This document shows, one piece after another, positions 1 through 34,994 of a stretch of DNA of 34,994 nt. Source of the stretch: a virus; IMG/VR virus record IMGVR_UViG_3300025652_000238, positions 1 through 34,994 of that record; one strand, 5' to 3'. Under the pieces are notes generated by a model. The model was not told the DNA's origin. It did no database searches and saw only the letters and a list, made by a program, of their open reading frames with translations. The translations under genes were made by a program, and so were the position numbers. The first letter of the stretch is position 1. The number at the start of each line of letters is the position of its first letter.

Positions 1-651
1 TTAGGCTCTGCATTCCATGCTATGGTGTTAGAGCCAGAGAAAAATTTAGTACATGACTCTGGTTTATCACGTCGTGGCAGCAAGGCTTGGAAGGATCAGG
101 AAGAGTTCTTAACTCAAGATGAAATACTGTTGCCAAGTGGTGAATATGAACAGTGTCAGAAAATGGTAGATGGTTGCCTGCAAAATAAAATGGCGCGTAA
201 CTTACTGACTAATAAGGACATGCTTGCTGAATACAGCTTTATAGCTGAATGCCCAAAAACAGGGCTTGAGCTTAAATGCCGCCCGGATGGATTGTTAAAA
301 GAGGCAGGCATAGTGATAGACTTAAAGTCTTGCTTGGATGCATCACAGCGCGGCTTTGATAAGTCAGTAAGAAACTTCCGATATGATTTGCAGGCATGTT
401 TCTATCGTTATGTATTAAAGCTATGCGGAATTGAAACTACAAACTTTATATTTGTTGCAACTGAGAAGAACAGCTATGCCACGGCCTGCTATGAATTATC
501 AGATAAATACAATAAGTATGCTGAAGATGAAATGTTTAAAACATTGCGCAAAATTAAAGTGGCTCAAGAGACAAATGTTTACGACACTGGATGGCCTGAA
601 CTTGAGACATTACATTTGCCAGCATGGTTAGACGAAAACCACGGCTTATAA
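1..651 (+). CDS. PD-(D/E)XK exonuclease, RecE/DUF3799-like (5' truncated)
   Basis: The frame is open from base 1, and the seven residues before the first Met at base 22 (LGSAFHA) continue into MVLEP. This G-x-A-x-HAxVLEP segment is typical inside phage RecE-like PD-(D/E)XK exonucleases, so the true start lies left of the window. Counting from that Met, the active-site pattern is visible: D89 in RPDG, D100-L-K102 as the (D/E)xK motif, and Q124 in YDLQACFYRY, the glutamine motif shared with RecB/Cas4 nucleases. The likely role is 5'-3' resection of phage DNA ends for recombination or replication, in the cytoplasm. The gene for a single-strand DNA-binding protein follows directly, a usual pairing with such nucleases. 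Family is seen from motifs; substrate preference is inferred. Confidence 0.85.
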   Translation, partial: LGSAFHAMVLEPEKNLVHDSGLSRRGSKAWKDQEEFLTQDEILLPSGEYEQCQKMVDGCLQNKMARNLLTNKDMLAEYSFIAECPKTGLELKCRPDGLLKEAGIVIDLKSCLDASQRGFDKSVRNFRYDLQACFYRYVLKLCGIETTNFIFVATEKNSYATACYELSDKYNKYAEDEMFKTLRKIKVAQETNVYDTGWPELETLHLPAWLDENHGL

Positions 652-661
652 ACTAATCCCA

Positions 662-678
662 GTGCAGGGGTGCTGCAC
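662..678 (+). other. Small hairpin between exonuclease and SSB genes
   Basis: GTGCAG (662-667) and CTGCAC (673-678) form a perfect 6-bp stem with a 5-base loop. It lies between the exonuclease stop and the AAGGAG ribosome site (686-691) of the next gene. There is no U-tract, so it is more likely an RNA stability or processing element than a terminator. Confidence 0.3.
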
Positions 679-698
679 ACATTTAAAGGAGTTGTAAA

Positions 699-1343
699 AT
701 GCAACACATAATAAGCGGCGTGAAAGCGCTATACCCAAGATTAAATGCTACATATAGATTTGATCAAGATGAGTACAAATCACAAAAGTGCGATCCTACA
801 GCAGAGGGCGCGGCATACGAAATGTCGTTCAATCTGACAGGTGAGCAGTGCAAAGAGCTGAACACTATTTGTATGCAGTCATACAAAAATGCGGCGGCGT
901 TGGAGACTAGCAAACGCAAGTGGCCTGAACAGCCATTAAGTTTGCCGTATAAAATCGATGACAACAAGCAGGGTCACTGGATCGGTAAAGCTAAACTAAA
1001 AGGCGCATATTCTGGCGAAGCTACAAACCCACCACGCCAAGTAGATGCATCACGCAAGAAATTGCCTGATGGATTTGAGCTGACATCAGGGTCAACTGTA
1101 AATATCGCAGTGACAGTCGTGCCATACAACACTGGCACAATTAATGGCGTGTCGTTAAGATTACGTGCAGTGCAGGTGTTGGAGTTGGCTGAAAAGCAGG
1201 AAGCAGATGATCCATTTACTGAAGTTGCAGGCGGATTTTCTGGTGGAGCAACACCAATAAATGGTGTGGAGCAAGACCCATTTGGATTGCCACCAGCTAC
1301 GCCTACACCATCAAATGATTTGGAAGATGACATTCCATTTTAA
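699..1343 (+). CDS. Single-strand DNA-binding protein, DUF2815/gp2.5-like
   Basis: 214 aa with a strong ribosome site (AAGGAG, 686-691). The body looks like the DUF2815 family of phage ssDNA-binding proteins, OB-fold proteins functionally like T7 gp2.5: an N-terminal YPRLNATYRF segment, a central GHWIGKAKLKG segment and a late strand ending near LRAVQVLEL. The C-terminus is a disordered Pro/Gly/Asp-rich tail ending in DLEDDIPF, very close to the acidic DDDIPF tail that bacterial SSB uses to recruit partner proteins. The protein would coat ssDNA made by the upstream exonuclease and the downstream primase-helicase. Family placement is by recognition, not search; the tail is seen directly. Confidence 0.75.
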   Translation: MQHIISGVKALYPRLNATYRFDQDEYKSQKCDPTAEGAAYEMSFNLTGEQCKELNTICMQSYKNAAALETSKRKWPEQPLSLPYKIDDNKQGHWIGKAKLKGAYSGEATNPPRQVDASRKKLPDGFELTSGSTVNIAVTVVPYNTGTINGVSLRLRAVQVLELAEKQEADDPFTEVAGGFSGGATPINGVEQDPFGLPPATPTPSNDLEDDIPF

Positions 1344-1354
1344 ATTAATCACAG

Positions 1355-1388
1355 CGTTAGACAGAACTGATCGAGGTTTTGTCTAACG
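1355..1388 (+). other. 13-bp-stem hairpin after SSB gene
   Basis: Bases 1355-1367 pair with 1376-1388 across an 8-base loop: 13 pairs, one of them G-T. It sits 11 bases after the SSB stop. No T-run follows; instead the hairpin leads straight into the GGACA repeat array. It could be a factor-dependent terminator, an RNA element or part of a replication origin. Confidence 0.45.
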
Positions 1389-1468
1389 GACACGACAGGA
1401 CATTTGCGAGACATGTCCACTATGTCCGAGACAGGACAAGACAAAAGCGGGACATGTCCAACGTGTCC
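1388..1468. repeat. GGACA/TGTCC repeat array upstream of primase-helicase
   Basis: Eight copies of the pentamer GGACA or its complement TGTCC begin at 1388, 1398, 1414, 1423, 1434, 1450, 1455 and 1464. Those at 1450 and 1455 join as the perfect palindrome GGACATGTCC (1450-1459), and 1409-1418 (AGACATGTCC) is a near copy. Several starts are 9-11 bases apart, about one helical turn. The array fills the gap between the hairpin at 1355-1388 and the ribosome site of the primase-helicase gene. Such clustered sites are typical of origin iterons or of operators bound by a dimeric protein; which one cannot be told from sequence. Confidence 0.65.
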
Positions 1469-1490
1469 GATAAATTGAGGAAGGGATAAA

Positions 1491-3371
1491 ATGCAAAACA
1501 CGAAATTTCCAAATGCAAGCTGGGATAGATATTCAGATAAAATTATTAGTGCATTATCATTGAAAAAGACTGCCATAGGCGAATATCATGGTGCTTGCCC
1601 GGTATGTCAGGGTGAAGATCGGTTCTGGATTAAGGAAACGTCTGATAATGAAGTGATGGTTACGTGCCGTAAATGCTCAGATTATGCAGGCATAAAGGAT
1701 GCGCTGCGAAGGCAGAGTTTATGGCCTGATGAGAATGAGAAGCCAATGACGAGAGAATATACAATAAGTTGGCCTGAAGCAGAGCTAGAAGCAACGCATC
1801 CATACCTGATTAAGAAAAAGATTGGATTAGGCAATGCGTCTATAAAGGGTGACATATTAGATATACCTGTAATAAATGCCAAAGGTAAGCGTGTAGGCAC
1901 GCAGAGCATTAATCCGACAGGCGCAAAGAAATTTTCGTCAGGTATGCCAGTTGTTGGTAATTTTAGTGTAATTGGTGGTAAATTAAACGATTTGATTTAC
2001 GTTTGCGAAGGTTGGGCAACTGCAATGTCAGTGCATATGGCGACAGATAGGCCAACAGTATTCGCATTATCTGCGGGCAATATGACTGCCGTGATAGGTG
2101 AGCTGCTTGAAGCTAGACCTAATTTACGCATAGTGGTGGCTGGTGATAACGACGAGGCAGGCATTAAAGCCATTGAAAAATGCGTGGCAGATCATGGTGT
2201 GAAGTCTATTGTGCCTGATGTTGGCGGATGGGACTTCAATGATATGTGGGTTAATCGAGGTAAAGAAGCGACTGCTAAGGCATTGGAAGTGAAGAGCTTA
2301 CTTGATCAGGTGTTCTTTCCGGGCGATGCAATGCCACAGCTAGACAGGAGTTATCTTGTCAAAGGATGGTTTGGCGCTGGGCAGCTCTCGATGGTGTATG
2401 GGCCAAGCAATGTTGGTAAGTCATTCTTTGTGCAAGATGTGGCGTGGCATGTATCTGCGGGGCAAGATTGGCATGGCAATAAGGTTAAGGGAGGCGTCGT
2501 GCTGTTTTTAGCTCTTGAGGGCGGTATGACGACGCATAATAGGATCGTAGCCTTACGCCAGCAATATCCAGAGCATGAGGCTAAATTAGCTATGCGTGCA
2601 TTGCCAGTAAATTTGCTTGAGGAAAACGCTGACGTGCAGCTGATCATTGATTTGTGTGACGAGGTTAAACGAGCGCATGGCGATATTGCTATGATTATCG
2701 TTGATACGCTATCGAGATCAATGCCCGGCGGCGATGAGAACTCGCCTGCATCATCAACGGCTGTGATAGCTGCGTGTGATAAGATACGCGGTGAGACTGA
2801 TGCCCACCTATTGCTTGTGCATCACTCTGGCAAGAACTTAGACGCAAAGGCGCGTGGGCATAGCTCACTGAGAGCTGCTGTGGAAACTGAGATAGAGCTA
2901 TCATACGACGAGGCGACGGGCTTGCGTACTGCATTAGCCACCAAGCAGAGAGACTTGGAGGGTGGGCGTAAGTTTCACTTTAAGTTGAATGTAATTGAGC
3001 TAGGGCATGATATGGACGGCGATGCTGTGACGACATGTGTGATCGTGCCGGCAAGCAGTGATGACGTTGAAGCTGCCAATAAGAAAGCCATAAAGGGCAA
3101 GAATCAGATATTATTTAAGACGTGCTTCCAACAGCTGCGAGGCGAGGGCATTGGCATGTCCAATCCTGCCGGCGTTGGTTGGCCTGAACCTAGCACGTTC
3201 TGGGTTATTAAAGAGGAGGATATTAAGAAGCATTTCATGGGTAAAGTATCTGGCGTAGCGAACCCATCACAAACCTACAAGCAGTCAATTGCAGGCCTCA
3301 CAAGTGCTGGTCATATTGTGCAAAATGAAGGCTATATATGGTTTTGCGATGATTTCGGGAAAATGAGCTAA
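1491..3371 (+). CDS. Primase-helicase (zinc ribbon, Toprim, RecA-like ATPase)
   Basis: 626 aa, preceded by AGGAAGGGA. Three domains are readable. A zinc ribbon has C36, C39, C59 and C62. A Toprim domain of about 165-235 has E173 in CEGWATA and the acidic pair D219/D221 in AGDNDEAG. A RecA-like ATPase of the RepA/AAA_25 type from about 290 has Walker A GPSNVGKS (304-311), the Walker B strand IIVD (D405) and an LLVHHSGKN segment (441-449). The protein would synthesise RNA primers and unwind DNA at the phage fork. The order of domains matches DnaG/gp4-like phage and plasmid primase-helicases. Repeat arrays lie immediately before and after the gene, so it may sit at or beside the replication origin. 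No DNA polymerase gene is in the window. Confidence 0.85.
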   Translation: MQNTKFPNASWDRYSDKIISALSLKKTAIGEYHGACPVCQGEDRFWIKETSDNEVMVTCRKCSDYAGIKDALRRQSLWPDENEKPMTREYTISWPEAELEATHPYLIKKKIGLGNASIKGDILDIPVINAKGKRVGTQSINPTGAKKFSSGMPVVGNFSVIGGKLNDLIYVCEGWATAMSVHMATDRPTVFALSAGNMTAVIGELLEARPNLRIVVAGDNDEAGIKAIEKCVADHGVKSIVPDVGGWDFNDMWVNRGKEATAKALEVKSLLDQVFFPGDAMPQLDRSYLVKGWFGAGQLSMVYGPSNVGKSFFVQDVAWHVSAGQDWHGNKVKGGVVLFLALEGGMTTHNRIVALRQQYPEHEAKLAMRALPVNLLEENADVQLIIDLCDEVKRAHGDIAMIIVDTLSRSMPGGDENSPASSTAVIAACDKIRGETDAHLLLVHHSGKNLDAKARGHSSLRAAVETEIELSYDEATGLRTALATKQRDLEGGRKFHFKLNVIELGHDMDGDAVTTCVIVPASSDDVEAANKKAIKGKNQILFKTCFQQLRGEGIGMSNPAGVGWPEPSTFWVIKEEDIKKHFMGKVSGVANPSQTYKQSIAGLTSAGHIVQNEGYIWFCDDFGKMS

Positions 3372-3379
3372 AATGCAAC

Positions 3380-3511
3380 CTACTAATTACCTACTAATTA
3401 GCATTAGTAGCAACAATATCAATGACTTACACGACAAACTACTAATTGCAATTAGTATATCGTAACCAATCTACTACTAATACTATATACCTTAAGGTAT
3501 AGTATATTAGT
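3380..3511. repeat. AT-rich CTACTAATTA repeat array with palindromes
   Basis: The 189-base gap after the primase-helicase gene holds seven copies of ACTAAT/ATTAGT. CTACTAATTA occurs at 3380-3389 and 3391-3400, the reverse form at 3402-3410, a 16-base perfect palindrome ACTAATTGCAATTAGT at 3441-3456, CTACTAATAC at 3474-3483, and the reverse form at 3506-3511. The last two arms flank a second perfect palindrome, TATACCTTAAGGTATA (3486-3501). The very AT-rich sequence, direct and inverted copies, and position beside a primase-helicase gene suit an origin with iterons or a multi-site operator controlling the next gene. Function is inferred. Confidence 0.65.
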
Positions 3512-3560
3512 ATGTAGTTAAGCGAATAGTATGAGATAAGGAAAATCGGGGTTAAATAAT

Positions 3561-3926
3561 ATGGAACAAGAGATGAAGAAAAAGATAAACATTAGAACGG
3601 CTGGCGGCAAGACCGAGGCAAGCGAGGGCGAAGTAGATCAAGCGAAGGTTGGCCGGGGTAAGTCGAGGTCTGAGGTATTGGACACGGCTGATCTTTTGAT
3701 TAACGGGGATAGGGCGAGGCAGTATGGAAGTGCTGCGGAAAACTTCACGACAATTGCTCGCATGTGGAGCGCGTATCTTGGCAGGGATGTAGCTGCATCT
3801 GACGTGGCGAACATGATGGCCTTGCTGAAGATTGCGAGGCTACGCGGTGGCGTGCATGAGGATAGCAGCATTGATGGCTGCGGTTATTTAGCATTGGCAC
3901 ATGAGCTGGCAAATGAGGTCGGATAG
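3561..3926 (+). CDS. DUF6378-like phage protein
   Basis: 121 aa. The first 35 residues are charged and probably disordered (many K, E, G). The folded part runs from about 40 to 121 and includes the segments LLINGDRARQYGSAAENF, IARMWSAYLG, ASDVANMMALLKIARL and GCGYLALAHELA. I recognise this as the phage family DUF6378, a small all-alpha domain often lying next to replication or nucleotide-metabolism genes; its biochemical role is not established to my knowledge. The start is preceded by GGGG rather than a classic site, and the upstream repeat array (3380-3511) could act as its operator. Confidence 0.65.
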   Translation: MEQEMKKKINIRTAGGKTEASEGEVDQAKVGRGKSRSEVLDTADLLINGDRARQYGSAAENFTTIARMWSAYLGRDVAASDVANMMALLKIARLRGGVHEDSSIDGCGYLALAHELANEVG

Positions 3927-3960
3927 GCTTGATCAACAGCCTTTCATAAGGCATAGTATA

Positions 3961-4056
3961 GTTAGCGGGTTCTCCTCCTCCCGACGCATTGTTTTGCATT
4001 TCAATGCGACGCCCGCTTAACTGGGGCGTGCGGTTGTCTTTCCTCACTGCACGCCC
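3961..4056 (+). promoter_or_regulatory. Structured leader: two long hairpins before a TTG-start gene
   Basis: First structure: outer stem 3961-3969 with 4012-4021 (nine pairs, one bulged T), enclosing an inner stem CGCATTG (3985-3991) with CAATGCG (4002-4008). Second structure: GGGCGTGC (4024-4031) with GCACGCCC (4049-4056), an 8-bp GC-rich stem. The ribosome site GGAG (4066-4069) and TTG start (4077) of the next gene follow within 25 bases. There is no T-run, so simple termination is unlikely. It may be a cis-acting RNA that tunes translation of the next gene, or a small non-coding RNA. Confidence 0.4.
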
Positions 4057-4076
4057 ACATAACACGGAGCAAAGCA

Positions 4077-4280
4077 TTGTCTGAGTTTGTCATAAACTTA
4101 ACCTTAGATTTACATTGTGCTGACAGTGACGATGCTGACCATGAGCTAAACGAGCTATGCAATTATATAACTGATAGGCTTACTATTGTGCCGGCTCAGA
4201 CTGTACTGCAATCATTGGCAGAGGCGCTCATAGAGCTGCATGAGCAAGTGCTTGAGGAAGCAGAGAAGACAGTGCATTGA
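4077..4280 (+). CDS. Small acidic protein of unknown function
   Basis: 67 aa starting at TTG, with GGAG at 4066-4069 spaced seven bases away, which supports this start. The protein is acidic, with a likely beta strand (EFVINLTLDL) followed by two helices rich in Glu and Leu. I recognise no family. It is the last gene of the left replication block; a non-coding stretch of about 400 bases follows. Confidence 0.55.
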   Translation: MSEFVINLTLDLHCADSDDADHELNELCNYITDRLTIVPAQTVLQSLAEALIELHEQVLEEAEKTVH

Positions 4281-4661
4281 CTTACTGGCGGCATAACATG
4301 CTCTGCATTACATGTAGATTACGTGCGATACAACACATTGGCACGCCGTTGCACGGGCGCATCCGCGTAATAGAAAGCAAAACTATAGTCAACAGTTTCG
4401 GATAAACTGAAAGTTAACATAATATACATTATCGGACATATACAGGTAAATCTACAGTATATCTAATGATTACAATAGGTTAGACGAATATAGGCCAATA
4501 TACAGCCAATATGAGCTATGCGTTGTTCCATTTAGGCGAAACTAGCACATCTGGCGCAGCGAGGAAGCCCCCCCGTCAACGGATTCTACGGGGGTAGTGT
4601 GTGTGTATAATCTCACGCACACAATTGCCTATGTTGCTTCTCGAAAAAAAATAATTTAAAG
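4281..4661. other. Non-coding region with hairpins
   Basis: No convincing coding frame or tRNA is seen in this stretch. It contains a small hairpin (CAGTTT 4393-4398 with AAACTG 4404-4409). Near the right side are two adjacent stem-loops: 4570-4576 with 4588-4594 (CCCCCGT/ACGGGGG, 7 bp) and about 4597-4605 with 4614-4622 (GTGTGTGTG/CACGCACAC, one G-T pair). The region separates the replication genes from the packaging/morphogenesis genes and may hold terminators and promoters. The sequence 4434-4510 is AT-rich with repeated CAATAT-type words but no clean array. Confidence 0.5.
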
Positions 4662-4701
4662 TATAATGGTGCATTACTTAAACTGCAAAAAGTAATGCAC
4701 C
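4662..4701 (+). promoter_or_regulatory. Candidate promoter with a 12-bp perfect inverted repeat
   Basis: TATAAT at 4662-4667 is a perfect -10 hexamer in an AT-rich stretch, with a weak TTGCTT at 4634-4639 whose spacing is long. Directly after it, GGTGCATTACTT (4668-4679) and AAGTAATGCACC (4690-4701) form a perfect 12-bp inverted repeat with a 10-base spacer. At this place it would overlap the transcription start, so it could be an operator or a hairpin at the 5' end of the HNH-terminase transcript. Confidence 0.45.
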
Positions 4702-4733
4702 TACACGGCAATAGCTATGAAAGGATAGCCGCG

Positions 4734-5291
4734 ATGAAAAAAGAATTACCAACTGTAGAGTATTTACGCAAGACAATACGTTATAACCCAAAGACGGGCA
4801 GAATGTATTGGCTCAAGAGAACCAAAGAGCATTACCCGCCTAAAACAGCAAACATCGAAAGATCAGTTAAATATTGGAATAGTAACTATGCCGGCAAAGA
4901 AACTGCAACCTACAAGGATGGCAGAGGATATCTTAAATGCAAGGTTAACAAGATAGCTTACGGCGCTCACAGAGTTGCTTGGGCATTATATCACGGCAAA
5001 TGGCCTAATAAACAAATCGATCATATCAATGGAAACCCATTAGACAACCGCATAAAAAATATGAGAGTTGTTAGTGTTCGTGAAAATGGTAAAAATAAAA
5101 AACGCCCTAGCACTAATACTAGCGGGATTATTGGTGTATCTTGGAATAAAAAATTATCAAAGTGGTCAGCACAAATAGGCGTTAATCGAAAAACAATTAA
5201 CCTTGGATATTATGATAATATTACAGAAGCAGCATCCGCTAGAAGTGCCGCCGAAAAAAAATATAATTTTCACCCTAACCACGGTAGATAG
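4734..5291 (+). CDS. HNH-AP2 homing-type endonuclease
   Basis: 185 aa when started at the ATG at 4734, which has AAGGA about nine bases upstream; an earlier in-frame ATG at 4695 lies inside the inverted repeat and has no ribosome site. The N-terminal half leads into an HNH_3 nuclease core with HRVAWALYHG, QIDHINGNPLDNRIKN (the DH pair and Asn residues of HNH) and RVVSVRENGKN. The C-terminal part is an AP2-type DNA-binding domain (SGIIGVSWNKK, KWSAQIG, LGYYD, EAASARSAAEKKY). Such genes are mobile free-standing endonucleases common between phage genes, often beside terminase. It ends just before the ribosome site of the small terminase gene. Whether it is selfish or aids packaging is unknown. 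Confidence 0.9.
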   Translation: MKKELPTVEYLRKTIRYNPKTGRMYWLKRTKEHYPPKTANIERSVKYWNSNYAGKETATYKDGRGYLKCKVNKIAYGAHRVAWALYHGKWPNKQIDHINGNPLDNRIKNMRVVSVRENGKNKKRPSTNTSGIIGVSWNKKLSKWSAQIGVNRKTINLGYYDNITEAASARSAAEKKYNFHPNHGR

Positions 5292-5301
5292 GAGAACAAC
5301 A

Positions 5302-5802
5302 ATGGCTGGCAAAGCATTACGCAGAAGAATACTTGCCGATGTACTAAGCAAAGGCGGTGCTGAATACTTGTTTGAGCAGATAGCTTCAGGCACGACACTC
5401 ACAGCCCTTGCAAAAGAATATGATTGCTCCCGGCAGTATCTCAGCACATCTCTCAAGACCATACCTGAGTACGAGCAAGCCCTACGCAAAGCTAGGCAAG
5501 AGGCAGCTGATGCACTCGTAGAGCAAGGCTTAACAATGGTAGATGATCTGGATGGCGGCAGCACATCAAGCGAAATAGCCGCCACACGAGAGAAAGTCCA
5601 GTGGCGCAAATTCATGGCAGGCTCGTATAATCAGGAGCGATACGGCAATAGACCCCAGACAAACGTGACTATATCTGTGGGTGACATGCATTTAGACGCA
5701 TTACGCAAAGTCAATTCCGATCTGGCGGCTATCCATAAAGAAGATCAAGAGCGTGAAGCTAAGACGATTGACGCAGATTATGAGGATGTATCAGATGAGT
5801 GA
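5302..5802 (+). CDS. terS: Terminase small subunit
   Basis: 166 aa. The start at 5302 is chosen because GGAG (5291-5294) sits seven bases upstream; an in-frame ATG at 5203 lies within the HNH gene and would add a spurious N-terminus. A helix-turn-helix is readable as GTTLTALAKEYDCSRQYLST, followed by a helical region with TREKVQWRKFMAGSYNQERYG, a layout typical of Sf6/G20C-like small terminases that bind the phage packaging site and form a ring. The C-terminus is acidic and would contact the large subunit. It overlaps the large terminase gene by eight bases, so the two are translationally coupled. Confidence 0.8.
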   Translation: MAGKALRRRILADVLSKGGAEYLFEQIASGTTLTALAKEYDCSRQYLSTSLKTIPEYEQALRKARQEAADALVEQGLTMVDDLDGGSTSSEIAATREKVQWRKFMAGSYNQERYGNRPQTNVTISVGDMHLDALRKVNSDLAAIHKEDQEREAKTIDADYEDVSDE

Positions 5803-7192
5803 TAACCCGTTACAAGAGTTTGTCCTACGTTACCGGGATGACCCAGTGCTGTTCGTCAAAGAGGTGCTAGGCGCAGAGCCATACGATTACCAAGCAGAGT
5901 TTCTGGAGGCCATAGCGAATGGCGAGCGTAAAATGTCCGTAAGGTCAGGCCACGGTACAGGCAAGTCCACGTCAGCCTCTTGGGCTATGCTCTGGTTTCT
6001 CCTGCTACGCTTTCCCAATAAAGTCGTCGTCACAGCGCCCACGTCTAGCCAATTGTTTGACGCATTGTTTGCCGAGCTAAAACGATGGATTAACGAGTTG
6101 CCACCCCATCTACAGCAATTGCTAACCACCAAATCAGACCGCGTCGAGCTAACGTCGGCAGCGTCAGAGGCTTTCATATCCGCTAGAACGTCACGCGCAG
6201 AAACGCCAGAAGCGTTAGCAGGCGTTCACTCTGAGAATGTTTTATTGGTGGTAGATGAGGCATCAGGTGTACCTGAGAAAGTCTTTGAGGCAGCCGCTGG
6301 GTCAATGTCAGGGCATAATGCTACCACGTTACTCTTGTCTAACCCCACACGTTCGTCAGGCACATTTTTTGAGAGCCAAACTAGATTAGCTAAGAGCTGG
6401 TGGACGCGCAGATGGTCGTGCGTCGATAGCCCGCTTGTATCAACAGAGTTTGTCGATGAAATGCGTGAGCGTTACGGCGAGGATTCAAATGCATTCCGCA
6501 TACGTGTGCTAGGTGAGTTCCCTATGGCTGATGATGATACGATTATACCGTTTCATCTCGCAGAGAGCGCAATACACCGTGATATTGAGATTACGCCTGA
6601 CATTAGACCTATATGGGGCTTGGATGTTGCTAGGTTTGGCACAGATAAGACTGCATTGTGCAAAAGGTATGGCAATGTTGTAACTGATATTGAAGCGTGG
6701 CAAGGCTTAGACTTAATGCAGACTGTGGGCAGAGTAATGGCTGAATATGATAATTTATCGCCAAGCCTACGCCCAAACGAAATACTTGTGGACAGTATCG
6801 GCGTTGGCGGCGGAGTAGTTGATAGATTACGTGAGTTAGGCGCTCCAGTGCGTGGAATTAATGTTGGCGAAGCGCCTGCTATGGGCAAGACTTACATGAA
6901 TCTGCGCAGCGAGTTATGGTTTAAGACTAAAGCGTGGCTGGAAGACAGGTCATGCAAGCTGCCAAAAAATGATCAGCTCCTAGCCGAGCTAACTGGCATA
7001 AGGTACGCATTTACCAGCGCAGGCAAGATGAAGGCTGAGAGTAAGGACGCGATGCGCAAGCGTGGGCTAAAATCGCCTGACTTGGCGGATGCATTATGTT
7101 TAACTATGGCATCAGACGCAGCCACAGCCCTGTCTGGCGCAAGTGTGAGCTGGAATAGGTCTATCAAGCGAAACCTTAAAGGCATTGCATGA
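5795..7192 (+). CDS. terL: Terminase large subunit (ATPase-nuclease)
   Basis: 465 aa from the ATG at 5795 (GAGG nine bases upstream); an in-frame ATG at 5753 lies deep in the small-subunit gene. The N-terminal packaging ATPase shows Walker A SGHGTGKS (51-58), Walker B VLLVVDEAS with D154/E155, and a coupling motif SNPT (182-185). The C-terminal RNase-H-like nuclease shows D277 in GLDVARFGTDKT, D333 in ILVDSIGVGGG and D429/D432 in KSPDLADAL, the usual three acidic clusters. It cuts concatemers and pumps DNA through the portal. All key residues are present, so it should be active. Its packaging mode (pac, cos or terminal repeats) cannot be read from the window. Confidence 0.95.
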   Translation: MSDNPLQEFVLRYRDDPVLFVKEVLGAEPYDYQAEFLEAIANGERKMSVRSGHGTGKSTSASWAMLWFLLLRFPNKVVVTAPTSSQLFDALFAELKRWINELPPHLQQLLTTKSDRVELTSAASEAFISARTSRAETPEALAGVHSENVLLVVDEASGVPEKVFEAAAGSMSGHNATTLLLSNPTRSSGTFFESQTRLAKSWWTRRWSCVDSPLVSTEFVDEMRERYGEDSNAFRIRVLGEFPMADDDTIIPFHLAESAIHRDIEITPDIRPIWGLDVARFGTDKTALCKRYGNVVTDIEAWQGLDLMQTVGRVMAEYDNLSPSLRPNEILVDSIGVGGGVVDRLRELGAPVRGINVGEAPAMGKTYMNLRSELWFKTKAWLEDRSCKLPKNDQLLAELTGIRYAFTSAGKMKAESKDAMRKRGLKSPDLADALCLTMASDAATALSGASVSWNRSIKRNLKGIA

Positions 7193-7377
7193 ATAAAAAA
7201 AAATTCGACAATTTGTCACCTAAGATGAAAAATTTAATGATGAATAAGTGGATTAGAAATTATATGAGCCGAGGCCTATCTTTGGAAGATGCACAACACG
7301 CCGCCCGCTGGAGAGCTGGAACGTGGAAGCTATCAGATAGAATGCGTGTGGTACTAGCTAATATGGAAAAATTGTGA
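7189..7377 (+). CDS. Small basic protein of unknown function
   Basis: 62 aa, starting in an ATGA overlap with the terminase stop, so probably translated by coupling. It is Lys/Arg-rich and mainly helical (KKKFDNLSPKMKN, RWRAGTWKLSDRMR). No family is recognised. Its size, charge and place suggest a nucleic-acid-associated or packaging accessory protein, but this is a guess. Confidence 0.6.
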   Translation: MNKKKFDNLSPKMKNLMMNKWIRNYMSRGLSLEDAQHAARWRAGTWKLSDRMRVVLANMEKL

Positions 7378-7411
7378 TAAGTTCAGTTAATATATTAAAT
7401 AGGCTAGGATT

Positions 7412-7963
7412 ATGGCACAAAATAAATTTTTAAGTTTTCTTAACTCGCTAGATAAAGGTGCAAGCGATAGAAACAGCATTACTGAGTTTTTGGCTAATGT
7501 CTTAACACCCGGCGACGAGATGGAATATGTTAATGGATCGCTTATGACTACTGGCGGCAAACCTGTAGAAAATATTGGTGAAAAAACATATTACGGCACG
7601 CTAGGCCAAGCTAACTTTGCTGGCAATGATCCTGTCAAAGAAGGTTTGCTGTCAAAGATGACTGAAGCGCCTGCAAATACTAAAAGAAAACTTGGTTTAC
7701 TTGAGACTAGCCCGCCGCCACTAAGGTCAAGCCAAGCGCCTAGCTCAGATATTTCTCCTTTTACCAGTCTGCTTCCATATGAAGACATGCTTCAATTGCA
7801 AGATATGGCGATACCAAACAAGCAAGGTTTTGTTAAATACCTGACAGATATGTATAATAGAGACCCACAAAATTATTCTTATAGCATGTCACAGCCTGAC
7901 GGATTAGCTGCATTGGCTAGAGCTTTTAATACAATAAGTATGGCAGAAAGTTTTCTTGACTAA
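7412..7963 (+). CDS. Hypothetical protein beside the polyvalent-protein gene
   Basis: 183 aa. The ribosome site is weak (TAGGATT just before ATG). The protein is hydrophilic with a Pro/Ser-rich middle (about residues 98-118) and a helical C-terminal part. No membrane segment, signal peptide or known motif is seen. Its stop overlaps the start of the next gene (TAATG at 7961-7965), so the two are coupled and the protein may be made with, or packaged with, the ParB/ART polyvalent protein. Confidence 0.6.
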   Translation: MAQNKFLSFLNSLDKGASDRNSITEFLANVLTPGDEMEYVNGSLMTTGGKPVENIGEKTYYGTLGQANFAGNDPVKEGLLSKMTEAPANTKRKLGLLETSPPPLRSSQAPSSDISPFTSLLPYEDMLQLQDMAIPNKQGFVKYLTDMYNRDPQNYSYSMSQPDGLAALARAFNTISMAESFLD

Positions 7964-9564
7964 TGGGCTTACTAGATCAACAAAGGCCAATGAGTTTCTC
8001 TGGAAAGAGAACGGCGACGCCATACCAAGGTATTACAGCAATGGACGCCGCAAGATTTGTAGCTGAAGCCACGCCTATCATTGGCGACGCTATGGCAGCC
8101 AAAGAAGTTTACGACGAATTACAAAAGCCAGACCCTAATTATGCAATGGTGGCAGCTCTAGGCGGCGCAGCTCTCGTTGGATTAGTCCCCGGCCTTGGCG
8201 ACGCTATGGCTGCCGGCATTAAGAAGGGCGCAAGGGGATTACTTGATAAAGCTAAACGGATTGAAGTTGATCCAAACGCGCTGGGCATGTCTTTTGGTAA
8301 TATAAAGTTAAATCCTAAAGCTGACCCAACACAAACAGGCTGGACGTTTAGAGATGTAGAAAAACCCACATTAAATAAAGAAGAAAATCGACGTGTATCA
8401 GCACTTACTTCTCGTGTTGAGGAAGTGCCGATTAATCAGATTTATGCTACGCAACCTACAGTAAACCCAGATTTCTCTACTACATCTTCTAGCGCTGGTG
8501 AGTTGCCCTTTGTCGTTAGAAAAAACGGAAAAATGTTTGTTCAAGATGGACATCATAGGTTGACTAAAGTGGCGGAAGAGGGCGTGCAAAATGCAAAAGT
8601 GCGTTTTATTGATTTAGATGGCGCTGACACATCGACGCCACTGCTTGATTACGATCCAAATTTTAATTCAGAGGTTAAAGGTATACTTGATGCTCTTTCT
8701 AGCCCATCACTACCCAAGCCTAAAAATAAAGCAGAAAAAACTGCAAAAGAAATTCTAGAGCTACGCGCAAAGGGTGAGGCAAAGTATGTTACTGACGAAA
8801 TGATGTCTATGGCAGACCCACAATATATGTTTAATAACACGCCGTTAAATATGAGTGAGGGCGCTAGAAAGTTACGAGCTGACCAGCTTGGCTATAACAA
8901 AGAATTATTTCATGGCGGACAAGGTGGAATAAAAGCTATGGATGCTGACATAGCTGGCGGTCAAGATTACGACACTGGCATTTGGAGTACAACAGATAGG
9001 TATAATGCGAATAGGTATGCTGGAAGCCCAACTGAAAATCCTACTGCTGGTCGAGATTTTTCAACAGATGCTTTCAATCTATACGATGATAGAGGTGCAG
9101 TTTACCCATTGTTAGGTAAAACAGATAATTACGCAAAAACAAATTTTGAAGGTGCAAATTGGGGTGACGCCCCAAAGTACGCTAGAATGAATTTCAAACA
9201 AGATGGAATACCTACTCGTAAAAAAATATCAGATATGACACAAGATTGGGCATCTTGGGCATCATCTCCAGAGGCGGCTAGGGCGGCAAGAACTACAGAT
9301 AGTAGCGGATTACTTATTAAAGATGTCGTTGATATTGGAAGTCAGTTTCCTCACCCAGATCATATTGGACTAAGCCCAGAGATGGCGACAACAGCAGTTA
9401 CATTTGACCCAACAACATTAAGGTCAAAATTTGCAAGATTTGATCCAGAATTTAAACATTTAAAAAATTTAACTGCTGCTGGATTATTAGCACCGGGTGT
9501 ATTGACCGCTATGCAAGAATATAAAAAACAACAAGAGTTAGAACGTGGGCTACTATCTTATTAA
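7963..9564 (+). CDS. Polyvalent protein: ParB-like plus ADP-ribosyltransferase-like domains
   Basis: 533 aa in three parts. Residues 32-97 carry two Gly/Ala-rich hydrophobic stretches with repeated GDAMAA motifs (membrane-active or amphipathic). Residues 153-218 look like a ParB/sulfiredoxin fold: EVPINQIYA, then FVVRKNGKMFVQDGHHR (DGHHR at 195-199). Residues 312-500 look like the ART domain of phage polyvalent proteins (ART-PolyVal): LFHGG with H317, STTD (343-346) followed by ANRYAG, and the terminal FDPTTLRSKFARFDP (481-495). Polyvalent proteins are thought to be carried or expressed early and to modify host proteins, here by ADP-ribosylation if active. A third catalytic residue cannot be assigned by eye. 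It lies between terminase and adaptor genes, an unusual spot for a possible effector. Confidence 0.6.
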   Translation: MGLLDQQRPMSFSGKRTATPYQGITAMDAARFVAEATPIIGDAMAAKEVYDELQKPDPNYAMVAALGGAALVGLVPGLGDAMAAGIKKGARGLLDKAKRIEVDPNALGMSFGNIKLNPKADPTQTGWTFRDVEKPTLNKEENRRVSALTSRVEEVPINQIYATQPTVNPDFSTTSSSAGELPFVVRKNGKMFVQDGHHRLTKVAEEGVQNAKVRFIDLDGADTSTPLLDYDPNFNSEVKGILDALSSPSLPKPKNKAEKTAKEILELRAKGEAKYVTDEMMSMADPQYMFNNTPLNMSEGARKLRADQLGYNKELFHGGQGGIKAMDADIAGGQDYDTGIWSTTDRYNANRYAGSPTENPTAGRDFSTDAFNLYDDRGAVYPLLGKTDNYAKTNFEGANWGDAPKYARMNFKQDGIPTRKKISDMTQDWASWASSPEAARAARTTDSSGLLIKDVVDIGSQFPHPDHIGLSPEMATTAVTFDPTTLRSKFARFDPEFKHLKNLTAAGLLAPGVLTAMQEYKKQQELERGLLSY

Positions 9565-9601
9565 TAAATATGTTATACAGAAATAAACTGAGAGTTGAAT
9601 A

Positions 9602-10222
9602 ATGCCAATTACAACATATGCAGAATTAAAGACAAATATTGCAGATTTTCTGAATAGAGATGACTTAACATCTGTGTCATCTACGTTTGTCTCACTCGCA
9701 GAAGCAGATTTAAACAGGCAAATCCGTCATTGGCGGCAAGAAAAGCGCAGCACAGCCGAGATTGACACGCAATATAGTGCAATACCCGCAGATATGCTCG
9801 AAGTTATACGGTTTTATATTACAAGCGGAGATACACGCCCACTTGAGCTAATATCACAAGCAGAAATGCTTGATCGTAAGTTTAGAAACCTAAACACGAG
9901 CGGGCAACCAGCATATTATGCAGTTACAGCAGGTGAATTAGAGGTTTATCCAGTTCCAGATGGCACATACACGTCAGAATTGTATTATTTTGGTAAAACA
10001 GACGCATTATCTGATAGTAATACGTCAAATTGGATATTGGAGCATTACCCTGACGCATATTTGTATGGTTCACTAATACATTCTGCGCCATATCTAAAAG
10101 ATGACGCTAGAATACAAGTATGGGCGGCATTATACCAAAGCGCAATTGATTCAATAAACCAAGCAAGTGAAAAAGCTAAATTTGGCGGCTCTGGTCGTCG
10201 TATGAAAATAAGGGCATATTAA
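9602..10222 (+). CDS. Head-tail adaptor protein, SU10 type
   Basis: 206 aa. The N-terminus MPITTYAELKTNIADFLNRDDL, followed by FVSLAEADLNRQIRH, is typical of the SU10-type adaptor family that docks beneath the portal in podoviruses (related to the gp4/gp6-like connector proteins). The centre has beta strands with ELEVYPVPDG and LYYFGK; the C-terminus is helical and ends in a basic GGSGRRMKIRAY. The ring of adaptors seals the portal vertex and binds the tail nozzle. The portal (22136) and capsid (25500) proteins here also look SU10-type, which supports the call. Confidence 0.75.
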   Translation: MPITTYAELKTNIADFLNRDDLTSVSSTFVSLAEADLNRQIRHWRQEKRSTAEIDTQYSAIPADMLEVIRFYITSGDTRPLELISQAEMLDRKFRNLNTSGQPAYYAVTAGELEVYPVPDGTYTSELYYFGKTDALSDSNTSNWILEHYPDAYLYGSLIHSAPYLKDDARIQVWAALYQSAIDSINQASEKAKFGGSGRRMKIRAY

Positions 10223-10223
10223 A

Positions 10224-10604
10224 ATGAGTTTTTCTAATACATTCGAGACAACAGTTCTAACGTGGGTGTTTACAACAGGTAGCGCAACACGCCCCACAGC
10301 GTGGCACATAGCATTATACACTGGCGCACCAGATGATACAGGCGGTGGCACAGAAGTGTCTGGCGGTGGATATGGTCGTCAAGCTGTAACATTCACAATA
10401 TCAGGAAATACAGCGTCAAATAACGCAGCTATTGAGTGGGATACAGCTACATCAGGATATGGCACAGTAACACACGTAGGCGTGTTTGATGCTGCATCTG
10501 GCGGCAATTTAATTGCGTATGCTGCATTAACCACAAGCAAAACAATTGATACAGGTGATGTTTTCCGCTTACCATCAGGCGATCTTGATATTACCCTAGA
10601 CTAA
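10224..10604 (+). CDS. Tail-fibre-associated virion protein (GGGTEVSGGGYGRQ family)
   Basis: 126 aa. The layout is characteristic of a common phage virion protein placed next to tail fibres: an amphipathic start, HIALYTGAPDDTGGGTEVSG, GYGRQAV, TVTHVGVFDAASGGNLIAYA and a final LPSGDLDITLD. Such proteins form small beta-rich domains and are usually annotated as tail fibre or hypothetical; I cannot name a precise role. The stop overlaps the next start (TAATG at 10602-10606), so it is co-translated with the repeat protein downstream. Confidence 0.6.
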   Translation: MSFSNTFETTVLTWVFTTGSATRPTAWHIALYTGAPDDTGGGTEVSGGGYGRQAVTFTISGNTASNNAAIEWDTATSGYGTVTHVGVFDAASGGNLIAYAALTTSKTIDTGDVFRLPSGDLDITLD

Positions 10605-11269
10605 TGGCTGAATACCGCAGTGGATATGGACGCAGTACATATGGCTCATATAATTTTGGGCTAGATGGCTTTGTCACGGATGGCGCTGGCACAATTATCA
10701 CAGTTGCGTCTACAGCGTCAGCTTCAGTGCGTGTTAGGTTAAGTGCATCTGACATAATCACAGTATCCACTACTGCAACGCAAGCGCAAAGAGTGCGTGA
10801 AGCATCCGCAAGTAGCACAACATCATCAACAACGTCTGGTTCTGCCCAGCGTGTGCGTGAAGTTGCATCAGCAATACCTGCTAGCTCATCTACATCTGCT
10901 GTAGGCGCAAGAACACGTAACTCAAGCAGCGCAATAGCAACAACATCTACAACCAGCTCAGATATGGTGCGTGTGAGACATGCAATATCAAATATAACAC
11001 CATCATCTAGCACATCATCAAACGCAGTTGTTGTATTTAGCGGTGCATCGCAAATCAATACAGCACTAAGCACAACTGCTACAGTTAACCGGGTGCAGTT
11101 CTCCGCGTCAGCAATTGCAACAGCATTGTCTACGACATGCCGAGCAATTGAGAAGTGGGAAGTTGAACAAAATACGCCTGAAATATGGACACCCCTTGAA
11201 AAGACACCCGAAACGTGGCAATATGTGCCTAACGCAGTCAATGATTGGTCTGCCACTTCCCCTACATAG
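10604..11269 (+). CDS. Ser/Thr-rich repeat protein, putative tail appendage
   Basis: 221 aa. The first 27 residues are Gly/Tyr-rich (SGYGRSTYGSYNFG). From about 28 to 195 run roughly eight imperfect units of 20-21 residues, each with a hydrophobic start (I-I-T-V or I-A-T), a Ser/Thr-rich stretch, and a late V-R-V-R or R-V-R-E followed by S-A-S. The C-terminal 45 residues are Trp-rich (EIWTPLEKTPETWQYV), as in other phage tail proteins. The pattern suggests a fibrous or solenoid beta structure. It lies between two tail-fibre-type genes. No enzyme motif is present. Function is inferred from context only. Confidence 0.6.
   Translation: MAEYRSGYGRSTYGSYNFGLDGFVTDGAGTIITVASTASASVRVRLSASDIITVSTTATQAQRVREASASSTTSSTTSGSAQRVREVASAIPASSSTSAVGARTRNSSSAIATTSTTSSDMVRVRHAISNITPSSSTSSNAVVVFSGASQINTALSTTATVNRVQFSASAIATALSTTCRAIEKWEVEQNTPEIWTPLEKTPETWQYVPNAVNDWSATSPT
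10685..11190 (+). repeat. About eight 60-66-base coding repeats
   Basis: The DNA here encodes the 20-21-residue units of the repeat protein. Protein units are clearer than DNA units, so copies have diverged under selection for pattern rather than being recent duplications. Repeated words such as GTGCGTG and ACATCATC recur through the stretch. Confidence 0.5.
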
Positions 11270-11332
11270 ATGGAATGGACAGCTTCATAGGCAAGAAGTA
11301 TAACTTTGGCTAACGCCGCATAGGAGATTAAC

Positions 11333-13612
11333 ATGGCTGATACTACAACAACGACATATAGCTTAGTGAAGCCAGAAGTTGGCGCGTCTGAAGATACTTG
11401 GGGTACAAAGATAAACACCAATTTAGATAGCGTTGATAATCTGCTAGACGGGACAACACCTGTCACGGGTATTGATATTAACTCTGGTACGATTGATGGC
11501 ACAGTCATTGGCGGAGCATCAGCTGCGGCTGGTACATTTACAAATATTGCGGGTACGCTAACAACTGCTGCACAAACTAACATTACGTCACTTGGAAGCC
11601 TTACATCCCTTACAGTTGCAGGTAATGTTTCAGTAGACGGCGGCACAATCAAGCTGGACGGGAACTATCCTACGGGTACAGGCAATGTGGCGTTAGGTGA
11701 TACTGCGTTGGATAGCTTAACTTCTGGTGGAAACAACACTGCGGTAGGAACAGAGGCATTAACTTCTAACGCTAGTGGTAACGCAAACACCGCAATGGGT
11801 CGTGCGGTTTTAAACTCAACCACAGGTTCTCAAAACAGCGGCTTTGGTTCTCTCGCTTTATATGACAATACTTCTGGTCAATATAACACAGCTTTGGGCG
11901 CAGAAGCACTAACCAACAACACCACCGCAAGCTACAACACGGCAGTAGGTTATCAAGCTGGGTTTAGTAATACTACGGGTGAAGTTGTTTTTATAGGTAA
12001 AGGTGCAGGGTACAGTAATACTACAGGTTCAAACAACACTGTGGTTGGTATGAATGCTTTATATAATACTACTACTGGCAATCTTAACTCAGTATTAGGG
12101 CGTAATGCTTTTTATACTAATACTACAGGAAGTAATAATGTAGCTTTAGGGCATAGCTCTTTATACTCAAACACCACCGCAAATAACAACACTGCTGTTG
12201 GTTATCAGGCTGGGCTTAGTAATACTACGGGTACAGAAAACACTTTCATTGGTAGTCTTGCAGGTGATGCTATCACAACATCTAATTACAATACAGCATT
12301 AGGTAGCGGTTCTTTAGGTGCAGATGATTTAGGCAGTTTTAGTACAGCAATAGGAAGAGGTACATTAGCAAATCAAAACTATGCTTCAGCTACAAATAGT
12401 TTTAATACGGCTGTAGGAGCTAATGCTGGTGAGCAAATCACAACAGGTGTACAGAACACCCTCATCGGTGCATTAGCTGGTGATGCGATCACCACCGCAT
12501 CCAACAACACCGCAGTTGGGTATCAATCTCTTTCTGCGAATACTACTGGTACAGCTAACACTGCTATTGGTAGAAACTCTTTACAAGCCAACACTACCGC
12601 AGATGACAACACTGCTAGTGGTATGTATTCTTTATACACTAACACGACAGGCGCTAGTAACACGGCTCATGGTAGAAGTGCTTTATTTAGTAACACTACA
12701 GGCTCAAGCAACGTATCTGTTGGTGCACAGGCTCTAGAAAACAACACCACCGCATCAGGCAACGTAGCTATTGGAGATAATGCCCTAAGAGCATACCAAA
12801 CAGGTGGAGATAACGTAGTTATAGGTAGAAATGCTGGCTACACATTAAATGGTAATGGCAACTGTACCTTTCTTGGGAGAGGCTCTGGATTTGATACTAC
12901 AGGTGGTAATAACACTTTCGTAGGCTATAGTTCTGGGTCTGGAGTAACTTCTGGAGCTAAGAACACTATTGTTGGCCTATACAACGGCAACCAACACGGC
13001 CTAGACATCCGCACCTCAAGCAACAACATCGTGCTGTCTGATGGGGATGGTAATCCTAGGGTTCGTGTTGACAGCAGTGGTCGTGCTATGATCGGGACTA
13101 CTAGTGTTTTCGTGGGTTCAGGCATAAACCCTAATTTAACTGTAGAAAAATCAGGCGGTTCTGCTATTGGCGCTAGTGGCATTGGCGCAGCTGAGGTTGG
13201 ACTTGGAACCAGACCTTCAGCAAATCATAATTATTATGCAGGGTTTTTCTTAAATAGTTCGGGAATTGGAGTGGGGAACATCAATGTTGGCACATCAAGT
13301 ACCGCATACAACACATCGTCCGACTACCGCCTAAAAGAAAACGTAGTTGAACTGACAGGTGCAACAGACCGCCTCAAGCAAATTCCTGTCCATCAGTTTA
13401 ACTTTATTAGCACGCCAGAAAAGACGGTTGATGGCTTCCTTGCACACGAGGTTCAGGCAGTCGTGCCAGAGGCTATCACAGGCACAAAGGATGCAGTCGA
13501 TGCAGACGGCAACCCAGAGTACCAAGGTATAGATCAGTCTAAACTTGTACCACTATTAGTAAAAACAATCCAAGAGCTAGAGGCTCGTATTACAGCTTTA
13601 GAAGGAGCATAA
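11333..13612 (+). CDS. Tail fibre/spike with beta-helical repeats and S74 chaperone
   Basis: 759 aa with AGGAG upstream. The N-terminus ([20 protein letters not shown], 6-25) is a tail-attachment start found in many phage fibres. Residues 118-548 are built of some thirty short units around N-T-A-V-G-x-x-A-L and N-T-T-G-S-N, a YadA-head-like trimeric beta-roll. Residues 650-759 are an S74 intramolecular chaperone (endosialidase type): SDYRLKEN gives the Ser663/Lys668 pair, five residues apart as in that family, then [13 protein letters not shown] and a final coiled coil [16 protein letters not shown]. The chaperone trimerises the fibre and should cut itself off just before Ser663. The role is host recognition. 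Confidence 0.9.
11684..12976 (+). repeat. Short tandem coding repeats of the fibre beta-roll
   Basis: Repeats of roughly 42-45 bases encode N-T-A-V-G and N-T-T-G units. Some copies are nearly identical at DNA level: bases 11947-11980 and 12199-12232 differ by only two bases, so recent duplication or recombination among units is likely. Confidence 0.7.
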
Positions 13613-13615
13613 CCC

Positions 13616-13861
13616 ATGGATGACTTAACAGCAGAACAAATCGCACAGAACTACTCAGCAATGGGTGACTCAGTTGCACTTATCAATGATGTTATTGCTG
13701 GTAATGTTATGGCAGATGATGATGCAGAAGATCGACAAGACTGTGTGGATCGTAATACTCAGCACCTAGAACTAATGGTTGCTAAAGATTACTGGACATC
13801 AGAAGATATGACAGCGGCTAATGCGGCTATCACAGCAGGGAACGGATACACCGCTTCCTAA
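13616..13861 (+). CDS. Small protein following tail fibre, unknown function
   Basis: 81 aa with AAGGAGC nine bases upstream. Acidic and helical, with segments DLTAEQIAQNYSAMGDSVALIND, RNTQHLELMVAKDYWT and DMTAANAAI. Similar short proteins follow tail-fibre genes in other marine phages in my experience, but their role is not known; a fibre assembly or attachment helper is possible. It sits only three bases after the fibre gene, so it belongs to the same transcript. Confidence 0.6.
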   Translation: MDDLTAEQIAQNYSAMGDSVALINDVIAGNVMADDDAEDRQDCVDRNTQHLELMVAKDYWTSEDMTAANAAITAGNGYTAS

Positions 13862-13886
13862 ATTAACCTAACCAAAGGAGACTACA

Positions 13887-14114
13887 ATGAGTAAAAAAGA
13901 AAAGAACCTCATTACAGTCAACGACATAGAATATAATGTTGATGACTTCACTGACGAGCAAAAGATAATGCTAAACCACATAAATGATCTGGGCCGTAAA
14001 TTAGACAATGCTCGATTTAACCTAGACCAGCTAAACATTGGTCGTGAAGCATTTGTGAAGCATTTAGCTGTATCACTAGAAGAACCTGAAGCTGAAGTTG
14101 AAGCTGCAGAATAA
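13887..14114 (+). CDS. DUF6447-like small protein
   Basis: 75 aa with a strong AAAGGAG site. It has the form ITVNDIEYNVDDFTDEQK, then a coiled-coil helix from about 28 to 60, then a Glu/Ala-rich end. This is like the DUF6447 group of short phage proteins, function unknown. It is the last gene before a strong terminator. Confidence 0.55.
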   Translation: MSKKEKNLITVNDIEYNVDDFTDEQKIMLNHINDLGRKLDNARFNLDQLNIGREAFVKHLAVSLEEPEAEVEAAE

Positions 14115-14124
14115 TAAATATACA

Positions 14125-14160
14125 CAACAGGGGCGACATGCATTGCCCCTGTTGTTATTT
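14125..14160 (+). terminator. Rho-independent terminator
   Basis: CAACAGGGGC (14125-14134) pairs with GCCCCTGTTG (14145-14154), a perfect 10-bp stem with a 10-base loop, followed by TTATTTT. It lies 11 bases after the DUF6447-like gene and closes the terminase-fibre transcript. Confidence 0.85.
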
Positions 14161-14181
14161 TACTACAAAATGTGTTATAGT
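14152..14181 (+). promoter_or_regulatory. Candidate promoter for the tail/head operon
   Basis: TTGTTA (14152-14157) and TATAGT (14176-14181) are spaced 18 bases, with TGTG just before the -10. It begins in the right arm of the terminator and lies about 30 bases upstream of the gene at 14210, which fits a promoter restarting transcription for the next operon. By-eye match only. Confidence 0.35.
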
Positions 14182-14209
14182 CCCATAAGTTTAACGCCAT
14201 GAGGTCTAT

Positions 14210-15691
14210 ATGCCACTTATTCCACTAGATATTCCTTCTGGAGTTTACCGTAACGGAACTGACCTGCAATCCAATGGTCGCTGGCGTGATGCAAATTTAA
14301 TTCGATGGATAGATAATACTATGCGCCCAATGGGTGGCTGGCGTACACGTTCGGATAACGCAGCCGCAGCTCCAGTGCGTGGCATGTTATCTTGGATAGA
14401 TAATAGCAATGCCCGGTGGATAGCTGGCGGATCATATAATAAATTATATATCTGGAATCAAACTGGCTCTAGGTTTGATATAACTCCAACTTCATTTACT
14501 GCGGGCAGAGATGACGCAATATCATTTACGGGGTATGGCGGTAGTTTATACGGCAGCTACGCATTTGGTGTAGAACGTCCAGACACAGTAAGAATACAGC
14601 CAGCAACATCTTGGGCATTAGACACGTGGGGCGAAAACCTTGTGGGATGTACGGAAGATGATGGTAAAATATACGAGTGGGCATTGGCTACAGGCACACC
14701 AGCCGCAGCTATAGCAAACGCTCCAATAAATAATAGATCATTGGTGGTGACAGAAGAGCGTTTCTTATTTGCTCTTGGAGCGGGTGGAAACCCGCGCAAA
14801 GTGCAATGGTCTGATCGAGAAGATAATACACTATGGACGCCAGCCGCCACAAATGAAGCTGGTGATTTAGAGTTAAACACAAGCGGTCAAATTATGGCAG
14901 GCATTAAAGTGCGAGGCCAAACGCTTATCTTAACCAGCACAGACGCACACGTAGCAAATTATGTAGGCCCACCATATGTTTATGGTATTGAGCGTGTTGG
15001 TTCGTCATGTGGATTAGCTGCAAATAAAGCAGTATCAGTAGTTGATAGCGGTGCATTCTGGATGGGCGCACACGCATTTTATGCTTATACAGGCGGTGCG
15101 GTTCAAGAGATACAAAGCGAAGTTGCAGATTACGTGTTTAACGACATGAACCGAGGCCAAATAAGTAAAGCGTTCTGCGTAACAAATAGTAACTTTGGTG
15201 AGATATTCTGGTTTTACCCATCTGCTTCATCTACCGAAAACAATCGCTACGTTGTATTTAACTATATTGAAAACACATGGTATATTGGTGAATTGGCAAG
15301 AACTGCTGGAGTAGACGCAGGCGCATTTAGAAAACCTCTTTGGGTAGACGCAGATAACTACAAAATATATGAGCATGAAATTGGCTTTGATTATGGAACA
15401 CTTGTGCCATTTGCTGAAACTGGCCCTATTATGCTTGGCTCTGGCGATACAGTGGCATCTGTAACTGAAATGTTGCCCGACGAGAAAACGCAAGGTGATG
15501 TGAATGTTACATTTAAGACACGCTTCTATCCAAATGGAACTGAACGTGATTACGGGCCATACACAATGTCCACACCAACCTCACTAAGATTTACAGGGCG
15601 TCAAATGAGAATGCGTGTTAGCGCAGTTACACTTGGCGATTGGCGTGTTGGCGTAAATAGAATTGATGTCGTTGCAGGCGGTAGAAGATGA
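14210..15691 (+). CDS. Tail structural protein, nozzle/P22 gp10-like
   Basis: 493 aa with GAGGT upstream. The start (PLIPLDIPSGVYRNGTDLQSNGRWRDANLIRW, split here as PLIPLDIPSGVYRNGTDL and RWRDANLIRW) is typical of a podoviral tail family in which short beta blades with W/G/Y repeats form a propeller. Segments such as GMLSWIDNSNARWIAGGSYNK and VQWSDREDNTLWTP fit this. I place it tentatively with P22 gp10-type stabilisation/nozzle proteins, which close the tail below the adaptor. It overlaps the next gene by ATGA. No enzymatic motif is seen. Confidence 0.6.
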   Translation: MPLIPLDIPSGVYRNGTDLQSNGRWRDANLIRWIDNTMRPMGGWRTRSDNAAAAPVRGMLSWIDNSNARWIAGGSYNKLYIWNQTGSRFDITPTSFTAGRDDAISFTGYGGSLYGSYAFGVERPDTVRIQPATSWALDTWGENLVGCTEDDGKIYEWALATGTPAAAIANAPINNRSLVVTEERFLFALGAGGNPRKVQWSDREDNTLWTPAATNEAGDLELNTSGQIMAGIKVRGQTLILTSTDAHVANYVGPPYVYGIERVGSSCGLAANKAVSVVDSGAFWMGAHAFYAYTGGAVQEIQSEVADYVFNDMNRGQISKAFCVTNSNFGEIFWFYPSASSTENNRYVVFNYIENTWYIGELARTAGVDAGAFRKPLWVDADNYKIYEHEIGFDYGTLVPFAETGPIMLGSGDTVASVTEMLPDEKTQGDVNVTFKTRFYPNGTERDYGPYTMSTPTSLRFTGRQMRMRVSAVTLGDWRVGVNRIDVVAGGRR

Positions 15692-16350
15692 CGCAACAGC
15701 AAAGGCCACCAGAACCATATGGAGATGATTGGAAAACATGGGGCAGACGCCTCATGCAGTTTATGTCCCAGACAAGATCACCTCTTGTTCAGCAAACTGG
15801 TGGGGAAACCGCAGCTGATGATGGTACGCTTATGTGGGATAGATCATATGAATATCCAGTCGTAAGCAAAGGCGGAGAGTGGCGTCAAATCGTAGTAGAG
15901 GGCGGACACGCTAACTTTATTAAAACATCAGATGTTACACCAGCCCTAGCAAATACGGCATACAAGCTGACCTATGATGCACCGTCTGGCCATTCAAAGA
16001 TTACACAAGGTACGCCAACAAGTAGAATTGTATTTGAAGAGGCTGGTGAATATGTATTATCATTTTCAGCACAAATATCATCGACAAGTGCAAGCACAAT
16101 ACACTTTTATTTTTGGCCTAGTATAAATGGTGTTGATACAGCAAATGGCGCTATGACAACTGCATTACATCAGAATAATGCTACACTCGTTACATCCAGA
16201 ACGCAGATATTTACTGTGGCGGCTAATGATTATCTTGAAATAAATTACATGATGGATAATACATCTGGATTTTTAAATTACACAGCAGCATCATCTCCAG
16301 TGCCAGCAATACCGTCCTCAACACTAGCGATTACGAGGACGCACGCATGA
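15688..16350 (+). CDS. Virion protein with C1q/TNF-like C-terminal domain
   Basis: 220 aa, starting in an ATGA overlap. The N-terminal 45 residues include a short helix (WKTWGRRLMQFMSQTR). From about 95 on, the pattern of beta strands looks like a C1q/TNF-type jelly roll: KITQGTPTSRIVFEEAGEY, VLSFSAQISS, IHFYFWPSINGVD, and AANDYLEINYMMDNTSG before the final ITRTHA. Such domains trimerise and sit on the tips of phage tails or capsids, so receptor contact or decoration is likely. It sits between a tail nozzle-like gene and a small conserved protein gene. The fold call rests on pattern only. Confidence 0.5.
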   Translation: MTQQQRPPEPYGDDWKTWGRRLMQFMSQTRSPLVQQTGGETAADDGTLMWDRSYEYPVVSKGGEWRQIVVEGGHANFIKTSDVTPALANTAYKLTYDAPSGHSKITQGTPTSRIVFEEAGEYVLSFSAQISSTSASTIHFYFWPSINGVDTANGAMTTALHQNNATLVTSRTQIFTVAANDYLEINYMMDNTSGFLNYTAASSPVPAIPSSTLAITRTHA

Positions 16351-16709
16351 ATGAAGAATTAGAGCGTTGCAGAACTTGGATTGAAGCCGCTTTGGAGTAT
16401 TCTGGCGGCACGCATGATTTTATTGATGTGGCCGAGGGAATATATAAAGGGACAATGCAGTTGTGGCCTACGCCAAAGGGGTGCATAGTAACAGAAATTG
16501 TGGTATATCCACGTAAACGAATGTTAAACGTGTTCCTTGGCGGTGGTGAATTGGATCAAATTTTGGATATGCATCAAGATGTGATACAGTGGGCTAAAGC
16601 ACAAGGATGCACAGCACTAACCATGACGGGGCGTGTAGGCTGGAAAAAACCATTGGCGAAACATGGCTGGAAGCAGTTACATTCGTCTTATGTTAAGGAG
16701 TTTGAATAA
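16347..16709 (+). CDS. Small conserved phage protein, possibly GNAT-like
   Basis: 120 aa, ATGA-coupled to the gene before it and TAATG-coupled to the gene after it. Segments: CRTWIEAALEYSGGTHDFID, GTMQLWPTPKGCIVTEIVVYP, LNVFLGGGELDQI and TMTGRVGWKKPLAKHGWK. The layout beta-beta-beta-helix with a late G-R-x-G-W-x-K-x-L-x-x-x-G-W recalls the acetyl-CoA-binding half of GNAT acetyltransferases, but the V/I-x-x-x-x-R/Q-x-x-G-x-A loop is not seen. It may be a virion component with a GNAT-like fold lacking activity. It is familiar from other marine podoviruses as a hypothetical protein. Confidence 0.45.
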   Translation: MNEELERCRTWIEAALEYSGGTHDFIDVAEGIYKGTMQLWPTPKGCIVTEIVVYPRKRMLNVFLGGGELDQILDMHQDVIQWAKAQGCTALTMTGRVGWKKPLAKHGWKQLHSSYVKEFE

Positions 16710-18454
16710 TGTCAGGTGGCAAAGGCGGATCAACATCATCAAGTGTTGAAATCCCAGAATACATTGAGAAAGCGGCGCAGCGTAACCTAAACAAAGCTGA
16801 ACGTATTTCACAGCTTGGTTATGTTCCATACTATGGCCCAGACGTAGCTGCATTCACGCCTATGCAACAAGCCGCGTTTCAAAACACTGCTGACGTTGCT
16901 GGCGCATTTGGAATGGGCGCACCGACAAGCCAGCAAGACATAATGGGCGGTATGGGTGATCCTACACAATATGCTGGCGGCGTAAGTGGTTATTCATCAG
17001 CTCCAATATATGAGCAATCTTTAAATGCGCTTGCAATGGAAAGGCCAGCGCAGAAAGCATATATGGATAGCTTCTTTATCAATCCATATTCTGGCGGGCA
17101 AAACTCATTCGCTCCAATAGATTATAATATGTATCCAACATACGCAGAGACACAGCGCGCAGCACAAGACGCTTTAACAATGGAAGATATGCGCAGAAAA
17201 TCTCGCAGTGATGAAAATCGTCAAAGGTTAGATGATTTAATGGGTCAGCAAGTTAGTGGCTCTTCTCTTACGCAAAAAGAAATGGCTAGGTATGCAGAAA
17301 CTATAGCACCCGGAAGCGGCTACGATCCTAAGACACAAGTATTGAACGAAGCCCAGAGAAGATATGTCGAAAGTCCAGAAGGCGCTGCGGCTAGGTTAGC
17401 CCAAGAAGATATAGCAATGGGTGCTGTAGGCTCAAACCAAATGGGTTTTTATGATAACTTAAAGATGCTGCAAAACCAAGAACCATCTAAACAAAATCCA
17501 TCAGGCGGAATGGCATACTATAACACCTTCCCAGACGCAGATGGAAACCCTACTCGAAGAGGCTATGATAGCACTGGCGGATCGTATGGTGGCTCACTTG
17601 TCACTGGAGGTCTAAGCGGCAATTTAACAGGCTTACCAGAAGTAGGCTTGGCTGGTTTTGCTGGAGGTGTTGCTGATAATATTTATCCAGCAATTAATTT
17701 TGAGGGCGCAGTTGATGCTCAAAGCAAAGACCTTGCGGCAAAAGCTGCGGCTGGTGGGTTTGACCCAAATAATTATGCAATGTTTGATGTAAATACTCCA
17801 ACGCAATCACAACAGGATGCATACGCTAATAAATCTGCGGCAGAGCAAGCGGCATACAATGCTCAAGTTGTAGCTGAAAGAGAAGCTCAAGAGCTGGCAA
17901 TAAGAAATGAAGCAGCATTAGTTGCTCAAGAGGCTGCACGTAGACGTGATAATTCAAACCCTACACCAACATATACTGGCGGAGTTGTTAGAGACTCTAA
18001 AGGTAACGCTGTGAAAGATGGAAGCGGCAATGCAGTTAGAGCGCCCGGCCCCAATGTAAGTAGCGGCGGTGGCTCAAGCTCAAGCGGCGGCGGATCATCA
18101 AAAATCCTATGTTGTGCATATTATGAGCTAGGTTATTTGCCGCGCGAGATATGGCGGTTAGACCAAAGATACGGCGTCTGGTTGCATAGAAACAATAGAA
18201 AACTAATGAACGGATACCATGCATGGGCTGCGCCTCTAGCAGACTTTGTTAAGAGAGACACAGTTGGCGGTAAAGTTGCACGTAAAGTTATGTGGCCTAT
18301 TGTTAAAGCATGGGCAGAAGAAATGGCTCACACAATGAGTCCAGAAAAACATAAGTCTAATAAAGTTGGTAAAGTGATAGCTACAGTTGGCGAAGCATTC
18401 TCATATGCAGTAGGCGCAGTATTGCTACCAAAAAACAATAAGAAGGAAGCATAA
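16709..18454 (+). CDS. Candidate internal/ejection protein with Cys-Cys C-terminal domain
   Basis: 581 aa. It opens with a Gly/Ser stretch (MSGGKGGSTSSSV) and IPEYIEKAAQRNLNKA, followed by low-complexity, Gln/Ala/Gly-rich sequence. Near 455-470 is a Gly/Ser linker, then a distinct C-terminal domain of about 110 residues: KILCCAYYELGYLPREIWRL, YGVWLHRN, LMNGYHAWAAPLADFVK, KAWAEEMAH. This domain resembles a segment found at the ends of several phage internal proteins, with a CFI-box-like start. Position between tail genes and portal, and composition, fit the ejection-protein group that passes into the host with DNA. The role is inferred; no lytic motif is seen. Confidence 0.5.
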   Translation: MSGGKGGSTSSSVEIPEYIEKAAQRNLNKAERISQLGYVPYYGPDVAAFTPMQQAAFQNTADVAGAFGMGAPTSQQDIMGGMGDPTQYAGGVSGYSSAPIYEQSLNALAMERPAQKAYMDSFFINPYSGGQNSFAPIDYNMYPTYAETQRAAQDALTMEDMRRKSRSDENRQRLDDLMGQQVSGSSLTQKEMARYAETIAPGSGYDPKTQVLNEAQRRYVESPEGAAARLAQEDIAMGAVGSNQMGFYDNLKMLQNQEPSKQNPSGGMAYYNTFPDADGNPTRRGYDSTGGSYGGSLVTGGLSGNLTGLPEVGLAGFAGGVADNIYPAINFEGAVDAQSKDLAAKAAAGGFDPNNYAMFDVNTPTQSQQDAYANKSAAEQAAYNAQVVAEREAQELAIRNEAALVAQEAARRRDNSNPTPTYTGGVVRDSKGNAVKDGSGNAVRAPGPNVSSGGGSSSSGGGSSKILCCAYYELGYLPREIWRLDQRYGVWLHRNNRKLMNGYHAWAAPLADFVKRDTVGGKVARKVMWPIVKAWAEEMAHTMSPEKHKSNKVGKVIATVGEAFSYAVGAVLLPKNNKKEA

Positions 18455-18455
18455 G

Positions 18456-19286
18456 ATGGCTGGCGGCGGACAAGTAAGACCAATGGGAAAAGATGGAATG
18501 CCTGCAACAGGCGTAAGTGATTTCACTCCATTACCATCACCACCAATGTCTGGCGGCAAAGGTGGTGGGAATGGTGAAATGCCAAGAGCTATGCCAGCTC
18601 CATCTCCATCTACACAATATTCACCAATGGCAGCTCCAACTGCTGCGCCTGCCCAGCCACAAGGGTTTAACGTAAACCAAGCTGCGGCTGGCGGATTACA
18701 GCAAGCATTTCAGGGTACGAGAGCTGCAATGCAAGCCCCAAACATTGGTCAGTTTATGAACCCATATACAAGGCAAGTTACGCAAAACACGTTAGCTGAT
18801 CTTGAAAGACAACGGCAAATGCAGATGAACACTTTAGGAGCGCAAGCTTCAGGTGCTAGGGCATTTGGCGGCTCAAGGCATGGCGTAGCAGAAGCTTTGA
18901 CAAACGAAGGATTTGCAAGGCAAGGCGCACAAGCATTTGGCAATCTGCAACAGCAAGGGTTCAACACAGCACTGCAAGCAGCTCAAGCACAGCAGGGCAG
19001 ACAAATGGCTGGCGCGGCTCAACTTGGTCAACTTGGTCAGCAAGCATTTGGCACAGGCCAAGCGATACAGCAACAGCAAGCTCAACAAGGTCTGCTACAG
19101 CAAGGCATCCAGCAAGCACTCATTGATGCGGCTAAACAACAATATGCTGGTTACACTGGCGCTCCAACGGCTGCACTTAATGCACCACTTGCTGCTCTTG
19201 GTGTTACGCCAGTTCCACAATCAGAAACCAAGACAATGAACCCCGGTTTATTTAGTTATCTACAACTTGGTGCGGGGTTAATGTAA
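18456..19286 (+). CDS. Gln/Ala-rich candidate internal virion protein
   Basis: 276 aa. Residues 1-70 are Pro/Gly/Ala-rich and probably disordered. Residues 85-235 are helical and very rich in Gln and Ala (FMNPYTRQVTQNTLADLERQ, GAQASGARAFGGSRHGVAEA, then long AQQ and GQQ runs). The segment GARAFGGSRHGVAEA is one I associate with internal proteins of marine podoviruses. Long amphipathic helices are usual in ejection proteins that form a trans-envelope channel. It starts one base after the previous stop and overlaps the next gene by TAATG. No known enzymatic domain. Confidence 0.5.
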   Translation: MAGGGQVRPMGKDGMPATGVSDFTPLPSPPMSGGKGGGNGEMPRAMPAPSPSTQYSPMAAPTAAPAQPQGFNVNQAAAGGLQQAFQGTRAAMQAPNIGQFMNPYTRQVTQNTLADLERQRQMQMNTLGAQASGARAFGGSRHGVAEALTNEGFARQGAQAFGNLQQQGFNTALQAAQAQQGRQMAGAAQLGQLGQQAFGTGQAIQQQQAQQGLLQQGIQQALIDAAKQQYAGYTGAPTAALNAPLAALGVTPVPQSETKTMNPGLFSYLQLGAGLM

Positions 19287-20419
19287 TGATAAAAAAGCCA
19301 GCAGAAATTATTCAAGAGCAAGTAAACCCATCGCAATCTCGAGGTGGCTTTGGTGGCTTACTAGATTATGCTAGAAAGCGTAACGAAAACACCGGGCTAA
19401 GTAGAGCGCAAAACTTTGCCGCCGCACTTGATCCATTAATTATGCCAGAGATGCGTGCAGGTGAAGGCATTCGTGAGCGTGGTATGCAACGTGTAGCTGC
19501 TGGGAATTTAAATAAAACTGTAGCTTACTTGCGGGCAAATAATCAGGAGAAATTAGCCGGGGCTGTAGAGTCAGGCGCAATAGACGCTGGTCAAGCTATA
19601 AATTATATGATGCAAGAAACAAGTGCGGATAAGCAGTTTGGAAGGCAGCAACAATTAGAATTATTTAAAAATTCTCTTACGGGTAATGTAAACGTGCAAT
19701 CTGTATCAGACTTACCAGACCAATCAGGTGTATTGGTAAAAATGAAAGATGGCAGCGTTGTTGTTAAAACTTCTGGTGGGCAAGAGTTAACAGGAGAAGC
19801 CGCAATGGAATTTGTGCGGAAATCACAATCAAACTACGCTGAGTTGCAAAAGGGCATATATCAAAGTAGGGAAACTGGTACGTTAACAGCTCAAGCTGAT
19901 TTAATAGGTGACGTTGAGTTCCAAAAGAAAAATGCGATATTAAGATCAGATATGATTAAACTGTCTGGTGAAAGTATGTCAAAAATAAAGCAAAATTTAG
20001 CAAATTACCAAATAGCTCTTGATGCATTGGATGCTGGCGAAGGTGGAATTGCAATATCTGGTAGAATAAGCCAATTTATACCTGATATTACTGCGGCGGC
20101 ACAATCTTTAAGAACTGCTAAGTCAAAATTAGGTTTAGACATTATTGGCTCTGTTACATTCGGCGCACTGAGCGAAGGTGAGTTAAAGCTTGCTATGGAT
20201 ACAGGCCTTCCAGATGATAACTTAAGTCCTGTCGAGTTAAGAAAATGGATTACAGATAGAATCGACGCACAGCGCAAAGCCCTTTCTGCTGTAAATGATA
20301 CGCTAAGACATTTTACAAATCAGGGTTCAATTAAAGATTACTATACAGATATTGTGGGTATAGATAATGGACAAAGCACAGCGCAGAGTGACGATGATGA
20401 CCCTCTTGGAATAAGGTAA
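19286..20419 (+). CDS. Candidate internal/ejection protein
   Basis: 377 aa, starting in TAATG. Mainly helical and charged, with the conserved-looking end KLGLDIIGSVTFGALSEGEL and MDTGLPDDNLSPVELRKWI, a segment that recurs near the C-terminus of internal proteins in other podoviruses. No membrane helix, peptidase or lysozyme motif is seen. Coupling with the genes on both sides suggests the group is made in fixed ratios, as expected for internal virion proteins. Confidence 0.5.
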   Translation: MIKKPAEIIQEQVNPSQSRGGFGGLLDYARKRNENTGLSRAQNFAAALDPLIMPEMRAGEGIRERGMQRVAAGNLNKTVAYLRANNQEKLAGAVESGAIDAGQAINYMMQETSADKQFGRQQQLELFKNSLTGNVNVQSVSDLPDQSGVLVKMKDGSVVVKTSGGQELTGEAAMEFVRKSQSNYAELQKGIYQSRETGTLTAQADLIGDVEFQKKNAILRSDMIKLSGESMSKIKQNLANYQIALDALDAGEGGIAISGRISQFIPDITAAAQSLRTAKSKLGLDIIGSVTFGALSEGELKLAMDTGLPDDNLSPVELRKWITDRIDAQRKALSAVNDTLRHFTNQGSIKDYYTDIVGIDNGQSTAQSDDDDPLGIR

Positions 20420-20424
20420 TTACA

Positions 20425-22125
20425 ATGAGTGATATAGAAACATTACGAAAAAAGTTTCCGCAATATCAAGATAAAACAGACGCCGAATTATTGTATGGCG
20501 TTTATAACAAGTTTTATTCTGAAATGCCTGTAGTGGGTTTTGCTAAAAAGCTTGGTTTAGATAAGACGCAAGCTGGCGATTTACTTGTTGAAGCTAACAA
20601 GGCTGGCAAGCCGTTTGGCTTTACTAATAAAGATAAGCCTGAAGTTGGCGGTGGTTTCTTAGGCACAGTTCGCGGATTATTCCAAGGCGGAACTATTGGC
20701 ACTGGAGATGAAATTATAGCGGGTGGTACTGCTGGCCTTAAAAAAATTGTAAGCGGCGATGATAGGCCTTTAGGTGATATATACCAGCAAGAGCTACAAA
20801 GAGAGCGTGAAAGAATTGGTGAATTTAAAGAAACAGACCCTATAAAGGCATATGGCTCTGAATTTATTGGCGGCGCTGCTGTCCCTTTTGGGGCTGCAAA
20901 AAACTTAAAACAAGCGGCTACACTTGGTGGTGTAACAGGCGGGCTTTATGCAGCAGGGACATCAGAAGGTGACATGATGGATCGCTTAATGGCTATGCCG
21001 ACAGGCGTTGCTTTAGGCTCAATACTTGGCGGCACATTTCAAGTAGCCGGCAGAACTGTGTCAGATGTTTTTAAGGATTTCCTAACTAAAAAAGCACAAC
21101 AAGCGGCGGCTCAAGGCGCAAAGTCAGTTGAAGAGCTAAAGCAGTCTGCAAATAATTTATATAAATTAGCAGAAAACTCTGGCGTGCAAATTGACCCAGT
21201 AGGTTTAAATAAAATAATTGATGATGTTTTAGAAGAGGTAGGTACGAGCGGAAGGCCATTAAGCAAAACATTATTTCCTAAAAGTAAAGGTGTTCTTCAG
21301 GAGATTGAAGCCGCAGCCAAAGATTTTGCTAGCGATATTACAAAAAGTGCTGGCATGAAGGATATTGATTTTCTTAGCAAATTAACACAAGCGCCTAAAT
21401 CTGATTTTACTAACAATGCTGAACGTCGAGTTGGTGGAATTATTAGTGATGCAATTGATAACTATGTAGCTAAACTAACACCAGACCAATTAATATCTGG
21501 AGATCCTGCAAATGCTATGAGAACATTAAAGGAAGCGCAAAAAACTTGGTCTGTAATGAGTAAGACTAGAGTAATAAATGATTTACTCGAAGCAGCCCCA
21601 AATTATGCTGGCGGATTAGAAAGTGGATTAAAAAATCAAATACGAACATTGTTAAACAATCCTAAAAAAAGAAAGCAATTTAACAAAGAAGAACTGACAT
21701 TATTAGCTCAAATACAACAAGGCACACCATTAGGTAATTTAATAGCAAATATAAGCCAAGCAGGTTTCTCTATGACAGGTGGTAGAAACCCACTTAGTGG
21801 TGGTGTTGCTACTGGTGCAATGGGCGTATCATCCGCAGCCGGTGCATTGGTTGGTGGCCCTGTTGGAGCTTTAGTTGCTCCATTAATAACTGGAGCAGCC
21901 ACAACTGGATTAAGATATGTTAGGGAAATGTCCATGAAGAATCGAGTTGAGCTGTTTCAGGCAATTGTGTCGAACGGTTTAGCCGAGCAAGTTAAGACCG
22001 CAAATCCTTCTGCCTTTAGAGCATTAGAAGCTGCCACGCGCTCGTTTACATCTGGCGCAACAAAAGGCACTATTGCTGCTGGCGCAGACCAAACGCAATA
22101 CGCTGTAGATAAAATGGTGAATTAA
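20425..22125 (+). CDS. Candidate internal virion protein with hydrophobic C-terminal helices
   Basis: 566 aa. The N-terminus (IETLRKKFPQYQDKTDAELLYGVYNKFY) is a short helical module that often opens large phage internal proteins. Glycine-rich amphipathic stretches follow at about 70-200, then a charged helical middle with KSVEELKQSANNLYKLAENSG. Near 455-500 is a Gly/Ala-rich hydrophobic segment (AAGALVGGPVGALVAPLITG) that could insert into a membrane. The combination of soluble helices and a membrane-active stretch fits a DNA-ejection protein. It lies immediately upstream of the portal gene. The specific role is not known. Confidence 0.5.
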   Translation: MSDIETLRKKFPQYQDKTDAELLYGVYNKFYSEMPVVGFAKKLGLDKTQAGDLLVEANKAGKPFGFTNKDKPEVGGGFLGTVRGLFQGGTIGTGDEIIAGGTAGLKKIVSGDDRPLGDIYQQELQRERERIGEFKETDPIKAYGSEFIGGAAVPFGAAKNLKQAATLGGVTGGLYAAGTSEGDMMDRLMAMPTGVALGSILGGTFQVAGRTVSDVFKDFLTKKAQQAAAQGAKSVEELKQSANNLYKLAENSGVQIDPVGLNKIIDDVLEEVGTSGRPLSKTLFPKSKGVLQEIEAAAKDFASDITKSAGMKDIDFLSKLTQAPKSDFTNNAERRVGGIISDAIDNYVAKLTPDQLISGDPANAMRTLKEAQKTWSVMSKTRVINDLLEAAPNYAGGLESGLKNQIRTLLNNPKKRKQFNKEELTLLAQIQQGTPLGNLIANISQAGFSMTGGRNPLSGGVATGAMGVSSAAGALVGGPVGALVAPLITGAATTGLRYVREMSMKNRVELFQAIVSNGLAEQVKTANPSAFRALEAATRSFTSGATKGTIAAGADQTQYAVDKMVN

Positions 22126-22135
22126 GGAATAGAAC

Positions 22136-24220
22136 ATGGAATTAAAACCAAAGTCACGTAGAGAAGTCGAAGGCATAGTTCAAGATGCTATTGCAAGTGC
22201 AGTGGATTTTGTTGAAAGCGAAATAAGCCAAGACAGAATTAAAGCACAGCGATATTATGATGGTGAAGTTGACCTTGGTTATGAAGATGGCAGAAGCAAA
22301 GTTGTAGCTACAAAAGTACGTGATACCGTACGTGCTGTGAAGCCAAGCTTAATGCGTATATTCCTAAGTACAGCAAAGCCAGTGGAGTTTGTTCCACATG
22401 GTGCAGAAGATGTAGCAATGGCAGAACAAGCCACTGAATTTATGCACCATGAGTTTACACGCTTAAATGGCTACCGGGTAATTAATGATGCATTTCAAGA
22501 TGCACTTGTGAAGAAACAAGGTATCGTAAAAGCATACTGGATGACTTACCCGGAAGCAGAAATATACACGTTCACAGACCTTAACGATGATGAACTTGCA
22601 TATCTTACAGATGATGATGAAGTAAGCATATTGGAGCAAACTACAGAAATGAGCATCTCAATGGACGAGATGGGCATGGAAATAGAAACACCCTCACACA
22701 GTATAAAGATTAGCCGCCAGCAAGAAAAAGGCGAACTATGCATTGAAAGCGTGCCGCCTGAAGAATTCTTCATTAACCGAGATGCACGTAACCTCAAAGA
22801 TGCTTACTTGGTGGCTCACAGAACGGAAATGCGTGCAGGCGATTTAATAGCAATGGGGTATGACCCTGAAGTTGTACTGGATTTAAACAGCTTTGATAAT
22901 GGGTCAGAGATGACTGAAGCTGAAGTGCATGAAAGACGTGGCTACAGCTTAGATACATCTGATGAAGATGAGCAAGACCCGTCAATGAAGAATGTAACTG
23001 TGACAGAAGCATATATGAGAATAGATGCTGATGGCACTGGCATACCCGTATTACACAAGATTACATGCGGTGGTACATCATATGAGATGCTAGACTTTGA
23101 GCCATGCGATGAATTGCCTTTTGCTAAGTTTGAAATAGACCCAGAACCACACACATTCTATGGACGTTCACTAGCTGAAATAGTTATGGATGACCAAGAC
23201 GCAGCTACATCAATATTACGCTCAATCTTAGACAACGTAGCAATGACGAATAATCCACGTTTGGCGGTCATAGAAGGCGCAGCTAACATTGATGACGTGT
23301 TAAACAACGAGATTGGTGCAATTGTAAGAATGCGCCAAGCTGGTGCAGTACAAGACTTGTCAGTGCCATTTACTGCTGGGCAGACGTTAGGTGCATTAAC
23401 TTACCTAGATGGCCTTGTAGAGACTAAAACAGGCGTCTCACGGGCTTCTATGGGGTTAGACCCAGATGCAATGCAATCTACAACTAAAGCAGCTGTGCAA
23501 GCTACTGTGCAAGCCGCAGCAGGCCAAGTTGAAGTTATGGTGCGTAACCTAGCAGATGGCATGAGAGACTTGTTTGGCATAATGCTACGTTTATCAAACA
23601 AGAATGTAGATGAAGAACAAATGATGCGTATGAATGGCACATTTGTGCCAGTTGATCCTAGAGTATGGGATAGCTCAATGGACGTTAGCATTAATGTTGG
23701 ATTAGGTACTGGACGTGAAGAAGAGAAAGCTATGGCACTTAGCCAAGCATTACAAATGCAGACTATGGTTTACCAGACATACGGGCCTATGAATGGTTTA
23801 GTTAGCATGACTAACATCCGCAATACTCTGGCGGATCAATTAGCTGTATCTGGAATACGAAACGCTGACAGATATTTTGCGCCAATTACTGAAGAAATTG
23901 AAGCTCAAATGCTACAGCAGCAACAAGCAGCACAAGCACAACAAGGCGAAGGCCAAGACCCGAATGCTGCATTCTTGCAGGCAGAACAAATGAAAGCACA
24001 AGTTAAGATGCAATCAGACGCCGCCAAGATGCAATTAGATGCGCAGAAAGCCGCCGCAGACAATGATTTAAAACGAGATCAGATGGCGCAAGACTTGCTC
24101 GTTGATGCAGCTAAAGTATATGGTGAGTATGGAACATCAGTTGATGTTGCCCGCATACAAGCGGAGCAAGATAAGGTGAGAATGATTGGTGAGATGGCAC
24201 AAGGTACTCCACAGCAATGA
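22136..24220 (+). CDS. Portal protein, SU10/P22-like podoviral type
   Basis: 694 aa with AAGGA upstream. The N-terminus MELKPKSRREVEGIVQDAIA, then QRYYDGEVDLGYEDGRSKVV, KVRDTVRAVKPSLMRIF and NDAFQDALVKKQGIVKAYW are characteristic of the SU10-type portal family. The middle carries RDARNLKDAYLVAHR and DPEPHTFYGRSLAEIVMDDQD, the wing and stem region. The last 110 residues are Gln/Ala-rich helices (barrel-like). Twelve copies would form the ring through which DNA passes and to which terminase, scaffold and adaptor bind. It overlaps the next gene by ATGA. Length is normal for the family. Confidence 0.85.
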   Translation: MELKPKSRREVEGIVQDAIASAVDFVESEISQDRIKAQRYYDGEVDLGYEDGRSKVVATKVRDTVRAVKPSLMRIFLSTAKPVEFVPHGAEDVAMAEQATEFMHHEFTRLNGYRVINDAFQDALVKKQGIVKAYWMTYPEAEIYTFTDLNDDELAYLTDDDEVSILEQTTEMSISMDEMGMEIETPSHSIKISRQQEKGELCIESVPPEEFFINRDARNLKDAYLVAHRTEMRAGDLIAMGYDPEVVLDLNSFDNGSEMTEAEVHERRGYSLDTSDEDEQDPSMKNVTVTEAYMRIDADGTGIPVLHKITCGGTSYEMLDFEPCDELPFAKFEIDPEPHTFYGRSLAEIVMDDQDAATSILRSILDNVAMTNNPRLAVIEGAANIDDVLNNEIGAIVRMRQAGAVQDLSVPFTAGQTLGALTYLDGLVETKTGVSRASMGLDPDAMQSTTKAAVQATVQAAAGQVEVMVRNLADGMRDLFGIMLRLSNKNVDEEQMMRMNGTFVPVDPRVWDSSMDVSINVGLGTGREEEKAMALSQALQMQTMVYQTYGPMNGLVSMTNIRNTLADQLAVSGIRNADRYFAPITEEIEAQMLQQQQAAQAQQGEGQDPNAAFLQAEQMKAQVKMQSDAAKMQLDAQKAAADNDLKRDQMAQDLLVDAAKVYGEYGTSVDVARIQAEQDKVRMIGEMAQGTPQQ

Positions 24221-24459
24221 CAACAGAAATACGCATAAACGCAGATGAAGCTAAGCGTCTAAAAAACGACACAGCTTTTATAAATTTTATGCAACAGGTA
24301 CGCGATGACCAACTAAGGTTATTCGCTGACAGTAGTGCATCAGACGTTGATGTACGTGAAGATGCTCACGCAATACTGCGTGCAGTGAACCAGATCGAAA
24401 TTAAACTCGACGCTTCAATACAAGCAGAGATAATTTTAGATCGCAAACAAAGGAAGTAG
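24217..24459 (+). CDS. Small protein between portal and scaffold
   Basis: 80 aa, ATGA-coupled to the portal gene. All helical and charged (INADEAKRLKNDTAFINFMQ, VREDAHAILRAVNQIEIKL). Short helical proteins at this position are common in podoviruses but have no assigned role that I know of; a portal or scaffold accessory factor is possible. Confidence 0.6.
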   Translation: MTTEIRINADEAKRLKNDTAFINFMQQVRDDQLRLFADSSASDVDVREDAHAILRAVNQIEIKLDASIQAEIILDRKQRK

Positions 24460-24464
24460 CACCG

Positions 24465-25466
24465 ATGGAATCGACTACCCTAGACCAAGCTGTAGAAAGC
24501 TTATTATCACCCGCCCCAGAAGATACTGGTGGCGATAATCTTAGCGAAGCTGTAGATCAAATCACTGAACCTGAAGATGACGATCAGGGTGAGGAGATTG
24601 AGGCTGTAGCCGAAAGCGATGATGACGCTGAAGAAGAAGCATCCAGCGAACAAGATGATGAAGAATATGATCTTGAAGATGTGGACGTTGACGACGAAGA
24701 CCCTGTAGAGGCTACTGAAGACACCAAGCTTATCCCCATCAAAGTTGATGGAAAAGAAGAGCATTGGACACTGGATCAGCTCAAGCAATCTGCTGCGGGA
24801 CAAGCGGCAATTAATAAGCGGTTTCAAGAGGCTGCCGAGGTACGAAAGAATCTCGAACAGCAACAAGCCGTATTGCAACAGCAGCAGGCACAAATTGTCC
24901 AGCTGCATCAGCAAGCTACACAAGGTGGTTTACAAGCTCCAACCCCACCATCAAGAGAGTTATTCGAAAGTGATCCAATAGGATACATGGAAGAAAAACT
25001 CAAATACGATGAGGCGAAGACACAGTATGACCAAAATGTGTTCCAACTCCAAGGCGTACAAAAGCAACGTATGCAAGCTCAACAAGAGGCTCACCAAGCC
25101 TACCTTCAAGAGCAAGCACAAGTTCTGCAAGAGTACATCCCTGAAATAGTTGATCCTAAGAAGGGTCAAGGACTTAAAGATGCACTTGTCGAAACTGGCG
25201 TTTCATACGGATTTTCCGCAGAAGAAATGCAGGGTGTGACAGATGCTAGATATGTACGAGCATTAAATGATGCCCGCAAATATCGTGAGTTGGTGGCTAA
25301 AAAGAAATCAGTGCAGACTAAGAGCAATAAAGCTCGCCCTGTAGTGAAAGCTGGTGCAAAGAAAAGACAAGATGGAAATGCTGCAAACCGTAAAAAAGCG
25401 CAACAGCGCTTGCAGAAGACAGGTTCAATCGATGATGCATTGAACTTGATAATTGGTGATAGCTAG
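24465..25466 (+). CDS. Capsid scaffolding protein
   Basis: 333 aa with AAAGGAAG upstream. Residues 35-85 are extremely acidic (long runs of D/E), followed by a short globular piece PIKVDGKEEHWTLDQLKQSA, then a Gln-rich coiled coil (about 115-150) and further helices. The C-terminus is basic (KSVQTKSNKARPVVKAGAKK), as in scaffolds that bind the coat protein with a positively charged helix-turn-helix end. It directly precedes the major capsid gene. It would guide procapsid assembly and leave before packaging. No protease domain is visible. Confidence 0.8.
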   Translation: MESTTLDQAVESLLSPAPEDTGGDNLSEAVDQITEPEDDDQGEEIEAVAESDDDAEEEASSEQDDEEYDLEDVDVDDEDPVEATEDTKLIPIKVDGKEEHWTLDQLKQSAAGQAAINKRFQEAAEVRKNLEQQQAVLQQQQAQIVQLHQQATQGGLQAPTPPSRELFESDPIGYMEEKLKYDEAKTQYDQNVFQLQGVQKQRMQAQQEAHQAYLQEQAQVLQEYIPEIVDPKKGQGLKDALVETGVSYGFSAEEMQGVTDARYVRALNDARKYRELVAKKKSVQTKSNKARPVVKAGAKKRQDGNAANRKKAQQRLQKTGSIDDALNLIIGDS

Positions 25467-25474
25467 AAATAGCT
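25461..25474 (+). other. GAAA-tetraloop hairpin after scaffold gene
   Basis: AGCTA and TAGCT flank GAAA, a GNRA-type loop on a 5-bp stem, overlapping the scaffold stop codon. Short, so the fold may be weak; it could separate scaffold and capsid messages by processing or stabilise the capsid message. Confidence 0.25.
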
Positions 25475-25499
25475 TCTTAGTCCTTGAAAGGGAAAAAAC

Positions 25500-26456
25500 A
25501 TGGCACAACCATCCAACACATTTGACAGCTACGATTCCGTAGGAATAAGGGAAGATCTGAGTGACGTTATATACAACGTAAGTCCAGAAGAAACCCCATT
25601 TTACAGTAAGTCTGGCAAAACTACAGCTAAGAATACTTTAACAGAGTGGCAAACAGATTCACTACGTGCATCTGGTACAAACGCTCACATCGAAGGTGAC
25701 GCAACTGCTGCTGAAGCACGTACAGCAACATCTCGTTTAGGCAACTATACACAAATCTTTAAAAACGCAGTTGTAGTTCCTGATACAGATGAAGGTCTAA
25801 ATAAAGCAGGCCGGGCGAAGGAAGTTGCCTATCAAACCTTAAAAATCGCGAAGGAGCAGAAGCTCGATATAGAAAAAGCTCTATTCGCAAACAACGCAAG
25901 AGTTGCAGGCAATGCAACAACAGCACGCGAACTTGCAGGCGCTCCAGCATGGATGATTACAAACGTAGACTTCCAATCTGGTAACTCTGGTGCAAACCCA
26001 ACTGGTGACGGTTCTGACGCACGTACTGATGATGGTACAGCAACAGCATTCTCACAAACTAAATTTGACGGTGTAATGCAGTCAATTTGGGAAGAGGGCG
26101 GAAAGCCAGACACAGTTTACTTGTCTGCATTCCAAATGAACGTAGCTTTAGGCTTCACTGGTAACAACAACCAGCGTTCAGCAGTACAAGCTGGTGATGA
26201 GAAAGTAATCAAATCACTTGCTGTATATGTAACACCTTGGGGTTCTGTTGAGTTCATGCCAAGCCGTGAAAACAGATCGCGTGACGTCTTCATTATGCAA
26301 GACAATATGTGGGAAGTTGCAGTTTTACGTGGAACAAAGAATGTTGCACTAGCGAAAACTGGCGACAACACAACACGTCAAGTTGTAACAGAGCTAACAC
26401 TTTGTGCTAAAAATGAAAAAGCAAATGGTATCATTGCTGACAACACAACTTCATAA
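25500..26456 (+). CDS. Major capsid protein, SU10/DUF5309-like (HK97 fold)
   Basis: 318 aa with GAAAGGG upstream. The N-terminus MAQPSNTFDSYDSVGIREDL and SDVIYNVSPEETPFYS, then TEWQTDSLRASGTNAHIEG and RLGNYTQIFKNAVVVPDTDE, are typical of the SU10-type major head protein family (DUF5309), which has the HK97 fold. GNNNQRSAV and YVTPWGSVEFMPSRENRSRDV mark the later domain. Length is normal for the family. It follows the scaffold gene and is closed by a terminator, as expected for the most abundant product. Confidence 0.9.
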   Translation: MAQPSNTFDSYDSVGIREDLSDVIYNVSPEETPFYSKSGKTTAKNTLTEWQTDSLRASGTNAHIEGDATAAEARTATSRLGNYTQIFKNAVVVPDTDEGLNKAGRAKEVAYQTLKIAKEQKLDIEKALFANNARVAGNATTARELAGAPAWMITNVDFQSGNSGANPTGDGSDARTDDGTATAFSQTKFDGVMQSIWEEGGKPDTVYLSAFQMNVALGFTGNNNQRSAVQAGDEKVIKSLAVYVTPWGSVEFMPSRENRSRDVFIMQDNMWEVAVLRGTKNVALAKTGDNTTRQVVTELTLCAKNEKANGIIADNTTS

Positions 26457-26469
26457 GTAGTGTAAAACT

Positions 26470-26494
26470 AGGGGCAGCTTCGGTTGCCCCTTTT
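26470..26494 (+). terminator. Terminator with UUCG tetraloop after capsid gene
   Basis: AGGGGCA (26470-26476) pairs with TGCCCCT (26485-26491); a G-T and C-G pair extend the stem to the tetraloop TTCG (26479-26482), one of the most stable RNA loops. A run of five T follows from 26491. It stands 14 bases after the capsid stop. Confidence 0.85.
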
Positions 26495-26513
26495 AACATC
26501 ATTGGAGACTAAA

Positions 26514-26771
26514 ATGAAAAAAGTATTAGTGAATGCAATTAAATTACATTGCAGCAAAGGCCGAGTAGAAAAAGGCGAAACTGTTATACTGCCAGATGAA
26601 GAAATTGCTAAGATAAATAAATTACGCCCCCACATAATTACAGTGATGGAAGACGTTGTAGAGAAGCCTGCAAAGAAGCCTCTACTAAAGCGCAAGCGTG
26701 CTAGAAATACAAATGGCACACTTAAATCTGATGATCCATCTACACCTGATGTAAATGAAGCTTGGGAATGA
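26514..26771 (+). CDS. Small post-capsid protein, basic-acidic tail
   Basis: 85 aa. The start at 26514 is chosen because GGAG (26504-26507) is six bases upstream; a frame-open ATG at 26484 lies inside the terminator hairpin. The first 45 residues form a small beta-rich unit (KVLVNAIKLHCSKGRVEKGE, VILPDEEIAKINKL), followed by a basic stretch KKPLLKRKRAR and an acidic end. Similar small proteins lie just after major capsid genes in other phages, where head completion or decoration is suggested; the role is not proven. Confidence 0.6.
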   Translation: MKKVLVNAIKLHCSKGRVEKGETVILPDEEIAKINKLRPHIITVMEDVVEKPAKKPLLKRKRARNTNGTLKSDDPSTPDVNEAWE

Positions 26772-26778
26772 ATGATAG

Positions 26779-27081
26779 ATGGCAAATTTATCAAACAAAA
26801 TATCAGAGAAAATGTACTTTGAAGGCGATCAGATACTTATTAAGAAAACACATGATGGCGGGCAAGCGTTAAGAGATGCATCTTATGCGCGTGAAGTAAC
26901 TAATAACTCATTTGGATCAGACTATAAGCATGTAGGCAATGTAGATATGGCTATGCTTGGCATATGGTTAAAAGAGGCTGGTGTTGAATGGACGGATACA
27001 CAAGCAGTTAAAGATGTGTTAAAAAGAAAGCTAATGAGTAATGAATTTAGAGGATTACGTGTCTGGGAAGGTAAATACTAA
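26779..27081 (+). CDS. Conserved small virion-region protein
   Basis: 100 aa. Segments KISEKMYFEGDQILIKKTHD, NVDMAMLGIWLKEAGVEW and KRKLMSNEFRGLRVWEGKY. The pattern of an N-terminal K-I-S-E-K-x-x-x-E-G-D start and a C-terminal helix-turn is one I associate with small proteins downstream of capsid genes in marine phages, function unknown. Stop and next start overlap (TAATG). Confidence 0.55.
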   Translation: MANLSNKISEKMYFEGDQILIKKTHDGGQALRDASYAREVTNNSFGSDYKHVGNVDMAMLGIWLKEAGVEWTDTQAVKDVLKRKLMSNEFRGLRVWEGKY

Positions 27082-27305
27082 TGGAAATGACAGACTTATG
27101 GAGCAGCGTACTAACGCTAGGCGTTGGTTTTATAGGCTTTGTCCTGCGTGGTTATGTACTTGAAGTGCAAAGATTGCAAATCCTGTTAAATCGTACTAGA
27201 GAAGAGTATGTTACTAAGGTTGACTCAAATCAAGTGCTTGGTCAGATAATGAGTAAGTTTGATCGCATTGAAGAAAAGTTAGACAGGCTAGTGGAGCGAA
27301 AATGA
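27081..27305 (+). CDS. Single-TM coiled-coil membrane protein
   Basis: 74 aa. Residues 6-25 are a hydrophobic transmembrane helix (LWSSVLTLGVGFIGFVLRGY); residues 30-74 are a coiled coil (SKFDRIEEKLDRLVERK). Small proteins of this layout are often lysis accessory proteins such as XhlA-like or antiholin-like factors, but the identity is not certain. It overlaps the next gene by ATGA and opens the membrane/exported protein block. Confidence 0.55.
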   Translation: MEMTDLWSSVLTLGVGFIGFVLRGYVLEVQRLQILLNRTREEYVTKVDSNQVLGQIMSKFDRIEEKLDRLVERK

Positions 27306-27856
27306 TACGCTTACTTATAATTATATTTTTCTTTATTCTTGGCGGCTATGCCTATGCAGAAGACGATGATGTAATTAGATCAGAAAGCACAGTAATTTCT
27401 GACGGGACTATGGACACCACAATTAACAGTCCACCACCATCAGCAATATCTCCCCAAATTAGCGCAAGTAACTCTGACTTATGTACTGTAGGTGTAGCTG
27501 GCGCTGTGCAAACACAAATACTTGGTATATCTGCCGGCAGAACTGTGCGAGACATGAACTGCGAGAAGCTCAAAAACGCAAAAACTATGTATGATATGGG
27601 TATGAAGGTAGCTGCCGTATCTGTTATGTGCCAAGATGAGCGTGTATTTGAAGCAATGTTAAATGCTGGCACACCATGCCCTAAAGATGGTTTAGTTGGA
27701 GATAAAGCTAGATTAGCTTGGGAAATGGAAGCAGTTAAAGAAGAAATACAAAGAGATCAAAACAACCCAATGCGAAAGATATTCAATGAAAATGTTGAAA
27801 CTAAAATGGGGTTTGGTGTTATCATTAGCACTCTGGCCTTCTTACTCGCAATGTGA
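27302..27856 (+). CDS. Exported Cys-rich protein with C-terminal membrane helix
   Basis: 184 aa. A clear signal peptide (MIRLLIIIFFFILGGYAYAE, likely cut after AYA) is followed by a Ser/Thr/Pro-rich segment, then a Cys-containing domain: DLCTVGVAGAVQTQI, RDMNCEKLKNAKTMYDMGMK, MCQDERVFEAML and GTPCPKDG give four cysteines that could form two disulfides in the periplasm. Residues 170-184 are hydrophobic (GFGVIISTLAFLLAM) and may anchor the C-terminus. I know this pattern from marine phage genomes as a hypothetical protein, but no function. It is the first of five consecutive exported-protein genes and its end overlaps the next gene by 71 bases. Confidence 0.65.
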   Translation: MIRLLIIIFFFILGGYAYAEDDDVIRSESTVISDGTMDTTINSPPPSAISPQISASNSDLCTVGVAGAVQTQILGISAGRTVRDMNCEKLKNAKTMYDMGMKVAAVSVMCQDERVFEAMLNAGTPCPKDGLVGDKARLAWEMEAVKEEIQRDQNNPMRKIFNENVETKMGFGVIISTLAFLLAM

Positions 27857-28658
27857 TCCATATTCGTATGGTGTAACTAAGAACGCAGCTTCTAGCTCTC
27901 TGAGTTGGGGCATGGGTTCTATCTTACCATCCATACCGGGCGTTGATATAAATGGTATGGTTTACCGATACACCACCAATAAAGAAACTGACGCAGATAT
28001 GAAAGTTCATATAGGCAATAAGAATGCAAATGGTGAAGGCTATATGTTTCGCAAAACAGATAATTGGTCTGGCGTACCTGGCAATACAATTGTGCGAAGT
28101 TTTTCATTTAGAAATGTACCATCAGTGTTATGGGGTGATGGGTCAATTGAAGTTGAAGGCGAGGGCAGCGTAGAAAACCCTGTTGTTATATATAGCTTCC
28201 GGATAGACGAATGTTATGATGAGCAATCTAACCCCGCCTGCCCCGGTTATATAAAGCCAGTGCCAAAGATACCTGAAGTTGAAGTCTACGCTGCACTAGA
28301 AGATGATAATGTTTTGGCGGCGATAGATACAGAATTAGATTATGAGTATGACGAGGAAGGCAATATAATACCTGATGAAGATGAAGAGGAAAAAGAAACA
28401 AGACTTGAGATGGGTTTAACAGCATCAGCTAATGCTTTGACTATGTTAAGAACCCAAGGTCAGTCTGAAATCATAGCTGCTATGAACCAAAGCACAGATT
28501 TAGCTATGTACTATAATTCTTCCATAAATGGTGGTATATATAATGATACAGCTCAATTAGTTGATGGAAACCTACCTGATAATAAAAAAGGTTTACGAAA
28601 TAATTTAGCACAACAAGTTCTGCATGAGAAAATGGTAGACATGCAATATAACAAGTGA
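27786..28658 (+). CDS. Exported acidic protein of unknown function
   Basis: 290 aa. The start at 27786 gives a good signal peptide (KMLKLKWGLVLSLALWPSYS), although it lies in another frame inside the preceding gene; a second Met at 27792 is an alternative. The mature part begins QCDPYSYG and has a beta-rich domain with SWGMGSILPSIPGV, VLWGDGSIEVEGEGS and ECYDEQSNPACPGY (two Cys). Residues 195-212 are strongly acidic, and the C-terminus is helical. No lipobox is apparent. It may be a periplasmic or surface protein; the function is not known. Same operon as the other exported proteins. Confidence 0.65.
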   Translation: MKMLKLKWGLVLSLALWPSYSQCDPYSYGVTKNAASSSLSWGMGSILPSIPGVDINGMVYRYTTNKETDADMKVHIGNKNANGEGYMFRKTDNWSGVPGNTIVRSFSFRNVPSVLWGDGSIEVEGEGSVENPVVIYSFRIDECYDEQSNPACPGYIKPVPKIPEVEVYAALEDDNVLAAIDTELDYEYDEEGNIIPDEDEEEKETRLEMGLTASANALTMLRTQGQSEIIAAMNQSTDLAMYYNSSINGGIYNDTAQLVDGNLPDNKKGLRNNLAQQVLHEKMVDMQYNK

Positions 28659-28665
28659 GGTTAAA

Positions 28666-29157
28666 ATGAAATATTTTACAATGATGCTTACAGTATGTGC
28701 ATTCCCTGCTTATGCAGGCAGTGTGGATATAGTTGGTAATGTAGCCGCCAAGTGCGTGATACAAACAGATAAATCTGGGGTATATGGAAACCCTACAGCA
28801 AGTACACTAAGTACATCCCCATCAGATGGTGGTGTATTGCCAGTGGTTAGGTTTGATGTAGCTATTGCTGATTATTATACAGCAAACATTACACACCCTA
28901 CATCATTCAGTTCATCCCCAGCATTATCAGATAATGTAACGTGGGCAGGCTCAACAAGCGTATCAAAAACATCAGACGCAGGCATGAGTGGGTATGATAG
29001 CGCAAAAATAGTTTACGACAATACAACTGTATTTGACTTAACTGTTGCAGGCTCTACTTGGTTTTCTACATCTTCAACTGCAACTTATGCAGCCTCCAAG
29101 CCTTTTACTGGTGGTACATATACCGCTGTAGTTCAAGCAGAATGCATTGCTAAATAA
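28666..29157 (+). CDS. Exported pilin-like/coat-U-like beta protein
   Basis: 163 aa with GAGG upstream. A signal peptide (MKYFTMMLTVCAFPAYAG, cut after AYA) precedes a beta-rich mature protein of about 145 residues. A cysteine near the start (VAAKCVIQ) and one near the end (VQAECIAK) could form the disulfide that ties the first and last strands, as in chaperone-usher pilins and spore-coat-U-like proteins. Ser/Thr/Gly-rich loops (TLSTSPSDGGVLP) fit an extracellular protein. No enzyme motif. The next gene looks like a periplasmic chaperone, so a secreted subunit with its own chaperone is a reasonable inference. Confidence 0.5.
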   Translation: MKYFTMMLTVCAFPAYAGSVDIVGNVAAKCVIQTDKSGVYGNPTASTLSTSPSDGGVLPVVRFDVAIADYYTANITHPTSFSSSPALSDNVTWAGSTSVSKTSDAGMSGYDSAKIVYDNTTVFDLTVAGSTWFSTSSTATYAASKPFTGGTYTAVVQAECIAK

Positions 29158-29530
29158 ATTATCCATATTATTCATAGGCTTGGCGTCTATAGTTCATGCA
29201 CATGAGATGACGCCAGCCTATCCAAAGCTAAAACCATCTCATGTATCTGGCGTGATGAAAGTTCAGTTATCTTTATTTAACCAGCGAGAAGACGTTAAAT
29301 ACTACCAGATCGAGCTATTTGATTTAGACTTTAACAGTATGCCATTTTCTTCTACATATAGAATTATGAAAGTTGACCATAAAGAGAGAAGAGACTTTGA
29401 GGTGTATATTAGAAGATCAGATTTAAATAACCCATTGTACGTTTGCACAATATCTAAGGTTGTTAAGTCACGCGGAACAAGAACGCTTATTTCTTCAAGA
29501 ATATGCTCAAAAATTAATGGAGGAAACTAA
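29147..29530 (+). CDS. Exported PapD-chaperone-like protein
   Basis: 127 aa from a TTG start at 29147, overlapping the preceding gene by 11 bases; no clear ribosome site, so translation is likely coupled. A signal peptide (LNKLSILFIGLASIVHA) precedes HEMTPAYPKLKPSHVSG. The mature part reads like the N-terminal Ig domain of a PapD-type chaperone: MKVQLSLFNQREDVKYYQIEL, then FDLDFNSMPF and KERRDFEVYI, with two late cysteines (YVCTIS, RICSKI). A second Ig domain is absent: a full chaperone is about 230 aa, so this is a half-size version. The function is inferred from fold and neighbour. Confidence 0.45.
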   Translation: MLNKLSILFIGLASIVHAHEMTPAYPKLKPSHVSGVMKVQLSLFNQREDVKYYQIELFDLDFNSMPFSSTYRIMKVDHKERRDFEVYIRRSDLNNPLYVCTISKVVKSRGTRTLISSRICSKINGGN

Positions 29531-29929
29531 ATGAAATATGCAGTCATTTTATCCATAATTGGCGGCGCTGCGTTAGCTGAAAGTAGTAATCTTAGTTTAT
29601 CTTTGCCAAATCCACCAATGAACTACCAGAGTGACAGGTTTCGCGCTGGTAATCTTGATTGCAGTAACGCAGTTGGAGGCGGAATAAACCTTGAGTATGG
29701 CGTCACTGGCGTTTTATCTAGCTTTGACACAATAGACAGGGCAAAAGATATTGGTGTATATGCCCGCATAGTTATACCATTAGATAAACCTAGATCACGC
29801 ATAAACTGTGATGACCTATACCAAGTAGAACTTACGCAGCGTAGGCTTGAGATACAAATGCTACGTGATGAATTAGCTCAATTAAAAAGCCTGCAAGAAA
29901 AAGGCAATGAGATGGACTTTGAAAACTGA
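29531..29929 (+). CDS. Exported protein with C-terminal coiled coil
   Basis: 132 aa with a strong GGAGGAAA site. Signal peptide MKYAVILSIIGGAALAE, then a beta-rich domain with AGNLDCSNAVGGGINLEYGV and DIGVYARIVIPLDKPRSRINC (two Cys), then a coiled coil (YQVELTQRRLEIQMLRDEL). The coil may dimerise it or bind a partner, for example the membrane coiled-coil protein encoded next. The stop overlaps the next start (TGATG). I recall similar proteins in marine phages without known function. Confidence 0.6.
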   Translation: MKYAVILSIIGGAALAESSNLSLSLPNPPMNYQSDRFRAGNLDCSNAVGGGINLEYGVTGVLSSFDTIDRAKDIGVYARIVIPLDKPRSRINCDDLYQVELTQRRLEIQMLRDELAQLKSLQEKGNEMDFEN

Positions 29930-30438
29930 TGGATACGACTAAGATAGCAAGTGATATAGATGGATTAGCAGACCGCCAGATTAAAGCTGGTGGTATGAAA
30001 CTTACGGCTGGTTCTATTATGGCTATATTTGCTTTCCTATCTACTATCGTTGGTGGCTTATATGGAGGCTTTGTCTTGTATCAAAAGATAGAAGCTGTAG
30101 CAGGGTTAGATATAGAAGCATATCAGCAAAACATGAATGTGATGGATGCAAAGATAGTTGGCATATCTGAAAAGGTAGAAGAAAGCGTAGAATACACCAG
30201 AGACATCAAGAATGGCCTGAAAGACGATATATTACGCATTGAGCAGCAGACAGACCGCATTGAAGATATGGTGCGTGAATCGGAAGACAAAGTAAGGTCT
30301 ATGATAGATGATGCGGAGGTACGCTTTGAAAATCAGCGTGAACGTGTTAGGGTTTCCCAAAGTGGCTCAATGAAAGAGCTAGAAGAAAGATTGATGGATA
30401 AATTACAAAGAGCATTGGATAACCCATTAGCAGATTAG
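29929..30438 (+). CDS. Membrane-anchored coiled-coil protein
   Basis: 169 aa. Residues 22-48 are a transmembrane helix (GSIMAIFAFLSTIVGGLYGG); from 52 to the end the protein is a long charged coiled coil (VSEKVEESVEY-like heptads, DRIEDMVRESEDKV, MKELEERLMDKLQRAL). No signal peptide. It could be a lysis accessory (spanin-like inner-membrane partner) or a membrane organiser. A spanin pair is not proven: no lipoprotein partner with a lipobox is seen. Confidence 0.55.
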   Translation: MDTTKIASDIDGLADRQIKAGGMKLTAGSIMAIFAFLSTIVGGLYGGFVLYQKIEAVAGLDIEAYQQNMNVMDAKIVGISEKVEESVEYTRDIKNGLKDDILRIEQQTDRIEDMVRESEDKVRSMIDDAEVRFENQRERVRVSQSGSMKELEERLMDKLQRALDNPLAD

Positions 30439-30446
30439 GTGAAAAT

Positions 30447-30779
30447 ATGGATGAGTTTAAAAAGTTTGACGTGGATGGCAACGGGTCAATAGATCAAGCC
30501 GAATGGGATCGTATGGCTCTTGAAGATAGACGCTTACGAATGCAGGATGAAGACGCCCAACGTGATGCACAACGCAGAATGACGTGGTACGCCCTGTCAG
30601 GGATGCTCCTATACCCCTTTGCAGTCATTCTAGCGGATGTATTTGGTTTAACAGAAGCCGCCAAGATATTAGGCTCTATGGCCTCAATTTACTTTGTGTC
30701 TGTTGCAGGCATAGTGAGCGTATTCTTTGGTGCTAACGCATTAGCGAAAGGTAAACAAAATGATGAGTCTCGTAAGTAA
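30447..30779 (+). CDS. EF-hand protein with two membrane helices (holin-like)
   Basis: 110 aa with AGGTGA upstream. Residues 8-19 (DVDGNGSIDQAE) are a textbook EF-hand loop: D8, D10, N12, S14, D16 and E19 occupy the six Ca2+ ligand positions, with the invariant G13 and I15. A charged helix (20-45) leads to two transmembrane helices, about 47-67 and 76-96. Two-TM size and place next to a 3-TM holin and an endolysin suggest a holin or antiholin. Calcium control is an inference. A single unpaired EF-hand is less usual; it could pair by dimerisation. Confidence 0.65.
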   Translation: MDEFKKFDVDGNGSIDQAEWDRMALEDRRLRMQDEDAQRDAQRRMTWYALSGMLLYPFAVILADVFGLTEAAKILGSMASIYFVSVAGIVSVFFGANALAKGKQNDESRK

Positions 30780-31164
30780 TTTAATAGGGCCTGTTACTGG
30801 CTTATTAGATAAAGTAATTGAAGACAAAGACCAAAAGGCACAGTTGGCTCACGAAATAGCCACGATGTCAGATAACCACGCCCAGCAAGCATTGATGGGT
30901 CAGTTGGAAATAAACAAAGCTGAAGCTGCGTCTGGCTCACTATTCAAAGGTGGATGGCGTCCATTCATAGGTTGGGTATGTGGTGTAGCATTTGCTTATC
31001 ACTTTGTATTACAGCCATTGATTGTGTTTGGTGTAACTGCTGCTGGCGTTGATATACCAGAGCTGCCAGAGTTTGATATGGGTTCACTTATGACTGTAAT
31101 GATGGGTATGCTTGGGTTAGGTGGGCTTAGAAGTTATGAAAAGAAACAAGGAATTACAAAATGA
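30760..31164 (+). CDS. Holin, 3-TM GTA-type family
   Basis: 134 aa. It overlaps the EF-hand gene by 20 bases; ATG codons at 30760 and 30763 are both possible, with AAAGG upstream. The order LIGPVTGLLDKVIEDKDQKA, a Gln/Ala helix, SLFKGGWRPFIGWVCGVAFA, then HFVLQPLIVFGVTAAGVD and GSLMTVMMGMLGLGGLRSYEK is that of the GTA_holin_3TM family. GWRPFIGW is a hallmark. It should form holes in the inner membrane for endolysin release. It shares an ATGA overlap with the endolysin gene. Confidence 0.85.
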   Translation: MMSLVSNLIGPVTGLLDKVIEDKDQKAQLAHEIATMSDNHAQQALMGQLEINKAEAASGSLFKGGWRPFIGWVCGVAFAYHFVLQPLIVFGVTAAGVDIPELPEFDMGSLMTVMMGMLGLGGLRSYEKKQGITK

Positions 31165-31778
31165 GTGAAGCAATGAAAAAGCTCCAAGAGAAAGTTGGCG
31201 TTGGCGCTGACGGACATTTTGGTAAAAACACCGCAAAGGCCATCGCAAAACATTACGAGCTATCTAATGAGAGAGCTGCGCATTTGATGGGTCAAGCAAG
31301 CCACGAAAGCGGTCACTGGCGTCATACAAGGGAAAACTTAAATTATAGCGCAGACAGTATGATGCGTGTGTGGCCTAACCGCTTCCCTGACTTAGCGTCT
31401 TGCGAAGGTTACTCGCGCAATCCATCAGCTCTAGCTAACAAGGTTTACGGCGGGCGTATGGGGAACAACACTGAAACTGATGGCTCAACTTATATTGGGC
31501 GCGGATTCTTGCAGTTAACCGGGAAGAACAACTATAGGGCATTCAGCTCTGACATGGGGCTGCCAGATATAATGACAGACCCAGACTTGGTATCCACAGA
31601 TTATGCTTTTGATACAGCATTGTGGTTCTTTGAGAAAAACAAGTTGTTTAACATTGCAGACGATGGTGTGAATGACGAGACAATCTTAAAAATCACACGC
31701 CGCGTCAATGGCGGAACACATGGAATTGTTGACCGGACAGGCGAGACAAACAAGATTTATGAATGGCTCAACGCATAG
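31161..31778 (+). CDS. Endolysin, GH19 chitinase-like lysozyme
   Basis: 205 aa with AAGGA upstream. The first 30 residues (MKKLQEKVGVGADGHFGKNT) look like a short peptidoglycan-binding repeat. The rest is a GH19 catalytic domain: LMGQASHESG with Glu49, TRENLNYS with Glu58, NKVYGGRMGN, and STYIGRGFLQLTGKNNY. It would hydrolyse glycan strands of peptidoglycan after holin opening. There is no signal peptide, consistent with holin-dependent release. Both likely catalytic acids are present. It ends with a reading frame overlapping the nuclease-like gene. Confidence 0.9.
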   Translation: MSEAMKKLQEKVGVGADGHFGKNTAKAIAKHYELSNERAAHLMGQASHESGHWRHTRENLNYSADSMMRVWPNRFPDLASCEGYSRNPSALANKVYGGRMGNNTETDGSTYIGRGFLQLTGKNNYRAFSSDMGLPDIMTDPDLVSTDYAFDTALWFFEKNKLFNIADDGVNDETILKITRRVNGGTHGIVDRTGETNKIYEWLNA

Positions 31779-32151
31779 CAATAATATTGGTAGAGCTGGT
31801 GAATTTCTAGCTCTATCAAGATTATCTTTTGCTGGCATTTCATGCATCTTGGTTCAACACGAAATTGATGATGCATATTTGAAAACGCCAAGCGGTAAAT
31901 TGCTGACCCTACAAGTTAAAACAGCCAGCAGAAAATCAGGTAACGGGACGCAGTATCGTTGGCATACATCTGTAATTGGAAATAATAAAAAGTCTGATGT
32001 GTACGCTCTGGTGGCATATGATATAAGAAAAATTTATTGGGCTAGGGGCGATGATCCAATAATTAAAAAAACATCAACTCGTTTATATCCACAACAGTTT
32101 GACAATGAAGATGAATTATTAAATCAAGTAATAAATAGCTTTATAGATTAA
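31759..32151 (+). CDS. Putative PD-(D/E)XK nuclease
   Basis: 130 aa from the ATG at 31759, overlapping the endolysin gene by 20 bases; an upstream in-frame ATG at 31708 lies deep in the endolysin gene and is less likely. The pattern is that of a PD-(D/E)XK fold: E15 in IGRAGEFLALSRL, an Asp at 37/38 (HEIDDAYL), and QVK (52-54) in LTLQVKTAS, where Gln replaces the usual Glu, as in several small nuclease families (PF11645-like). It may be a Holliday-junction-resolvase- or restriction-like nuclease. Its place after the endolysin is unusual, since DNA genes lie at the other side of the window. Confidence 0.6.
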   Translation: MNGSTHSNNIGRAGEFLALSRLSFAGISCILVQHEIDDAYLKTPSGKLLTLQVKTASRKSGNGTQYRWHTSVIGNNKKSDVYALVAYDIRKIYWARGDDPIIKKTSTRLYPQQFDNEDELLNQVINSFID

Positions 32152-32187
32152 ATAAACTGCTTGAATAAATTATGTGTAAAACATATT

Positions 32188-32240
32188 TAGACGTGTGGGT
32201 GGCTACGGGCATGAAGCTACCCACACGATATATTTATCTT
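32188..32240. terminator. Convergent (bidirectional) terminator hairpin
   Basis: CGTGTGGGT (32192-32200) pairs with ACCCACACG (32219-32227); four further pairs (one G-T) lengthen the stem to 13 pairs with a 10-base loop. It stands between the + strand nuclease gene and the minus-strand operon, whose last gene ends at 32240. T-rich sequence follows on the + side (TATATTTATCTTT); the other side is AT-rich without a T-run. Confidence 0.7.
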
Positions 32241-32656
32241 TACTTAAAGTAAACGTAACGCAGAGACTTTGCCCCGGCATTACCTATGATGGGTGTAGTC
32301 TTCTCGTAAACACGATCAACTAATTTTTGACGATACATGACGTTAAGCGTCCAAGCTATATCTGATACGCCAATGCCACTGCTTAACGCTATCATAGTGG
32401 TTGTGTAGCGTTTGCTGCTCTTCATATGCTTTAGTATAGCGTCGTACTTCTTTTGAGGTATGGGTTTAATCTTCCTCAGATCATTGTCACTCACAAAGTT
32501 CTTATGTGATGCTTTATTAACTGTGATCTGTCGTGGCCTCTCGAAAGTCTTGTTAATTTTATTTCTCAAGCCACGCCTAATCTGTTCTTTCTCAAACGTG
32601 TAAAGTAAATGAGCATACATTATTTCGTATCGCACGCTCTTCGTCTGGCCTTTCAT
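32240..32656 (-). CDS. Winged-helix-like DNA-binding protein
   Basis: 138 aa from the ATG at 32656. A longer frame to 32914 is open, but its extra 86 residues overlap two small genes and look like shadow sequence; the ATGA overlap (32653-32656) with the gene before it supports this start. The N-terminal half is basic and helical. The C-terminal 70 residues resemble a winged helix: KKYDAILKHMKSSKRYTTTM, IALSSGIGVSDIAWTLNVMY (recognition helix) and QKLVDRVYEK leading to a wing and a final RYVYFK strand. It could regulate this operon or the main transcript, or act in replication. Confidence 0.55.
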   Translation of the reverse strand: MKGQTKSVRYEIMYAHLLYTFEKEQIRRGLRNKINKTFERPRQITVNKASHKNFVSDNDLRKIKPIPQKKYDAILKHMKSSKRYTTTMIALSSGIGVSDIAWTLNVMYRQKLVDRVYEKTTPIIGNAGAKSLRYVYFK

Positions 32657-32859
32657 GGCTTCTCTGGTTTTTTGGTACGTCGCATAAGGGTAAGGCGCTG
32701 TTCGAGGTTGTCCAGTATCGCTTGCTGCTCCTTCATGAACCAGAGGTAGTAACCACGATTTCGTGTGGGGTCTGGCGTCTTCATATCTTTGATTATTTCG
32801 CGGTTCATCTTTTGCAGACGCCTGACGTATTGATGTACTTCTTTTGAACCCATTGCCAT
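32653..32859 (-). CDS. Small helical basic protein, unknown
   Basis: 68 aa with a strong GGAGAA site (32865-32870). Mostly helical, with many Lys/Arg (YVRRLQKMNREIIKDMK, WFMKEQQAILDNLEQRLTLM). No family is recognised. A good ribosome site, ATGA coupling to the downstream gene and tight operon packing support its being real. Confidence 0.65.
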   Translation of the reverse strand: MAMGSKEVHQYVRRLQKMNREIIKDMKTPDPTRNRGYYLWFMKEQQAILDNLEQRLTLMRRTKKPEKP

Positions 32860-32870
32860 TTATGTTCTCC

Positions 32871-33020
32871 TCAATCATTTTGTTCCTCATTATATATAAA
32901 TTTACCAGTGTCATCGAGACGTGGCATTACTGTGCGCTTTGGCTTTTGTATTGATTTAACATGCCTAGCAAAAACATCATCCATTATGCTTTCCAATTTT
33001 TCTTTTGTTAATGTTTTCAT
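32871..33020 (-). CDS. 49-residue protein, short gene in the minus-strand operon
   Basis: A 49-codon frame reads MKTLTKEKLESIMDDVFARH, then KSIQKPKRTVMPRLDD and ending EEQND. Its ATG (33018-33020) overlaps the stop of the preceding gene as ATGA, an AAGGA-type site lies about eight bases upstream, and its stop is 11 bases before the next gene's start, which it nearly abuts. These features suit a real small gene filling the operon. The N-terminal helix and basic middle suggest a small binding protein; function unknown. Confidence 0.6.
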   Translation of the reverse strand: MKTLTKEKLESIMDDVFARHVKSIQKPKRTVMPRLDDTGKFIYNEEQND

Positions 33021-33241
33021 AACGATAATCCTTTCGGTCTAAGCACTGGCTTAGTTGTGATTTTTGCAGAGCTGACATAGTTTGTCTCGATGCACTGCGC
33101 CATGCTATCTAAGTGTGCGTATGGTTTGTACGCTGCCGGCAATGCATCGCCGCACTCCATTGCGCTGCGATACATTGTGTCATTGCTTAACTCTACGCCG
33201 CCAATGACGTAGGTTAGAATGAGTGTTGTGTAGAATGTCAT
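33017..33241 (-). CDS. Small N-terminally hydrophobic protein with two cysteines
   Basis: 74 aa, starting in ATGA overlap with the methyltransferase stop (33238-33241). The N-terminus (TFYTTLILTYVIGGVELS) is hydrophobic, a weak signal or membrane segment. Two cysteines (SAMECGDAL and MAQCIETNY) could form a disulfide if exported. The end is basic. No family is recognised; similar short proteins with paired Cys lie in other marine phage and bacterial genomes. Confidence 0.6.
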   Translation of the reverse strand: MTFYTTLILTYVIGGVELSNDTMYRSAMECGDALPAAYKPYAHLDSMAQCIETNYVSSAKITTKPVLRPKGLSL

Positions 33242-34836
33242 AATTTCTCCTCTTCTACCATTTTAATGCGCTCACCAATCCATTTCATTACTGGTACAGC
33301 CATTGAGTTGCCCATAGCTTTATATCGATGTCCGTTGGGGCAATCTTCTGGTTCTTTGCCACGCCAAGATATTTGCGTATAATCGTCAGGGAAGCCTTGC
33401 AAACGCTCACATTCTCTTGGGGTTAAACGCCTAACCGCGCTAGTACATATCATTGGCTTTGTGGCTAAATCTGCCCCACCTGCACCGTAAGACGCAGTAA
33501 GAGACATAGTAACATCAGATAAAGTCGTTTCACCTGTTGCTTTAATTGGCAGAAGTGTTTCAGTACCTGCATCGTATGCTTGACCTGTCCTAGTCGTCAG
33601 GCATTTAGCTACTAAACCTGCACCCCTACCACCAAACACCTCTTGATTGCTTGCGCCTATGCCGCCAGAGCCTTTTGCTGACTGCGTGAGTGTTGGATGT
33701 GGAAAATCACCATCCCAATGAGAACCAGACTTAGGTGTTACAGCTAAAGTTTCACTGCCGCCACCTAAGTCGCCGCCTGACGCTCGAACTGTGCCAACGC
33801 CTTCATGGTATCCGCCAAAGCTACTAGAAGTATAGCTTGTGGCTACTATAGGCATATTACCACCACCAGTGCCGTACTTGGCTGTCACAGTAGAGCATAC
33901 TTCTGGCAGCTCTTTTACCCGACTGTCTTGCGCGTGATGTTCGTAAGCAACCGCATGAACATCTGTGGCTGTTTGACATGGCGATAGTTCTACAAAGGGT
34001 TCTACCTGATTTCCGCCATTCTCTGGTTTTCTGCCAATCCAATTTCCGGGAAGTGCATATGTGATTGCTTGTGTAAGAACATTGGGTACATGATGGTAAT
34101 CACTGCCTGTATCTATTGTTTTAGTTACATCTCCAGTTACAGCCGTATTATAAGAATCAAAACCCATAGGGCTTGTAACTAAAGCATCTGCCTCTACTCT
34201 GGAGTTTCCTGTGCGACTGAAAGGAGGGCCTGTGCTAACTGTTGGGGCAACTCTTTGCCTCGCTTCTCGGCTCGGCGCAGGATTCCCTGACAAGCTTTCT
34301 GGCTCAAATAAAACACTTGCGGCACGTCTCCAGTCTCCAAGATATCCGACAACGAACACACGTCTGCGTCTTTGTGGAACTCCGAAGTATTGAGCGTCCA
34401 ACACTCTGTATGCGAACCCATACCCGATTTTCCCCATCGCTGTGAGGAAGGTTGCAAAATCTCGCCCTCCGTTAGATGACAGGACACCGGGGACATTTTC
34501 CCAGACAAGCCATCTGGGTTTAAGTTGCTCAGCCATTGCAAGATAGGTGAGCATGAGGTTGCCCCTTGGGTCCGATAATCCTTTTCTAAGGCCGGCGACG
34601 CTGAAGCTCTGGCAAGGGGTCCCGCCAACGAGAAGGTCAATTGTTTTGTCATTATTCCATTCCTTAAATTTTGTCATGTCTCCATGATTTGGTACATTTG
34701 GGTAGTGATGCTGTAACACAGCGCTTGGAAACGCATCGACTTCACTAAACCACTGCGGCTCAAAGCCTAAGTCATGCCAAGCTACTGTGGCAGCCTCTAC
34801 GCCAGAGCATACTGAGCCATATTTTAAATTAGCCAT
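33238..34836 (-). CDS. dcm: C5-cytosine DNA methyltransferase with large target-recognition region
   Basis: 532 aa from the ATG at 34836; a TTG at 34848 would add four residues, but the ATG overlaps the stop of the gene before it (TAATG) and has GGGGAA upstream. The motifs of C5 methyltransferases are in order: I (SVCSGVEAATVAW, 8-20), IV with the catalytic cysteine GGTPCQSFS (C75), VI WENVPG (113-115 ENV), VIII QRRRRV (155-159), IX RRLTPRECERLQGFPDD (from 469) and X GNSMAVPV (from about 509). Between VIII and IX lie about 300 residues of Gly/Ser/Thr-rich repeat-like sequence, where the target-recognition region belongs but much longer than usual. No partner restriction gene is seen, so it is likely an orphan that protects phage DNA. 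Confidence 0.92.
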   Translation of the reverse strand: MANLKYGSVCSGVEAATVAWHDLGFEPQWFSEVDAFPSAVLQHHYPNVPNHGDMTKFKEWNNDKTIDLLVGGTPCQSFSVAGLRKGLSDPRGNLMLTYLAMAEQLKPRWLVWENVPGVLSSNGGRDFATFLTAMGKIGYGFAYRVLDAQYFGVPQRRRRVFVVGYLGDWRRAASVLFEPESLSGNPAPSREARQRVAPTVSTGPPFSRTGNSRVEADALVTSPMGFDSYNTAVTGDVTKTIDTGSDYHHVPNVLTQAITYALPGNWIGRKPENGGNQVEPFVELSPCQTATDVHAVAYEHHAQDSRVKELPEVCSTVTAKYGTGGGNMPIVATSYTSSSFGGYHEGVGTVRASGGDLGGGSETLAVTPKSGSHWDGDFPHPTLTQSAKGSGGIGASNQEVFGGRGAGLVAKCLTTRTGQAYDAGTETLLPIKATGETTLSDVTMSLTASYGAGGADLATKPMICTSAVRRLTPRECERLQGFPDDYTQISWRGKEPEDCPNGHRYKAMGNSMAVPVMKWIGERIKMVEEEKL

Positions 34837-34952
34837 TATCTTCCCCAAACATTAATGTATTGATCCAGAAAAACTATAATCTCTGGCAAGTGTACGGCAG
34901 CTACAGCAAATAACGCCATAGCAAATCCGTCAATTATCATTGTAGTGTTCAT
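34836..34952 (-). CDS. 38-residue membrane protein, first gene of the minus-strand operon
   Basis: A 38-codon frame (MNTTMIIDGFAMALFAVAAV then HLPEIIVFLDQYINVWGR) has GAGGA (34961-34965) eight bases upstream of its ATG and ends in TAATG overlap with the methyltransferase start. Residues 9-27 form a hydrophobic helix, so a single-span membrane peptide is likely. It is too short for family assignment. Its overlap suggests it serves as a coupling leader for the methyltransferase gene, or is a small membrane effector. Confidence 0.45.
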   Translation of the reverse strand: MNTTMIIDGFAMALFAVAAVHLPEIIVFLDQYINVWGR

Positions 34953-34994
34953 AATATATTTCCTCATATTTTGCATTTATACAGCCATTATAAG

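Follow-up and report, generated by a model that had tools for sequence, protein, structure and literature searches.

A candidate replication origin in a marine phage group, with iterons that co-vary with the C-terminal winged helix of a fused primase-helicase

Type-specific pairing between the initiator O and the iterons of ori is found among related lambdoid phages, in which concerted diversification of iterons and initiator is known; lambda O itself is no helicase, and the O gene contains its iterons. The oriV of the IncQ plasmid RSF1010 carries iterons and inverted repeats near its start site, and the helicase of phage P4 alpha is one that we take to belong to superfamily 3. P4 alpha contains a winged-helix origin-binding domain whose target is repeats in the origin, and the RepA helicase, RepB' primase and RepC iteron binder of RSF1010 are three separate polypeptides (PMC4234260). 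At iteron plasmid origins (RK2, F, P1, pSC101), a winged-helix initiator reads the iterons next to AT-rich DNA, with the help of IHF in some of them (PMC4980987). Related geminiviruses differ in their iterons, and the iteron-reading part of Rep changes to match (PMC12548392).

The locus described here lies in a window of 34,994 nucleotides, the whole stretch of viral DNA that was analysed (IMG/VR record IMGVR_UViG_3300025652_000238), where an exonuclease gene, a gp2.5-like SSB gene, a primase-helicase gene and an array of short repeats follow one another in this order. As in P4 alpha, a single window protein brings together primase, helicase and winged-helix DNA-binding domain, according to Pfam and AlphaFold2. 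Its helicase, however, is of the AAA_25/RepA type, and the system is not classed with P4 alpha because the helicase family differs from the one presumed for P4. Iterons, IHF-like block and central dyad, moreover, are set in a layout of their own, with a specificity that varies widely. With RSF1010 the window shares a helicase homologous to RepA (AAA_25; 1g8y, its sole sequence relative in the PDB, E 6e-6, residues 294-456) and iterons accompanied by inverted repeats, but a single polypeptide unites primase, helicase and putative iteron reader, and the system is not filed as RSF1010-type because no separate RepC is present. Compared with the iteron plasmids, the window initiator would itself be a helicase-primase, and its iterons are arranged as dyads plus direct repeats. 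The likeness to lambdoid O resides in type-specific pairing, the differences being that the window initiator is a helicase and that its array lies outside the gene, while geminiviruses are ssDNA plant viruses with a rolling-circle Rep, whose protein and origin are unrelated to those of the window. By analogy, the best reading is that the window system would work like a P4 alpha or an RSF1010 origin. The gap after the primase-helicase gene is very probably the phage replication origin or initiator-loading site, with iterons bound by the C-terminal winged helix of that protein, because the presumed binder is a primase-helicase encoded beside SSB and exonuclease genes, and because of the P4 alpha and RSF1010 parallels.

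This gap of 189 bp (3372-3560) separates the primase-helicase gene (1491-3371) from a gene for a DUF6378 protein (3561-3926), and its GC content of 0.29 versus 0.43 in the whole window agrees in composition with the AT-rich unwinding region of an iteron-type origin. Repeat copies near the replication-initiator gene, another trait of such origins, are provided by the 7-mer TACTAAT/ATTAGTA, present seven times in the gap, on the + strand at 3381, 3392, 3440 and 3475 and on the - strand at 3403, 3451 and 3506. The original prediction had correctly located a seven-copy array at 3380-3511, but the 10-mer that it counted, CTACTAATTA, occurs only twice, at 3380 and 3391, and the whole AT-rich array, a candidate origin assigned to neither strand, runs slightly past that end, spanning about 3372-3551 as judged from difference profiles between relatives. 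The five copies of the 8-mer CTACTAAT/ATTAGTAG all lie in the array, and the rest of the window has none.

Iteron 1 (CTACTAAT, 3380-3387, + strand) is followed by dyad 1, an interrupted dyad at 3391-3410 that reads CTACTAAT-TAGC-ATTAGTAG, with iteron 2 (CTACTAAT, 3391-3398, + strand) as its left arm and iteron 3 (3403-3410, - strand; ATTAGTAG on +) as its right arm. A block resembling the IHF consensus (TATCAATGACTTA; consensus WATCARNNNNTTR) occupies 3417-3429 on the + strand. Dyad 2 is a perfect 18-bp palindrome, TACTAATTGCAATTAGTA, at 3440-3457, its left arm being iteron 4 (CTACTAAT, 3439-3446, + strand) and its right arm iteron 5 (3451-3457, - strand; ATTAGTA on +). Dyad 3 extends over 38 bp (3475-3512) with arms that are 84% complementary, iteron 6 (CTACTAAT, 3474-3481, + strand) and iteron 7 (3506-3512, - strand; ATTAGTA on +) forming its outer arms and a perfect 16-bp palindrome, TATACCTTAAGGTATA (TATACC-TTAA-GGTATA, 3486-3501), its centre. 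Two perfect 16-bp palindromes had been announced, of which this central one has that length and the other is dyad 2. When the gap was dinucleotide-shuffled 5000 times, some 6-mer reached seven copies in 13 shuffles, some 8-mer reached five copies in 3, and an 18-bp palindrome arose in 18; the array is real and beyond chance, and the expectation that seven copies would hardly arise by chance is borne out.

The single-strand fold of the gap is mildly better than that of shuffles (z -1.7), a value too modest for a large folded RNA or DNA structure, which was set aside as the main point. An Rfam search of 3200-3700 returned no RNA family, and no intrinsic terminator was found in the array region. 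GC skew, suggested earlier as a check for an origin, shows no inflection at the array (3.4 kb); its sign tracks the gene strand and changes near 32 kb, at the gene-direction flip, and a large C5 DNA methyltransferase is encoded at 33238-34848 on the - strand.

The same prediction had left the choice between an origin and a main control region. As an operator or promoter, the array would be the place where the C-terminus of the primase-helicase represses or times transcription, either by autoregulation or as an early/late switch. Palindromic half-sites would suit dimeric repressors, the array does sit between genes, and many iteron initiators also autoregulate. On the contrary, the array region contains one promoter-like site versus 1.5 expected by chance (sigma-70 pattern only), it lies 3' of the primase gene and not at the primase promoter, it is unique in the window, its presumed binder is a helicase, and in a sister clade the same layout is found between different genes, on the other side of the module. 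These observations make a control region improbable, whereas the origin side of the prediction is supported by the kept layout, the IHF-like block, the co-variation with the winged helix and the distant arrays presented below.

The proposed origin-binding initiator (1491-3371, + strand) is composed of a Zn-ribbon, a Toprim domain, an AAA_25 RepA-like helicase and a C-terminal winged-helix domain, the first three being recognised by Pfam (Zn_Ribbon_Prim, 1.3e-5; Toprim_3, 5.5e-11; AAA_25, 2e-36). No Pfam family matches the C-terminal domain (residues 532-626; 3084-3368, + strand). AlphaFold2 predicts for these 95 residues, together with 33 relatives, a winged helix with a mean pLDDT of 94.9, made up of helices 6-20, 44-54 and 61-74 and a two-strand wing at 78-81 and 84-87 (domain numbering). 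In this model the third helix (PSQTYKQSIAGLTS, residues 592-605; 3264-3305, + strand), which co-varies with iteron class and where class-tracking residues concentrate, is the expected recognition helix. Foldseek comparison of the domain with the PDB retrieved generic winged helices (PadR, CRP family, linker histone; best E 0.03), and a P4-type origin-binding domain was not among the best 50 fold matches. Fold and profile searches of the PDB with this domain gave generic winged helices or non-credible matches only, and were set aside.

Close relatives were represented by 70 IMG/VR loci encoding a related primase-helicase of 82-100% identity, class counts referring to 61 close relatives, window included. 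In all of them the gap after the primase-helicase keeps its length and layout and all half-sites change together, so that of the conservation of motif and spacing anticipated earlier the layout is retained, while the motif itself is not fixed. Four iteron classes are displayed: class A (CTACTAAT; 34 sequences, among them the window) with recognition helix NPSQTYKQSIAGL, class B (CCTATTAAT; 16 sequences) with NPSSTYKQAINGL or NPTSTYKQAYNGL, class C (ACTAATAAT; 5 sequences) with NPYQIYKQAINGL, a V/I variant being also present, and class D (ATAATAAT; 6 sequences) with NPPQIYKQAINGL. Columns of the primase-helicase that track class fall only within residues 538-626 and are densest in and around the recognition helix; in these alignments the C-terminal winged-helix domain is the sole protein segment found to do so.

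Two pairs of class A and class C relatives (L034/L037 and L036/L038) differ by about 3 nucleotides per 60 nt through the gene, by 15 and 14, respectively, across the 60 nt in which the helix codons lie, by 2 and 4 in the final 60 nt of the gene, by 43 each in the array (17+13+13), and by 0-2 per 60 nt just beyond it. The array is exchanged as a unit, since the downstream flanks are common to all classes. The tree of the helix segment requires three class changes, the minimum for four classes, and that of the last codons four, versus 12 for the N-terminal/helicase tree and 11 for the downstream one; with the latter value, obtained for the DUF6378 region, the DUF6378-like protein that had been put forward as binder is not supported. 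The 32240 winged-helix protein, the other binder suggested earlier, has no support either. Array and C-terminus might nonetheless co-vary merely as neighbours on one recombining segment, the protein not binding the array at all, and between classes A and B raised divergence is in fact continuous from ~300 nt before the stop codon into the array. Between classes A and C, on the contrary, hardly any change is seen in the last ~60 nt of the gene, which separate two islands of difference.

The sister clade, at ~59% identity, bears further on this point. No array adjoins its primase gene, but 17 of its loci carry an array of the same layout about 6.2-7.6 kb upstream of the primase stop, from which intervening genes separate it; it sits between a RuvC-like ORF and an unknown ORF, at the opposite side of the module. 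Helices and iterons pair there as NPRSTYKQ with TGTATTAA, NKSQVYKQ with ATTATGA, NPRSVYKQ with TGTATGAA and NPSSIYKQ with ATACTAAT; linkage alone cannot explain the match, because it holds with the array 6-7.5 kb away. As counter-examples, for helices NPKTSYKQ and NPKANYNQ (L280, L282, L287, L286, L118), neither iterons nor an array with a CCTNNAGG core were found in the upstream DNA covered (up to 10 kb), and the origin of these subgroups may be elsewhere or different.

Beyond these clades, tblastn against phage records retrieved the Roseobacter phages CRP-831, -821, -811 and -823, with ~51% identity over helicase and C-terminus and the gene order of the window, and CRP-406, with 36% identity over residues 3-471. 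The gap after the primase-helicase of these isolated phages contains the same kind of array, with iterons TGTATAAA and ACTACAAA, or GGCTGGAAA in CRP-406, and a central dyad such as ACCCTTTAGGGT. In the CRP-8xx phages (L073-L076), helicase, winged helix and array are kept and the N-terminal part cannot be aligned with the Toprim primase, as though the primase domain had been replaced. Wider scans yielded about twenty or more distinct helix-iteron pairs, among them NPDSAYSGA with ACTACAAA, NPRSSYANA with TGTATAAA, NPRAAFQKA with TGTAGAAA, NPRAAFKQA with GTATGAAA, RPKKQFDQA with TGTCCTAAA, NKRQAWQRA with GCGTACCA and DKNGTWRDT with ATGTGAAA. Identical or near-identical helices occur with the same iteron in otherwise well diverged phages, as NPDSAYSGA does with its iteron in L074, L132, L134 and L141.

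In a Mantel test on 36 distinct helices, iteron distance correlated with helix distance (r 0.494) better than with distance in the helicase core (0.393) or in the rest of the domain (0.398). The partial r between helix and iteron was 0.357 given the helicase core and 0.332 given the rest of the domain (0/5000 permutations each, the permutations ignoring some relatedness), versus 0.095 for the rest of the domain given the helix (136/5000 permutations), and a sliding window of the correlation peaks at residues 593-606. The correlation is partly common to overall relatedness, as the value of 0.39 for the helicase core indicates, and the repeated class switches and the distant arrays form a stronger argument than the permutation statistics. 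Altogether, the sharing of iterons by distant phages with similar helices, the better prediction by the helix than by the rest of the same domain, the unchanged gene end between classes A and C and the distant arrays leave co-variation by mere proximity very improbable. By co-variation, the iterons appear matched to the DNA-binding domain of the presumed initiator, as in an iteron-type origin.

The stretch between dyads 1 and 2 is kept across classes as AACAATATCA followed by an ACTTA element, matching the IHF consensus; the block is retained in classes A-C and departs from the consensus at one position in part of class D (L041, for example). Twelve of 35 distinct arrays hold a perfect match, versus 0.44 expected, and several others have one mismatch, mostly as TTTCAATGGNTTA; the block is absent from several classes among the arrays scored. 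Perfect matches number two in the window, one of them being the array block, and a whole-record search finds such blocks elsewhere too, at a low rate. Taken alone, the IHF-like block is weak evidence. As for the centre of dyad 3, relatives keep CC-TNNA-GG with TTTA, TATA, TTAA or TTCA in the middle, the loop of the central hairpin, where scorable, being mostly TTTA (15), TATA (8) or TTAA (4).

Considering these features, the origin would operate as follows. The winged helix of the primase-helicase encoded upstream would bind the iterons, and a host IHF-like protein would probably bend the segment that separates the first group of iterons from the second. At the third dyad, which is AT-rich, the bound subunits would then load the RepA-type helicase and the primase fused to it; unwinding would take place there, and the CC-TNNA-GG centre may serve as a hairpin or for priming. 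The recognition helix and the iterons would thereby constitute a matched specificity pair, swapped together with sharp edges among related phages.

A perfect palindrome with flanking repeats also bears a superficial resemblance to partition, packaging or telomere-resolution sites (centromere, pac/cos, hairpin telomere), which another protein would bind. Nevertheless, the co-variation singles out the primase-helicase, class is not followed by the downstream gene, the centre of dyad 3 is often not self-complementary (TTTA, TTCA), and of the window proteins scanned none was recognisable as a factor of this kind. Any function of this type is the least probable of those considered, and its telomere-resolution and partition forms were rejected on account of the co-variation and the non-self-complementary centres.

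Few phage origins have been located outside model phages, and here a candidate is placed by comparative evidence in a widespread marine group. The main text of PMC12629253, on CRP-822-type isolates, makes no mention of a replication origin, iterons, palindromes or repeats. Concerted iteron and initiator diversification was already known in geminiviruses (PMC12548392), and what appears new from the sequence comparisons is the candidate origin in the phage group of the window, its putative reading by a fused winged helix, and a set of natural cognate pairs exchanged as cassettes. The analysis names the protein expected to bind the array and yields naturally occurring cognate pairs, about twenty or more in number, lock-and-key combinations that could serve to learn how such proteins read DNA. 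Two questions thereby become directly testable: by what means a winged-helix initiator changes its DNA specificity, and what makes viruses diversify their origins. Relatives isolated with cultured hosts exist. A more tentative proposal, somewhat less likely than not, is that the phages draw on a pool of at least 20 mutually exclusive origin types, with helix and iterons swapped as a cassette and each type replicating its own origin only, and that diversifying selection, for instance against origin theft or co-infection interference, drives new types. The pairs would then amount to a readable code, in which Arg at residue 593 would go with TGTA-type iterons and Asp with ACTA-type ones.

Some additional observations concern the records and the neighbouring genes. 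Record IMGVR_UViG_3300025570_000015 (61,867 b; L004, L060) bears two full primase-array modules, one of class A and one of class B, and is either an assembly chimera or a junction of two phages. The first base of the window, inside the exonuclease gene, coincides with the start of contigs L004 and L005, which belong to two metagenome records (with matches starting at 1491); the probable cause is an assembly break common to them. Two apparent orphan arrays without primase (L301, L312), with an exact class A dyad, were discarded, their match lying inside a small coding sequence of unrelated phages. On bacterial contigs (L296, L297 and L299, from a gammaproteobacterial MAG, Rhodobacter viridis and a Paracoccaceae MAG), iteron arrays (GTGACGG, CTTGCCA, CGTTACC) accompanied by a G/C-rich inverted repeat likewise come after a gene for a RepA-like helicase, and judging from these contigs the arrangement of helicase gene and then array is wider than the phage group of the window. 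The DUF6378 protein falls in PHROGs families labelled 'phosphofructokinase', which looks like a misannotation, and small genes nearby in CRP phages are annotated as dATP/dGTP diphosphohydrolase. Finally, an HNH endonuclease with an AP2 domain, homing-endonuclease-like, is encoded at 4695-5291, between the DUF6378 gene and the terminase genes.
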